Below are positions 1 through 52,365 of a DNA stretch of 52,365 bases, in pieces (the stretch's first letter is position 1; every line of letters starts with the position of its first letter). A model generated the notes under the pieces. That model did no database searches and was not told where the DNA came from. It saw only the letters and a list, made by a program, of their open reading frames with translations. The translations under genes and the position numbers were made by a program. This DNA is from Bacteroidales bacterium (lineage in GTDB: Bacteria; Bacteroidota; Bacteroidia; Bacteroidales; UBA932), in assembly GCA_017502125.1 (NCBI GenBank), contig JAFVVN010000044.1, positions 1 through 52,365 on the forward strand, in the 5' to 3' direction.

Positions 1-268
1 CAATCGGTTGCTTGAGTCTCTGGTAGTCGGCCCCATCATATGCACACATCGCTCCTACTACCTTTCCATCCACCTCGGCCACAATAGTGTTTTCATAGCT
101 GTAGATAGTATCCCTGCTAGCAGCAATACGAGTGATGAACTGCTGCAGCTGATCATAGGTGATTTGATTGGAATCTGATATATCTTCCACAGGCCATGCT
201 AGCAGGAAGAGTTCAGCTATATGAGCTGCCTCTTCCTTTTTGGCATATCTGATAATTATACTACTCAT
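1..268 (-). CDS. GNAT family N-acetyltransferase, N-terminal part (cut by window edge)
   Basis: The first 89 codons of a minus-strand gene are present; the rest lies beyond the window start. The product begins MSSIIIRYAKKEEAAHIAEL, the usual first strand and helix of a GNAT fold, in which the N-terminus describes acetyl-CoA-dependent transfer to an amine. It continues to a beta-hairpin (about residues 61-75) with the pattern VAEVDGKVVGAM, typical of GNAT strands 2-3. The acetyl-CoA binding motif A (R/Q-x-x-G-x-G/A) should lie in the missing part, so the substrate cannot be predicted. The start is the ATG complementary to 266-268; I see no upstream in-frame alternative worth preferring. Confidence 0.7.
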   Translation of the reverse strand, partial: MSSIIIRYAKKEEAAHIAELFLLAWPVEDISDSNQITYDQLQQFITRIAASRDTIYSYENTIVAEVDGKVVGAMCAYDGADYQRLKQPI

Positions 269-396
269 TCTAAATTTAACGTAAAGTACAAAACCGACTT
301 ATGAAAATATATATGCTGTCTGAATCTTGTCTGAAGAGCCCTCGGAGGCTGACTTTCTGTCAGTGGTGAGAATGAGTCTGCTCTTCATCTGTAATT

Positions 397-1530
397 CTAT
401 CTGTCGTATTCTCCGTATTCGCATCCGATGTTCTCCGCGTGAATCCTGTCAATCAGCCTTTCGCCTTCGAACAGCTGGATGGTGCCTTTGCCGTTGCCGC
501 CGTTCCAAAGGCGGTTGTGCCTTTTGGCTCCGTCAGGGGACTCATAGTTGACAAGAAGCATATCCTTCTTCTCGCAGGTGATGTCCGCTATCATGCGATG
601 CTTCCAGGTTCTTTGATCGACATGCCAGATTATCTGAGTATCGGTCTCAGTGCATTCGAACTCTGTCCTACAGAGAGTCCAGAACTTTGAGAAATTGAAT
701 TCATAAGGCTTGCCTTCATACCAGAAAGCCGAGAGGAGTTTCCTCTTGAGGGCGATCGGACCGACCTTGGGACATCCTCCTCCGATGTCGAATACGCTGT
801 CCTCTAGTTTCTTTCCTGTAATCTCGCTGGTGAGATTGTTGGAAGAAAGCCATACCCAAGGGGATGTGAAGTCCTTGCCCCAGTTTTTGTCAGCATATCC
901 GTAGCATGTCTGCGGTGTGATCAAGTATCTCTCACCGTTCCATATGACCTCTCCTTCAAATTCGCTCTTCATGCCCTCGGCATGCCAGAACATCTCGAAC
1001 AGCTGAAGCTCGCGGAAGAGTCTGCCTGCCCCGTATCCCACATTGAAGGCGACCTTCTTGTTGACCTTCAGGTCCCATTTCATGGAGCCGGACTCGCACA
1101 TGTATTCCGGATGAGATGCCGCTTCCTCTTCGGATACCGTTACAGATCCGCTTATCCTGTCCTCTGAGGCATAACAATCATCTGTCTTTATCACGAATGG
1201 TATCCCCATATCGATTTCAGCCTGCTTCCATCCGAAGAATCTGTGAAGCTGCGCAGCATCCTCGCCCCAGCTGCCGGCCTTGACCATAAGATAGGACGGA
1301 GTCTCACCAAGCCTTCCAAAAGACGGCCTGTCGCTTCCATGAAGCGGATTGCAGAGGAAGTACTCAATAAAGAAAGCCTTTTCCTCGCCGGTTTCCGCAT
1401 GATGTCCTGTAAAGGAATGCCACCACCAGTCGTAGCCTTTCTCTGCCTGATGCCAGAAGAGCTGACACTGGTTTCTAGATATATCGTGCTTGTTGAACAT
1501 GGTCTGAATGATTTTATTGAAATACTTCAA
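397..1530 (-). CDS. tocopherol cyclase-like (lipocalin-fold) protein
   Basis: A 377-residue protein without signal peptide or membrane segment. It resembles the tocopherol cyclase / carotenoid 1,2-hydratase-like family: an N-terminal WWWHSFTG block near residue 35, and around residues 210-230 the stretch GYADKNWGKDF followed by SPWVWLSSN, which corresponds to the family's NWG..-W.W.Q/S-N core. Plant members cyclise tocopherol precursors, but bacterial homologues in anaerobes have no known substrate and no tocopherol pathway is visible here. The probable role is binding or conversion of a hydrophobic molecule, which is an inference. The gene ends 12 bases before the ferredoxin-like gene's stop side on the same strand (its start is 12 bases downstream of that stop), so the two may be co-transcribed. 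Confidence 0.65.
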   Translation of the reverse strand: MKYFNKIIQTMFNKHDISRNQCQLFWHQAEKGYDWWWHSFTGHHAETGEEKAFFIEYFLCNPLHGSDRPSFGRLGETPSYLMVKAGSWGEDAAQLHRFFGWKQAEIDMGIPFVIKTDDCYASEDRISGSVTVSEEEAASHPEYMCESGSMKWDLKVNKKVAFNVGYGAGRLFRELQLFEMFWHAEGMKSEFEGEVIWNGERYLITPQTCYGYADKNWGKDFTSPWVWLSSNNLTSEITGKKLEDSVFDIGGGCPKVGPIALKRKLLSAFWYEGKPYEFNFSKFWTLCRTEFECTETDTQIIWHVDQRTWKHRMIADITCEKKDMLLVNYESPDGAKRHNRLWNGGNGKGTIQLFEGERLIDRIHAENIGCEYGEYDR

Positions 1531-1542
1531 AAATCATACTGC

Positions 1543-2007
1543 TTATAAGAACAGATGATTCTCCTTTCTTCCGCCAAGAACCGGAGCCATCTTCTCCGCC
1601 ATCATGTCCCAGAGGTCCTGATCCACATTTCTCGCACATTTCGGGCAGATGCCGATGCACCTCATGCAGCTGATGCATTTCTCAAGGATGGTGTCCTTCG
1701 GGGCAGCTACATCGATTGCGCCGACAGGGCATTCTCTGGCGCAGAGTCCGCATCCGGAGCAGTCATCATTGCCTGCCGGCTTCAGTGGAGTGCCACCAAA
1801 TGCCTTATATGTCCCATGACTTCCTTCCAGCTCCAGCTTGCCATGGAAATCAGCATCAAGTATGTCTTGAATCTTGGCTGCTATTTCAATGAGCTCGGAC
1901 TTGTCCTCATCATCAGGACGACCTGACGCAAACTGACGGAATATGGAGTGCTCAGCCACTCTTCGTGTTCCTCCTGTCGGGCTGAAATGAATGCTATAAT
2001 GTCCCAT
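1543..2007 (-). CDS. EFR1-type ferredoxin with flavodoxin domain deleted
   Basis: A 154-residue protein with two classic 4Fe-4S motifs in its C-terminal half: CSGCGLCARECP (C-x2-C-x2-C-x3-C) followed by CISCMRCIGICPK. The N-terminus reads HFSPTGGTRRVA, the phosphate-binding loop of a flavodoxin domain. Proteins of this kind normally have about 250-280 residues: an N-terminal flavodoxin of ~150 residues, then a linker of the form HSIFRQFASGRPD, then the two clusters. Here the loop is joined directly to the linker after residue ~18, so roughly 130 residues are absent in frame. The iron-sulfur half should still fold and carry electrons, but FMN binding is not expected. It lies in a minus-strand run between the YbjQ and tocopherol-cyclase-like genes. 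Confidence 0.75.
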   Translation of the reverse strand: MGHYSIHFSPTGGTRRVAEHSIFRQFASGRPDDEDKSELIEIAAKIQDILDADFHGKLELEGSHGTYKAFGGTPLKPAGNDDCSGCGLCARECPVGAIDVAAPKDTILEKCISCMRCIGICPKCARNVDQDLWDMMAEKMAPVLGGRKENHLFL

Positions 2008-2011
2008 ATCC

Positions 2012-2332
2012 TTATCCTAGTCTTACAGCAGTTCCTGATGCAGTGACCATAAGCATTCCGCCGCCTTCGCCGAGGACTTCGTAATCCACATCGATTCCTA
2101 CGACGGCATCGGCCCCCATAGCTCTTGCTCTGTCTTCAAGTTCCCTCAATGCCTTTGTCCTGGCTGAGAGGAGCTCGTTCTCATAAGAACTTGAGCGTCC
2201 GCCGATGATGTTGCGGATGCTTGCTCCGAAGTCCTTCAGGAAATTGACTCCGCTGATTACTTCTCCGAATACTATTCCCTTGTATTCCACGATTGTTCGT
2301 CCTTCGATGGACTGAGTTGTAGTAAGTATCAT
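2012..2332 (-). CDS. YbjQ/UPF0145 family protein
   Basis: A 106-residue protein that fits the YbjQ (UPF0145, PF01906) family along its whole length: [14 protein letters not shown] at the start, a central [24 protein letters not shown] block, then the helix with [29 protein letters not shown]. These small proteins form pentameric rings and are often called heavy-metal-binding, but their role is unproven. The stop is four bases from the start of the ferredoxin gene, so they are probably co-transcribed. Confidence 0.9.
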
Positions 2333-2415
2333 GATAATTAAAATTGTTTGCAGATTTCAAGTCCTTCCTCTATAGCCCTGGAAACGATTTCTCATGCTGA
2401 TAGTTTGTGCAATAT

Positions 2416-3609
2416 TTACTGTCTCTTCCGTTCGTAGGCAAGCATCCTGGCATCTTCATTCTGTGCCTTTTCCTCATCGAACTTGCGGTCCCATTCCCTG
2501 TAGTAGTCCATCTTCGGATCCTCGAAGAGTGACATCTGAAAGGTATTCTCATGGGTCAGTTTCGATACTCCCAGTCCGATCTGCCGGATAGGGGACTTGC
2601 CGTCCCAGATGTCCCTAAGTATCGCCCTTGCCTCATTGAGGATGACGGCAGTTATGTTTGTAGGCTGCGACATCTGGTGCTGCTTCTGTACTACGGAAAA
2701 GTCCTTGTGCTTTATGAATACAGAAACGCACGATGTGTGGAAATCCGCTCTTCGCATCCTGTGGGCCACGACACAGGCGAGATTGAAGAGTGCCCGGTCA
2801 ATTTCCTTCTCAGTGCCGATATCATTGGAGAATGTCCTCTCTGCGCTGATGCTCTTTGCCTCCGGCACTTCCGTTTCGACAGGGGACTCATCCCTTCCGT
2901 TGGCGTTCTCATGAAGCTGCTCTGCGAACTTCTTTCCCACAAGACGTGTCAAGGAGCCTACGGACCTCTGTGCCAGTTCACCGATGGTGTGTATGCCGTA
3001 CATCTGCAGCTTCTCTTCTGTCTTCTTGCCGACCCACAGGAGTTCTCTCACTTCAAGCGGCCACATCTTCTCCTGCACCTCCTCATCCCAGAGGGTATGC
3101 ACCTTGTCTGGCTTCTCGAATTCGGATGCCATCTTGGCCAGCAACTTATTCGATCCGATTCCGACGTTTACTGTGAATCCGAGGGTTGTCTTGACCTCAT
3201 TCTTCAGCCTTAGGGCTACATCCACCGGATCCTCTCCCCAGTTACGCAAAGTCATGTCGATGAAACACTCATCGATGGAGAACTGCTGAAGGACGGGGGA
3301 GTACTTGCGGCATATTTCGATGAACCCTTCAGAACATCTGCGATACCATTCCCAATCGCCCTGAACCACAACCAGGTTCGGGCATTTCCTAAGCGCCATG
3401 CTGACTGGCTCTGCCGTCTTGATGCCCAGCTTCTTCGCAGGAATGGATGCGGCTGTGATGATGCTCCTTCTGTCATTAGGGTCACCGGAAACGACTGATG
3501 GCACAAGACGGATATCCTGATGTCCGCCCTGCATCAGTTGCACGGCAGTCCAGCTCAGGAATGCTGAGTTGACGTCGATGTGAAATATTACCCTTCTGCG
3601 CTTAGACAT
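2416..3609 (-). CDS. dinB: Y-family DNA polymerase IV
   Basis: A 397-residue translesion polymerase. The catalytic metal-binding residues are visible: Asp12 in FHIDVNSAF, and Asp113-Glu114 in FSIDECFIDM. The palm is followed by the thumb helix-hairpin-helix (LLWVGKKTEEKLQMYGIHTIGELAQ, near residues 190-215) and a little-finger domain ending near residue 370. DinB copies damaged or unusual template bases with low fidelity. The gene stands alone; its -7 box (TATATTTG on the minus strand at 3628-3635) sits about 20 bases from the start codon, giving a very short leader. No LexA box is obvious. The C-terminal ~25 residues are charged (EEKAQNEDARML) and no clamp-binding motif of the form QxxLxLF is certain, although QMSLFED near residue 360 is a candidate. 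Confidence 0.93.
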   Translation of the reverse strand: MSKRRRVIFHIDVNSAFLSWTAVQLMQGGHQDIRLVPSVVSGDPNDRRSIITAASIPAKKLGIKTAEPVSMALRKCPNLVVVQGDWEWYRRCSEGFIEICRKYSPVLQQFSIDECFIDMTLRNWGEDPVDVALRLKNEVKTTLGFTVNVGIGSNKLLAKMASEFEKPDKVHTLWDEEVQEKMWPLEVRELLWVGKKTEEKLQMYGIHTIGELAQRSVGSLTRLVGKKFAEQLHENANGRDESPVETEVPEAKSISAERTFSNDIGTEKEIDRALFNLACVVAHRMRRADFHTSCVSVFIKHKDFSVVQKQHQMSQPTNITAVILNEARAILRDIWDGKSPIRQIGLGVSKLTHENTFQMSLFEDPKMDYYREWDRKFDEEKAQNEDARMLAYERKRQ

Positions 3610-3627
3610 GACTTAGCCTTGATAACG

Positions 3628-3635
3628 CAAATATA
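3628..3635 (-). promoter_or_regulatory. Bacteroidetes -7 box of dinB
   Basis: On the minus strand this reads TATATTTG, a full match to TAnnTTTG, followed by C. I see no TTG at the -33 spacing, so only the -7 element is supported. Confidence 0.45.
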
Positions 3636-3893
3636 GCAAAAAGTCCGGCACCGTTTCTTATCGGGCAGGAACACTACACAAAAACTAACTATGAATATCG
3701 CATTTACAGATAGTCTCGCTTCCTTATGAGATAAGAAGGGGGCAAACTAAGGACATGTCGGAACTTCATCCAAGCTGAAAGATTGAGATTTTTTTGAAAA
3801 AAATCTTCGGATCACTCGAGAATCCGTACCTTTGAATCATAAATTTTGATAAAACCTTGTAAAGGGATATAAATAAGCACAAAATTGATAGAA
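3636..3893. other. intergenic region between dinB and the NifX-like gene
   Basis: About 260 bases without a gene between two divergent starts. Apart from the dinB promoter it holds a perfect 21-base palindrome at 3786-3806 (AGATTTTTTT-G-AAAAAAATCT) and a TACCTTTG -7 box on the plus strand at 3827-3834, which probably serves the gene starting at 3894. No small ORF is convincing. Confidence 0.5.
3786..3806. repeat. 21-base perfect palindrome upstream of NifX-like gene
   Basis: AGATTTTTTT, one G, then AAAAAAATCT. It lies 21 bases before a TACCTTTG -7 box (3827-3834), so it covers the -33 area of the likely promoter. It could be an operator or simply an A/T-rich UP-like element; no protein is implied by the sequence. 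Confidence 0.4.
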
Positions 3894-4241
3894 ATGAAGA
3901 TTGCAGTACCTACCAGAGATGGACGCGTAGATGACCACTTCGGTCATTGTGCATATTATACTATATTCGAAGTCATTGACGGCAATGTGACAGGAGTCAG
4001 CAAGATGGCTTCCCCGGAAGGATGCGGATGCAAGAGCGGGATAGCTCCGGTTCTCCGGCAGATGGGAGTGACTGTCATGCTGGCAGGGAACATGGGTCAG
4101 GGAGCTAAGAATGTCCTCGAAGCCCAACGCATAGAAGTGATCCGCGGATGTAGCGGTGATGTTGAAGAATTAGTGGCTGCCTACCTTGCAGGAAATGTAA
4201 GGGACAATGGTGAGGCATGCGATCACCATGACTGTCATTGA
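3894..4241 (+). CDS. NifX/NifB-type iron-molybdenum cofactor binding domain protein
   Basis: A 115-residue single-domain protein of the dinitrogenase iron-molybdenum cofactor family (PF02579). It begins MKIAVPTRDGRVDDHFGHC, the family signature, and has the central GCGCKSG and AGNMGQGAKNVLEAQRIEVIRG blocks, ending in a metal-binding-looking CDHHDCH tail. No nif genes are nearby; stand-alone members in anaerobes are thought to handle iron-sulfur or molybdenum clusters, but this is not shown for them in general. I chose the ATG at 3894 because the nine-base extension upstream would need a TTG start. A TACCTTTG -7 box lies about 60 bases upstream. Confidence 0.88.
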   Translation: MKIAVPTRDGRVDDHFGHCAYYTIFEVIDGNVTGVSKMASPEGCGCKSGIAPVLRQMGVTVMLAGNMGQGAKNVLEAQRIEVIRGCSGDVEELVAAYLAGNVRDNGEACDHHDCH

Positions 4242-4249
4242 ACTGATCG

Positions 4250-4969
4250 TCACTCTTCGTCCGGTTGCTGACCGTCGTGGGCCTTCCACATGCATTCCGT
4301 AATCCTCAAGTCGGTAAATACAGCCGTAAATGAGGAGTCTTCTGGTGAGCAGGCATATATTCCGAATCGGATTTCCTCTGCTCCCTTATAGATATGGCAG
4401 ATTCGCATCTGACTGAATGTGACTCCATCAGTTGAGCATTCTATGCAGAAATCGTCATTACGACGAGAGAAACGGTACCACATGGTCTTTACGTCAGCCG
4501 GTATTGCAGTTGTAGCCCAATCCGAATATCCGTTGTTGGTTACCACACTTCCCAGATGCTGGAAGTGCTCGTTCTCGTATTCCACTGATCCTTTCAGCCA
4601 GTTCTCACTGTCAAGATACATCACGATCCCGCATTGATCGAAACGATGGTGACTCTGGGTGAAGTCTGTCTTCACAGTAAAGCTGAAATACTTCTCTCTT
4701 GTCCTCATCTGCAGCACAGGAGCATTGTCATTGCGGAAATGATAGTATGTCCTTTGCCAAAGATCCGTATGTGGAGCAGTGGTGACTGTGAGGGTATCAC
4801 CGTCAATTGAGAAGTCAAGTGGCTCACGTGTCCACTCAAGAAGTTCAATGTCGACTTTACCTCCGTCATTCAAGGCTTGAGTCACACCATCCACGAAAGC
4901 GGATTCACTGTTGTATCTGCATGATGTCATAATAAGGCTGAGGAATATGGCTGTGATCACTTTTTTCAT
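4250..4969 (-). CDS. DUF1349 (YesU-like) lipoprotein
   Basis: A 239-residue lipoprotein: the signal peptide MKKVITAIFLSLIMTSC ends in a lipobox with Cys17. The mature part fits the DUF1349 family, a concanavalin-like beta-sandwich, recognisable from FDQCGIVMYLDSENWLKGSVE followed by LGSVVTNNGYSDWATT around residues 110-150. Related proteins sit in carbohydrate-use loci and may bind glycans, but no catalytic activity is established. It converges with the NifX-like gene, with eight bases between the stops. A TATCTTTG -7 box on the minus strand at 5003-5010 probably drives it. Confidence 0.8.
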   Translation of the reverse strand: MKKVITAIFLSLIMTSCRYNSESAFVDGVTQALNDGGKVDIELLEWTREPLDFSIDGDTLTVTTAPHTDLWQRTYYHFRNDNAPVLQMRTREKYFSFTVKTDFTQSHHRFDQCGIVMYLDSENWLKGSVEYENEHFQHLGSVVTNNGYSDWATTAIPADVKTMWYRFSRRNDDFCIECSTDGVTFSQMRICHIYKGAEEIRFGIYACSPEDSSFTAVFTDLRITECMWKAHDGQQPDEE

Positions 4970-5221
4970 GTCTTCAATGTCTTTGATTGTGATTTATCAT
5001 GGCAAAGATACAGAAAATTCCTGAATCTCCCTGCCTGATGCATTCTTAGGCATCTATCTCGGTTTATATCTCTATAATCCATATAACCAACAAATAAAAC
5101 ATTATAGTTATTGTTGATAACATATTTGTTAAGGCATATTTTACATAAAACACCAACTAAAATGGACGCAGGGAGGGGATAAAATTCTAAAAAGATATGA
5201 TAATATACAGTCAAAATAAAG

Positions 5222-5229
5222 TAACTTTG
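5222..5229 (+). promoter_or_regulatory. candidate -7 box for the fab operon
   Basis: TAACTTTG matches TAnnTTTG, but no TTG lies at the -33 spacing. The weaker TAAATTCG at 5298-5305 is an alternative start point. Confidence 0.3.
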
Positions 5230-5281
5230 TTAGAAACTGGTTGTTGACCCGACATCACAAAAGGCTTTAGTGAAGCTGATG

Positions 5282-5348
5282 TTCGCCACTTATATTGTAA
5301 ATTCGCCACATTTCCCGATTTTTACATTCAAAACAGCCCGTTTCCCGA
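5282..5348. repeat. two interleaved direct-repeat pairs upstream of fab operon
   Basis: TTCGCCAC occurs at 5282-5289 and 5302-5309 (20-base period, two helical turns) and TTTCCCGA at 5311-5318 and 5341-5348 (30-base period, about three turns). The helical phasing suggests a regulator contacting one face of the DNA near a candidate -7 box at 5298-5305. Which protein binds is unknown. Confidence 0.4.
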
Positions 5349-5407
5349 CATTTGTTTCTGCGGGATGATTTAAGATTGCACATTTGCAGCAATCAAATTT
5401 ATGACGA

Positions 5408-5557
5408 ATGAAAATATCGGGAACGGGGAGTGTACTTCCCAAGAAGATTGTGACTAACGAAATGCTGGCTCAGTTTTTGGATACCAGCGACGAATGGATC
5501 AGGACCAGGACGGGAGTTTCGTGTCAGGAGCGGTGCTGTTTGAGTGGTAACCTTTAA
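5408..5557 (+). pseudogene. fabH: fabH remnant: N-terminal and C-terminal ends joined by a large internal deletion
   Basis: The 49-codon frame from 5408 begins [11 protein letters not shown], then [20 protein letters not shown] and TGV, an unmistakable N-terminus of 3-oxoacyl-ACP synthase III. Homology then stops. In another frame the following bases (about 5512-5550) encode [12 protein letters not shown] and a stop, which is how FabH proteins normally end. So about 280 internal codons, including the catalytic Cys, His and Asn, have been lost, and the two ends are out of frame. The N-terminal frame runs on to a stop at 5555-5557, 11 bases before fabK, so its translation could still be coupled to fabK. 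FabH normally starts fatty-acid chains from acetyl-CoA and malonyl-ACP; a functional copy must lie elsewhere or initiation differs. Confidence 0.8.
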
Positions 5558-5568
5558 ATTTGACTATT

Positions 5569-6513
5569 ATGATTAAAAGCAGAATATGTGAAATGCTCGG
5601 GATACAGTATCCCGTGTTTCAGGGAGGAATGGCATGGGTCGCTGACGCATCGCTTGCAGCAGCGGTTTCCAATGCTGGAGGTCTCGGTCTCATTTCCTCG
5701 ATCAATGCAGGAACCGAGGCAGTAAGGGAAGAAATCAGAAAATGCCGTGAACTGACAGACAAGCCTTTCGGCGTGAACATCATGCTTCAGGCTCCGAATG
5801 CCGGGGAGATCGCCTGGATGGTGGTTGAGGAAGGAGTGAAGATTCTCACGACCGGAGCAGGCTCGCCGGCTCAATATATGCCTATGTGGAAGGAGGCCGA
5901 TATCAGGGTGATTCCGGTTGTGGCTTCTGTGGCACTTGCCTTGAAGATGCAGGCTGCCGGAGCTGACGCTGTTGTGGCGGAAGGAGCTGAGTCCGGAGGA
6001 CATGTGGGAGAACTCCATACCATGCCTCTTGTGCCCCAGATCGTGGATGCTCTTGACATTCCTGTTGTAGCTGCAGGCGGTATATGCGACGGTCGCGGAG
6101 CTGCAGCAGCCTTCATGCTCGGGGCAGACGCCATTCAGGTGGGGACACGCTTCCTCTCTGCAGAAGAGTGCAATGTACACCCGGAATACAAGGAGAAGAT
6201 TCTCAAGGCTACCGATATTTCCACAATAGTGACGGGAAAGTCTCTCGGTCATCCTGTCCGCTCGCTCAAGACCCCATTTTCAAAGACTTTTGCACGTATG
6301 GAGGCCGATCCATCCACTGATAAGAATGATATCCTGGCGTTAGGAAGCGGTGCCCTCCGCAAGGCTGTCCAGGAAGGTGACAGGAACGGTACCTATATGG
6401 CCGGTGAGTGTGCCGGAATGGTGAAGAGGATCGAACCTGCCAAGGCGATAGTAGAGGATCTCATTCTCGGAGCAGAGAAGGTGATCAGGGAGACAGCGGC
6501 GAGAATAGCATAG
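5569..6513 (+). CDS. fabK: enoyl-ACP reductase II (FMN-dependent)
   Basis: A 314-residue TIM-barrel flavoprotein of the FabK / nitronate monooxygenase family. Seen: YPVFQGGMAWVADASLAAAVSNAGGLG at the start, the family's central AEGAESGGHVGE block near residue 145, and the FMN-phosphate loop AAGGICDGRGAAAAFMLGADAIQVGTRF around residues 180-205. FabK reduces the enoyl-ACP double bond in the last step of each elongation round, using NAD(P)H through FMN. The position at the head of a run of fab genes favours FabK over nitronate monooxygenase. The ATG at 5569 is preferred to a TTG nine bases earlier. It follows the fabH remnant and precedes fabF by 27 bases. Confidence 0.93.
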   Translation: MIKSRICEMLGIQYPVFQGGMAWVADASLAAAVSNAGGLGLISSINAGTEAVREEIRKCRELTDKPFGVNIMLQAPNAGEIAWMVVEEGVKILTTGAGSPAQYMPMWKEADIRVIPVVASVALALKMQAAGADAVVAEGAESGGHVGELHTMPLVPQIVDALDIPVVAAGGICDGRGAAAAFMLGADAIQVGTRFLSAEECNVHPEYKEKILKATDISTIVTGKSLGHPVRSLKTPFSKTFARMEADPSTDKNDILALGSGALRKAVQEGDRNGTYMAGECAGMVKRIEPAKAIVEDLILGAEKVIRETAARIA

Positions 6514-6540
6514 ATTTAACATACTTTATCTTGACTATAT

Positions 6541-7794
6541 ATGAACAGAAGAGTAGTTGTAACGGGAATGGGAGTCATAACTCCGGTAGGAAACGATGTC
6601 CGGACATATTGGAACAGCCTTCTTGACGGGGTTTGCGGAATAGATTTCGTGAAGGCTTTTCCCACTGACGACCTCCCTGTAAAGATTGCAGGTGAAGTGA
6701 AGGATTTCAATCCGGCGGATTATGGTATAGAGCCGGGTTTTGCAAGAAAACAGGACAAGTTCACTGTATATGCTGTAGCTGCGGCATGGCAGGCCGTGCA
6801 GCAGTCAGGTATAAGTTCGGCAGAGGATGGAAACATAGACCCGTTCAGACTCGGTGTGTATGTAGGTTCTGGAATCGGAGGCTTCACAACCATGGTCAGG
6901 GAGACGGAGAAGATTCTGACTGAAGGCCCCAAATGGGTGTCTCCGCTTTTCATCCCTACCATGATCGCTAACATAGCGGCAGGAAATATAGCGATCAGGA
7001 ACAATGCATGTGGACCTTGCCTTCCTGTCGTTACTGCCTGCGCAACCTCCACCCACGCTATCGGTGAGGCCTTCCGGGCCATCAAGTACGGCCATGCAGA
7101 TGCAATAATCACCGGTGGTTCAGAGGCTTCGGTCATTCCGATAGCCATTGCCGGATTCGCAAACGCCAAGGCTCTTTCCAGGGCCGAGGATCCGAAATAT
7201 GCATCACTGCCGTTCAACAGGAACAGGGGAGGATTCGTGATGGCGGAAGGGGCCGGCATGCTGGTGCTTGAGGAGTACGGGCATGCGAAGGCTCGCGGAG
7301 CTGAGATACTTGCGGAAGTCTGCGGATATGGCAACACCTGTGACGCCCACCATGTCACAGCTCCGAGACCTGACGGAAAGACCCAGGCTGCCGCTATCAG
7401 ATGTGCCCTTGAAGAGGCGGAATACACTTCGGATGATGTGCTATACATCAATGCACACGGAACAGGTACCGCACTGAACGATACTTCAGAAACCATGGCG
7501 TTCAAGCTCGCCTTGGGAGATGACGCAGCCAAGGCACACATCAGTTCTACAAAAGGCTCGACCGGTCATATGCTGGGAGCTGCCGGTGCTGTTGAAGCGA
7601 TAGCTTCTGTCCTTGCGCTGATGAACGGAACAGTGCCTCCTACGGCAAACCTCGACGAGGTGGATCCGGAATGTGATCTGGACTATACTCCATTGAAACC
7701 TGTCAAGGCCCGGCTTACGATAGCTATTTCCGACTCGCTCGGTTTTGGAGGACATAACGGATGTGTGGCATTCAGAAAGTATAATGACGAATAA
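6541..7794 (+). CDS. fabF: 3-oxoacyl-ACP synthase II
   Basis: A 417-residue condensing enzyme of the KAS I/II type. The catalytic triad is visible: Cys167 in VVTACATSTHAIGE, His near residue 309 in NAHGTGTALND, and His near residue 345 in KGSTGHMLGAAGA. FabF joins malonyl-ACP to the growing acyl-ACP with loss of CO2. The N-terminus MNRRVVVTGMGVITPVG is standard, so the start is secure. Its 3' end overlaps the likely start of the dehydratase gene, suggesting translational coupling. Confidence 0.96.
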   Translation: MNRRVVVTGMGVITPVGNDVRTYWNSLLDGVCGIDFVKAFPTDDLPVKIAGEVKDFNPADYGIEPGFARKQDKFTVYAVAAAWQAVQQSGISSAEDGNIDPFRLGVYVGSGIGGFTTMVRETEKILTEGPKWVSPLFIPTMIANIAAGNIAIRNNACGPCLPVVTACATSTHAIGEAFRAIKYGHADAIITGGSEASVIPIAIAGFANAKALSRAEDPKYASLPFNRNRGGFVMAEGAGMLVLEEYGHAKARGAEILAEVCGYGNTCDAHHVTAPRPDGKTQAAAIRCALEEAEYTSDDVLYINAHGTGTALNDTSETMAFKLALGDDAAKAHISSTKGSTGHMLGAAGAVEAIASVLALMNGTVPPTANLDEVDPECDLDYTPLKPVKARLTIAISDSLGFGGHNGCVAFRKYNDE

Positions 7795-8221
7795 AGAATC
7801 GATGAATAAGGAAGAACTCAAGGAATACCTTCCGCATAGGGAGCCGATGCTCCTTGTGGACAGGATGGATATAGACGAGGAAGGCATCTGTCATGCAGAA
7901 TACCGCATAAAGGAGGATGAAGTCTTCTGTCAGGGTCATTTCCCGGGCAATCCGATAGTTCCTGGCGTAATCCAGTGCGAGATAATGGCTCAGAGCTGCG
8001 CCCTTCTCGTAAAGGATGCGATAAAAGGGAAGATGACACTTTATACAGGGATCGACAAGGTCCGGTTCAAGCAGATTGTCAAGCCTGGAGACCTGTGCGA
8101 AGTCACATCCAGACTGAAAAGCAGAAGAGGGAACATCTTCCACTGTGAGTCAGTGCTGAAGGTCAACAATAATTTATGCTGCAAGGGCGAGCTGTCATTT
8201 GCCCTTGTGTCTGATGTTTAA
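7784..8221 (+). CDS. fabZ: 3-hydroxyacyl-ACP dehydratase, FabZ type
   Basis: A hot-dog-fold dehydratase of 145 residues. It has the FabZ start [17 protein letters not shown] and the active-site helix with [20 protein letters not shown], in which the His and the Glu of CEIMAQ are catalytic. It removes water from 3-hydroxyacyl-ACP to give trans-2-enoyl-ACP, the substrate of FabK. Two starts are possible: the ATG at 7784, overlapping the end of fabF by 11 bases, and the ATG at 7802, eight bases after fabF; I cannot decide between them. A TTG at 7745 would add residues not seen in the family. Confidence 0.9.
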
Positions 8222-8232
8222 ACAAATACGAT

Positions 8233-9792
8233 ATGACACAAAGCGAAAAGATAAAGGAACTGGTAATACGACGTGAATCAGCGCGTGCCGGTGGAGGACA
8301 GAAAAGGATCGATGCCCAGCATGCCAAGGGAAAGATGACGGCTCGTGAAAGGCTTGCCATGCTTCTGGATGAGGGCAGCTTTGAAGAGTTCGACATGTTC
8401 GTACAACATCGTTGTACCAACTTCGGAATGGATGGGAACAAATATGACGGAGATGGTGTTGTGACCGGAATGGGCACTATAGATGGGAGACTTGTATATG
8501 TTTATGCTCAAGACTTTACCGTCAATGGTGGCTCCATGTCCGAGACAATGGCTCAGAAGATATGCAAGGTCATGGATATGGCAGTCCGCAACGGAGCTCC
8601 ATTCATAGGAATCAATGATTCGGGTGGAGCCAGGATTCAGGAAGGAATCAACTCTCTTGCCGGGTTCGGGGAAATATTCGAGCGGAATATCCTTGCGTCA
8701 GGCGTTGTACCCCAGATATCTGGGATATTCGGTCCCTGCGCCGGAGGAGCTGTCTATTCTCCAGCTTTGACTGATTTCACAGTCATGATCAAGGACACCT
8801 CATATATGTTCCTGACAGGGCCTGGAGTGGTGAGGACAGTGACCGGAGAAGTGGTGACCCAGGAAGAACTGGGAGGAGCAAGCGTACACTCCACAAAAAG
8901 CGGAGTCGCCCATTTCGCATCAGAAAACGAACAGGAGGGTATACAGACCATCAAGGCACTGCTGAGTTTTCTTCCTTCCAACAATCGCGAAGAGGCACCG
9001 ATGGTGGCAACTTCCGATTCTCCCGGGAGATATGATGATTCACTCAATGAACTAATTCCAGACAATCCTACCAAGGCCTATGACATGTACAAGGTCATTG
9101 GAAGCATAGTTGATGACGGCCGTTTTCTCGAAGTTCATAAGAGCTGGGCAAGGAACATCATAATAGGTTTTGCTCACATGAACGGAAGGTCTGTGGGCAT
9201 AGTGGCAAACCAGCCTAAGGTACTCGCCGGCGTACTGGATATCAATGCCTCACGAAAGGCAGCCCGTTTTGTGCGTTTCTGTGATGCATTCAACATACCT
9301 CTTGTGACTCTGGTCGACGTGCCTGGTTTCCTTTGCGGAACACAGCAGGAATACGGTGGAATCATATCCCATGGGGCCAAACTCCTTTACGCTTATGGTG
9401 AATCCACGGTTCCTAAGGTGACCGTGACTCTCAGAAAATCATATGGAGGAGCGCATATCACAATGAGTTGCAAGCAGTTACGTGGCGATATCAACTACGC
9501 ATGGCCTTCAGCCAACATAGCTGTAATGGGGGCCGACGGTGCTGTGGAGATACTCTATTCAAAGGAGATAAAAGCCATTGAGGATCCTGAAGAAAGACTC
9601 AAGGCTGCAGAAGAAAAGAAGAAGGAATATAACGAGCTGTTCTGTAATCCATACAACGCGGCAAGCTTCGGATATATAGATGACATCATCGAGCCTCGTA
9701 ATACCCGATTCCGTGTGATACGTGCCCTTGAGCAGCTTACAGGGAAGAAACAGTCAAACCCATGGAAGAAACATGACAATCTTCCTTTATAA
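8233..9792 (+). CDS. acyl-CoA carboxyltransferase (12S / MmdA / PccB-type)
   Basis: A 519-residue biotin-dependent carboxyltransferase with both halves of the crotonase-like fold. Seen: [12 protein letters not shown] (residues 127-138) and [11 protein letters not shown] (167-177), the first oxyanion hole, and [15 protein letters not shown] with [11 protein letters not shown] (363-411) in the second half. It moves a carboxyl group between carboxybiotin and an acyl-CoA. The residue corresponding to Asp422 of Streptomyces PccB is Ile409, as in acetyl-CoA-preferring AccB, which points to malonyl-CoA as product. The family also includes Na+-pumping methylmalonyl-CoA decarboxylase alpha subunits and the 12S subunit of propionibacterial transcarboxylase. 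It begins 11 bases after fabZ inside the fab operon, and no biotin carboxylase accompanies it. Confidence 0.93.
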
Positions 9793-9803
9793 CAAGACAG
9801 GCA

Positions 9804-9911
9804 ATGGATAATATGACAGCCGCAGTAATTGCGCTTGCGATACGCCAATATATTGACGCAAAGTATCACGACAAGGAAAGCTACATCATCACAATCAAGA
9901 GAAAGCAGTAA
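9804..9911 (+). CDS. 35-residue soluble OadG/MmdD-tail-like small subunit
   Basis: A short frame between carboxyltransferase and biotin carrier genes: ATG at 9804, stop TAA at 9909-9911 whose last A is the first base of the next ATG (TAATG). The product reads MDNMTAAVIALAIRQYIDAK and then a basic strand YIITIKRK. This resembles the segment found near the C-terminus of many OadG/MmdD-type subunits, of the form AVIxAAIxxY followed by FxVRSIRR, but lacks their membrane helix. In those enzymes the segment helps hold carboxyltransferase and carrier subunits together; I infer the same scaffold role here in a cytosolic complex. Start could also be the ATG at 9813. Its position and tight coupling argue that it is real. 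Confidence 0.65.
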   Translation: MDNMTAAVIALAIRQYIDAKYHDKESYIITIKRKQ

Positions 9912-10345
9912 TGAATCTGAAGAAATATATAATAAACGGCATCGAATACAATGTCTCTGTGAATTCGGTCACTGATGACAAGGCAGAGGTCACTGTGAAT
10001 GGAGTGACTTATCAGGTGAATATAGAGAACAGCAGAGAAGCCGTCCCGGTACATGAATCAGACACGGAATCATTTGAGCATCAGTCAGTCTGCGAGGGAG
10101 TTTCTCAGGTGGCGCCTTCTATGGCAGGACCAGGAAAATCCGTAAGGTCACCCCTTCCTGGTGTCGTTGTGGGCATAAAGGTCAAAGTCGGAGACTCTGT
10201 AAAGGTCGGGCAGACCGTTGCGGTACTTGAAGCAATGAAGATGGAGAATGAGATCCAGTCAGAATATGACGGGGTCGTGACTTCAATAAATGTATCTGAG
10301 GGAGATTCCATTCTTGAAGGGGCTCCTATGGTAGTAATCGGATAG
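9911..10345 (+). CDS. biotin carboxyl carrier protein (1.3S / MmdC type)
   Basis: A 144-residue biotin carrier. The C-terminal domain (about residues 76-144) contains the biotinylation motif EAMKMEN with its target Lys near residue 114, flanked by PLPGVVVGIKVKVGD and YDGVVTSINVSEGD, the usual biotinyl fold. The N-terminal part has the pattern YIINGIEYNVSV, as in MmdC, OadA tails and the 1.3S transcarboxylase subunit, rather than the Ala/Pro-rich start of AccB. It shuttles carboxybiotin between the two carboxyltransferases encoded in the operon. Its start overlaps the stop of the small subunit by one base, and fabD starts nine bases after its stop. Confidence 0.95.
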   Translation: MNLKKYIINGIEYNVSVNSVTDDKAEVTVNGVTYQVNIENSREAVPVHESDTESFEHQSVCEGVSQVAPSMAGPGKSVRSPLPGVVVGIKVKVGDSVKVGQTVAVLEAMKMENEIQSEYDGVVTSINVSEGDSILEGAPMVVIG

Positions 10346-10354
10346 TCAATGATC

Positions 10355-11230
10355 ATGAATGCTTATGTATTTCCAGGACAGGGAGCTCAGTTCCCTGGAA
10401 TGGCAAGGGAATTATATGAAAACAGCACTAAGGCACGTGAACTGTTCGGACGTGCCAATGCGATTCTTGGCTTCAATATAACTGACATCATGTTCAATGG
10501 AAGTGCGGAGGATCTCAAGCAGACAAAGGTGACGCAGCCGGCTATATTTCTGCACTCGGTGATACTTGCGATGTGCAGTCAGGATTTCAATCCGGACATG
10601 GTTGCGGGGCACTCTCTGGGCGAATTTTCTGCACTGACAGCTGCGGGAGCCCTGGATTTTGAAGACGGACTCCGCCTGGTTGCGATTCGTGCCGGAGCCA
10701 TGCAGAAAGCATGCGAATCCACTCCGGGAACCATGGCTGCGGTCATTGGACTCCCGGCACAGGCTGTAGAATCCATATGCTCTGAAACAGTGGGCACTGT
10801 AGTACCGGCAAACTATAACTGCGATGGACAGATTGTGATATCAGGCACTGCCGCAGCGGTTGCCGAAGCGTCTGACCGGATGAAGGAAGCAGGTGCAAAG
10901 AGGATAGTCATGCTTCCGGTAGGAGGCGCATTCCATTCACCGTTGATGAAGCAGGCGGAGGCAGAACTGGCCGAAGGAATAAGAAGCGTTCATTTCGACA
11001 GGCCAATATGTCCGGTCTATCAGAATGTAAATGCCATGCCAGTCACAGATCCTGAAGAAATCAGGAAATATCTTCTTGAACAGCTCACCTCACCGGTAAG
11101 ATGGACGCAGACAGTCAGGAATATGGCAGCAGATGGGGCAGGGCGGTTCATTGAGTCAGGCCCCGGCAAGGTCCTGCAGGGACTGGTGTCAAAAATCCTT
11201 GGAGACAACGTGATCGTAGGACATCTTTAA
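10355..11230 (+). CDS. fabD: malonyl-CoA:ACP transacylase
   Basis: A 291-residue acyltransferase starting MNAYVFPGQGAQFPGMAREL, the standard FabD N-terminus. The nucleophilic Ser is in GHSLGEFSA (near residue 88) and the catalytic His in GGAFHSPLM (near residue 198). It moves malonyl groups from CoA to ACP, so it takes the product proposed for the neighbouring carboxyltransferase. An ATG six bases upstream (10349) is also possible; I prefer 10355 by family length. It directly follows the biotin carrier gene, which supports a joint role in malonyl supply. Confidence 0.95.
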   Translation: MNAYVFPGQGAQFPGMARELYENSTKARELFGRANAILGFNITDIMFNGSAEDLKQTKVTQPAIFLHSVILAMCSQDFNPDMVAGHSLGEFSALTAAGALDFEDGLRLVAIRAGAMQKACESTPGTMAAVIGLPAQAVESICSETVGTVVPANYNCDGQIVISGTAAAVAEASDRMKEAGAKRIVMLPVGGAFHSPLMKQAEAELAEGIRSVHFDRPICPVYQNVNAMPVTDPEEIRKYLLEQLTSPVRWTQTVRNMAADGAGRFIESGPGKVLQGLVSKILGDNVIVGHL

Positions 11231-11268
11231 GATAATCAAAACGGTAAAAACTGAAAATTTAGAATCTT

Positions 11269-11997
11269 ATGAAATATGCTTTGGTAACCGGCGGAAGCCG
11301 CGGAATCGGTAGAAATATCTGTTTCAGACTCGCACAGGAGGGATATAATGTAATCATAAACTATGTCTCTAATGAGCAGGAGGCACTCAAGACTCTTGAA
11401 GAGGTCAGACGGCTTGGAAGCGACGGAGAACTCCTGAAATTCAATGTGGCTGACAATCAGGAATGCGTGGCAGCAATTACCGGTTGGGAAGAAAGTCATC
11501 CGGGAGAATATATCGAAGTTCTGGTGAATAACGCCGGCATAAGAAGGGACAACCTCCTTCTCAGAATGAGCAGTCAGGACTGGAATGCTGTCATCGGCAC
11601 TCACCTCGGAGGCTTTTACAATGTGACGAAGGTGGTGATCAGACAGATGCTCAGCAAGCGCAAAGGGCGTATCATAAGCATGGCATCACTGTCAGGTCTG
11701 AAGGGTGTGCCAGGACAGGCAAACTATTCCGCAGCTAAAGGCGGACTCATAGCGGCAACCCGGTCACTTGCCAATGAAGTCGGACGCAAGGGGATAACAG
11801 TCAATGCAGTAGCTCCAGGATTCATCCGGACAGATATGACAGAAGACCTTAATGAGGCAGAACTCAAGAAGAGCATTCCGCTCAATCGGTTCGGAGAACC
11901 TGAAGAAGTGGCGGATCTGGTGGCATTCCTGGCATCCGACAAGGCTGCCTACATAACGGGAGAATGTATCTCCATCAATGGTGGACTATACATGTAA
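11269..11997 (+). CDS. fabG: 3-oxoacyl-ACP reductase
   Basis: A 242-residue short-chain dehydrogenase. Seen: the cofactor loop TGGSRGIGRN (residues 6-15), NNAGI near residue 86, the catalytic Ser near residue 138 in SMASLSG, and Tyr-x-x-x-Lys in NYSAAKGG near residue 151, with PGFIRTDMT after it. FabG reduces 3-oxoacyl-ACP to 3-hydroxyacyl-ACP with NADPH. The FabG reading among many SDR enzymes rests on the neighbours. There are 38 bases between fabD and this gene. The next gene starts 11 bases after its stop, with AAGGGG between them as a good ribosome-binding site. Confidence 0.93.
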   Translation: MKYALVTGGSRGIGRNICFRLAQEGYNVIINYVSNEQEALKTLEEVRRLGSDGELLKFNVADNQECVAAITGWEESHPGEYIEVLVNNAGIRRDNLLLRMSSQDWNAVIGTHLGGFYNVTKVVIRQMLSKRKGRIISMASLSGLKGVPGQANYSAAKGGLIAATRSLANEVGRKGITVNAVAPGFIRTDMTEDLNEAELKKSIPLNRFGEPEEVADLVAFLASDKAAYITGECISINGGLYM

Positions 11998-12008
11998 GGG
12001 GATTGCTG

Positions 12009-13796
12009 ATGAAAAAGGAAATCAAATTCTCCCTGGTATACAGGGATATGTGGCAGTCGTCCGGCAAATACGTCCCGACTGTCTCACAATTGAAGGAGGT
12101 TGCTCCTGCCATCATCGATATGGGATGCTTCGACCGTGTCGAGACAAACGGAGGTGCATTCGAACAGGTCAATCTGCTCTTCGGCGAGAACCCTAACAAG
12201 GCAGTCCGGGAATGGACGGCACCATTCAACAGGGCCGGGATCGGGACACACATGCTCGAACGTGGTCTCAATGGATTGAGAATGAATCCCGTACCGGCAG
12301 ATGTGAGGGAGTTGATGTTCAAGGTAAAGAAGGCTCAGGGAACTGATATTTCGCGTTCTTTCTGCGGTCTGAACGATCATCGCAACCTGCAGCTCAGTGT
12401 GCAATATGCAAAACAGGCGGGTATGATATCCCAGGTGGCCCTGGCCATTACTCACTCACCGGTACACACTGTGGACTACTATCTGGGAATAGTTGACAAG
12501 GTGGTAGGATACGGTTGTGATGAGATTTGCCTCAAGGATATGGCTGGCATCGGAAGACCGACGTTTCTTGCTGAGCTCACTGCAGGCATCAAGAGGAAAT
12601 ATCCGCAGCTGACGATACAGTATCACGGTCATTGCGGCCCGGGGTTTTCACCTGCATCAATGCTTGAGGTGGCGCGTGCAGGGGCCGATTATCTTGATGT
12701 GGCTGTCGAGCCACTGTCATGGGGTAAGGTTCATCCAGACGTGATAACAGTCCGTGAAATGCTTAAGGCTGACGGATTTCAGGTAAAGGACTTGAATATT
12801 GATGCATATATGGAAGTCAGAAGCCTGACTCAAAAATATATAGATGAGTTCCTTGGCTATTGGATAGATTCCAACAACTCACACATGAGTTCTCTTCTTG
12901 TCGGATGCGGCCTTCCAGGCGGCATGATGGGCTCAATGATGGCTGACCTGAAAGGATTCCACGGCGCGATCAATGCTTCGCTCCGTTCACAAGGCAGGGA
13001 AGAGCTGTCTCTCGACAGACTTATGGTGATGCTTTTCCAGGAAGTCGAATATGTATGGCCTCGACTTGGATATCCTCCGCTCGTGACCCCATTCAGCCAG
13101 TACGTGAAGAATACTGCGTTGATGAATCTCATGAATATTCTCAAGGGACAGCCTCGATGGAGCACAATTGACAAGGACACATGGAACATGATTCTGGGGC
13201 GGATGGGAGAATTGCCTGGTCGGCTTGATCCGGAGATCGTCGCCCTGGCCAGGCAGAAAGGCCTTGAATTCTACACTGGAAACCCTCAGGACGCATTCCC
13301 TGACGAACTCGACAGGTTCCGCCAGATCATGCAGGAAGAAGGATGGCACTGCGGGCAGGATGATGAGGAACTGTTTGAGCTCGCAATGCATGAAAGACAA
13401 TACAGGGACTATAGGAGCGGAATCGCCAAGGATCGCTTCAACAAGGAGCTGTCTGAAGCCAAGGCAAAATCCGGAGCGCCGATAGTCATAACCAGACCTG
13501 TCACAGAACTGCCGAAGATAAATGTTGAAAAGGTCCTGGAAAAATATCCGGATGCTATTCCTGTTCAGGCCCCAGCCAAGGGGCAGATGCTCTGGAACAT
13601 CGATATGGACGGAGTATCATCGGCCCCTGTTATCGGGGCAGCTGTCACGGAAGGGGAGTCTCTCGGCTACGTCCAGACATACTATGGGATGGAAGAGATA
13701 AGGTCCCTCTCTGACGGTCTTATCGTAGCGGCCTGCGTGAAACAAGGCGAATCAGTCGTAAAAGGTGAAATAATCGCCTTCGTACTGAAGAAATGA
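12009..13796 (+). CDS. oxaloacetate/pyruvate carboxyltransferase (5S / OadA / PycB-type)
   Basis: A 595-residue TIM-barrel carboxyltransferase. The active site is complete: Asp13 in YRDMWQSS, the Lys176 that is carbamylated in this family (CLKDMAGI), and His206/His208 in YHGHCGPG, all ligands or neighbours of the metal. It exchanges a carboxyl group between oxaloacetate/pyruvate and biotin. The C-terminal ~75 residues form a biotinyl-like domain, but the EAMKM motif is replaced by QTYYGMEEI, so it cannot be biotinylated and must use the separate carrier encoded at 9911. The ATG at 12009 follows AAGGGG; an upstream start at 11964 would overlap fabG and add unrelated residues. A strong terminator follows, marking the operon end. 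Confidence 0.9.
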   Translation: MKKEIKFSLVYRDMWQSSGKYVPTVSQLKEVAPAIIDMGCFDRVETNGGAFEQVNLLFGENPNKAVREWTAPFNRAGIGTHMLERGLNGLRMNPVPADVRELMFKVKKAQGTDISRSFCGLNDHRNLQLSVQYAKQAGMISQVALAITHSPVHTVDYYLGIVDKVVGYGCDEICLKDMAGIGRPTFLAELTAGIKRKYPQLTIQYHGHCGPGFSPASMLEVARAGADYLDVAVEPLSWGKVHPDVITVREMLKADGFQVKDLNIDAYMEVRSLTQKYIDEFLGYWIDSNNSHMSSLLVGCGLPGGMMGSMMADLKGFHGAINASLRSQGREELSLDRLMVMLFQEVEYVWPRLGYPPLVTPFSQYVKNTALMNLMNILKGQPRWSTIDKDTWNMILGRMGELPGRLDPEIVALARQKGLEFYTGNPQDAFPDELDRFRQIMQEEGWHCGQDDEELFELAMHERQYRDYRSGIAKDRFNKELSEAKAKSGAPIVITRPVTELPKINVEKVLEKYPDAIPVQAPAKGQMLWNIDMDGVSSAPVIGAAVTEGESLGYVQTYYGMEEIRSLSDGLIVAACVKQGESVVKGEIIAFVLKK

Positions 13797-13814
13797 ATTT
13801 TGATACATGATACA

Positions 13815-13858
13815 CAAGAGCCGGCCAAAAGTGATTTAGCCGGCTCTTGATTGTTTTT
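13815..13858 (+). terminator. rho-independent terminator of the fab operon
   Basis: A perfect 11-bp GC-rich stem, CAAGAGCCGGC (13815-13825) and GCCGGCTCTTG (13839-13849), with a 13-base loop and a T-rich tail (TTGTTTTT, 13851-13858). Confidence 0.92.
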
Positions 13859-13871
13859 AGTATGGTAAATA

Positions 13872-15308
13872 TTATCTTTTCACAATGATATAAGTGGTTT
13901 CTGGCTGCGCCGTTCCCTTGAGTATTCCGTTCTCAACGACAAAAGGAAGTCCATAAACCGTGTCAGCATACTCTCCGTCTGCAAGTCCTGTAGGCAGTTC
14001 GACGGCATTTGACTCAGCTGCAAGGTTGATGACTGCGGCTCCTTTGTCACCACGGTTGACAAGAAGGACTTCACCGTCTTCCGACTGTCTTATATCCTCA
14101 ATCTGTCCGTCCATCTCCTTGCGGAACTTATTGACAGCCACCACCTCAGGATGGAAGAACTCATCATTTCCTCTCGCTCCGAGAAGATTGTCACCGAAGT
14201 AATTTTCGCGGGTTGAATTCATTGGACGGCTGTAGAAGAGAGGGGTACCGTTCTGACGGGCAGTAAGGAATACCCATCCTGTGCGGATCTGAGCATCTGT
14301 AAGTCCTGCACTTTCATTTGCATTGCAATATGTGTCATGGCTTTCCACCCATGTAGTAAGATATTCAGGTGCTGCCCTGTGATACCATGAAACAAGGTCG
14401 ATATCCTTGGCACTCCTTTTCCAAAGAGCCTCACGCAGCACATGACCGTAGCTTGAAGCTGTCTGTCCGAAATATCCTGCATATTCCTCCTCCGGCACAT
14501 TCCTGTCCTGAAGGACCTCTCCATACACGAAAAGACTGTCATATGAGATGCAAAGTGATACTCCAAGCACATCCTTACGTCCGGTGGCTACATCCCAGAA
14601 ATCGTTTTCCGTAACTCCAGCCTCCGTGTCTACGGGATCTGAGTGAACACCTATATGCTTTGCTGTATCGTAACGAAAACCACGCACACCCATCTCGATG
14701 AGCTTGTTCACAAAGCCCATGTAGTATTTCTGGAAAAGAGGGTTCTCTGTATTTACATCAGGAAGGCCACCTACACCCTGATGAGTACACTGGGTTCTGT
14801 CATTATAATCCTGTATTCCCTCAAGACCCTTTGTGTGGAACATCTTGTCCCTTCCTCCTACAGCAGCATAGAACTCATCCGTAACAAGGTCAATATTGAA
14901 TGCAGTGTGATTAGGGAGCACGTCCACAAGAACTCGGATATCATATTTCCTGGCAGAATCCAGCATTGTCTTCATCTCTTCCTCGGTACCGAGAATGTTA
15001 TTTCCGATAGTCCAGTCTGTAGGCTGATAATAATGATACCAGTTTCCTTCCTTTTCATCAAGGATTCTGATGTTTCCGCCTTCGGGACTGAAGCAGGCGT
15101 TGACAGGGGAAGTCTGGAGCATTGTGTAGCCGGCATCTGCAATCTTCTTCATGTTTTCAGCTATTGTCGGAAAATTCCAGCTCCATACATGAAGGATAGT
15201 CTCAGTGTTCGTAGCATTCGGATCGTGTGTCATACGGTCGACCAGCGTAGTCTGCGAGGCACATGAAACAAGCCCCAGGCAAGCAAAAAGAGATAAAATT
15301 CTATTCAT
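13872..15308 (-). CDS. GH13 alpha-amylase-family lipoprotein
   Basis: A 478-residue secreted lipoprotein. I start it at the ATG at 15308 because this gives a signal peptide MNRILSLFACLGLVSC with lipobox Cys16; a longer frame would start at 15389 and hide it, and the promoter lies in between. The GH13 residues are visible: VDVLPNHTAFN near residue 135, the nucleophile Asp in GFRYDTAKHIG, the acid/base Glu in YGEVLQD, and the third Asp in WVESHDTYCN. It should cleave alpha-glucans at the cell surface or in the periplasm. It is divergent from the GH92 pair and converges on the fab operon terminator. No SusC/SusD genes accompany it. Confidence 0.9.
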   Translation of the reverse strand: MNRILSLFACLGLVSCASQTTLVDRMTHDPNATNTETILHVWSWNFPTIAENMKKIADAGYTMLQTSPVNACFSPEGGNIRILDEKEGNWYHYYQPTDWTIGNNILGTEEEMKTMLDSARKYDIRVLVDVLPNHTAFNIDLVTDEFYAAVGGRDKMFHTKGLEGIQDYNDRTQCTHQGVGGLPDVNTENPLFQKYYMGFVNKLIEMGVRGFRYDTAKHIGVHSDPVDTEAGVTENDFWDVATGRKDVLGVSLCISYDSLFVYGEVLQDRNVPEEEYAGYFGQTASSYGHVLREALWKRSAKDIDLVSWYHRAAPEYLTTWVESHDTYCNANESAGLTDAQIRTGWVFLTARQNGTPLFYSRPMNSTRENYFGDNLLGARGNDEFFHPEVVAVNKFRKEMDGQIEDIRQSEDGEVLLVNRGDKGAAVINLAAESNAVELPTGLADGEYADTVYGLPFVVENGILKGTAQPETTYIIVKR

Positions 15309-15350
15309 ATCGATCTGATCTAAAATATTGTCTGCAAATTCAAGATTATA

Positions 15351-15383
15351 CAAAGATACGATTTTCCTGAAATAGTTCAACAA
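15351..15383 (-). promoter_or_regulatory. promoter of the GH13 lipoprotein gene
   Basis: On the minus strand: TTGTTG (15378-15383), 19 bases, then TATCTTTG (15351-15358). Both boxes and the spacing fit the Bacteroidetes housekeeping promoter. The start codon is about 40 bases downstream. Confidence 0.75.
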
Positions 15384-15428
15384 TGGCATATTTTTGAGCG
15401 AAAAAGGCTTATGCTGAAGGCAAATTGT

Positions 15429-15436
15429 TATATTTG
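15429..15436 (+). promoter_or_regulatory. -7 box for the GH92 pair
   Basis: TATATTTG matches TAnnTTTG and lies 25 bases before the ATG at 15462; no good -33 TTG is visible. Confidence 0.45.
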
Positions 15437-15461
15437 TAGTTTACAGCAATTTCATGGGCCT

Positions 15462-17687
15462 ATGAAGAGATTCATCATATCCTTTTCCACCTTTGTTCTA
15501 TCACTTAACCTTCTCGGACAAGTGACCGGTCACGTCAATCCTTTCATCGGTTCCAGCAATTACGGAACTACAAATCCGGGAGTTCTATGTCCCAATGGAA
15601 TGATGTCGGTGAGTCCATTCAATGTCTCGGGATCCGATCTCAACCGATACGATAAGGACAAGAGATGGTGGAGTACGCCATATACATCAGACAACAGATT
15701 CCTTTCCGGGTTCTCACATGTCAATCTCAGTGGAGTAGGCTGTCCCGAAGTAGGACTTGCACTGACCATGCCGACCAGCGGACCACTCGTTGTGGATCAT
15801 CATATGTACGGATCCGAATATCATTCCGAAGAGGCATATCCAGGCTATTATGGATGCGTGCTGTCTGCCTATGACATCAAAGCGGAGGCGAGTGCCACTC
15901 CCCGTACCTCGATCGAAAGATACACATTTCATAAAGGCCAGAGCAATATCCTTGTAAATTTCGGTCTGGGACTTACAAACGAGACGGGGGCATGGATCCG
16001 GAAGAAAAGTGATACGGAAATCGAGGGAATGAGGATGGCAGGAACCTTCTGCTACAACAGCCAGGCAGTCTTCCCCGTATACTTTGCCATCAGAATCGGC
16101 AAGATTCCGTCCGACTGCGGATTCTGGAAGTTCCAGCCGGAGATGACGGGACCGGAGACATGGTGGAGCGATGAGGACGGAACCTACAAGATATATAGGA
16201 ATTATGGTCGTGAAATTGCGGGAAACGACCTCGGCTACTGGTTCACATTCGAGACCGAGGAAGGGGAGACAATCGAACTTCAGATGGGAGTTTCATTCGT
16301 CAGCTGCAGCAATGCCTGGGAGAATCTGGATGCGGAACAGGAGAAGCTCGCTCCCGGAGTGAAGAATTTTGACAAGATCAGGAATGAAGCAGACAGACAT
16401 TGGGAGAACACCCTGTCCAGAATCAAGGTTACGGGAGGAACAGACCGGGACAGGGAAGTATTCTATACGGCATTGTATCATACTCAGATTCATCCGAGTA
16501 TAATCAATGATGTGAACGGCGATTATCCGCTTATGGAAAATGAAGGAGTGGGGAAGGTGAAGGAGGGTCAGACCAGATACAGCGTCTTTTCACTCTGGGA
16601 TACCTATCGTAACCTGCATCAGTTGATGACTCTGGTATATCCTGAAAAGCAGCTGGACATGGTAAGGTCAATGATAGACATGTACAAAGAATGGGGATGG
16701 ATGCCAAAATGGGAACTTTTCGGTCGTGAAACATTCACGATGGAAGGGGATCCGGCAATCCCTGTAATAACAGACACATGGATGAAGGGAATCCGGGATT
16801 TTGACATAGACTGTGCATACGAGGCCTTCATAAAGTCAGCCACGACACCGGGTAGAGAGAATCTGATGCGTCCCGACATAGATCCATATCTCGAGAAAGG
16901 ATACATACCTCTCGGAATGTACGCTGCAGACTTCTCGGGAGACAATTCCGTGTCACATGCACTGGAATATTATATTGCAGACTATGCTCTATCACACCTC
17001 GCCGATGAACTTGGTCATATAAATGACGCCGAGCGTTTCCTCAAGCAGTCAATGGGATACAGACATTACTATTGTCCGGATTACGGCACTCTGCGCCCGC
17101 TTCTGAACGATGGTACTTTCCTTGAGCCTTTCAATCCGAGACAAGGTGAGAACTTCGAACCTGTTCCCGGATTTCACGAAGGCAGTGCATGGAACTATAC
17201 ATTCTATGTACCGCACGACGTGAAAGGACTTGCAAAACTGATGGGAGGAAGAAAAGCATTTGTAAACAAGCTGCAGAAGGTATTTGATGAAGGTCTGTAC
17301 GATCCTGCAAATGAGCCTGACATTGCATACCCCTACCTTTTCAGCTACTTCAAGGGCGAAGAGTGGAGGACAAGAAAGATCGTTTCAGAACTTCTTGACA
17401 GATATTACACAACCCGTCCGGACGGTCTCCCCGGCAATGACGACACCGGTACGATGTCGGCATGGGCAGTTTTCTCCATGATGGGATTCTATCCTGACTG
17501 CCCCGGAAATCCGTCATATACCTTGACATCACCCAGATTCGAGACTGTTGAGATTCAGCTTGACCCTTCGATCTGCGGAGGCAAAGACAGACTGACCATA
17601 ATAAAAGGTCACAAAAGAGGACTGGAAGGCCGCATCAGCCACACCGATCTGGTCAGCAGCGGAACACTAACACTCTACAGCCTATGA
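15462..17687 (+). CDS. GH92 alpha-mannosidase, secreted
   Basis: A 741-residue glycoside hydrolase family 92 enzyme. The ATG at 15462 gives a signal peptide (MKRFIISFSTFVLSLNLLGQ) cleaved before the GH92 start VNPFIGSSNYGTTNPGVLCP. Family marks include FSHVNLSGVG near residue 88, SLWDTYRNLHQL near residue 370, and the C-terminal GNDDTGTMSAWAVFSMMGFYP, which carries the catalytic Asp pair and the calcium site region. GH92 enzymes are calcium-dependent exo-alpha-mannosidases that trim N-glycan or yeast mannan chains. Linkage specificity cannot be read from the sequence. It overlaps the next GH92 gene by four bases (ATGA). Confidence 0.93.
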   Translation: MKRFIISFSTFVLSLNLLGQVTGHVNPFIGSSNYGTTNPGVLCPNGMMSVSPFNVSGSDLNRYDKDKRWWSTPYTSDNRFLSGFSHVNLSGVGCPEVGLALTMPTSGPLVVDHHMYGSEYHSEEAYPGYYGCVLSAYDIKAEASATPRTSIERYTFHKGQSNILVNFGLGLTNETGAWIRKKSDTEIEGMRMAGTFCYNSQAVFPVYFAIRIGKIPSDCGFWKFQPEMTGPETWWSDEDGTYKIYRNYGREIAGNDLGYWFTFETEEGETIELQMGVSFVSCSNAWENLDAEQEKLAPGVKNFDKIRNEADRHWENTLSRIKVTGGTDRDREVFYTALYHTQIHPSIINDVNGDYPLMENEGVGKVKEGQTRYSVFSLWDTYRNLHQLMTLVYPEKQLDMVRSMIDMYKEWGWMPKWELFGRETFTMEGDPAIPVITDTWMKGIRDFDIDCAYEAFIKSATTPGRENLMRPDIDPYLEKGYIPLGMYAADFSGDNSVSHALEYYIADYALSHLADELGHINDAERFLKQSMGYRHYYCPDYGTLRPLLNDGTFLEPFNPRQGENFEPVPGFHEGSAWNYTFYVPHDVKGLAKLMGGRKAFVNKLQKVFDEGLYDPANEPDIAYPYLFSYFKGEEWRTRKIVSELLDRYYTTRPDGLPGNDDTGTMSAWAVFSMMGFYPDCPGNPSYTLTSPRFETVEIQLDPSICGGKDRLTIIKGHKRGLEGRISHTDLVSSGTLTLYSL

Positions 17688-19936
17688 GATACCCTGAAAT
17701 ATTGACATGTATTCTGGCACTTGCAGTTGTCGGATGTTCTGAAACTGACCTCACCGGATATGTAGATCCCAAGATAGGCTCCGGGGGACATGGTCATGTG
17801 TTTGTCGGAGCCAATGTCCCTTTCGGCATGGTTCAGCTCGGACCGACCAGCATTCCTCAGGAATGGGACTGGTGCTCCGGCTACCATGACAGTGACTCAA
17901 CGGTCATAGGATTCTCCCACACGCACCTGAGCGGAACCGGAATAGGGGACCTTTTCGACATCACAGTCATGCCTGTAACTGGTAAGGTGACCCTTTCACG
18001 AGGCAAGGAAGCATCGCCGGAATCCGGTCTGTGGTCATATGCTGACAGGACTCAGGAGGTGGCACGGCCAGGATACTACAGCGTTCCATTGACACGATAC
18101 GGCATCAAGGCAGAGATGACGGCAACAAACCGTGTAGGAGTTCATAGATACACCTTCCCGGCATCCTCCGAGGCTGGAATCATAATAGACCTCATGAATG
18201 GAGGATGTTGGGACAGGCCAATGGACACATATATTGAAAGAGTGAATGCAGAAAAAGGGACACCGGACCCTGAGGGTACAGCACTCAGAGGATATAGATT
18301 CTCCCGCGGATGGGCGGACGACCAGAAGATCTATTTTTATGCGGAATTCTCAAAACCGTTCAATAGCCTCAGTGTCGAAACCAGGGACATACAGATCTGG
18401 AAGGATGAATTCAAGACTATGCCGACCTATGCCCGTGCCGACTTCGACACAAAGGACAGGGAAACGATTATGATGAAAGTGGCTCTGTCACCTGTGAGCA
18501 TGGAAAATGCCTTTGCAAACATGCAGACTGAAATGCAGGGATGGGACTTCGATGCCACGATGGAAGCTGCAGACAAGGCCTGGAATGAGGAACTTTCCAG
18601 GATCAGGATCGAAACGTCTGACGAAAAGTCAAAAAGAATATTCTATACGGCACTTTATCATACCATGATCGCCCCTTCCACATTCTGCGACACAGACGGC
18701 AGCTACAGAGGTGCGGATGGGCATAATTATGAAGCTCCGGGGCATTTGACCTATACAACATTTTCACTTTGGGATACATATAGGGCCGCCATGCCTCTCT
18801 ACAGCATATTCCAATCTGAAAGATATGTTGATTTCATCAATACGATGTTATCCATATACAAGGAGCAGGGCAAACTGCCTGTATGGCATCTGCACGGCTG
18901 TGAGACGAACTGCATGGTAGGGAACCCGGGCATACCACCTATAGCTGATGCCATTGTCAAGGGAATTGAAGGATTCGACTATGGACTTGCGTTCGAAGCC
19001 ATGAAGGTTTCTGCCCTCAGAGAAGACAGGGGACAGGATCACAGAATGAAATACTCCTACATCCCATGTGACCTTTTCAATGAATCGGTAGCCTACGATC
19101 TGGAATATGCCCTTGCAGACGGGGCCCTTGCCAATGCGGCAAAGACGCTTGGAAAGGAAGAGGAATATGAATATTTCAGCGCCCGGAGCCGGTCATACGA
19201 GAACCTTTTTGACAAGAATATAGGATTCATCCGGGGAAAGGACAGCAATGGTAACTTCCGTAAGGAATACAGTCCCTTTGCTTCGGCCCATCGTGCAGAT
19301 GACTATTGCGAAGGCAACGGGTGGCAATACACATGGCTGGTACCCCATGATGTGAAAGGGCTCATGGACTGCTTTGGAGGCAGACAGCAATTCCTTGAAA
19401 GACTCGACTCGCTGTTCACAGTGCCGTCTGTTGTGGAAGGAGAAGAATCCTCACCAGACATATCAGGCCTCGTGGGTCAGTATGCTCACGGAAATGAGCC
19501 AAGTCACCATATCCTGTACCTGTACACAATGGCCGGGCAGCCATGGAAAACTGCAGACAAAGTACGCTATGTGCTTGAAACCTTGTACGGTGATACTCCG
19601 GACGGACTTTCCGGCAATGAAGATGTAGGGCAGATGTCAGCGTGGTATATTCTGTCCTCACTCGGTTTCTACGAAGTCGAGCCGGCATCCGGCCGTTACT
19701 GGTTCGGTTCTCCGCTGTTTGAAAAGTCTGAAATAGCAGTCAGCGACGGAACCTTCACTATTCTGACTGAGAATCTCAGCGAGACAGACAGATATATACA
19801 GAAGATGACCCTTAATGGCAAGCCATATACAAAAGGATATCTTGAGCATAAGGACATCGCCGCAGGAGGTGAACTTGTCATATACATGGGACCGGAGCCC
19901 AAGGTGTGGTACAGTTCTGAGGAGGATATGTTCTGA
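17684..19936 (+). CDS. GH92 alpha-mannosidase, lipoprotein
   Basis: A 750-residue second GH92 enzyme, with a lipobox signal MRYPEILTCILALAVVGCSE (Cys18), so it is membrane-anchored. Seen: YVDPKIGSGGHGHVFVGANVPFGMVQLGPT, FSHTHLSGTGIGD, FSLWDTYRAAMPL and GNEDVGQMSAWYILSSLGFYE, the same family blocks as in the upstream gene. The upstream enzyme differs at HVFVGA and other sites, so the pair probably splits two mannose linkages. The start overlaps the upstream stop (ATGA), which implies translational coupling and matched amounts. Confidence 0.94.
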   Translation: MRYPEILTCILALAVVGCSETDLTGYVDPKIGSGGHGHVFVGANVPFGMVQLGPTSIPQEWDWCSGYHDSDSTVIGFSHTHLSGTGIGDLFDITVMPVTGKVTLSRGKEASPESGLWSYADRTQEVARPGYYSVPLTRYGIKAEMTATNRVGVHRYTFPASSEAGIIIDLMNGGCWDRPMDTYIERVNAEKGTPDPEGTALRGYRFSRGWADDQKIYFYAEFSKPFNSLSVETRDIQIWKDEFKTMPTYARADFDTKDRETIMMKVALSPVSMENAFANMQTEMQGWDFDATMEAADKAWNEELSRIRIETSDEKSKRIFYTALYHTMIAPSTFCDTDGSYRGADGHNYEAPGHLTYTTFSLWDTYRAAMPLYSIFQSERYVDFINTMLSIYKEQGKLPVWHLHGCETNCMVGNPGIPPIADAIVKGIEGFDYGLAFEAMKVSALREDRGQDHRMKYSYIPCDLFNESVAYDLEYALADGALANAAKTLGKEEEYEYFSARSRSYENLFDKNIGFIRGKDSNGNFRKEYSPFASAHRADDYCEGNGWQYTWLVPHDVKGLMDCFGGRQQFLERLDSLFTVPSVVEGEESSPDISGLVGQYAHGNEPSHHILYLYTMAGQPWKTADKVRYVLETLYGDTPDGLSGNEDVGQMSAWYILSSLGFYEVEPASGRYWFGSPLFEKSEIAVSDGTFTILTENLSETDRYIQKMTLNGKPYTKGYLEHKDIAAGGELVIYMGPEPKVWYSSEEDMF

Positions 19937-19964
19937 AGTCCATAAAATTAATACCGGCTGACGC

Positions 19965-21326
19965 TTATTTAAGGATCGCATCAAGACGGTCGAATATACT
20001 CTTTCTAAGCACCTTGAGTTCCTTGATGGTCGAGCGGTTGCGACGTGCGACAAAATTACATGAACCGATGAACTTCAAGAACATCCTTATGTAGTTCCAT
20101 GCAAGGATGAACATAAGAGGGAAGGCGATAAAGTACCCTAATGCCCACCAGAATCCGACATAGACCCATAGCAGGACAATCGGTATTATCAGGCATATCG
20201 GAACAGTTATCAGTGCACTTACAGCCACATTGAATGTACTCACAAACATCTGGTCCTTGATAAGTTTCTTCAGGAAGATTTCCGGAAGGATGAAAAGAAG
20301 GGCTGTCGGGATGATGGATACAATGAAGAGAGGCAGAAGCAGAAGAAGTCCAAGACCTCTGAATATTGCAGCCTCTGCTCCCGGATTGCGCTGGAAGAGC
20401 CAGTCACGGATATTAAGCCTCTTAATTTCTGATGCGAAATGTGCAGTATCCTTATATATGGATTCCATTTCCTCCGGATGCTCCTTATAAGCATTCTGAA
20501 GGCAATTCACCAGCTTCTGGTCTGAAAGAAGACGCGAAGGGAGATAGTTGAAATTGAATCCGTTGGCCTTGGCAAACTTCTTTCCATATCCGTTCTCTCT
20601 GAGGAAGTCAATCTGGTCGTAGTGCTCCAGGTCATCCACATGCAGCATCATCTCCTGAATCTCGCTGCGTACGATTCTGTTGATTTCCATCATTGTCTCT
20701 CGAGGGGCCTGCTGATAACGCTCGTAGTATGGCTTGAGGGAAATCGGCTTGCCGAACTTTATCATCATGTCCGTACGTGCATGGAAATAGTTCGAATAGT
20801 GGTTGCAGGATGGAAGCACCACAACATCCTCTTCAAAATTCATCTTCTCCGCTGCGGCGAATGCGATTCGAAGATATCCGAGTTTGAAGATTCCGAGCCA
20901 TCTCTTGTCCTGGTGGCCGGCTTCAGGATAGAGCATCACGGTCTCACCATCTGTAAGTGCCTTGCATGCATCATCAATAGTCTCCTGATTGCGAAGCACT
21001 TCCTTGTAACCTTCATAACCCATACGGTAGGCAGGAAGGAGTCCCATAGCACGCAGCGCCTTATTGAATATCGGATTCTTGAAGACATTTGCACGGGCCA
21101 GAAAATTCATTCGTCTGTCAGTGAGCTTCAGGCAGACACACAAAGGGTCATTAAGACAGTTCTGATGATTGGATACAAGTACGACAGGCGTTCCGTTGGC
21201 TGGGACATTCTCAAGTCCTACGATATGTTCCCTGCGGAAATACATGCCGGAATTGACATATTGAAGATAGGCACGGAATGCCTTGATGAACCATGGATGT
21301 TCTCTTGGAATAAGATTTTTTCTCAT
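19965..21326 (-). CDS. 1-acyl-glycerol-phosphate acyltransferase-like membrane protein
   Basis: A 453-residue PlsC-type acyltransferase. Its catalytic block is VLVSNHQNCLNDPLCV near residues 52-67, a His-x5-Asp form in place of the usual His-x4-Asp, followed by FLARANVFKNP and the phosphate-site-like block YPEAGHQDKRW near residue 135. The C-terminal third carries several membrane helices (about residues 330-440). It should acylate a lysophospholipid or similar lipid at the inner membrane, but the acceptor is not evident. The ATG at 21326 is preferred to a TTG at 21350, which would lie inside the promoter. It is divergent from pta. Confidence 0.82.
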   Translation of the reverse strand: MRKNLIPREHPWFIKAFRAYLQYVNSGMYFRREHIVGLENVPANGTPVVLVSNHQNCLNDPLCVCLKLTDRRMNFLARANVFKNPIFNKALRAMGLLPAYRMGYEGYKEVLRNQETIDDACKALTDGETVMLYPEAGHQDKRWLGIFKLGYLRIAFAAAEKMNFEEDVVVLPSCNHYSNYFHARTDMMIKFGKPISLKPYYERYQQAPRETMMEINRIVRSEIQEMMLHVDDLEHYDQIDFLRENGYGKKFAKANGFNFNYLPSRLLSDQKLVNCLQNAYKEHPEEMESIYKDTAHFASEIKRLNIRDWLFQRNPGAEAAIFRGLGLLLLLPLFIVSIIPTALLFILPEIFLKKLIKDQMFVSTFNVAVSALITVPICLIIPIVLLWVYVGFWWALGYFIAFPLMFILAWNYIRMFLKFIGSCNFVARRNRSTIKELKVLRKSIFDRLDAILK

Positions 21327-21347
21327 AGACTCGGGTTTTAGCACCTG

Positions 21348-21377
21348 CAAATATAAACAAAATTTATTTCATGCAAA
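21348..21377 (-). promoter_or_regulatory. promoter of the acyltransferase gene
   Basis: On the minus strand: TTTG (21374-21377), 18 bases, then TATATTTG (21348-21355); start codon at 21326. Confidence 0.6.
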
Positions 21378-21416
21378 TTCCATTTACATCAGCCATGATA
21401 TATTAAAAGATTTATT

Positions 21417-21424
21417 TAAATTTG
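21417..21424 (+). promoter_or_regulatory. -7 box of pta
   Basis: TAAATTTG followed by CCC, 40 bases before the pta ATG. It is divergent from the acyltransferase promoter; no clear -33 box. Confidence 0.5.
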
Positions 21425-21463
21425 CCCGATTTATTGCGATATCAACAATTAAAATATATAGAA

Positions 21464-22468
21464 ATGGCACTTATTGAAAGCATCATTGCGCGCGCAAAAT
21501 CAAACAGACAGCGCATCGTGCTCCCGGAATCTCTTGAGGAGCGCACACTTACAGCTGCAGACAAGTCACTTGCAGATGAGATTGCAGACATAATTCTCAT
21601 CGGTAACCCTGACGAAATCTTCGCACTTGCAGACAAGCTCGGCCTCAAGCATATATCAAAAGCTACAATCATCGACCCGGCGACAAGCGAAAAGACTGCA
21701 GAATATGCAAACCTTCTTTATGAACTTCGCAAGAACAAAGGCATGACTCCAGAAAAGGCGGCCCAGCTCGTCCTTGACCCGCTGTATTTCGGATGTCTCA
21801 TCATCAAGAGCGGTGATGCCGACGGTCAGATAAGCGGAGCCCTTTCCACAACAGGAGAAACTTTGAGACCAGCACTTCAGATCATAAAGTGCGCTCCCGG
21901 AATTTCATGCGTAAGCGGTGCCATGCTCATGATAACACAGACTCCGGAGTACGGTGAAGACGGCGTTCTCGTTGTTGGTGACGTTGCTGTGACTCCTATG
22001 CCGGATGCTTCCCAGCTCGCTCAGATTGCAGTATGCACAGCTCAGACAGCCAAGAGCGTGGCCGGCTTTGCAGATCCACGTGTCGCAATGCTCTCTTTCT
22101 CTACAATGGGTTCTGCCAAGCATGAGGTCGTGGACAAGGTGATCGAAGCCACAAGACTTGCCAAGGAACTTGACCCGTCTCTCAAGGTGGAGGGTGAACT
22201 TCAGGCAGATGCTGCCCTCGTGCCATCAGTGGGTCAGAAGAAAGCGCCAGGTTCAGAGATCGCCGGTCATGCAAATGTGCTTGTATTCCCATGCCTCGAG
22301 GTGGGTAACATCGCGTACAAACTCGTTCAGAGACTCGGCAATGCAGATGCCATAGGTCCTATCCTTCAGGGTATTGCACGTCCTGTCAACGACCTGAGCC
22401 GCGGTTGCTCCGTTGACGACATCTACAAGATGGTAGCCATCACGGCATGCCAGGCAATGGATGTTTAA
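21464..22468 (+). CDS. pta: phosphate acetyltransferase
   Basis: A 334-residue single-domain phosphotransacetylase. Seen: RIVLPESLEERTLTAA near residue 18, the central DPLYFGCLIIKSGDADGQISGALSTTGETLRPALQ region (about 108-145), MLSFSTMGSAKHE near 208, and the C-terminal NVLVFPCLEVGNIAYKLVQRLG. It interconverts acetyl-CoA and acetyl phosphate, usually paired with acetate kinase for ATP formation in fermentation. No ackA lies beside it in this window. The ATG at 21464 is favoured because an upstream frame from 21422 starts inside the -7 box. Confidence 0.95.
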   Translation: MALIESIIARAKSNRQRIVLPESLEERTLTAADKSLADEIADIILIGNPDEIFALADKLGLKHISKATIIDPATSEKTAEYANLLYELRKNKGMTPEKAAQLVLDPLYFGCLIIKSGDADGQISGALSTTGETLRPALQIIKCAPGISCVSGAMLMITQTPEYGEDGVLVVGDVAVTPMPDASQLAQIAVCTAQTAKSVAGFADPRVAMLSFSTMGSAKHEVVDKVIEATRLAKELDPSLKVEGELQADAALVPSVGQKKAPGSEIAGHANVLVFPCLEVGNIAYKLVQRLGNADAIGPILQGIARPVNDLSRGCSVDDIYKMVAITACQAMDV

Positions 22469-22497
22469 AACTCTGTTGATAAATATAAATACATCGG

Positions 22498-22540
22498 TGA
22501 GTCCGCTAAGCTTTTAATGAATAACTTAGCGGACTCATTG
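22498..22540 (+). terminator. hairpin after pta
   Basis: A perfect 13-bp stem: TGAGTCCGCTAAG (22498-22510) and CTTAGCGGACTCA (22525-22537), loop of 14 bases. The tail (TTGCATATAATT) is only weakly T-rich, so termination may be partial, or the hairpin may protect mRNA ends. Confidence 0.6.
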
Positions 22541-22565
22541 CATATAATTAACAGTAAAACTTACC

Positions 22566-24656
22566 ATGAGCAGCGCAGAAATAACCATCATCAAGAGAGA
22601 CGGAAAAAGAAAGGCATTTTCTGTCGAAAAGATCAAGAACGCCATCAGGAAAGCCTTCCTTTCAGTAGGCGCATTTGCAACAGAAGAGGATCTGGTTAAC
22701 ATTCTCTCCCATGTCCGCATCACTGAGGGCATGCATGTGGAGGAAATACAGAATCAAGTGGAGGTGGGTCTCATGGCGGAACAGTACTTTGCCGTGGCCA
22801 AGGCCTACATGCTTTATAGACAAAGACACAGCGAAGACCGCGAGGTACGTGACCATCTTGATTTCCTCATCCAGTACTGCCAGGCAGAGAATGCGGCTAC
22901 CGGAAGCAAATACGATGCAAATGCAAATATCGAGAAGAAGAACCTCGCAACCCTGATAGGCGAGCTGCCTAAGAAGAACTTCATCCGTCTGAACCGTCGC
23001 ATCCTCACCGACAGGATCAAGAAGATGTATGGCAAGGAGATGTCTGACAAATATATGCGACTTCTCAAGACACACCATATATACAAGAATGATGAGACAT
23101 CACTTGCGAACTACTGCGCCAGCATCACTATGTACCCTTGGCTTCTTGAGGGAACAAAACCTATCGGTGGAAACTCCATAGGCCCGACAAACCTGAAGTC
23201 ATTCTGCGGAGGTTTCATCAATCTCGTCTTCATGGTATCAAGCATGCTCAGCGGTGCCTGCGCCACACCGGAGTTCCTCATGTATATGAACTACTTCATA
23301 GGCAAGGAGTACGGTCTTGACTATTACAAGAATCCTCATAAACAGGCTGACAACTCGCTTAAGCAGCGTACTGTTGACAAGGTCATCACCGATTGCTTCG
23401 AGCAGATCGTGTACTCCATCAACCAGCCGACAGGAGCACGTAACTTCCAGGCAGTGTTCTGGAACATATCGTATTACGACAAGAACTACTTTGAAAGCAT
23501 ATTCGGAGAGTTCCGTTTCCCTGATGGCAGCAAGCCTGATTGGGAAGGTCTTTCATGGCTGCAGAAGAGATTCATGAAGTGGTTCAATGCAGAAAGACTC
23601 AAGACTCCTCTCACATTCCCTGTAGAGACAATGGCTCTCCTTACGGAAAACAATGAGGTAAAGGATAAGGAATGGGGAGAATTCACTGCTCAGATGTACT
23701 CTGAGGGTCATTCCTTCTTCACTTACATGAGCGACAACGCAGACTCTCTCGCATCATGCTGCAGACTTCGTAATGAGATCCAGGACAACGGATTCAGCTA
23801 TACCCTTGGTGCCGGAGGCGTTTCCACAGGCTCCAAGAGCGTACTCACCATCAACCTTAACCGCTGCATCCAATATGCCGTAAAGAATGGCATGGACTAT
23901 CTTGTGTACCTTGCAGAGGTCGTGGACCTTGTTCATAAGGTCCAGCTTGCATACGACGAGAATTTGAAGGCACTCAAGGAACAAGGCATGCTTCCACTGT
24001 TCGATGCAGGATTCATCAACATCGGACGCCAGTACCTTACCGTCGGAATCAACGGTCTTGTGGAGGCTGCGGAATTCCTTGGAATCCAGATCAATGACAA
24101 TCCGGAATATGTCAAGTTCGTCCAGGACACCCTCGGCCTCATCGAGGACTACAACAAGAGATACCGCACGAAAACCACACTGTTCAACTGCGAGATGATT
24201 CCTGCCGAGAATGTGGGTGTGAAGCACGCAAAATGGGACAGGGAAGACGGTTATGCCGTTCCTCGCGACTGCTACAACAGCTATTTCTATGTTGTCGAGG
24301 ACAAGTCTCTCAACATCATAGACAAGATGCGTCTGCATGGCCGCAAGTATATAGAACACCTCACAGGTGGATCAGCACTCCATCTCAACCTTGAGGAACA
24401 CCTCTCACAGGCTCAGTATGCACAGCTGCTTAAGGTTGCGGCGCAGGAGGGATGTAACTACTTCACATTCAACATTCCGAACACCATCTGCAACAAATGC
24501 GGACACATCAGCAAACATTATCTGAAGGAATGTCCTGAATGTCACAGTGAAGACATAGACTATCTGACCCGCATCATCGGATATATGAAACGTGTCAGCA
24601 ACTTCTCCATGGCACGTCAGGAAGAAGCTGCAAGACGATTCTATCACAAGAACTAA
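22566..24656 (+). CDS. nrdD: anaerobic ribonucleoside-triphosphate reductase
   Basis: A 696-residue class III ribonucleotide reductase. An N-terminal ATP-cone (IIKRDGKRKAFSVEKIKNAI, residues 7-27) regulates activity by ATP/dATP. The C-terminus has a zinc site of four Cys (CNKC and CPEC, near residues 641-656) and the glycyl-radical loop RIIGYMKR near residue 670. It makes deoxynucleotides without oxygen, after radical formation by NrdG encoded 15 bases downstream. The organism can therefore make DNA precursors anaerobically. Confidence 0.97.
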   Translation: MSSAEITIIKRDGKRKAFSVEKIKNAIRKAFLSVGAFATEEDLVNILSHVRITEGMHVEEIQNQVEVGLMAEQYFAVAKAYMLYRQRHSEDREVRDHLDFLIQYCQAENAATGSKYDANANIEKKNLATLIGELPKKNFIRLNRRILTDRIKKMYGKEMSDKYMRLLKTHHIYKNDETSLANYCASITMYPWLLEGTKPIGGNSIGPTNLKSFCGGFINLVFMVSSMLSGACATPEFLMYMNYFIGKEYGLDYYKNPHKQADNSLKQRTVDKVITDCFEQIVYSINQPTGARNFQAVFWNISYYDKNYFESIFGEFRFPDGSKPDWEGLSWLQKRFMKWFNAERLKTPLTFPVETMALLTENNEVKDKEWGEFTAQMYSEGHSFFTYMSDNADSLASCCRLRNEIQDNGFSYTLGAGGVSTGSKSVLTINLNRCIQYAVKNGMDYLVYLAEVVDLVHKVQLAYDENLKALKEQGMLPLFDAGFINIGRQYLTVGINGLVEAAEFLGIQINDNPEYVKFVQDTLGLIEDYNKRYRTKTTLFNCEMIPAENVGVKHAKWDREDGYAVPRDCYNSYFYVVEDKSLNIIDKMRLHGRKYIEHLTGGSALHLNLEEHLSQAQYAQLLKVAAQEGCNYFTFNIPNTICNKCGHISKHYLKECPECHSEDIDYLTRIIGYMKRVSNFSMARQEEAARRFYHKN

Positions 24657-24671
24657 TCGAAGCAGGGAATA

Positions 24672-25127
24672 ATGCTCAAATGCTACAGTTACGATATTGT
24701 CTGCCAGGAGATTCCGGATGAGATCACCCTGGCAGTCAATATTTCGTGCTGTCCCAACAGGTGTCCCGGTTGTCACAGTCCATGGCTTTGGGAAGATGCA
24801 GGAGAACCCATGACAGATGACATGCTTCTGACTCTTGCAGGAAGATATTCATCTGCAATCACTTGTATATGCTTCATGGGAGGGGATTCCGATCCTGCTG
24901 AAATAGAACGTCTTGCAAAATGTGTGAAGGGGAAATACCCTCATCTGAAGACAGCCTGGTACTCGGGAAGAGTGTCTGTCCCGGAATATTTTGATCTCCA
25001 TGCCCTCGACTTTATAAAGTTGGGACCATATATCGAGAAATTAGGCGGACTTAAGTCTCCGGACACCAATCAGGCTCTCTATAAAATATCCCCAGACCTA
25101 TCTTTAGAGCATATTTGCATGGGTTGA
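24672..25127 (+). CDS. nrdG: anaerobic ribonucleotide reductase activating enzyme
   Basis: A 151-residue radical-SAM protein. The 4Fe-4S ligands are in NISCCPNRCPGCHSPWLW, giving C-x3-C-x2-C. GGDSDP near residue 72 fits the SAM-binding GGE-like strand, with Asp in place of Glu. It abstracts hydrogen from the NrdD glycine to make the radical. Members of this size are complete, as NrdG is one of the shortest radical-SAM enzymes. It is co-transcribed with nrdD. Confidence 0.95.
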   Translation: MLKCYSYDIVCQEIPDEITLAVNISCCPNRCPGCHSPWLWEDAGEPMTDDMLLTLAGRYSSAITCICFMGGDSDPAEIERLAKCVKGKYPHLKTAWYSGRVSVPEYFDLHALDFIKLGPYIEKLGGLKSPDTNQALYKISPDLSLEHICMG

Positions 25128-25141
25128 TGGCAATTTTTTTG

Positions 25142-25149
25142 TAAATTTG
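25142..25149 (+). promoter_or_regulatory. -7 box of pyk
   Basis: TAAATTTG followed by C, 22 bases before the pyk ATG. TTG triplets lie 15 and 24 bases upstream, neither at the ideal distance. Confidence 0.45.
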
Positions 25150-25171
25150 CCCCGTAAAACGGCTTGACACC

Positions 25172-26575
25172 ATGCAACAGAAAAAGACCAAGATAATATG
25201 CACAATTTCCGATCTCAATTGCGAGGTCGGGTTTCTTCGCTCCCTCTATGAAAACGGAATGAACGTAGTCAGGATCAATTCAGCCCACGCTACGCTTGAG
25301 GGTGCTCAAAAGATAGTCGACAATGTCAGGGCTGTTTCCGACAAGATAGCCATTCTCATAGACACAAAGGGGCCTGAGGTCCGTCTCACCGGAATGTCTT
25401 CACCAAAGGGGATTGACGTCCGAAACGGAGACATACTGTACATATATGACGGAGTGGAGAAAATTTCTTCAGAGGATGCACTATATACCAACTGCAGCAC
25501 TTTCGTCCACGATGTTCCGGTAGGATCAAGAATCCTGATAGACGATGGTTCCGTAGAGCTTCTTGTCCGCACAAAGACAGAAGAAAGACTGGAATGCAAT
25601 GTAAGGAATGCGGGAGTCATCAAGGGCAAGAAGAGCATAAATGTCCCCAACGTGCATATTTCTCTTCCGTCTCTCACGGAAAAAGACAGGATATTCGTCC
25701 ACTGGGCCATCGAGAATGACATAGACTTCATAGCCCACTCATTTGTCCGTACAAAGAAAGACGTTCTGGATGTTCAGGAGATTCTGGATAAGGCAGGAAG
25801 CCATATAAAGATCATTGCAAAGATTGAAAACCAGCAGGGTATCGACAATCTTGAAGAAATCCTCATACACAGTTATGGGGCTATGATAGCCCGCGGCGAC
25901 CTCGGAGTGGAGATACCGGCAGAGAAGATTCCGCTCCTTCAGAAAGCGATCGTGCAGAAATGCCGCGAATACAGGAAGCCTGTCATCATAGCGACTCAGA
26001 TGCTTCACAGCATGATAGAGAATCCTCGTCCTACCAGAGCGGAAGTCACGGATATTGCCAATGCCATCTTCCAGAGGACAGATGCCATCATGCTGAGCGG
26101 TGAGACTGCAAGCGGAAAATACCAGGTGGAATCAGTCACCACGATGAGAAAGATCGCTTCCGAGGTGGAGGACACCATGGATGTATCTCTGGACATCCGC
26201 CTGGATGAGACTCTTAAGCCGATCGCAGCCACTCTGGCAAGAAATCTTGTGGAAGCGACTATGCTGCTTCCTGTCAAAGCCATAATCTTTGATACATGGA
26301 CAGGTCGCACGGGTCGTTATCTCGCTGAATTCAGGCCTAAAGTACCTGTATACGCCATGTGCTATCAAGACTTTATAATGCGTGAAATGGCGCTTACATA
26401 CGGGATTCACCCTTATGAATTCGACATCCAGCCATCAAAGGAAGATATGGTGAAGAATGCCCTCAAGATCTTGGTTGATGACGGGAAACTGGTTCAAGGA
26501 GACCTTGTCGGATTCATTGGAGGAAGTTTCAATGATGCTCTTGGAGCAAGCTACATGGAATTCAAATATGTCTGA
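25172..26575 (+). CDS. pyk: pyruvate kinase
   Basis: A 467-residue pyruvate kinase with its full A/B domain core and C-terminal domain. Seen: NVVRINSAHA near residue 30, LIDTKGPEVRLTG near 63, IIAKIENQQGIDNLEEIL near 210-230 with the catalytic Lys, MIARGDLGVEIP near 238, and the signature TRAEVTDIANAIFQRTDAIMLSGETASGKY near 290-316. It converts phosphoenolpyruvate and ADP to pyruvate and ATP. It stands alone, with its own promoter, between nrdG and the fimbrial operon. Confidence 0.96.
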   Translation: MQQKKTKIICTISDLNCEVGFLRSLYENGMNVVRINSAHATLEGAQKIVDNVRAVSDKIAILIDTKGPEVRLTGMSSPKGIDVRNGDILYIYDGVEKISSEDALYTNCSTFVHDVPVGSRILIDDGSVELLVRTKTEERLECNVRNAGVIKGKKSINVPNVHISLPSLTEKDRIFVHWAIENDIDFIAHSFVRTKKDVLDVQEILDKAGSHIKIIAKIENQQGIDNLEEILIHSYGAMIARGDLGVEIPAEKIPLLQKAIVQKCREYRKPVIIATQMLHSMIENPRPTRAEVTDIANAIFQRTDAIMLSGETASGKYQVESVTTMRKIASEVEDTMDVSLDIRLDETLKPIAATLARNLVEATMLLPVKAIIFDTWTGRTGRYLAEFRPKVPVYAMCYQDFIMREMALTYGIHPYEFDIQPSKEDMVKNALKILVDDGKLVQGDLVGFIGGSFNDALGASYMEFKYV

Positions 26576-26597
26576 TTGTTGATAAGTTTGTTGATAA
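26576..26597 (+). repeat. tandem TTGTTGATAA repeat after pyk
   Basis: TTGTTGATAA occurs at 26576-26585 and 26588-26597, directly after the pyk stop. TGTTGATAA also follows the pta stop at 22474-22482. No hairpin forms; the meaning is unknown. Confidence 0.4.
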
Positions 26598-26614
26598 AAG
26601 TATATTTCAGCTTA

Positions 26615-26645
26615 TTGTATATGGATTTCAGCGTGTCTAATTTTG
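26615..26645 (+). promoter_or_regulatory. promoter of the fimbrial operon
   Basis: TTG (26615-26617), 20 bases, TAATTTTG (26638-26645), and the ATG at 26677. Boxes and spacing fit the Bacteroidetes consensus. Confidence 0.65.
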
Positions 26646-26676
26646 TGAAAATTTTTGTATCTATACAAGCACAGTG

Positions 26677-27885
26677 ATGAAAAGGATACTGACAATACTT
26701 ACTATTTTCATCGGCTGCGGTATTGCATCTGCCCAAGAGTTTGAAGAAACTCTGGTTGTGTATTACCGTGCCGGTAGTGCTTGGTTTCTCCCTCAGTTGA
26801 ACGATAACGGTGTGAGAACCACCGAGTTCTTCAAGAATCTCGACAATCTGAGAAGCATGCCGGGAGTCACGATTTCGAGCGTCGAGCTCATTGGTTCCTG
26901 CTCGCCTGACGGCACTCAGGAATACAACGACTTCCTGGGTAATCGTCGTACCATGCTCTTCTACGAAAGGTTCTCGAAGGAGTTGAATTATCCGATCAAC
27001 AAGATTACCTTCAGAAACATGTCTGAGGACTGGGAGACCATTGCACGTTGTACAGCACAGGATCGTGACATAGCCCTCAGAAGAGAGGCTGTGCGGATAA
27101 TCAACAGCGGGGAACCGGGCATCATCGAACGGCTCCAGGCCTTGGATTACGGCAATACGTATCAGAAGATATTCGACAATATCTTCCCTGAAGTGCGTAC
27201 TACCACTCTGCGTGTGACATTTGACGTAGTGGATCGGGACAAGGAAGTGGTAGTGGAAGAAGAAGTCGTGGAAGAAGAGATAGACAAGATTTCATTCCCA
27301 CCTGTTGTCAGGAAGAAGGTCCGCACTCCGCGAGTAAGGGAGGCCTCATCAGGGCAGATGGCCTTTAACCTCAAGCTCAATGCAGCAGGCTGGCTTCTTG
27401 GAGTACCTAATGTGGCAATGGAATGCAGCGTAGCACCTAACCTGTCCATCAACCTGCCGATATATTACTCCGGAGTCAATATGAATCTATATACATTTGA
27501 CTTCAAGGGTCTCATCCTTCAGCCGGAACTCCGTTTCTATGTGCCTAACACCTATGGTTTCTATGTGGGTGCACATGCAGGAATCGCATGGTATAACTGC
27601 CACAGAGGAGGGGACTACAGATATCAGAACTCCGGATGGGACAGACCGACTTACGGTGGAGGTCTCAATATCGGATACCAGCTTCCACTCAAGAAAGGAA
27701 GCGGCTGGAAAGTTGAGTTCGGTTTTGGAGCCGGTATATACGATGCCAAGTATGATATCTTCTATAATGAGGAGAACGGTCCTTACGTGGCACGTGACCA
27801 ATATACATTGTATTATGGATTCGATCAGGGCCATATATCATTCCTATATAGCTTTGATTTCAGAAGAAAGGAGGGCAGGAGATGA
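26677..27885 (+). CDS. DUF3575-type outer-membrane protein of fimbrial operon
   Basis: A 402-residue exported protein (signal MKRILTILTIFIGCGIASAQ). The N-terminal half contains an OmpA-like peptidoglycan-binding stretch (VELIGSCSPDGTQEYNDFLGNRRTMLF, about residues 60-90). After an acidic EEEVVEEEID linker near residue 200, the C-terminal half is a beta-barrel of the DUF3575 type (KLNAAGWLLGVPNVAMECSV onward). Such proteins precede Mfa/Fim-type fimbrial subunit genes in Bacteroidales and are thought to help display or anchor fimbriae. The gene overlaps the Mfa2-like gene by four bases. A GTG three bases upstream is a less likely start. Confidence 0.8.
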   Translation: MKRILTILTIFIGCGIASAQEFEETLVVYYRAGSAWFLPQLNDNGVRTTEFFKNLDNLRSMPGVTISSVELIGSCSPDGTQEYNDFLGNRRTMLFYERFSKELNYPINKITFRNMSEDWETIARCTAQDRDIALRREAVRIINSGEPGIIERLQALDYGNTYQKIFDNIFPEVRTTTLRVTFDVVDRDKEVVVEEEVVEEEIDKISFPPVVRKKVRTPRVREASSGQMAFNLKLNAAGWLLGVPNVAMECSVAPNLSINLPIYYSGVNMNLYTFDFKGLILQPELRFYVPNTYGFYVGAHAGIAWYNCHRGGDYRYQNSGWDRPTYGGGLNIGYQLPLKKGSGWKVEFGFGAGIYDAKYDIFYNEENGPYVARDQYTLYYGFDQGHISFLYSFDFRRKEGRR

Positions 27886-28895
27886 GGAATCTGAAATACA
27901 TATTAATGGCGGCAGCGATGTTCATGCTCTTCTCATGCGTCTATGAGTACCCTGTATACATCCCTGCAGGAACACAGTTGAAACTGACTTTCAAGCTTGA
28001 CAGCACAGTTCTCCAGAGCTATCCTCAGATGAACGACCTCAGCAGCGAGGAGTACGATCTGAGATATGTCATCAAGGCATACAGAAAGACAGCCAGCGGA
28101 AACCTGACCACGACTCCACACAAGGAATTCATCTACAGCAAGGATGACATAACAAGTCTTGACAGCACATTCCTCGTGGAGCTTGACGAAGGCAGCTATG
28201 TATTCTACACCGTGACAGACTATGTACCTCAGTACATGATGGGAGACCACCATTTCAGCACTGCAAGCTTTGCAGACCTTCACATAAGATGCGAGAACTA
28301 TCACGGAAGCACAGAAAGCAAGACTCTCTATACTGGCATCCAGGAAGTGCAGATCGAGCATTTTGATGGTCAGGAGACTTCATCCGACACCATCAGTCTG
28401 ACTCCTGTTCTTTACAAATATCAGATTGTTGCCACAGACCTTCAGAAGTTCTACGACAGCAAGATGACCAAGAGTGGCGACAGTCCTGACTTTGTGGCTC
28501 TTCATCTGGAGAACTACTATGTCAAGGTTAGATATGACGACAAGGAGCCTCTGTTCACCCATATGGATGTATACAATGGATGTAAGGCGAAATGGGGAAT
28601 GACAGGCTTGTCTTATACATCTCCGATCACAAAGCTGAACGACAACGAGGCCATGCTTTGTTTCGACCACATCATGGTGGGACCTGACCAGAAGGAGCTT
28701 AAGCTCAAGGTCGGAATCTACAGGAAGGACGGAACTCATGTCACAACGGTCCCTGTGAAATTCCCTGTGCATAAAGGAAAATTCCAGTGCGTCAAAGGAG
28801 ACTTCCTGACATATGTCGGTTTGGAGGACACTGAGGATGGTGGAGTGACAATCAACCCTGGTTTCAACGGAAATATTGACAATAATTACAAATAA
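27882..28895 (+). CDS. FimB/Mfa2-family fimbrial anchor lipoprotein
   Basis: A 337-residue lipoprotein, signal MRNLKYILMAAAMFMLFSC with lipobox Cys19. The body has two beta-sandwich domains typical of FimB/Mfa2 anchor subunits (PF08842-like); a family-like feature is the tyrosine-rich early segment VYEYPVYIPAG and the regular transthyretin-like strand pattern. In Porphyromonas and Bacteroides such anchors tie fimbriae to the outer membrane and limit their length. The start overlaps the upstream gene (ATGA), so expression is coupled. Confidence 0.75.
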   Translation: MRNLKYILMAAAMFMLFSCVYEYPVYIPAGTQLKLTFKLDSTVLQSYPQMNDLSSEEYDLRYVIKAYRKTASGNLTTTPHKEFIYSKDDITSLDSTFLVELDEGSYVFYTVTDYVPQYMMGDHHFSTASFADLHIRCENYHGSTESKTLYTGIQEVQIEHFDGQETSSDTISLTPVLYKYQIVATDLQKFYDSKMTKSGDSPDFVALHLENYYVKVRYDDKEPLFTHMDVYNGCKAKWGMTGLSYTSPITKLNDNEAMLCFDHIMVGPDQKELKLKVGIYRKDGTHVTTVPVKFPVHKGKFQCVKGDFLTYVGLEDTEDGGVTINPGFNGNIDNNYK

Positions 28896-28918
28896 TGATA
28901 GTTAAAACAATTTCAATT

Positions 28919-29893
28919 ATGAAAAAAATCTTTATTCTTGCTCTTGCTGCAACTGCACTTTTCGCATTTGCTTCATGCCAGAAGACTGATGTGACCGATG
29001 GTACTGCAAATGTTACCATAAATGTCGGACATTTCGCAACCAAGTCTATCGGAGATGGCAGAACAGCCAAAGATCTCATTTATGAGGTATATCATGTCGG
29101 TGACAATGCTGGTACGCCACAGTATACTCTTGTGACTGAGGGAACAGAAGAATTGACTGATCTGCAGACTAAATTGGATTTCACATTGATGAGAGACAAC
29201 AAGTATGTTGCCTTATTCTGGGCACAGTCACCAACTGCTCCTTATAATACAGACGACTTGAGGACTGTAAAAATGAATTACGCTGGTGACCCTACAATTC
29301 CTAATGGAAATAACGAAAGCAGGGATGCATTCTATGGTATGGTTGAGTTCACTGTTTCAAATGATGATACTGCAAATGAGGGACTTACCTGCGAGCTCGT
29401 TCGTCCTTTTGCTCAGATCAACATTGTTGCCACTGACTATGAGGTAAGAGAAAATGCAAACATTACTGAACTCAATCTTACAAGCAGCACAGTGACCCTC
29501 TCAAAGCTGTCTACTACTTTCAATGTTCTTACCGGTAAAGCAGATCCAGCAGGAACTGATCCAGGTAATTATAAATTTGATTTTGAGGCTGCTGATGTGA
29601 TCGCAGAAGAATTTGATTCAATTGATCCAAAGAAGACTTGGATTTCAATGAATTACATTCTCCTTCCAGATGGTGCTACTTCTGTCAACGTTGAGGCTAC
29701 ATTTAATGTTACAGCAAAATACGCTGCCGGCACAGAACTCAATCACGTAATAGAATTCCCAGCAACAGCCGTTGATGCTGCCACAAATTATAGAACAAAT
29801 ATTGTTGGAGAAATCTTCACTGAAGGAGGAAATGTGGCTATTACTGTAAATCCAGATTTCCTGAATCCAGACAAAGGCACTTTAATCGACTAA
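28919..29893 (+). CDS. DUF6562-like fimbrillin-type lipoprotein
   Basis: A 324-residue lipoprotein: MKKIFILALAATALFAFASC gives lipobox Cys20. The mature protein begins QKTDVTDGTANVTINVGHFATK and shows the beta-sandwich pattern of fimbrillin-like DUF6562 proteins, with several conserved aromatic strands (LFWAQSPTAPYNT, FYGMVEF, RPFAQINIVATDYEV). It is likely the structural subunit of the surface fibre whose anchor is the preceding gene. Lys/Arg residues after the first strand (ATK, near 46) could be a maturation site, which is inference. An earlier ATG at 28895, overlapping the upstream stop, would spoil the signal peptide. A terminator follows. Confidence 0.72.
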   Translation: MKKIFILALAATALFAFASCQKTDVTDGTANVTINVGHFATKSIGDGRTAKDLIYEVYHVGDNAGTPQYTLVTEGTEELTDLQTKLDFTLMRDNKYVALFWAQSPTAPYNTDDLRTVKMNYAGDPTIPNGNNESRDAFYGMVEFTVSNDDTANEGLTCELVRPFAQINIVATDYEVRENANITELNLTSSTVTLSKLSTTFNVLTGKADPAGTDPGNYKFDFEAADVIAEEFDSIDPKKTWISMNYILLPDGATSVNVEATFNVTAKYAAGTELNHVIEFPATAVDAATNYRTNIVGEIFTEGGNVAITVNPDFLNPDKGTLID

Positions 29894-29913
29894 TTCGACA
29901 ATATCATATTTTA

Positions 29914-29950
29914 AATGCCGTACCAATTTGGTGCGGCATTTATTTTGTTG
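29914..29950 (+). terminator. terminator of the fimbrial operon
   Basis: An 11-bp stem (AATGCCGTACC with GGTGCGGCATT, one G-T pair), a 5-base loop and tail TATTTTGTTG. It lies just after the DUF6562 gene. Confidence 0.85.
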
Positions 29951-29989
29951 TATCTTCGCGCCGCATATAAAAGAAGACTGCTGAATAAC

Positions 29990-31654
29990 ATGAACAAACC
30001 AATAATCTACCAGATGCTGCCCCGTCTTTGGGGAAACGAAAAGTCGAATCCCCAAAAAAACGGATCACTGACAGAAAACGGCACTGGAAAGTTCTCAGAC
30101 ATCGATTCATCAACTTTGGAGTACATCAAGTGGCTCGGCTGCAGCCATATATGGTACACAGGAATCCTCAGACACTCCACACAGGAATCAGTTGAAGGCT
30201 GCATGCCCTCACATCCACAGTTTGTGAAGGGCAAGGCAGGATCTCCATATGCCATCTGCGACTACTATGATGTGAATCCATACCTTGCAGACAATCCCGC
30301 AAAGCGAATGGAGGAGTTCGATGAGCTCATAAACAGAAGCCATGAAGCCGGACTTAAGGTCATAATTGACTTCGTTCCGAATCATGTGTCCAGAGACTAT
30401 GGCAAGGTGAACCCTTCAGAAGGACATCCTGTACTTGGAGCTGAGGATGACAAGACTGTACACTGGAAGACCGAGAACGATTTCTTCTATTATCCAGGAC
30501 AGTGTCTGAAACTTCCGACCAATCCTCCAAAGGGTGTGAAACCATACGTAGAGTGTCCGGCAATGGCCACAGGAAACAACTGCTACAATCCGAGTCCTGG
30601 AATCAATGACTGGTATGAGACTGTAAAGATAAACTATGGCGACTCCCACACCGGTACATGGGACAGAATGCTCGATATTCTGCTGTTCTGGGCATCTAAA
30701 GGAGTGGACGGTTTCCGCTGCGATATGGTGGAACTTGTGCCACCTGAATTCATGAAATGGGTGATAGCCAAGGTCAAGGAGGATTATCCGGAAATCATAT
30801 TCATTGCTGAAGTCTACAGGAAGGAACTCTATAACGAGTATGTGCGCGAAGTCGGTTTCGACATCCTCTACGATAAATCGGGACTCTACGACACTCTAAG
30901 GACCATAGTAGAGAAGAACGTTGATGACAACGGCATGCCCGTTGAGCTCTGGCAGTCTGCCACAGGAATAACCCGCAACTGGCAGTTCCTGAACGATCTT
31001 CAGCCATATATGCTGAACTTCCTTGAGAACCATGACGAGCATCGTTTTGCATCCGATTTCTTCGGTAAGGATGCATTTAACAGCTTTGCGCCGCTTTACG
31101 TATCGCTTTTCCTGAATATTGCACCGTTCATGGTGTACTTTGGAGAAGAAGTAGGAGAGAGAGGTATGGATGAGGAAGGATTCAGCGGCAGGGACGGCCG
31201 TACGACAATATTCGACTGGTGGAGCATAGACTCTGTCAAAAGACTCAGAAACCTCATCAGAACAGGGGAGTATAAGTCCCTTGACCCTTCACGGATGGTA
31301 AGTGCCGGTCTCAAGGAGGATGAAGCGGCTTTCTTCTGCAGATTTGCAGAAACCATAAGGTTTGCAGCCTCCGACGAAGCAGTCCGCAAGGGAACCACAT
31401 ATGATTTATGCTACTGTAATATGGGATCAGATGGATTCGACAGGAACAGACATTTCGTCTTCCTGCGTGATCACGATGAACACACACTTCTTATCGGAGC
31501 CAACTTCTCAAATCAGGAAGCAAGAATCAGGATTCAGATCCCGGAGCATGCCTTCGAATGGATGGGAATACCTGTCACTGAAAATCTTTACCCCGGCAAG
31601 GAACTTGAGCTGACTATTGCTCCGTTTGACGGCAAAATCGTCAGACTTGTTTAG
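29990..31654 (+). CDS. cytosolic GH13 alpha-amylase family enzyme
   Basis: A 554-residue enzyme without signal peptide. Seen: VIIDFVPNHVSRDY near residue 122, the nucleophile Asp in GFRCDMVELV near 243, the acid/base Glu in IFIAEVYRK near 275, and the third Asp in NFLENHDEHR near 347. Unlike the 13872 gene it should act inside the cell, on maltodextrin, glycogen or trehalose-like substrates; the subfamily cannot be fixed. The ATG at 29990 is used because a longer frame from 29915 begins inside the preceding terminator. TATCTTCG at 29951-29958 is a possible -7 box. Confidence 0.88.
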   Translation: MNKPIIYQMLPRLWGNEKSNPQKNGSLTENGTGKFSDIDSSTLEYIKWLGCSHIWYTGILRHSTQESVEGCMPSHPQFVKGKAGSPYAICDYYDVNPYLADNPAKRMEEFDELINRSHEAGLKVIIDFVPNHVSRDYGKVNPSEGHPVLGAEDDKTVHWKTENDFFYYPGQCLKLPTNPPKGVKPYVECPAMATGNNCYNPSPGINDWYETVKINYGDSHTGTWDRMLDILLFWASKGVDGFRCDMVELVPPEFMKWVIAKVKEDYPEIIFIAEVYRKELYNEYVREVGFDILYDKSGLYDTLRTIVEKNVDDNGMPVELWQSATGITRNWQFLNDLQPYMLNFLENHDEHRFASDFFGKDAFNSFAPLYVSLFLNIAPFMVYFGEEVGERGMDEEGFSGRDGRTTIFDWWSIDSVKRLRNLIRTGEYKSLDPSRMVSAGLKEDEAAFFCRFAETIRFAASDEAVRKGTTYDLCYCNMGSDGFDRNRHFVFLRDHDEHTLLIGANFSNQEARIRIQIPEHAFEWMGIPVTENLYPGKELELTIAPFDGKIVRLV

Positions 31655-31668
31655 TAAAATAAAGGCAA

Positions 31669-31700
31669 TACGCGTGATAACAATAATGTTATCACGCGTA
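31669..31700. terminator. bidirectional terminator between convergent genes
   Basis: A perfect 14-bp inverted repeat (TACGCGTGATAACA with TGTTATCACGCGTA) around a 4-base loop AATA, followed by ATTTTGTTTTC on the plus side and a moderately T-rich stretch on the minus side. It serves the GH13 gene and the minus-strand gene ending at 31734. Confidence 0.88.
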
Positions 31701-31733
31701 ACTATTTTGTTTTCAAAACTAATTGCCAAATGG

Positions 31734-34718
31734 TTACATCCAACCAATGATAGCTTCATTAGAAGACCTGTCTATATAGGTTTCAAGCCCTTGTGGAACC
31801 TTATACAAATGGGTAAACTCGCCTTCATGAATGGCTTCCAATGACGAAATCGTCTCCTCATCAATGAGTCCGTCACCACGTACGGTATCAACTGTAAGAT
31901 ATCCGACACCGAGAGAAGTGATGTTCTGGAAGAAGTGTGTTCCCTGACTTGGCTCGATCTGATATCCCGGGATTGCACTCTCAACAATTACACGTGCCTC
32001 TGAAATATCACTCCAAAGAACAGGAATCCCTAGCCAAGGATCGGATGAACCCCATCTGCCTGGTCCGATGAGAAGATAAGAGCCTCCTTCCGACTTGACA
32101 ATATTGTTCAGATGGGCTATCTCTACTGCCATGTCCTTTGTTCTTGCACTGTCGAAAGTGGAAGAAGGGACATGGATAATGTGGGTGATGTTATCTATAT
32201 GCCCAGATCCGAGAGCTCTGGAGGACTTCACAAGAACCTTGTTCATTTGTCTGAGGGCATCATCAATCGATACGTTGTTATCGTTTCCGTACTCGCCGAC
32301 AGGTCTCACCTGCAATAATTTAAGAGAGAGACGATTATCCTTGCGCCTATAGTCAAGGTCAGCCGCAAACTCCACCTCCACATCGCACATCAGTGCTTCC
32401 TTGCATATGGCAAGAACATCCTGAAGTATCTTGGCAAGAGGGTAGCGTCCATACTTGAGGATGGAATCAAAGGAAATGACTCTTGGCCCCTTGACCGCAA
32501 TTCCAGGAAGCATCCTGTTGTTCTCGGCGCTGAATGTGGAGGCGACGAGTTCAGGATGTGAGAAGTCCGCAAGCATCTCTGACACAGGTGAATGTGCGAG
32601 ATTGACCCCTTCGTTGAGAGATATCTTGAACGCACCGGGACGGAGGTCCAGGGCATACATCATCTTCTGGGTGTCTCTGAGAGCCAGCTTAGGTTCAGAG
32701 AGCTGGAGTATTTTCTTAGGATATTTAGGGCTGAATCTCAAAGAGTTACCGCCATCCACAACGGTCTTTCCCAAACCGAATGCAAGGTCAACTATGCCAT
32801 CTTCAGGCTTTTCGTTTCCTATAGGATAAAAATTCACTGACCGTGCGACTCCTGAGATCATAGGATAGAAGAATCCCTTATGTTCCGAACCGCATATGCT
32901 CTGCACAACCACAGCCATCTTCTCTTCGCTCAGAAGATTTGCAGTGGTCTGGATATAGGTTCGGCTGCCGGAATAGAATACAGAAGCATAAACGCTCTTT
33001 ATAGCCTTTTCCAGCATACGGAGCATCTGGTTCCTGTTCTCTACCAAAGGTATCATATATGTGGAATAAACCCCGGCAAATGGCTGATAACTGCTGTCCT
33101 CAAGTTTTGAACTTGAACGCACGGCAAGCGGGGAACGGGTGGTTTCCACAAAGACCCTGAGCTGATCGACAAGTTCTTCCGGAAGTCGTGCTGCAACGAA
33201 TTCTGAGAGGATTTCCTCATCAGATATATCTGAGTCTATCACATACTGAAGGTCATTATCGAGAATGAACTGGTCGAAATAGTCTGTCGCTATAACCACA
33301 GTGCGTGGAATGGAAATATTCACACTATCATATTTTCTGGCAAGTCCATGCTTGTAGACCATGCTGTTGAGAAATGCCAGACCACGGGCCTTACCTCCGA
33401 GCGAACCGTCTCCAATACGAGAGAACCATATATGTCTTCCATAATTGGATGCATCAAAATGTGCAATCACTCCTCTTCCTGTCAGTGCATGGAAGTCATG
33501 GATCTGCTGGGATACATAATCACGCAACTCCTCCACATCTGCGAAACTGCTTTCCGTCACAGTCTTGAATCTCACACCAAGGGTGAAGAGTCCCCTGGCA
33601 AGGAACCATTTGGAGAACATGTTCTTTGAGGTGTTGGCAAGGAGAATGTCATCCGGCACCTCCCTCATCATCTTCTCGAGTTCCTTGAGATTGGCAGCAC
33701 GACCATATTCCATCCTATCTGCATCCCTGAAGACAAAATCTCCGAACGCAAACTCCTCCTTGATGTATTCAGACAACTGAAGCATGAGGGTCTTGGAATA
33801 TTTTCTGAGGAAACCCACTCCAAGCCTCTCCGCCTCCTCACTTATACTGTCCTGGGATGACTGAAGGAGGACAGGCATCATAGGATCGTCAGCCTTTATA
33901 TGCTTGACAAGGTCTATTCCGGCATCCAGTTTTTCAGTTTCGGGAGCATCACCCTTATGAACGGTGAATCCCACATCGGAAATGACTCCCAGAAGATTGG
34001 ACTTGTACTTTTCATACATCGCCATTGCATCATCAAGATTCGTGGCAAGAAGAATCTTGGGGCGCGAACGTTTACGGATCTTTCTCTGCTGCTCATTTAT
34101 GGTCTCTGCCACGAACTCACTGGTCTGAGCCAGGATGAGTTTGTACAGTTCAGGAAGATATGTCGAATAATAGCGTACAGAGTCCTCCACAAGCAGAATA
34201 GCCTGAACACCCACCTCAAGGATATCATGCTCGGCATTCTTCAAGTCCTCGAACAGCTTGACTATCGCTACGATAAGGTCTGCATTGCCATGCCAGCAGA
34301 ACATATAATCGATGGCCGAGGTATCCTGAAGAGCGAGTCGGCGATACACTTCCTTGGAAAAATGGGTCAGAAGCACGAATGGAAGGGCCGGACGGTCTCT
34401 CTTGATTTCTGAAGCGAGGGTGAAGACCTCCTTGTCCGTGACGTTGTACATCGACATAACCATATCGATTCCCACTACGGTATTCAGAAGTTCACGCGCC
34501 TCTGCAGCCGTCTGAACCCATATGAACTTCGGAGGATTACTCAGATTCAGTTCGATGTATTCCTTATATATCTGTGCCTCAATCTGTCCGTCCTCCTCAA
34601 GGATGAAGGCGTCGTAGTTGCTGCATATCATCAGGATCTTCCTGATCCTGTAGTTGATAAGAGATTCATAGTCTGTAGGATTCAGTTCCTTCAGCATTAC
34701 GGGTTCCATTGTATTCAT
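31734..34718 (-). CDS. receiver-like plus PEP/pyruvate-binding (PpsA N-domain) protein
   Basis: A 994-residue cytosolic protein. Residues 27-155 look like a degenerate receiver domain (KILMICSNYDAF). Residues 172-320 look like a second receiver with an insertion: acidic pair Glu178-Asp179 (AILLVEDS), candidate phospho-acceptor Asp248 (LLGVISDVGF), Ser near 287 and Lys305 (FLRKYS). The ATP-grasp domain of PEP synthase/PPDK begins near residue 435 (GDGSLGGKARGLAFLN) and contains LAVRSSSKLEDSSYQPFAGVYSTY; it ends near residue 850 at LQVRPVGEY. There is no phosphohistidine domain (no TxGG..CH) and no PEP-binding barrel, so a classic PEP synthase reaction is unlikely. The C-terminal part has GPGRWGSSDPWLGIPV. 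The upstream methyltransferase gene overlaps it by four bases. Confidence 0.8.
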   Translation of the reverse strand: MNTMEPVMLKELNPTDYESLINYRIRKILMICSNYDAFILEEDGQIEAQIYKEYIELNLSNPPKFIWVQTAAEARELLNTVVGIDMVMSMYNVTDKEVFTLASEIKRDRPALPFVLLTHFSKEVYRRLALQDTSAIDYMFCWHGNADLIVAIVKLFEDLKNAEHDILEVGVQAILLVEDSVRYYSTYLPELYKLILAQTSEFVAETINEQQRKIRKRSRPKILLATNLDDAMAMYEKYKSNLLGVISDVGFTVHKGDAPETEKLDAGIDLVKHIKADDPMMPVLLQSSQDSISEEAERLGVGFLRKYSKTLMLQLSEYIKEEFAFGDFVFRDADRMEYGRAANLKELEKMMREVPDDILLANTSKNMFSKWFLARGLFTLGVRFKTVTESSFADVEELRDYVSQQIHDFHALTGRGVIAHFDASNYGRHIWFSRIGDGSLGGKARGLAFLNSMVYKHGLARKYDSVNISIPRTVVIATDYFDQFILDNDLQYVIDSDISDEEILSEFVAARLPEELVDQLRVFVETTRSPLAVRSSSKLEDSSYQPFAGVYSTYMIPLVENRNQMLRMLEKAIKSVYASVFYSGSRTYIQTTANLLSEEKMAVVVQSICGSEHKGFFYPMISGVARSVNFYPIGNEKPEDGIVDLAFGLGKTVVDGGNSLRFSPKYPKKILQLSEPKLALRDTQKMMYALDLRPGAFKISLNEGVNLAHSPVSEMLADFSHPELVASTFSAENNRMLPGIAVKGPRVISFDSILKYGRYPLAKILQDVLAICKEALMCDVEVEFAADLDYRRKDNRLSLKLLQVRPVGEYGNDNNVSIDDALRQMNKVLVKSSRALGSGHIDNITHIIHVPSSTFDSARTKDMAVEIAHLNNIVKSEGGSYLLIGPGRWGSSDPWLGIPVLWSDISEARVIVESAIPGYQIEPSQGTHFFQNITSLGVGYLTVDTVRGDGLIDEETISSLEAIHEGEFTHLYKVPQGLETYIDRSSNEAIIGWM

Positions 34719-35470
34719 AATGTCCTTCGTCTGAATTCGGCTACTGTCAGGGCTGTAGCTATGGCCGCATTAAGGGACTCCGATCCTGGAGAATCAGCTG
34801 GGTATGGAGGTATATAAAGACGGTCGGAAACAAGTTCTTCCATCCGGTCTGATATGCCCTCAGACTCATTTCCGATGACCACCATCACAGGGCTGTCCAA
34901 TCCGGGATCGAGTTCTCTATGATACATATTCCTGCCGTCCAGGAAGGTTCCATATACCTTTCCACCGGATGAAAGCATATGCCGGGCCAGTTCCGGCAGA
35001 TCCATATAGTGCATCCTGACCCTGAATATCGCTCCCATCGTTGCTTGGACCACCTTCGGATTGAAGACATCCACTGTATCACGGGTGGCGAACACTGCAT
35101 CCACTCCGAACCAGTCGGCGATTCTCAGGATTGTCCCAAGGTTTCCCGGATCTCTGATGGAATCAAGACCCAGATATAATCCATTGTCCGACATGATCTT
35201 CTGAAAGTCCGAGCTTTCCCTGACATAAACATCAGATGGCTTACGCACAACAGCCAGGACTGGAGAAGGGGAGCTGAGAGATGATATCCTGCCCATGATG
35301 TCATGTCCGATTTCATCACGGTAATATACATTCTCAACAGTAAAGCCTGATCTTTCCGCCTCTTCCACCATCTTTTCGCCTTCCACAACAAAGAGTCCCA
35401 TTTCATCCCTGAACTTCTTTTGCTGCAATGCTTTAAGTCGCTTTATCTCATTATTTGATATAGATGCCAT
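34715..35470 (-). CDS. SpoU/TrmH-family RNA 2'-O-methyltransferase
   Basis: A 251-residue SPOUT enzyme. An N-terminal substrate-binding domain (residues 1-95, including FRDEMGLFVVEGEKMVEEA) is followed by the knotted methyltransferase domain with motif 1 LDSIRDPGNLGTILRIADWFG near residues 103-123, motif 2 VMVVIGNESEGIS near 195-206, and motif 3 IPPYPADSPGSESLNAAIATAL near 220-241. It methylates a ribose in rRNA or tRNA with S-adenosylmethionine; the target is not clear. It shares an intergenic region with tamL, which is transcribed in the other direction. Confidence 0.92.
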   Translation of the reverse strand: MASISNNEIKRLKALQQKKFRDEMGLFVVEGEKMVEEAERSGFTVENVYYRDEIGHDIMGRISSLSSPSPVLAVVRKPSDVYVRESSDFQKIMSDNGLYLGLDSIRDPGNLGTILRIADWFGVDAVFATRDTVDVFNPKVVQATMGAIFRVRMHYMDLPELARHMLSSGGKVYGTFLDGRNMYHRELDPGLDSPVMVVIGNESEGISDRMEELVSDRLYIPPYPADSPGSESLNAAIATALTVAEFRRRTL

Positions 35471-35522
35471 ACCCCTATAGGTTCATTAATCACGTAAAGA
35501 TACTAAATTTTATGGCTAAAAT

Positions 35523-35553
35523 TTTGAGAAACGGGCATTTTACGGTAAATTTG
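35523..35553 (+). promoter_or_regulatory. promoter of tamL
   Basis: TTTG (35523-35526), 19 bases, TAAATTTG (35546-35553). It is a textbook Bacteroidetes promoter, and the ATG follows at 35569, so the leader is very short. Confidence 0.78.
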
Positions 35554-35568
35554 TAAGATTGAATTTCC

Positions 35569-37758
35569 ATGAAAGGTCTCAGATGCATATTTATCATGGC
35601 TATCACCGTCATGAGCATCGTTTCCTGCAGTACCACACGCGTACTTCAGGACGATCAGTTCCGTCTGGCCAAGAACAAGATAAAGATTGAAAATGACAGG
35701 AAATTCAACCCCAACCTTCTCCAGCCATACCTCAAGCAGAAACCTAATTCATACTTCATCTTCGGGTGGAACCCATTTCTCAATGTCTACAACTGGCAGA
35801 ACGGAAAAGGGAAAGGATGGGACAGGCTGGTCAAGAAAATCGGAGTTGCACCTGTGATATATGATGCAGAACAGGTGGAGAACTCAATACTGAACCTCGA
35901 GAATCACCTGAACTATCTGGGATACTACGACTCCCACGTGGAGAGCAATATCTTAGTGAAACGCAGAAAGGTAAATGTCACATACAATGTAACCTTAGGC
36001 AAGAGATATCCTATCAAGGAAATAACCTACACACTTCCTCAAAGAGGGGAGTTCACAACGGATTTCCTCAAAGACACGGCCAGCATGAGTGTCAAGGTGG
36101 GAGACTATCTTTCTGAATCAGCCCTCGAAGCTGAGACAGAGAGGTCAAGCGTGGAAATGCGCAACAGGGGATTCTACAACTTCAACAAGAACTACTACTT
36201 CTTTGAAGCAGATACACTGACCTGCCCGGATTCAGCGATTCTTCACCTGACCATAAACGAATATACGAGAAACGAGAGTCCGAAGGAGGCAGAACCCATC
36301 AGAAGGTTCTTCTTCCGGGATGTAAGCATATCTTATCCTAAGACAGTGAATATCAAGGAAAAGGTACTTAGAAATCTGAACACAATCGTGCCTGGGGATC
36401 CATATAGTTCCACACTGGTCAATACGACATACAACAGATTGTCGGCTCTCAGGATATTCAGCAGCGTAAATATAGGTATGACTCAGGTCGATACGAATCT
36501 TGTCGACTGCTCCATCTCGCTTTCCCAGTCAAAGGTCCAGGGATTCAAGGTCAATCTGGAGGGTTCCACGAACTCTTCTGGTCTGTTCGGTGTCTCCCCC
36601 CAGCTTTCATACTATCACAAGAACATATTCAGGGGAGGTGAGTGGCTGAACCTCAGTTTCATGGGAAACTTCCAGTTCAAGTTCAACGACGACATACGTT
36701 CCAATGAATTTGGAGTCGGAGCAGGACTGAGCTTTCCTCGTTTCTTCCCTCTGCCTTACAAATACTTCAAAGGCTCTGTACCAAGAACAGATATAAACAT
36801 ATCATACAATTATCAGGACCGTCCTGAATACACCCGAAACATAATTTCCACCTCTTACGGATACACAGGCAGCCTGAAAGGCAAGTTCTTCTATCAGGCG
36901 TATCCTATTCAGATGAATATAGTTCATCTGGTGAATCTTGACCCTAACTTCTACAACACCCTGGCCAACGACCCGTTCCTCAGAAATGCATATCAGGACC
37001 ACTTTGACCTTGGCTCCGGACTCTCGCTTTACTACACCACCAATGCTGAAAGCGTTCCAAAGGAGTCCTTCTTCTATTCACGTATGCAGTTCGACATTGC
37101 AGGTAACCTGCTGAGTGCATTCAACCCACTCATGAAACAGGATGCAAACGGTGCCCGGGTAATCTGGAATACACCTTACTCTCAGTATGTCAGAGGCGAA
37201 CTCACATTGGGAAAGACATGGATATTCGGAAGAAAGGGCGGACAAGCCCTAGCGACAAGACTCCTTGCCGGAGCAGGATACGCCTACGGAAACTCCTCAG
37301 CACTTCCTTTTGAAAAGCATTTCTATGGGGGTGGTTCCAACAGTCTCCGTGGATGGCAGGCAAGAACGGTCGGTCCGGGCTTATCTCCACGTGATACCTC
37401 CTTCGTCATTCCTAATCAGACAGGAGACATGAAACTTGAAGCTAATATCGAATATCGCTTCAATATGTTCTGGAAAGTGGCTGGAGCTGTATTCGTGGAT
37501 GCCGGAAACATCTGGACTCTCAAGGATGACGGCACGGAAAACGGAAGAAAATCCATGCTCACCGGAGATACATTCGGGAAAAGCATTGCCGCCAACTGGG
37601 GAGTTGGTCTGCGCCTTGACTTCAGTTTCCTTATATTGAGACTTGACCTGGGCTTGAAGGTACACGATCCTGCACGCGAACAAAGATGGGTTGGTCCGGA
37701 CCAGTGGTTCAAGCGCGACGGATATGCCCTGCACTTCGGAGTTGGCTATCCTTTCTGA
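35569..37758 (+). CDS. TamL-like BamA-family outer-membrane lipoprotein
   Basis: A 729-residue outer membrane protein of the Omp85 superfamily with a lipoprotein signal (MKGLRCIFIMAITVMSIVSC, Cys20). POTRA-like domains occupy roughly residues 25-300 (for example GYYDSHVESNILVKRRKVNVTYNVTLGKRYPI), and the C-terminal barrel contains FYGGGSNSLRGWQARTVGPG, the signature Arg-containing L6 loop region (near residue 590). Lipidated BamA relatives of this kind in Bacteroidetes are called TamL and work with TamB to insert or transport envelope components. No tamB is in the window. Its last 13 bases overlap the 3' end of rarA on the other strand. Confidence 0.85.
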   Translation: MKGLRCIFIMAITVMSIVSCSTTRVLQDDQFRLAKNKIKIENDRKFNPNLLQPYLKQKPNSYFIFGWNPFLNVYNWQNGKGKGWDRLVKKIGVAPVIYDAEQVENSILNLENHLNYLGYYDSHVESNILVKRRKVNVTYNVTLGKRYPIKEITYTLPQRGEFTTDFLKDTASMSVKVGDYLSESALEAETERSSVEMRNRGFYNFNKNYYFFEADTLTCPDSAILHLTINEYTRNESPKEAEPIRRFFFRDVSISYPKTVNIKEKVLRNLNTIVPGDPYSSTLVNTTYNRLSALRIFSSVNIGMTQVDTNLVDCSISLSQSKVQGFKVNLEGSTNSSGLFGVSPQLSYYHKNIFRGGEWLNLSFMGNFQFKFNDDIRSNEFGVGAGLSFPRFFPLPYKYFKGSVPRTDINISYNYQDRPEYTRNIISTSYGYTGSLKGKFFYQAYPIQMNIVHLVNLDPNFYNTLANDPFLRNAYQDHFDLGSGLSLYYTTNAESVPKESFFYSRMQFDIAGNLLSAFNPLMKQDANGARVIWNTPYSQYVRGELTLGKTWIFGRKGGQALATRLLAGAGYAYGNSSALPFEKHFYGGGSNSLRGWQARTVGPGLSPRDTSFVIPNQTGDMKLEANIEYRFNMFWKVAGAVFVDAGNIWTLKDDGTENGRKSMLTGDTFGKSIAANWGVGLRLDFSFLILRLDLGLKVHDPAREQRWVGPDQWFKRDGYALHFGVGYPF

Positions 37759-39065
37759 TAATACTTTGGCCAGAGGGATTCCAGACGGGCCCTGAGAGCG
37801 TCTTCCTGTCTGTTCTCTGCAGGTTCATAGAACTTACGTCCCACCAGTTCTGACGGCATGAACTCAAGATCGGCAAAATGTCCGGGAAAATCATGGGCAT
37901 ATCTGTATCCGTCACCATAGCCAAGTTCTTCCATAAGCTGGGTAGGCGCATTTCGCAGATAAAGCGGCACTGAGGCCATCTGAGTTTCCTTAGCCACTGC
38001 AAGAGCCTCATTGATAGCCATATAAGCAGAATTGCTCTTTGCCGATGACGCAAGATATATGGTACATTCTGCAAGTGGGATGCGAGCCTCCGGCATGCCT
38101 ATCGAATGGACTATCTGAAATGTGGAGTTAGCCAGAAGGAGAGCATTGGGATTGGCAAGTCCCACATCCTCAGCTGCCAGAATGCATAGTCTTCTGGCGA
38201 TGAAGAGCGGATCTTCTCCTCCGTCAAGCATCCGTGCCAGATAATATACTGCTGCATTCGGATCAGAACCCCTGACACTCTTGATGAAGGCAGAGATGAC
38301 ATCATAATGCATTTCACCCACTTTATCATATATGGCAGTGTTCTCCTGAAGGCAGGATGTGACTCTTTTATTGTCTATTACTACAGATTCTCCACCCACA
38401 GAAGACCCCACTACAATTTCCAGAATATTAAGGAGTTTGCGCGCATCACCTGCACTATATCTGAAGAGAGCGTCAACCTCCGTGACAGAGATCTTACGAT
38501 GCTTGAGAATCTCATCTTCCTTCAGAGCTTTGTCAAGAAGCAGCTGCAGGTCATTCTTCTGCAATGACTTGAGAACAAAGACCTGACAACGGGACAGCAG
38601 CGGGGTTATGACTTCGAATGAGGGATTTTCTGTCGTAGCCCCTATCAGCACTATGGTACCATCTTCCACAGCGCCAAGAAGAGCGTCCTGTTGAGCTTTG
38701 TTGAATCTGTGGATCTCATCGATGAAAAGGATAGGGGATTGTCCACCTGAAAAAAGGGAATTCGAACGGGCTCTGTCAATGACCTCACGAACGTCCTTGA
38801 CTCCTGCACTGACTGCTGAAAGAGTAAAGAATTCGCGTCCCAGCGACTTTGCCACTATATGAGAAAGCGTGGTCTTGCCCACACCAGGAGGGCCCCACAA
38901 GATGAATGACGACAGATTTCCGCTCTCGATCATATTACGCAGAATGCATCCCTTTCCCACAAGATGCCTTTGGCCCACATAACCGTCAAGGTCATGTGGA
39001 CGCATCCTCTCAGGTAAAGGAGGCAACATACGGCCTTTTCCTATATTGCTGTCGTCTGTCATCAT
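37746..39065 (-). CDS. rarA: replication-associated recombination ATPase RarA
   Basis: A 439-residue AAA+ protein of the RarA/MgsA/WRNIP1 family. Seen: RMRPHDLDGYVGQRHLVGKG near residue 21, Walker A GPPGVGKTT near 58, Walker B ILFIDEIHRF near 112, and sensor region GATTENPSFE near 140, followed by the family tetramerisation domain with LARMLDGGEDPLFIARRL. RarA acts at stalled replication forks. It is two bases downstream of the N-acetyltransferase-like gene, in the same direction. Confidence 0.96.
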   Translation of the reverse strand: MMTDDSNIGKGRMLPPLPERMRPHDLDGYVGQRHLVGKGCILRNMIESGNLSSFILWGPPGVGKTTLSHIVAKSLGREFFTLSAVSAGVKDVREVIDRARSNSLFSGGQSPILFIDEIHRFNKAQQDALLGAVEDGTIVLIGATTENPSFEVITPLLSRCQVFVLKSLQKNDLQLLLDKALKEDEILKHRKISVTEVDALFRYSAGDARKLLNILEIVVGSSVGGESVVIDNKRVTSCLQENTAIYDKVGEMHYDVISAFIKSVRGSDPNAAVYYLARMLDGGEDPLFIARRLCILAAEDVGLANPNALLLANSTFQIVHSIGMPEARIPLAECTIYLASSAKSNSAYMAINEALAVAKETQMASVPLYLRNAPTQLMEELGYGDGYRYAHDFPGHFADLEFMPSELVGRKFYEPAENRQEDALRARLESLWPKYYQKG

Positions 39066-39067
39066 AA

Positions 39068-40198
39068 TTATATCTCCTTGCCGAACACCCAGCGTCTTTT
39101 GTGAAGTTCCTTCTCAAAAGGAGTCCACATGGCCTGAACCTTAGCGTTGGTCTCAAGATTTGCATTGGTCTCGGCATATTTGAATCCCATCTTCTTGTAG
39201 CGCTTGAAAAGGTCCACGAAAAGAAGGGAGTTCAGACCCTTGCTCTGCCAATCAGGCCGTACTCCAATGAGAAGCATGTCAAAAGTATCAGGCTTACCCC
39301 AGTACATGCTCTTGAGGAGATGATACCATCCGAATGGGAAAAGTTCCCCGTTACATTTCTGCAGGGCTTCAGACATTGAAGGAATCGTGATGGCCGCAGC
39401 AATGAGCTCTCCATCCGAGTCCTCGATGAATGTGAGCATCTCCATATCCACGAGCCCGAGATAGAGATCGACATACTGGTCAATCTGCTTCTCCGAAAGA
39501 AGGGAATAGCCATAAAGGACACAATAGGTCTCGTTTATCAGCTTGAATAGCTTATGGCCATACTTTTCCTTGTTTATCTGCCTTTTAGTCTTCTTTACTA
39601 TCTTGAGATTATATCTTTCCTTGATTATCTCTGCAAACTTGACATGCTTTTCAGGGAGCTCATCAGGAAGGGTGATTCTATATTCCACCCAGCCTGTCTC
39701 CTTGACATAGCCGTGTTTCTTCATATGTTCGGGATAATAAGGATGATTGTATATGAGAGCCATGGTGCTCAGACGGTCAAAGCCTTCCACAAGCATTCCT
39801 TCCGGATCAAAATCAGTGAATCCCAGAGGTCCTACGATCTGTGTCATTCCATGCTTCTTTCCGAAAGCAACAACAGCATCGAGAAGGGCCTTGGAGACCT
39901 CCGGATCATCAACAAAATCAAACCATCCGAAACGGACCTGATTCACTTTCCAGGCTTCATTTGCCTTATAGTTGATTATCGCAGCAACTCTTCCAACCAA
40001 CTCATCGTCTCTGTATGCAAGATAATACTCTGCCTTTGAGAAATCAAAGGCTCCATTCTTCTTCGGGTCCAATGTGTTCATGTCATCAAAAGGCATGGAA
40101 GGCACATAATATCTGTTCCCTTTATATAGTCTGTTTGCAAACCTGACGAATGTCTTAAGGTCTTTTCTTGTTGTTACTGTCTTTATCTGAATTGCCAT
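39068..40198 (-). CDS. GNAT-like N-acetyltransferase domain protein
   Basis: A 376-residue protein of a Bacteroidetes family with two GNAT-like halves. The first half has YYLAYRDDELVGRVAAIINYKAN (residues 58-80) and IVGPLGFTDFDPEGMLVEGFD (121-141). The second half has a GNAT-like end, MLLIGVRPDWQSKGLNSLLFVDLFKRYKKMGFKYAETNAN (about 308-347), resembling motif A with Q-x-x-G-L. The substrate is unknown. It stands directly before rarA and may be co-transcribed with it. A TACCTTTG box on the minus strand at 40230-40237 is a plausible -7 element. Confidence 0.8.
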   Translation of the reverse strand: MAIQIKTVTTRKDLKTFVRFANRLYKGNRYYVPSMPFDDMNTLDPKKNGAFDFSKAEYYLAYRDDELVGRVAAIINYKANEAWKVNQVRFGWFDFVDDPEVSKALLDAVVAFGKKHGMTQIVGPLGFTDFDPEGMLVEGFDRLSTMALIYNHPYYPEHMKKHGYVKETGWVEYRITLPDELPEKHVKFAEIIKERYNLKIVKKTKRQINKEKYGHKLFKLINETYCVLYGYSLLSEKQIDQYVDLYLGLVDMEMLTFIEDSDGELIAAAITIPSMSEALQKCNGELFPFGWYHLLKSMYWGKPDTFDMLLIGVRPDWQSKGLNSLLFVDLFKRYKKMGFKYAETNANLETNAKVQAMWTPFEKELHKRRWVFGKEI

Positions 40199-40300
40199 AA
40201 AGATAGAGGTTTAAGTTCAGTACATCATACAAAGGTAACAAAATTTGCCTATCGATATTCTTTTTTTTACTATTTTCGCGAAAACACTAAAATAGTCATC

Positions 40301-40930
40301 ATGGCAATCAAATTGACACTCAACAAGACAGAGCGCATACTGTTCTGCGGAAGCAAATGGTGGGGAGACCCAGACATGCCGGAAAACATGCAGTATCCGA
40401 CAGTCGAGGTTACAGAAGATGGAGAGACCTTCGATTATCCGCTGACCTTCATATGCCAGATCAATTGCGAGGACATCGCTCCATTTGACAGGGAAGGAAA
40501 ACTTCCTCATGAGGGAATGCTCTATTTCTTCGGTGCTATCGACGAATGGCTTGGATATGATTCGCCCACCACTCAAGGCAAAGGTGAATGGCCTAAGGGA
40601 CATTTTGTCGTGAAGTATGCAAAGACCATTAATTTCGAGACCTTCCAGACCTGTATGCTTGTGGACGATGAAGACCAGCAGCTGACAGAGAATGAACTGG
40701 AAATCACTTTCTCAGAATGTGAGGATGAGGCTGATGGAATCAGACTTCTCGGTTCTATGCCGGATGATGATATCAAGAGAGGATATCCGGACTTCTGCAA
40801 CATACTCAGGCTTGCCGGCGATGCTGCGGCGGGGATTGAATTTCCGGAAGGAATGACACTTACACTGATGATGAAGGAATCCGACCTTAAGTTCGGAAAC
40901 TGGAAAAAGACAAAGGCTTACCTGGGGTAA
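40301..40930 (+). CDS. YwqG-like DUF1963 protein
   Basis: A 209-residue protein fitting DUF1963/YwqG: the GDPDMPENMQYPTVE block, then LTFICQINCEDIAPFDREGKLPHEGMLYFF (about residues 47-76), a long gap with KYAKTINFETFQ, and the late LRLAGDAAAGIEF. YwqG-like proteins have no assigned function. The stop codon lies inside the right arm of its own terminator. An imperfect -7 box, TATTTTCG, is at 40271-40278. Confidence 0.85.
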   Translation: MAIKLTLNKTERILFCGSKWWGDPDMPENMQYPTVEVTEDGETFDYPLTFICQINCEDIAPFDREGKLPHEGMLYFFGAIDEWLGYDSPTTQGKGEWPKGHFVVKYAKTINFETFQTCMLVDDEDQQLTENELEITFSECEDEADGIRLLGSMPDDDIKRGYPDFCNILRLAGDAAAGIEFPEGMTLTLMMKESDLKFGNWKKTKAYLG

Positions 40931-40940
40931 GCCTTTTGTC
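40912..40940. terminator. bidirectional terminator overlapping the YwqG-like stop codon
   Basis: An 11-bp perfect stem, AAAGGCTTACC (40912-40922) and GGTAAGCCTTT (40926-40936), with a 3-base loop. The stop TAA (40928-40930) is within the right arm. T-rich on the plus side; the minus-strand gene ending at 40957 can use it too. Confidence 0.85.
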
Positions 40941-40956
40941 GTTATACATAGTATTT

Positions 40957-42402
40957 CTATTTGTCCGCCTTATCCTTTTTGGCGTATCGTCCATGATTCT
41001 TCCCGAAGTTAAAGTTGATTCCCAACGCAAGATTGGTATTCAGGGCATCGATAGGAATGTACTGAGGCGTCACATTCAAGAGGGGAGCGAACGAGTCAAG
41101 ACCGACAAACACACCGAATCCCGGAAGATGTATATTGATTGCACCACCCCATGAATGTCCGAAATGAGAGAATGCATAATTGGTGGTGATGCTGAACCAG
41201 TTGACCGGAGCAACGCTGGCAGCGAGTCTTGCCTCAGACCATGAATATTCACCTTCTATTCTCTGTGTATAAAGAAGTCCGAATGAGAGTCTCTCATAGA
41301 ATGGCATCCTCGCCTCGATACCTGCGTTGATTGTCGCTGCCAATGATGTCGTCTGGGTGATACCTGACTCGGTTCTTTCAAAATTGAAGGCATTTCCGAG
41401 TTCTTCCGTCATGTTCGCAATCTGTTCTTCCATATTATCAGTATCCAACGACTCAAAGCCCTCAAAATGCCATGCTGTCTCAGGAGTCACAGCAGACATA
41501 CTGTTTTTCCATGTCATCGCTCCCAGATCAAGGATAGAGAATGAAGCCGTGAAATACTTCAGGAAGTCATATGTTGCACCGAAATCAAAGGCGAATCCCA
41601 TGCTCGGGCTGGATATGGCTTCCATGGCTCGATCAGTATCAATTGCTGTCCAGTCAAGGACATTTCTGTCAGCAGATGAACTTGAATTACCGCTTTCACC
41701 TTTGGTCATGAAAGATATGGGGCCTGACATATGCATTGTTCCCTGTGCCTCGACAGCCCATCTTTCTGCTCCCATCTCCATTCTCATCCTGTCCATGGCA
41801 ATATCAGCCCTGATCACACCAAAAAGAAGTTTGGCTCTTGCACCGACACGCAGATGCTTTCCTATTGAACGGGAATATCCATATGCAAGCTCAGCTCTTG
41901 CCATGCCTCTGGCCCCGATATTTGAAATGTCCCATGAATTCTCACCCATGGAACCTCCCACCTTGATGAACCGGAACAGGCTTCCTGGGACATTCATACC
42001 AACATCAGCTCTAAGCGAAAGGTCCACTGTATGGAAGCTCTTTCCTGTACGGAAACCGAGCGCTATAAGTCCCAGGTCGAGGTTGGTATTCAGCTTGTTG
42101 CTTTCAGCAATATTGGCAAGGAACATTTCATTCGACACATTTGGACTGAGGAAGGTGGCCAAAGGACCGTTCTCGGTAGGGTAGAGGAAGGTGGACAGTC
42201 CCAGATTGGTTTCCAGTCCCAATCCAAGGTTTCCCAGTACCGGAAATGCAAAGAATCCTCTATCAGGGGCCATAGCCGGATTCATCTTGTATTTGTATAT
42301 GTATCCGTTAAGAAAGTATCCGCTTCGGAGATTTGCCTGTGCTGAAACCACTGATGGAATGAGCAGAAGTGCGGCTGCAATGCTGTAGATTATTTTTTTC
42401 AT
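40957..42402 (-). CDS. DUF5723-type outer-membrane beta-barrel protein
   Basis: A 481-residue exported protein with signal MKKIIYSIAAALLLIPSVVSAQ and an alternating strand pattern typical of a barrel. Early blocks such as LRSGYFLNGYIYKYKMNPAMAP and LGLGLETNLGLSTFLYP resemble the DUF5723 family of Bacteroidetes envelope proteins. Function unknown. It lies 14 bases downstream of the 625-residue lipoprotein gene, in the same direction, and the two probably form an operon. Confidence 0.75.
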   Translation of the reverse strand: MKKIIYSIAAALLLIPSVVSAQANLRSGYFLNGYIYKYKMNPAMAPDRGFFAFPVLGNLGLGLETNLGLSTFLYPTENGPLATFLSPNVSNEMFLANIAESNKLNTNLDLGLIALGFRTGKSFHTVDLSLRADVGMNVPGSLFRFIKVGGSMGENSWDISNIGARGMARAELAYGYSRSIGKHLRVGARAKLLFGVIRADIAMDRMRMEMGAERWAVEAQGTMHMSGPISFMTKGESGNSSSSADRNVLDWTAIDTDRAMEAISSPSMGFAFDFGATYDFLKYFTASFSILDLGAMTWKNSMSAVTPETAWHFEGFESLDTDNMEEQIANMTEELGNAFNFERTESGITQTTSLAATINAGIEARMPFYERLSFGLLYTQRIEGEYSWSEARLAASVAPVNWFSITTNYAFSHFGHSWGGAINIHLPGFGVFVGLDSFAPLLNVTPQYIPIDALNTNLALGINFNFGKNHGRYAKKDKADK

Positions 42403-42416
42403 GATAAGTCCGTCAA

Positions 42417-44294
42417 TTAGTTTTCATTATTCTCATCATAGTTGAGATCAAGGTTAATACCCTGCGGCAATGTGATGGTGAGCTTCTCGATACCAAGTCC
42501 CTGCTCAGTATTCAAGGACTTTCCTGCCATTGCCTCTGATGAGGTTGCAATGAACTGGAGTCTCAGTTTTTCAACCGAAGAAACCGAAGACAATGCGATT
42601 AGCATCTCTACCGGGGACTTAGCCGGATTTTCCAGAGTTCCGGCTGCAAGATCCAACTTGAGGTCCACATCTGCGTCCTTGACTTCATTGCCGTCAGCAT
42701 CCAGCACGACACCGGTAACTGCAAAGTTGAGCGGAATGGTGTTGATCATATCCATACCCACGATGAGTGAATCAAGCCCAAGATCGCTTTCACCATTTAG
42801 TCCAAGATCGATATCATAATTCAAGGAAATCCTGAGATCCTCGCCGAAGGCAAGAGGGGAAATGAACTCATATTCCATCTCCACAGAAAATTCCTTGTCT
42901 GCCTCGATATTCACAAATCTGTCATCAGTATCGACAAGAATGTCATGGATGGTGATCTTTTCCGGCATTTCCTTCATTATATCACCGATCTTATCCAGCA
43001 TGATATCCTCATGTCCATCATGCATTCCTCTTCTGGAGAAGAAATACTCCACTTCATCTTCAGCAAGAATGATCAGAGGCTCTGTAGAGTGCTCCTCATG
43101 CTCATCACCATCAAAATAAGGTGTGCAGTCTCCAATATGAATATCTGTCTGATGTGTCTTGGAATATGCGGTTATGTTTGCATTCAGGAACATATTGAAC
43201 GGTGATCCGTTGTCCATCCAGAATCTGAGAACAGGGTTATAAAGATCCACAACCGTACCTTCGGAGGTGAAGATTTCAGGAAGCTCACCGATCTCAACCG
43301 TCTTGTCTTCAATTGCGATGTCCAGGTCAAGTTTGACATGGGCTGACTTCATTCTGAGGTTGTCAATCTCGATATCCATGGTAAGAACGGCACAATCAGG
43401 AATCCTGGTGGAAGCATAATCTGAAAGAAGGAGATAGAGGTCGCCCTTTACATCCACCGATGCGTCAGGGATATTGATATAACGCTTAACTTTCTTTGTA
43501 TCTGGATCTTCAACACTCTCAACAGCACCTTCAGGTATATCCATTCGTGTAAAGGAAATCAGAAGTTCAAAAGGATTGTCCTCCGATATTCTTGTATCAC
43601 TTGTGAAGACGATGGCATTCGGATTGTTCTCATCAATCTTGTAATTGTCAAAATTGTCAGCCTTACCGATCTCCATAAAATCCGGAAAGCTCATAGTAAA
43701 CCCTTCGCTGATATGAAGAACCGTTCCCTCGGACACCTTGAACCTGTAGAGAAGGGTAGACTCAAGATGAACCTCGTCTATATCGACAATCTGCTCAGGA
43801 AGTTCCTTATGCAGGTCAAGACTGAAACTTCTTTCAAGTATCCCCCCTTCAGCCTGGCTGAAATGAATCTCATCAGGAATATTTGTAGGAATTTCACCGA
43901 CCTGCAGACCACCAAGATCGAATCCCTTATATTTCGGGATGAACTTGACTTCCACGTTGTCATCGAACTTGAGACCACCTTCACCACCGATTTCCACCTC
44001 AGGCATTGTGAATGACTGAGTGATCCTGTCATTTCCGAATGACAATGAGATATTGCCCTGTTCGTCCACCTTCAATGGAGTGGAGTCCGATCCCTCAAGA
44101 TCTCCCAGAAGTGAACTGAGAGGGATTGGAGCCACTTTTCCAAGAGGAATACTAGTATTCTGGAGCAACGTCATGTTCGTATCTATACCCTGGGAAAGAT
44201 CATACTCCTCATTGACGCAAGATACAAAAGAAAAAGAGGCAGCCAGCGCCAGAATACAACCTGCTGACCAACCATTAAATAGTTTCTTCATCAC
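42417..44294 (-). CDS. large lipoprotein of unknown function
   Basis: A 625-residue lipoprotein, signal MMKKLFNGWSAGCILALAASFSFVSC with lipobox Cys26 (start at the first or second Met). The mature part begins NEEYDLSQGIDTNMTLLQNTSIPLGKV, a pattern I have seen in Bacteroidetes surface lipoproteins, and is strongly acidic with repeated Asp/Glu-rich strands, suggesting a chain of beta-sandwich domains. No enzyme motif is visible. It precedes the DUF5723 gene, so an envelope partnership is inferred. Confidence 0.7.
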   Translation of the reverse strand: MMKKLFNGWSAGCILALAASFSFVSCVNEEYDLSQGIDTNMTLLQNTSIPLGKVAPIPLSSLLGDLEGSDSTPLKVDEQGNISLSFGNDRITQSFTMPEVEIGGEGGLKFDDNVEVKFIPKYKGFDLGGLQVGEIPTNIPDEIHFSQAEGGILERSFSLDLHKELPEQIVDIDEVHLESTLLYRFKVSEGTVLHISEGFTMSFPDFMEIGKADNFDNYKIDENNPNAIVFTSDTRISEDNPFELLISFTRMDIPEGAVESVEDPDTKKVKRYINIPDASVDVKGDLYLLLSDYASTRIPDCAVLTMDIEIDNLRMKSAHVKLDLDIAIEDKTVEIGELPEIFTSEGTVVDLYNPVLRFWMDNGSPFNMFLNANITAYSKTHQTDIHIGDCTPYFDGDEHEEHSTEPLIILAEDEVEYFFSRRGMHDGHEDIMLDKIGDIMKEMPEKITIHDILVDTDDRFVNIEADKEFSVEMEYEFISPLAFGEDLRISLNYDIDLGLNGESDLGLDSLIVGMDMINTIPLNFAVTGVVLDADGNEVKDADVDLKLDLAAGTLENPAKSPVEMLIALSSVSSVEKLRLQFIATSSEAMAGKSLNTEQGLGIEKLTITLPQGINLDLNYDENNEN

Positions 44295-44430
44295 TAATAT
44301 TTTAAATTCGTTGCTAAGTTATATATAATAATGAAATAAAACACAATTTTTCGTAAGAAATCATGTGTCATTGCGTACAAAAATGGCGGAGAAGAAGGCG
44401 ACTCCACACCGGCGAGGAATTCCATGAAGT
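44295..44430. other. 136-base intergenic region
   Basis: Lies between the start of the 625-residue lipoprotein gene and the end of the sigma operon, both on the minus strand. It is A/T-rich near the lipoprotein start. I see no clear TAnnTTTG box, ECF box, hairpin or small gene. Confidence 0.4.
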
Positions 44431-44805
44431 TCAGGATACTGACTTATGTCGTCTGCTGCCGAATATTATGCTCAGGGCAATAGTGCATACTGCGACAGGG
44501 AACATCAGATATTGTTTCCACCGCTCAAGAAACAGTCTAATGCCGGCCACGATTCCATCACTGATCGACTCAGTATCGACAGGATAAAGATAGGCGAGCA
44601 GCATGGCCATAGCCCCCGCCATTATTCCCAGAACCAATGCACAGACCAGTGCAATACGACCGTAGTTCCTCTGCCGGTCCACTTCGACCTTGATACCATC
44701 CACAGCACGCATCTTCTGCTGAACTTCCAGGAGGAATGTCGGATTATCCTTTACCTGAGGCTTATGTTCAAGAAGGAAAGACTCTATATCATTGTTGTTT
44801 TTCAT
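44431..44805 (-). CDS. two-helix membrane protein, putative anti-sigma factor
   Basis: A 124-residue protein with a cytosolic N-terminus of about 48 residues (ESFLLEHKPQVKDNPTFLLEV) and two membrane helices (about 51-74 and 99-115). Its start overlaps the stop of the sigma factor gene by four bases. This arrangement is what membrane anti-sigma factors show, but there is no zinc-binding anti-sigma motif (H-x3-C-x2-C). I infer that it restrains the adjacent sigma factor. Confidence 0.6.
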   Translation of the reverse strand: MKNNNDIESFLLEHKPQVKDNPTFLLEVQQKMRAVDGIKVEVDRQRNYGRIALVCALVLGIMAGAMAMLLAYLYPVDTESISDGIVAGIRLFLERWKQYLMFPVAVCTIALSIIFGSRRHKSVS

Positions 44806-45284
44806 TGCAGCAGGGATTTAAGATGATTACGTCCTGTCGAAAGGTGATATTTTACGGTGCCTTGAGGAATCTGGAGGATGGATGCTATCTCCTTTATGCT
44901 CCGGTCCTCAAAATAGTGAAGGACAATCGCGGCCTTTTCCTTCTCCGACAGCCTGTCCAACGCCTGATACAGCTGCTGGTACCTGAATGCCGCATCAGTC
45001 TCTTCGGAAGCCATGACATTCAATGCTGCCGGGGCATCAGTTCCGACCATTTCCGGCCTGGCCTTCCTATGATTGTCGATATAGCAGTTATATGCTATCC
45101 TGAACAGCCATGTACTGAATTTAGAGAGTCCAAGAAAGGACCCGGAGGCTACGTAGGCCCTTATCAAGGCATCCTGGGCTATGTCATCTGCCTCCTGTGC
45201 ATTTCCACCACACAGCGCGAGCAGAAATCTTCTCAGTGATTCCTGCTCTGCCCTGACAAGGTCTATGAAACGCTCGGGAGACAT
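44802..45284 (-). CDS. ECF-type RNA polymerase sigma factor
   Basis: A 160-residue sigma-70-family protein with only regions 2 and 4. Region 2 spans about residues 10-75 (AQDALIRAYVASGSFLGLSKFSTWLFRIAYNCYID), and region 4 spans about 108-158 (LDRLSEKEKAAIVLHYFEDRSIKEIASILQIPQGTVKYHLSTGR), which contacts the -35 element. It is the middle gene of a three-gene operon with an ECF-type promoter at 45804-45828, so it probably directs its own operon. Confidence 0.92.
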   Translation of the reverse strand: MSPERFIDLVRAEQESLRRFLLALCGGNAQEADDIAQDALIRAYVASGSFLGLSKFSTWLFRIAYNCYIDNHRKARPEMVGTDAPAALNVMASEETDAAFRYQQLYQALDRLSEKEKAAIVLHYFEDRSIKEIASILQIPQGTVKYHLSTGRNHLKSLLQ

Positions 45285-45289
45285 TTCTT

Positions 45290-45748
45290 CTACTTGTTTT
45301 CCAATTCCTTTGCTTCAGCTTCCATCTCCCGGGCGAGCATCTTCCTGCCCACAAAGAACGCGATAAGAAGAGCCACGCCGATTGCAAGGAAGCATCCTCC
45401 GAAAAGACAAGGAATCGTGAAGGAGTCCATCGACATATGAAAGTCTGTCATCATATTTTTGTTCACGAAGCCGATGATGATGAAAGCCGCACCCATCAGG
45501 GTGAATATACATCCTCCGGTAAGTCGCTTGAGAAGTCTCTCCTTGATTGTTCCCGATCCTTTATGTTCCTGCTGCGCCTTGAAGAACTCGGCATCTATTG
45601 TCGCTCCGGACTCTATGGCCCTGAGCATGATTTCCGTCTTGCGGTTTGTCTCATTCTGACGTGTGCGGTTCACAAGCCATACAATCATCACCGGCAGCAC
45701 CACGCAGATTCCGATAGGTACTAAAATAGGTACTAAAGTTTCTACCAT
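45290..45748 (-). CDS. DUF6249-type membrane protein
   Basis: A 152-residue membrane protein. Helices lie at about residues 7-25, 76-95 and 108-130; between them is a charged stretch NRTRQNETNRKTEIMLRAIESGATIDAEFF. This matches the DUF6249 pattern that commonly precedes ECF sigma genes in Bacteroidetes. It leads the sigma operon, ending five bases before the sigma gene, and so may sense an envelope signal; this is inference. Confidence 0.75.
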   Translation of the reverse strand: MVETLVPILVPIGICVVLPVMIVWLVNRTRQNETNRKTEIMLRAIESGATIDAEFFKAQQEHKGSGTIKERLLKRLTGGCIFTLMGAAFIIIGFVNKNMMTDFHMSMDSFTIPCLFGGCFLAIGVALLIAFFVGRKMLAREMEAEAKELENK

Positions 45749-45803
45749 ATTGCTATTATTTTATACGTTACTGTTCCCGCCCTCCTGAGCGTTTTCATTC
45801 ATT

Positions 45804-45828
45804 AGACGGAAGGTGAGCGGAAAAGGTT
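45804..45828 (-). promoter_or_regulatory. ECF-type promoter of the sigma operon
   Basis: On the minus strand: AACC (45825-45828) in CCAACCTTTTCCG, 16 bases, then CGTCT (45804-45808). AAC at -35 and CGTC at -10 with this spacing is the classic ECF sigma promoter form. The DUF6249 start is 55 bases downstream. Confidence 0.7.
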
Positions 45829-45917
45829 GGAAAATTTCAGCATTAATTTACTAATTCGCTGATTACAATGAGTTTGAACGGACGAAGCATATTGCCTGAC
45901 AGCTCTTTTATGTCATC

Positions 45918-46997
45918 TTACCTTACATCAATAACAGCCATGTCTCCATGGGTGCCGATTCGGAAAGGAGGTCCCCAAAGAGAAATGCCGCTTGATACGA
46001 ATATGTGGGAATGAGTCCATTTCCGGTATCCGTGGCTTTGCTCGAAAATACAGTCTGTAAGCCAGTTGAGTGGCCATATCTGACCTCGGTGGGTATGACC
46101 GCTTATCTGTATGTCCACTTCAAGTGAGTCCGTTCCGACAAGGTTGTATGGCTGGTGGTCAATCACAATCATAGGAAGAGCGCTGTCTGCTCCTTCTATC
46201 AGTTCCTCAAGCGGTTTTCTGCTTCGGTTGCTCATATCGTCCCTACCGATGATCTGTAATCCTCCCGGAAGGGTGACGATGCTGTCACGCAACAGGTGGA
46301 CCGGGGTGTGTTCAAGAAAGTCCTCACATGCTTCGATCCCGCTGATATATTCATGGTTCCCGGGCACCATATAAATGCCCCAAGGTGCCTTCAACTCTGA
46401 CAGCACTTCAGCATAAGGTTCCTGAATAAGCGGTCTGACACTGTTGTCTATCAGGTCTCCAGCAATCAGAATGAGGTCAGGATTCTGGGAATTGATCAGT
46501 TTCACGTACCTCTTCAAGGCAGATACGCTTGTACCATATCCCAGATGCACATCGCTGATAGCAGCTATACGGACAGGGGAGGGATTCTGATATTTATCCA
46601 AGCTGATGTCAATGTGCTCGACACGCGGATTTCTATAATTAATATATCCTCCGCAAAGAATGCACAGGGTCAGCGGCAGGGCAAACAGCAGAGAATGCTT
46701 CATCGCCGGCACAAAGATTCCGGCCACGTCAAAAACAGCAAGAAGCAGCACAACATACAGCAGAAAGGCCATCCACACAGCTCCGATATGGTACATCGAT
46801 TTCAGCAGCAGAGCCGGAATCCGTGCATCCCGAAACCCGATGGCAGCAAACAGAGAAAATGCAGCCAGCCAGAACAGTACGGTGACAATCACCTTGCCCC
46901 ATACAGGCACACTGCCCATAGCCTGCCACACTCTCATGAACAGATATCCGTTACCGGCAAGATAAACCACCGGAAGCATCATGAACGCAATCTTCAT
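45918..46997 (-). CDS. membrane-anchored metallophosphoesterase
   Basis: A 359-residue protein with about four N-terminal membrane helices (residues 1-115) and a cytosolic or periplasmic calcineurin-like phosphoesterase domain. Its metal motifs are in order: AISDVHLGYG (~150), AGDLIDN (~183), VPGNHEYISG (~215), and ISGHTHRGQIWP (~305). Such YkuE/YaeI-like enzymes hydrolyse phosphodiesters, perhaps of UDP-2,3-diacylglucosamine-like lipids; the substrate here is not shown. A TATATTTG box on the minus strand at 47072-47079 is a plausible -7 element. Confidence 0.9.
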   Translation of the reverse strand: MKIAFMMLPVVYLAGNGYLFMRVWQAMGSVPVWGKVIVTVLFWLAAFSLFAAIGFRDARIPALLLKSMYHIGAVWMAFLLYVVLLLAVFDVAGIFVPAMKHSLLFALPLTLCILCGGYINYRNPRVEHIDISLDKYQNPSPVRIAAISDVHLGYGTSVSALKRYVKLINSQNPDLILIAGDLIDNSVRPLIQEPYAEVLSELKAPWGIYMVPGNHEYISGIEACEDFLEHTPVHLLRDSIVTLPGGLQIIGRDDMSNRSRKPLEELIEGADSALPMIVIDHQPYNLVGTDSLEVDIQISGHTHRGQIWPLNWLTDCIFEQSHGYRKWTHSHIFVSSGISLWGPPFRIGTHGDMAVIDVR

Positions 46998-47153
46998 AAT
47001 ATTTAAATTCTCAAAATGTTACCATCTGCCAGCAAAGGAAAGGTGGAGGGGAAGCCATATTTACATCTTCGCAAATATACAGATTTTAGGCTTATGCCTG
47101 ACTGAAAACCGTTCTTATCACCTGAAAGGTCCCGACATTTATGGGAATTTTCA

Positions 47154-47161
47154 TAATTTTG
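47154..47161 (+). promoter_or_regulatory. -7 box of the EIIC-like gene
   Basis: TAATTTTG lies 22 bases before the ATG at 47184; no -33 TTG seen. Confidence 0.4.
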
Positions 47162-47183
47162 TCGTCTCAAATAATTATATAGG

Positions 47184-48191
47184 ATGAAAAAGAAGATAGG
47201 AAGCTTATTCAAGATATATATAGTCGATGCCCTGAGCTTCATGGCCATGGGACTCTTCTGCTCACTCATACTTGGTCTGATCATCAAGCAGATAGCACTG
47301 ATTCCAGGCCTTGGCTTTCTCATGGATATTGCGGCGGTGCTGCAGTCTGCGCCTGTCGTTGGCGGATCCATCGGTCTTGCCATAGCACTTGGCCTTAAAC
47401 GTGCTCCGCTGGTTACGATATCAGCAGTGGCTGTCGGTGCCTTAGGGTATCAGTTCGGAGGACCTATAGGGGCATACCTTGCATCCATCGTCGGGGTAGA
47501 GGCGGGGTCTCTTGTATCCAAACGAACTCCCGTAGACATAATAGTCACCCCTCTTACTGCAGTCGTGGCAGGAGGCCTGTTCGCTGCATATTGCTGTGCA
47601 CCGATAAACGAGTGGGTGATGTCACTTGGAGAAATCATCAACCGGGCAACCATGCTCAATCCTTTCATAATGGGAATAATCGTCTCGGTTTCAGTCGGAT
47701 GTATCCTCACTCTTCCCATCAGTTCCGCCGCACTCTGCATCTCCATAGGCATCGGCGGACTGGCTGCAGGAGCTGCAACAGCAGGATGCTGTGCACAGAT
47801 GATCGGCTTTGCTGTAATAAGCTACAAGGACAATGGAGTAGGGGGGCTGATCTCACAAGGGCTCGGCACATCCATGCTTCAGGTCGGCAATATTGCCCGT
47901 AAACCGATAATATGGCTGGCTCCGACCCTCACGTCAGCGATTCTTGGACCTGTTTCAACAGTCTGGCTGAAAATGACTAACAATGCTGCCGGAGCTGGTA
48001 TGGGAACTGCAGGTCTGGTGGGACCTCTCGGATGCTGGGACACAATGTCGGCCACCACAGACCATGGGATCCTGATCGCAGAAATCATAGGGCTCTACTT
48101 CATCGCACCAGCAGTCCTCAGCCTTTTCTTCCACTTCATAATGAAGAGACTCGGCTGGGTAAGGGACGGGGATATGAAGCTGCAAGCCTAG
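47184..48191 (+). CDS. PTS EIIC-like membrane protein
   Basis: A 335-residue protein with about nine hydrophobic segments and many Gly/Ala, fitting the EIIC-like membrane family PF13303 (FMAMGLFCSLILGLIIKQI near the start, and GNIARKPIIWLAPTLTSAILGP near residue 235). No EIIA, EIIB, HPr or enzyme I is encoded in the window, and Bacteroidales usually lack a full sugar PTS, so it may act as a transporter of another kind. It ends in a 4-base overlap with the converging polysaccharide deacetylase gene. Confidence 0.8.
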   Translation: MKKKIGSLFKIYIVDALSFMAMGLFCSLILGLIIKQIALIPGLGFLMDIAAVLQSAPVVGGSIGLAIALGLKRAPLVTISAVAVGALGYQFGGPIGAYLASIVGVEAGSLVSKRTPVDIIVTPLTAVVAGGLFAAYCCAPINEWVMSLGEIINRATMLNPFIMGIIVSVSVGCILTLPISSAALCISIGIGGLAAGAATAGCCAQMIGFAVISYKDNGVGGLISQGLGTSMLQVGNIARKPIIWLAPTLTSAILGPVSTVWLKMTNNAAGAGMGTAGLVGPLGCWDTMSATTDHGILIAEIIGLYFIAPAVLSLFFHFIMKRLGWVRDGDMKLQA

Positions 48192-48868
48192 TACCCAAGT
48201 ACATTCGTGTAAATATATCCGCTGTTTGCTTCAGGAGATACACCTTTTCTTCTGAAAAGTTCCGAGACTGTAACAAGGGAGTAACCGCGGTTCTTCAGTT
48301 CGGGAATCATGAGTTTCAGAGCTTCCACAGTGTTGACATTACCTTCAAAGTCGTGAAGAAGAATGATGTCACCATCCTTGACCTGAGCCATGATGTCGTC
48401 GAATCTCATCTGTGCGGAACGCTCAGCTTCCCAGTCCTGACATCCTACACCGCAGATGAATGTATGTCCGACAGCCGCATGCATTGAAGGATTATGATCT
48501 ATATATGGAGGGCGGAAAAGGGTAGGGCGGATACCGGTATATTTCTCAACCAGATCATCTGTACGCCTGATTTCTTCCACGAAATCCTCTATGGGAAGCT
48601 GTGTCATGAATGAGTGGGTGTATGAGTGGTTCTGAATCTCACACCCCATATCAACTGCCCTGTTCATAAGTACTGCCGTGGAATCATTTATATTCTGCCC
48701 GATCACAAAAAAAGACGCAGGAACATTATGTTCTTTGAGGATATCCAGAATCTCAGAGGTAATTTTACTATCTGGTCCGTCATCAAAACTTAAAGCGACA
48801 TATTGAGAGGGAGAAGCTGCACATGAAACAAGCAGTATCGACATGAGAGGTAAAATAATTCTACGCAT
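48188..48868 (-). CDS. polysaccharide deacetylase lipoprotein
   Basis: A 226-residue lipoprotein (MRRIILPLMSILLVSC, lipobox Cys16) with a NodB-type carbohydrate esterase 4 domain: ALSFDDGPDSK near residue 27 with the catalytic Asp and a metal-binding Asp, HSYTHS near residue 82 with the two metal His residues, FRPPYIDHNP near 118, and ILLHDFEGN near 177. It removes acetyl groups from peptidoglycan or another polysaccharide in the envelope. The 3' end overlaps the converging EIIC-like gene by four bases. Confidence 0.93.
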   Translation of the reverse strand: MRRIILPLMSILLVSCAASPSQYVALSFDDGPDSKITSEILDILKEHNVPASFFVIGQNINDSTAVLMNRAVDMGCEIQNHSYTHSFMTQLPIEDFVEEIRRTDDLVEKYTGIRPTLFRPPYIDHNPSMHAAVGHTFICGVGCQDWEAERSAQMRFDDIMAQVKDGDIILLHDFEGNVNTVEALKLMIPELKNRGYSLVTVSELFRRKGVSPEANSGYIYTNVLGY

Positions 48869-48992
48869 CTTTAATTATATTTAGCATTCAAAGATAATGA
48901 TTGTCAACTGAATCTGCAACCTACAACTCATTTTTGCTGAAAAACTCTTCACTTGAATTTTCATCATATTTTCATTTTCAAAGTAATATTCA

Positions 48993-49000
48993 TACTTTTG
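48993..49000 (+). promoter_or_regulatory. -7 box of gpx-ohrR
   Basis: TACTTTTG matches TAnnTTTG; the probable OhrR operator begins six bases after it. Confidence 0.5.
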
Positions 49001-49005
49001 TGGCA

Positions 49006-49021
49006 CACAATTCGATTGTAT
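49006..49021 (+). promoter_or_regulatory. probable OhrR operator
   Basis: CACAATTCGATTGTAT holds the inverted repeat ACAAT-TCG-ATTGT. From memory, the Bacillus subtilis OhrR operator unit is TACAATTAAATTGTAT, which differs at only three of 16 bases. It lies at the expected transcription start, right for repression, and the operon encodes an OhrR-type protein. Confidence 0.65.
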
Positions 49022-49041
49022 AAAATCAAAAAACGGATTTT

Positions 49042-49515
49042 ATGAATATATATGACTTCAAGGTACGTAACGCCAAGGGCGTGGAGGTGCCGATGACAGA
49101 GTATCAGGGAAAAGTTCTTTTGATTGTAAACACAGCTACAGGATGCGGATTTACACCTCAATACGAGGGTTTGCAGAAACTGTACGATAAATACAAGGAC
49201 AAAGGGCTGGAGATTCTGGACTTCCCATGCAACCAGTTCGGACATCAGGCTCCTGGCACTGAGGAGGAGATACAGGAGTTCTGTACACTGAAATACAAGA
49301 CAACTTTCCCTCTGTTTGCAAAGATTGATGTGAACGGAAAGGACGCAGCCCCTTTGTTCACGTTTCTCAAGAATCAGAAAGGGGGATTCCTCGGAGATGA
49401 TATCAAGTGGAATTTCACAAAGTTTCTTGTTACGCGCGACGGTAAGGTGATCGAGCGTTATGCTCCTGTCACAAAACCGGAAAAAATAGAAAACGACATA
49501 CTGAAACTACTATGA
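49042..49515 (+). CDS. glutathione peroxidase-family thiol peroxidase
   Basis: A 157-residue GPx-fold protein with Cys instead of selenocysteine: Cys35 in NTATGCGFTPQYEGL, the Gln and Trp partners in FPCNQFGHQAPG near residue 70 and KWNFTKFLV near residue 127. The conserved Cys in FPCNQFG may be the resolving residue used with thioredoxin. It reduces hydrogen or organic peroxides. It overlaps the MarR-family gene by four bases and follows a probable OhrR operator, which points to a role against organic peroxides. Confidence 0.93.
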   Translation: MNIYDFKVRNAKGVEVPMTEYQGKVLLIVNTATGCGFTPQYEGLQKLYDKYKDKGLEILDFPCNQFGHQAPGTEEEIQEFCTLKYKTTFPLFAKIDVNGKDAAPLFTFLKNQKGGFLGDDIKWNFTKFLVTRDGKVIERYAPVTKPEKIENDILKLL

Positions 49516-49934
49516 ATGAGATGCTGAAACTGGGTAACCAGCTGTGCTTTCCGCTCTATGCATGCGCTAAGGAGGTTGTCAGAAGATATACACCTCTGCT
49601 CGAACCACATGGACTCACTTATACACAATATATAGCGATGATGGTGATGTGGGAGCATAAGTCCATCAGTGTCAAGGATATGGGAAAATTGCTTTTCCTT
49701 GATTCCGGCACACTTACGCCCATGCTCAAGAAGATGGAAAAGGCTGGATGGATCAACCGGCAGAGATCAAAAGAAGACGAACGCAAAGTGATTCTGACGA
49801 TTACTGAAAGGGGAGAGCAACTACAGGAGGAAGTAGCCGAAATACCCGTTAAGATGGCAGGTTGCGTGACTTTGGAAAATGAAGAATCGATTCAGCTGTA
49901 TACGCTCCTGCACAAAATGATGAAGACTTTCTAA
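49512..49934 (+). CDS. ohrR: OhrR-like MarR-family peroxide sensor
   Basis: A 140-residue winged-helix repressor. The N-terminus LGNQLCFPLYA is that of OhrR, with the peroxide-sensing Cys12 and the partner tyrosines Tyr16, Tyr26 and Tyr37 at the spacing of Bacillus OhrR (Cys15, Tyr19, Tyr29, Tyr40). The DNA-binding part includes DSGTLTPMLKKMEKAGWINRQRSKEDERKVILTITERGEQL. Oxidation of the Cys releases DNA. In most bacteria OhrR controls ohr; here it is coupled to a glutathione-peroxidase-family gene. The likely operator is at 49006-49021, so the operon should be autoregulated. Confidence 0.85.
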   Translation: MNEMLKLGNQLCFPLYACAKEVVRRYTPLLEPHGLTYTQYIAMMVMWEHKSISVKDMGKLLFLDSGTLTPMLKKMEKAGWINRQRSKEDERKVILTITERGEQLQEEVAEIPVKMAGCVTLENEESIQLYTLLHKMMKTF

Positions 49935-49937
49935 TAA

Positions 49938-50339
49938 ATGAAGAGGAAACACTTATATTTTGTCGCTGCAGTCATCTGGGGAATCCCCGGAATAACAATT
50001 ACTCTCAAAGGTATCAGTGCATATCGAATGCAGCCATCAGAAAATATCTGGTGGCTGCTGCTGATTACCATTTGTGTCTTGTCAGGTTTCTTCCTGATGT
50101 TCCGCAAGATAGTGAACAGATACTGCAGGAGGATAGCCTCATTACCTGAAAATGTGAAAATCTGGCAGACATTCCCGACTCGTGGATGGGTTCTCCTTAT
50201 TTTCATGATGGGCCTTGGAATCGCTCTCAAGCATATTCCAGGAATCCCTTCATCATTCACAGCATCATTCTATACCGGACTCGGACCTATGCTGGTGTTC
50301 TCCTCCTTAAGATTTATGGCTGAGATGAAATGCGGGTAG
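49938..50339 (+). CDS. small membrane protein of the gpx-ohrR operon
   Basis: A 133-residue protein with about four hydrophobic helices (roughly residues 8-25, 38-55, 83-100, 108-125) and no recognisable domain. It starts three bases after ohrR and so belongs to the peroxide operon; no role can be assigned. Confidence 0.65.
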   Translation: MKRKHLYFVAAVIWGIPGITITLKGISAYRMQPSENIWWLLLITICVLSGFFLMFRKIVNRYCRRIASLPENVKIWQTFPTRGWVLLIFMMGLGIALKHIPGIPSSFTASFYTGLGPMLVFSSLRFMAEMKCG

Positions 50340-50376
50340 GATAGTTTTGCGAATAGTCAGATTTACCCGAGGTCAA

Positions 50377-51264
50377 CTATAAGCAAGTACTTTTCACGAG
50401 ACAGGCACTGGCGAAAAGAAGTGCGAAAATCATCAGGTTCATTGCTGTTCTGCCCAGAAGCGGGTTTATTGCTGATCCAGCCGATTGCCTGAGGTCGTGC
50501 CAGGTCTTGATATGTAGAACCAGGTAAATCAAGGGAATAGCCAAAGCCCAAACAGGCATGCCAAGCCAGATAGGAATCATGACAAGCATTCCGATAAAGC
50601 CGGACAGCAGGTACGCTATGCTCATGACCTTTTGGCCGAAAATCACTACTGTTGTGCGTTTGCCGACTGCAGCATCGTCTTCCATATCCCTATAGTTGTT
50701 GACCACGAGTACATTGGCGGCGAGAAGACCAATAGCTAAAGAAGTCTCTAAAACAGGACTTGCAGAGTCCCAGGATGATGTCTGAAGATACCAGGTCAGT
50801 ACGACCGGCACGATGCCGAAGAAGATAATCACGGCGACATCTCCCAATCCATGGTGTGACAGAGGATATGGCCCTGCGCTGTATGCTAATGCGAAGCACA
50901 TGATCAGGATGCCGGCGATGATGAGCCACCAGGGACCGTAAATCAGCATTGCACATCCTACGGCAGCAGCGATTCCTAATGTTATGAATGTCGCTGCTTT
51001 CATGGCCTTTGGAGAGATCTCACCTTCCGTTACTCCTCTGCGGAATCCGGCACGTCCTTTCTTGTCTATCCCGTTCTTGAAATCATAATACTCGTTGCCG
51101 AAATTGGCTGCTATCTGCGCAAGGATTGCGAATGCGAGACACAGCAGAGCAGGAATTGCCTTGAAGGAGCCGGTCAGAATTGCGCACCCTGTCCCGGCAA
51201 TCACTCCTGCAACGCTTACATGAAGTGTCCTGAGCCTCATGGCTTCTATCCAGTGCCTTATCAT
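50377..51264 (-). CDS. menA: 1,4-dihydroxy-2-naphthoate polyprenyltransferase
   Basis: A 295-residue UbiA-family membrane enzyme with about eight or nine helices. The first Asp-rich site is NFGNEYYDFKNGID near residues 51-64, and the second is VVNNYRDMEDDAAVGKRTT near 186-204, typical of MenA. It attaches the polyprenyl tail to 1,4-dihydroxy-2-naphthoate in menaquinone synthesis. Its start overlaps the stop of menG by four bases. Confidence 0.93.
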   Translation of the reverse strand: MIRHWIEAMRLRTLHVSVAGVIAGTGCAILTGSFKAIPALLCLAFAILAQIAANFGNEYYDFKNGIDKKGRAGFRRGVTEGEISPKAMKAATFITLGIAAAVGCAMLIYGPWWLIIAGILIMCFALAYSAGPYPLSHHGLGDVAVIIFFGIVPVVLTWYLQTSSWDSASPVLETSLAIGLLAANVLVVNNYRDMEDDAAVGKRTTVVIFGQKVMSIAYLLSGFIGMLVMIPIWLGMPVWALAIPLIYLVLHIKTWHDLRQSAGSAINPLLGRTAMNLMIFALLFASACLVKSTCL

Positions 51265-51965
51265 ATCGTTGCCTTTTTGCCTACATACATACGGCAGATG
51301 CCGAAAGTCATCGGTGTATGTTCGACTACGGCAAAGCCTGCTGACTTCATCATTCCGATGAACTTGTCCGGTGAAGGAAAACGCAGGACTGATGCAGGAA
51401 GGTATTCATATGCACTGCGGTTTCCTGATACGAGGCCTCCTATTGCAGGAAGAATCTTCAGGAAATACAGTTTATAGCACCAGCGGATGAAGGCGTTGGA
51501 AGGTACCGACAGTTCCAGGATCACAAGTTTACCACCCGGAACCAGCACCCTGAACATCTCGCTGAGCCCGATCTCAAGATGTTCGAAATTGCGCACACCG
51601 AATCCTACGGATATGCGATCGAACGTGCCATCCGGGTAGGGAAGCGCCTCACAATCTGCTACCGACAATTCTGCAGACACAGCGGTTTTCATTATCTTCT
51701 CCCTGCCTATGGCCATCATTCCTTCGGATATATCAACTCCCGTCACTTTGCTTCCCGGAGCGACCTTCTGAGCGATTTCAATCGTAAAGTCTGCCGTCCC
51801 GCAAGCTACATCAAGCACTTTCATCGGTTTGTCTGTGTCGGCAATCTCACGGACAGCCTTCTTTCTCCAGCCCTTGTCGATATTGAGGGAAAGGATATGA
51901 TTCAACTTGTCATAGTCAGGGGCAATGTTGTCAAACAATTTTCTGATTCCTTCTTTCTTTGCCAT
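51261..51965 (-). CDS. menG: demethylmenaquinone methyltransferase (UbiE/MenG)
   Basis: A 234-residue class I methyltransferase. Seen: FDNIAPDYDKLNHILSLNIDKGWRKKAV near residue 11 and the SAM motif VLDVACGTADFTIEIA near residue 50, then ISVGFGVRNFEHLEIGLSEMFRVLVPGGKLVILELS near 118-155, the UbiE family signature. It methylates demethylmenaquinone as the last step of menaquinone synthesis and is paired with menA through a 4-base overlap. A TATATTTG box (minus strand, 52087-52094) lies 122 bases upstream. Confidence 0.95.
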   Translation of the reverse strand: MAKKEGIRKLFDNIAPDYDKLNHILSLNIDKGWRKKAVREIADTDKPMKVLDVACGTADFTIEIAQKVAPGSKVTGVDISEGMMAIGREKIMKTAVSAELSVADCEALPYPDGTFDRISVGFGVRNFEHLEIGLSEMFRVLVPGGKLVILELSVPSNAFIRWCYKLYFLKILPAIGGLVSGNRSAYEYLPASVLRFPSPDKFIGMMKSAGFAVVEHTPMTFGICRMYVGKKATI

Positions 51966-52086
51966 ATTTATTTCTGTTTTCTTCTGATAAAAGATATGTA
52001 TGTCAGCAGGATTACATTCATCGATGTAAAGTTAAAATTATGTAGTAAGAAATCAAAGCAATCTCGGCTTCAATCATTTGTATCCG

Positions 52087-52094
52087 CAAATATA
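52087..52094 (-). promoter_or_regulatory. -7 box for menG-menA
   Basis: TATATTTG followed by C on the minus strand; -33 box not clear. Confidence 0.45.
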
Positions 52095-52129
52095 GATTCC
52101 TGTGAGTGCTTGTTACTTTAATGTAGAAG

Positions 52130-52165
52130 GAGTTGCAGAGAAACGGATGTTCCAATCTGCAACTC
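52130..52165 (-). terminator. hairpin, possible terminator of the partial gene
   Basis: A 10-bp stem GAGTTGCAGA (52130-52139) with TCTGCAACTC (52156-52165), loop of 16 bases. On the minus strand, the tail CTTCTACATT is only partly T-rich, so the terminator call is moderate. Confidence 0.5.
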
Positions 52166-52223
52166 TTGTCTTTATAACTTATTGAGAGATAAATCCGAAT
52201 TTAACGGTCAAGAATAAGATACA

Positions 52224-52365
52224 CTATCTCTTGTCCATTATTCCGAAGTGCTCCCATTGCTCAGGTGGGAAATTGTTCTTGATGGTCTGACGGTAGCCCA
52301 TAGCGAGTTCCTTGACATCAGCAAGTTGTTCGTTTGCCGCCTGGAGCTTTTCGGATACTGTCTGC
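52224..52365 (-). CDS. C-terminal end of an unidentified coiled-coil protein
   Basis: The last 46 residues of a minus-strand gene, running out of the window. They begin QTVSEKLQAANEQLADVKEL, a heptad-like coiled-coil segment, and end in FPPEQWEHFGIMDKR. I do not recognise the family. The stop TAG is complementary to 52224-52226. Confidence 0.6.
   Translation of the reverse strand, partial: QTVSEKLQAANEQLADVKELAMGYRQTIKNNFPPEQWEHFGIMDKR

Follow-up and report, generated by a model that had tools for sequence, protein, structure and literature searches.

In an operon of a gut bacterium of the Bacteroidales, genes for type II fatty-acid synthesis stand beside genes whose products probably form a soluble, biotin-dependent oxaloacetate:acetyl-CoA transcarboxylase, derived from the arrangement of a membrane pump and supplying malonyl-CoA. 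The window analyzed is the entire contig JAFVVN010000044.1 (52,365 nt; G000:C11), which belongs to an assembly of 2.34 Mb that is 78% complete. ATP-consuming acetyl-CoA carboxylase is the malonyl-CoA route of most bacteria, and it is regarded both as a drug target and as the step that commits nearly all bacteria to fatty-acid synthesis. An earlier note on this DNA had proposed that malonyl-CoA is made here from oxaloacetate without ATP. The genome searches favor this proposal: biotin carboxylase was not found in this genome or in 60 of the 61 genomes of the genus. Further support comes from the lack of any methylmalonyl-CoA mutase match in these 61 genomes, from residue 409 of the 12S subunit, from the BirA biotin ligase, and from the remnant tails of a pump; the reaction itself, its direction, and its acetyl-CoA substrate are what we infer from these findings.

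Gene content and boundaries of the operon

Open reading frame and profile searches recovered all eight genes named in the earlier note, all on the + strand, in the order fabK, fabF, fabZ, 12S/MmdA-type carboxyltransferase, biotin carrier, fabD, fabG-like, and 5S. A ninth gene of 35 codons (9804..9911) had been overlooked. The spacing is as tight as described (gaps of 3 to 38 bases) except for 118 bases between the 12S and carrier genes, and this gap is not empty, as it holds the additional gene.

The enoyl-ACP reductase II gene fabK (5560..6513, PF03060) starts with TTG at 5560, an ATG at 5569 being possible, and its product scores 444.3 bits against the FabK equivalog model TIGR03151, 8.8 bits short of the cut-off (453.1). 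The beta-ketoacyl-ACP synthase II FabF (6541..7794) is above the cut-off of TIGR03150 (552.8 bits), as is the malonyl-CoA:ACP transacylase FabD (10349..11230) for TIGR00128 (322.6 bits). The 3-hydroxyacyl-ACP dehydratase FabZ (7802..8221), whose ATG start was set after the orthologue in G032, passes one of two models (NF000582, 118.2 bits, cut-off 113; TIGR01750, 104.8 bits, cut-off 155.15). FabD, FabF, and FabZ each exceed a curated cut-off, as befits a type II fatty-acid synthesis operon, and they are accompanied by an enoyl reductase (FabK) and a ketoacyl reductase. The latter, a FabG-like short-chain reductase (11269..11997), passes two FabG cut-offs (NF004200, 288.4/273; NF009466, 260.7/222) and narrowly misses TIGR01830 (296.2/297.75), while its best NCBIfam model is FlxB (NF053542, 391.7 bits, cut-off 340). 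A hairpin with a T run at about 13815..13858 on the + strand (−22 kcal/mol with flanks) separates the operon from a convergent gene, in agreement with the single terminator proposed. This hairpin was not on the list of a generic terminator scan, probably because its loop exceeds the length allowed by the scan.

Carboxyltransferase subunits and the OadG tail

The 12S/MmdA-type CoA carboxyltransferase (8233..9792; PF01039, 658.9 bits; TIGR01117, 790.6 bits, below the cut-off of 998.8) is the only match of its type in the assembly, where it shares an operon with FabD, and its best PDB relative is the PccB protein 3n6r. Its residue 409, at a position affecting acyl-CoA choice, is isoleucine, as in all 42 aligned rows covering that position (overlapping loci from roughly 30 genomes; rows without coverage were dropped), while 3n6r has valine there. 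According to PMC7835884, isoleucine at this position favors acetyl-CoA use in two studied enzymes and aspartate is typical of propionyl-CoA enzymes. On sequence grounds, isoleucine at 409 is permissive for acetyl-CoA, not proof of its use.

The 5S/OadA-type oxaloacetate (pyruvate) carboxyltransferase (12009..13796; a start farther upstream, at 11964, would make it overlap fabG) has an intact metal site, formed by D13, K176, H206, and H208, which we take to be the metal ligands and which are invariant in 24/24 sequences. Its C terminus is a degenerate biotinyl-like stretch without the biotin lysine, and the MKM biotin motif is absent from 117 of 121 5S rows (drawn from loci that overlap, with some rows perhaps truncated), so a carrier is needed in trans. 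The operon encodes such a carrier, of the 1.3S type, with an EAMKM motif (9911..10345; PF00364, E = 2.4e−19). A BirA biotin ligase scoring above the TIGR00121 cut-off is present in the same genome, and the ligase family PF03099, to which lipoate enzymes also belong, was found in 60/61 genomes of the genus.

The overlooked gene, whose stop overlaps the start of the carrier gene (TAATG), encodes the soluble C-terminal tail of OadG/MmdD (35 residues, HDxESxxITI) without the membrane anchor. Compared with its counterpart in the related locus L023, it differs at 3, 4, and 21 sites in codon positions 1, 2, and 3, respectively, and conserves 29 of 34 residues, a pattern suggesting that it is coding. 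The peptide matched no NCBIfam model, and a 72-residue homologue matched none in Pfam or NCBIfam. Its highest 19-residue hydropathy is 1.09, versus 2.43 to 3.06 in 21 anchored homologues, so that only the tail of a membrane-anchored OadG/MmdD is present. The tail analysis covered L023 and 30 of the 60 genus genomes in which 12S was found. The anchor was present in all 21 loci where OadB is linked to 12S and missing in all 9 loci examined without 12S-linked OadB; in G032 the tail is fused to 5S. Twelve genus genomes have no linked OadB, of which G005, G015, and G018 fall outside the tail table. G055 was left out of it, as its contig turns to unrelated sequence exactly at the tail, and G022, which carried an OadB label in the tree, was counted as having no 12S-linked OadB, since its OadB adjoins a second 5S-type gene. 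These remnant tails suggest that a membrane pump was discarded.

The proteins could work as follows. The 5S subunit would strip the carboxyl group from oxaloacetate, yielding pyruvate, and charge the biotin of the separate carrier with it; from carboxybiotin, 12S would then transfer it to acetyl-CoA, and FabD would move the malonyl group onto ACP. Malonyl-CoA would thus be formed without use of ATP and without biotin carboxylase. The 35-residue tail, and perhaps also the biotin-less end of 5S, may hold the complex together. In the presumed ancestral arrangement, 12S and the carrier stood alongside the Na+-pumping OadB and its OadG anchor; pump and anchor would have been lost later and the transfer function retained.

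Malonyl-CoA supply in the genus and alternative explanations

FabD was detected in 51 of the 61 genus genomes (49 above cut-off; 24/25 high-quality ones), 12S in 60 (25/25), and 5S in 59 (25/25), 4 of the latter having solely a second 5S type with about 54% identity. In contrast, biotin carboxylase, sought with one profile (PF02785) that recognized 13 of 14 known genomes used as a positive control, had no match in the operon, as the earlier note had stated, or in the 78% complete assembly, and was found in 1/61 genus genomes and in none of the 25 of high quality. Given the incompleteness of the assembly, the absences rest mainly on the relatives; AccA and AccD were covered only as relatives of 12S. 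The retention of FabD, 12S, and 5S without biotin carboxylase suggests that malonyl-CoA is used in this genus while the known acetyl-CoA carboxylase cannot operate, and this biochemical reasoning holds across the genus, beyond the loci clustered with fab genes.

A classical methylmalonyl-CoA:pyruvate transcarboxylase of propionate/succinate metabolism, lying by chance beside fab genes, is an improbable explanation. The operon does resemble the Propionibacterium enzyme (EC 2.1.3.1) in having 12S, 1.3S-type carrier, and 5S subunits with an intact 5S metal site, and in lacking a biotin carboxylase and a membrane decarboxylase subunit in both operon and 78% complete assembly. Moreover, 12S is closest to the MmdA/PccB families and 5S to the Propionibacterium subunit, although the similarity is remote (best PDB relative 1rqb, E = 2e−37) and the 5S described here has an extra biotin-less C-terminal stretch. 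However, methylmalonyl-CoA mutase (PF01642) was found in 0/61 genus genomes (positive in 8 of 14 controls, including a Bacteroides), which makes a propionate role unlikely, and we did not file the operon under EC 2.1.3.1. It also differs in its small OadG-tail subunit and its link to fatty-acid synthesis, its 12S has isoleucine instead of the aspartate typical of propionyl-CoA enzymes, its genes are clustered with fabD, and, malonate routes aside, no alternative malonyl-CoA source was found.

Similarly low is the probability of a transcarboxylase with another acceptor, the reverse direction (e.g., oxaloacetate from surplus malonyl-CoA), or a specialized product. Transcarboxylase-type reactions are reversible, and the FlxB (flexirubin) model fits the FabG-like protein best, which leaves some room for a specialized product. 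Nevertheless, these readings would leave FabD, represented by a single match in the assembly, without a known source of malonyl-CoA, and the operon together with Ile409 points to acetyl-CoA.

It seems slightly less probable still that the operon encodes part of an ordinary acetyl-CoA or acyl-CoA carboxylase and that the matching biotin carboxylase fell outside the assembly or has diverged beyond detection. The assembly is incomplete, and in one member of the genus, G012, a biotin carboxylase adjoins a second 12S; yet the absence from high-quality relatives, set against the control, speaks against this explanation, which also leaves the retained 5S unexplained. AccABCD and the actinobacterial acyl-CoA carboxylase share with the operon the presumed product, a biotin carrier, and a CoA carboxyltransferase, and the actinobacterial enzyme also has a small noncatalytic partner, the epsilon subunit (PMC7835884). 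The ATP-dependent biotin carboxylase belonging to EC 6.4.1.2 was not found here, and the carboxyl donor is presumably oxaloacetate.

Least likely of all is a decarboxylase of malonyl-CoA, methylmalonyl-CoA, or oxaloacetate that pumps Na+ and whose OadB gene lies outside the operon. In favor of it, 48 of the 60 genus genomes that have 12S carry OadB at most 6 kb away from 12S. Against it, OadB had no match in the operon, as the earlier note held, or in the assembly, nor in six relatives that are 91 to 98% complete (G029, G032, G041, G050, G052, and G053), and the anchor is lost wherever linked OadB is missing among the loci examined. The 12S, carrier, and OadG tail have homologues in the 12S-OadG-carrier-OadB operons of close relatives. 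Compared with the Na+-pumping MmdABCD/OadABG decarboxylases, the operon has neither OadB nor the membrane segment of OadG, and it has gained 5S.

Distribution in Bacteroidales and significance

Whether fatty acids are made without acetyl-CoA carboxylase throughout the genus, and perhaps in much of Bacteroidales, by means of a shared carboxybiotin hub, is a question to which we give even chances. The carrier of pump-bearing relatives could serve 5S for loading, 12S for malonyl-CoA, and OadB for Na+ export; several lineages may have shed the pump, keeping the OadG tail as a free microsubunit or as a 5S fusion, which would leave a pure malonyl-CoA-forming transcarboxylase. Biotin carboxylase was not detected in 91 of 247 Bacteroidales genomes. 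Of these 91, 17 also had no 5S-type protein, yet had FabD, implying another malonyl-CoA source or missed genes. Of the 156 genomes in which biotin carboxylase was found, 69 also had a 5S-type protein, so such proteins are not exclusive to malonyl-CoA formation.

If our reading is correct, many gut and rumen Bacteroidales bypass acetyl-CoA carboxylase, saving one ATP per malonyl-CoA, linking membrane synthesis to the oxaloacetate pool that fermentation maintains, and rendering their malonyl-CoA step insensitive to biotin-carboxylase inhibitors. Loss of the pump and retention of a tail of about 30 residues would have converted a membrane ion pump into a soluble enzyme of biosynthesis, and biotechnology would gain a natural ATP-free malonyl-CoA enzyme. 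The title of Jordan et al. 2003 reportedly applies the term transcarboxylase to a fused biotin protein of Giardia, which differs in being a single eukaryotic protein outside any bacterial fab operon. PMC8700996 describes acetyl-CoA carboxylase and pyruvate carboxylase of Giardia as fused to a biotin carrier domain. No natural fatty-acid operon with a transcarboxylase appeared among the matches listed for the open-access literature (titles and abstract openings), and in the excerpt of PMC9960984 methylmalonyl-CoA carboxyltransferase occurs only among gene abbreviations.

Conservation of the gene order holds for closely similar clusters in two relatives, but linkage to fab genes is rare, having been seen in three genomes. 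G032 has fabH-K-F-Z-12S-carrier-D-5S, without fabG, and L023 has F-12S-carrier-D-5S, without fabZ and fabG, on a contig beginning near fabF; 5S adjoins 12S, carrier, and fabD in both. Among the neighborhoods of 5S in 81 loci, 12S and carrier are nearby solely in L023, and the usual order around 12S in relatives is 12S-OadG-carrier-OadB. Only G000 and G032, among 58 genus genomes with both genes, have 12S and 5S on the same contig, so the operon link comes from these two and L023. The labels of 80 related loci are mostly Bacteroidales, Bacteroidia, or Bacteroidetes, and four of these loci carry the name Candidatus Cryptobacteroides.

Gene content and mosaic structure of the operon

The window, a complete contig of a 2.34-Mb assembly (78% complete), encodes on its forward strand fabK (5560-6513), fabF (6541-7794), fabZ (7802-8221), a 12S-type CoA carboxyltransferase (8233-9792), a 35-codon gene (9804-9911), a biotin carrier (9911-10345), fabD (10349-11230), a fabG-like gene (11269-11997) and a 5S-type carboxyltransferase (12009-13796), followed by a terminator. 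The earlier note had placed fab genes and transcarboxylase-type subunits in one operon, and this holds after re-identification of the gene set, terminator included. FabF and FabD passed their curated cut-offs, FabZ was above the cut-off in one of two models, and FabK fell 8.8 bits below its own. The top model of the FabG-like protein was FlxB (flexirubin reductase), and two FabG cut-offs were also passed. The only FabD match of the assembly lies here, which argues that the operon is the primary fatty-acid system. Four of the 80 related loci in the named collection are from Candidatus Cryptobacteroides, the others being mostly labelled Bacteroidales, Bacteroidia or Bacteroidetes.

A closely similar arrangement recurs beyond the window, a point that the earlier note had proposed to check: 12S and carrier sit among fab genes beside 5S also in genome G032 and in locus L023. 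Between the window and G032 (locus L128), identity is 95% for FabK, 97% for FabF and 91% for FabZ (66, 76 and 61% at third codon positions), whereas 12S, carrier, FabD and 5S reach only 87, 58, 70 and 81% (third positions, 38 to 48%). From this contrast, the fabK-fabF-fabZ block (5560-8221) seems to have been recently exchanged. 12S and 5S occur together in 58 genus genomes, but on one contig in just two of them, the window's and G032. Grouping with fab genes is thus a local feature, and it is the genome-wide evidence that carries most weight.

Distribution of biotin carboxylase

The absence of biotin carboxylase, noticed earlier in the window, was borne out by genome searches: PF02785 had no match in the window's genome (78% complete) and matched in 1 of the 61 genus genomes. 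That one is not among the 25 genomes with completeness of 90% or more and contamination of 5% or less; of 14 control genomes, 13 gave a match. In the lone positive genome, G012, the gene adjoins a second 12S. FabD was found in 51 of the 61 (24 of the 25 high-quality ones), 12S in 60 (25 of 25) and 5S in 59 (25 of 25); in four of the 59 (G006, G031, G035 and G059), the sole 5S is of a second type, with ~54% identity. A BirA biotin ligase is encoded in the window's genome (TIGR00121, above the curated cut-off), and PF03099, a biotin ligase family that also covers lipoate enzymes, matched in 60 of 61. On these results, the genus makes malonyl-ACP yet seems to be without the enzyme that normally charges biotin.

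The Bacteroidales set comprises 247 genomes, the window's and 246 others that are 90% complete or better. Biotin carboxylase matched in 156 of them, FabD in 241 (235 of these above the cut-off) and a PYC_OADA-type protein in 143. Of the 91 genomes without detected biotin carboxylase, 87 have FabD and 39 a protein close to the window's 5S; PYC_OADA-type proteins occur in 74 of these 91 versus 69 of the 156 with the carboxylase (Fisher test not corrected for kinship; P = 7e-9). The order-level counts also speak against a simple rule, as neither biotin carboxylase nor a 5S/OadA-type protein was found in 17 FabD-bearing genomes of the 91. Three of these 17 (G132, G221 and G295) were sampled from a single family.

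According to parts of Lombard and Moreira 2011 (PMC3199775), biotin carboxylase related to acetyl-CoA carboxylase (ACC) occurs in almost all bacterial groups and is marked for their 20 Bacteroidetes, divergent transcarboxylase-like sequences having been set aside. Among the matches listed, judged by title and start of abstract, the open-access literature described no natural fatty-acid operon with a transcarboxylase; the nearest precedent found is a Giardia protein (PMC8700996, seen in excerpt).

Probable loss of the sodium pump and retention of the OadG tail

Of the 60 genus genomes having 12S, 48 encode OadB, the membrane subunit of the Na+ pump, within 6 kb of that gene. The contexts read (G007, G016 and G044) show the order 12S, OadG, carrier, OadB; in a fourth, G039, a competing reading frame displaced the carrier in the gene calls. 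OadB was not found in G029, G041, G050, G052 and G053, which retain 12S. In a midpoint-rooted 12S tree of 31 rows, these five group together (94/92), the window and L023 are united (98/91) with the pump-bearing G056 as sister (95/89), and G032 stands apart. This scatter, with G022 counted, suggests three or four separate pump losses.

OadG of these loci has a soluble tail at its end, typically HDxESxxITI (variants in G014, G036, G037 and G057). The tail was located in 31 genomes, in the 12S locus or operon of each. One of them, G055, was set aside for a broken contig: inside its tail (L098), the sequence turns into unrelated coding sequence, a chimeric assembly or an insertion. With linked OadB, the tail is in frame with a membrane segment in 21/21 cases (peak hydropathy, 2.43 to 3.06); where linked OadB is missing, all 9 cases lack the segment (1.02 to 1.36) and keep the tail, these rows being related by descent and the counts not independent. 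Anchor-less tails measure 34 to 35 amino acids in the window and L023 (covered at locus level), 57 in G022 and 72 to 74 in five genomes. The window's 35-codon gene differs from that of L023 by 3, 4 and 21 at the three codon positions, which indicates protein-level constraint. In G032, the tail is fused to the 5S end in place of the biotinyl-like stretch (L128, 6290-7924, minus strand), and this fusion, quite apart from the operon, connects 5S with the machinery of 12S and carrier. By analogy, the tail may play a role like that of the small epsilon subunit found in carboxylases of actinobacteria.

Other OadG forms were seen: in L085 (G056), membrane segment and biotin carrier form one protein of ~175 amino acids with a weak tail match, and some relatives have an OadG of ~305 amino acids (L129, 10229-11158; L133, 5443-6357), that of L129 with a Lamin Tail Domain match ahead of the membrane segment (31.1 bits, below the Pfam cut-off of 34.3).

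Subunit properties and proposed reaction

The best solved relatives of 5S are transcarboxylase 5S chains (1rqb, E = 2e-37), followed by the oxaloacetate decarboxylase alpha subunit (2nx9). Residues D13, K176, H206 and H208, invariant in 24 sequences, align with the metal ligands. The C-terminal biotinyl-like stretch has no biotin lysine, so that 5S needs a carrier in trans; among 121 5S rows taken from the loci, 117 show no MKM motif, and the four others, more distant, have a true fused carrier. This biotin-less end may be likened to the BADC subunits mentioned in part of PMC7835884.

As to the acyl-CoA, methylmalonyl-CoA mutase (PF01642) was not found in any of the 61 genus genomes (8 of 14 controls matched, one a Bacteroides), so a propionate-type transcarboxylase would be without its partner. 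Residue 409 of 12S is Ile in all 42 rows of the alignment, which come from overlapping loci of about 30 genomes; at the corresponding position, one propionyl-CoA carboxylase chain (6ybp) has Asp and its sister chains have Ile. Asp-to-Ile here raised acetyl-CoA use in Streptomyces and Thermobifida enzymes, according to excerpts of PMC7835884. Since the PccB chain 3n6r has Val, Ile409 is permissive evidence for acetyl-CoA use. The Propionibacterium transcarboxylase accepts acetyl-CoA, and its engineered use for malonyl-CoA exists.

The proposal of the earlier note, CO2 transfer from oxaloacetate to acetyl-CoA giving malonyl-CoA for FabD, outranks the alternatives as the best-supported explanation of the operon, and we consider it likely. 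5S would convert oxaloacetate and carrier-biotin to pyruvate and carboxybiotin, 12S would form malonyl-CoA from carboxybiotin and acetyl-CoA, and FabD would consume it. Phosphoenolpyruvate carboxykinase is the usual oxaloacetate source in the group; with this source, one ATP would be saved per malonyl-CoA relative to ACC. The most interesting parts go beyond the earlier view: genus-wide fatty-acid synthesis without detectable ACC, and the probable discarding of the pump.

Elsewhere in Bacteroidales (L161, L162, L166 and L168), this 5S and a genuine biotin carrier (EAMKM or DAMKM) form a fusion protein of ~725 amino acids. In more distant Bacteroidota (L060, L072 and L080), 5S precedes fabD on the same strand, and a single gene of ~230 to 250 codons separates the two.
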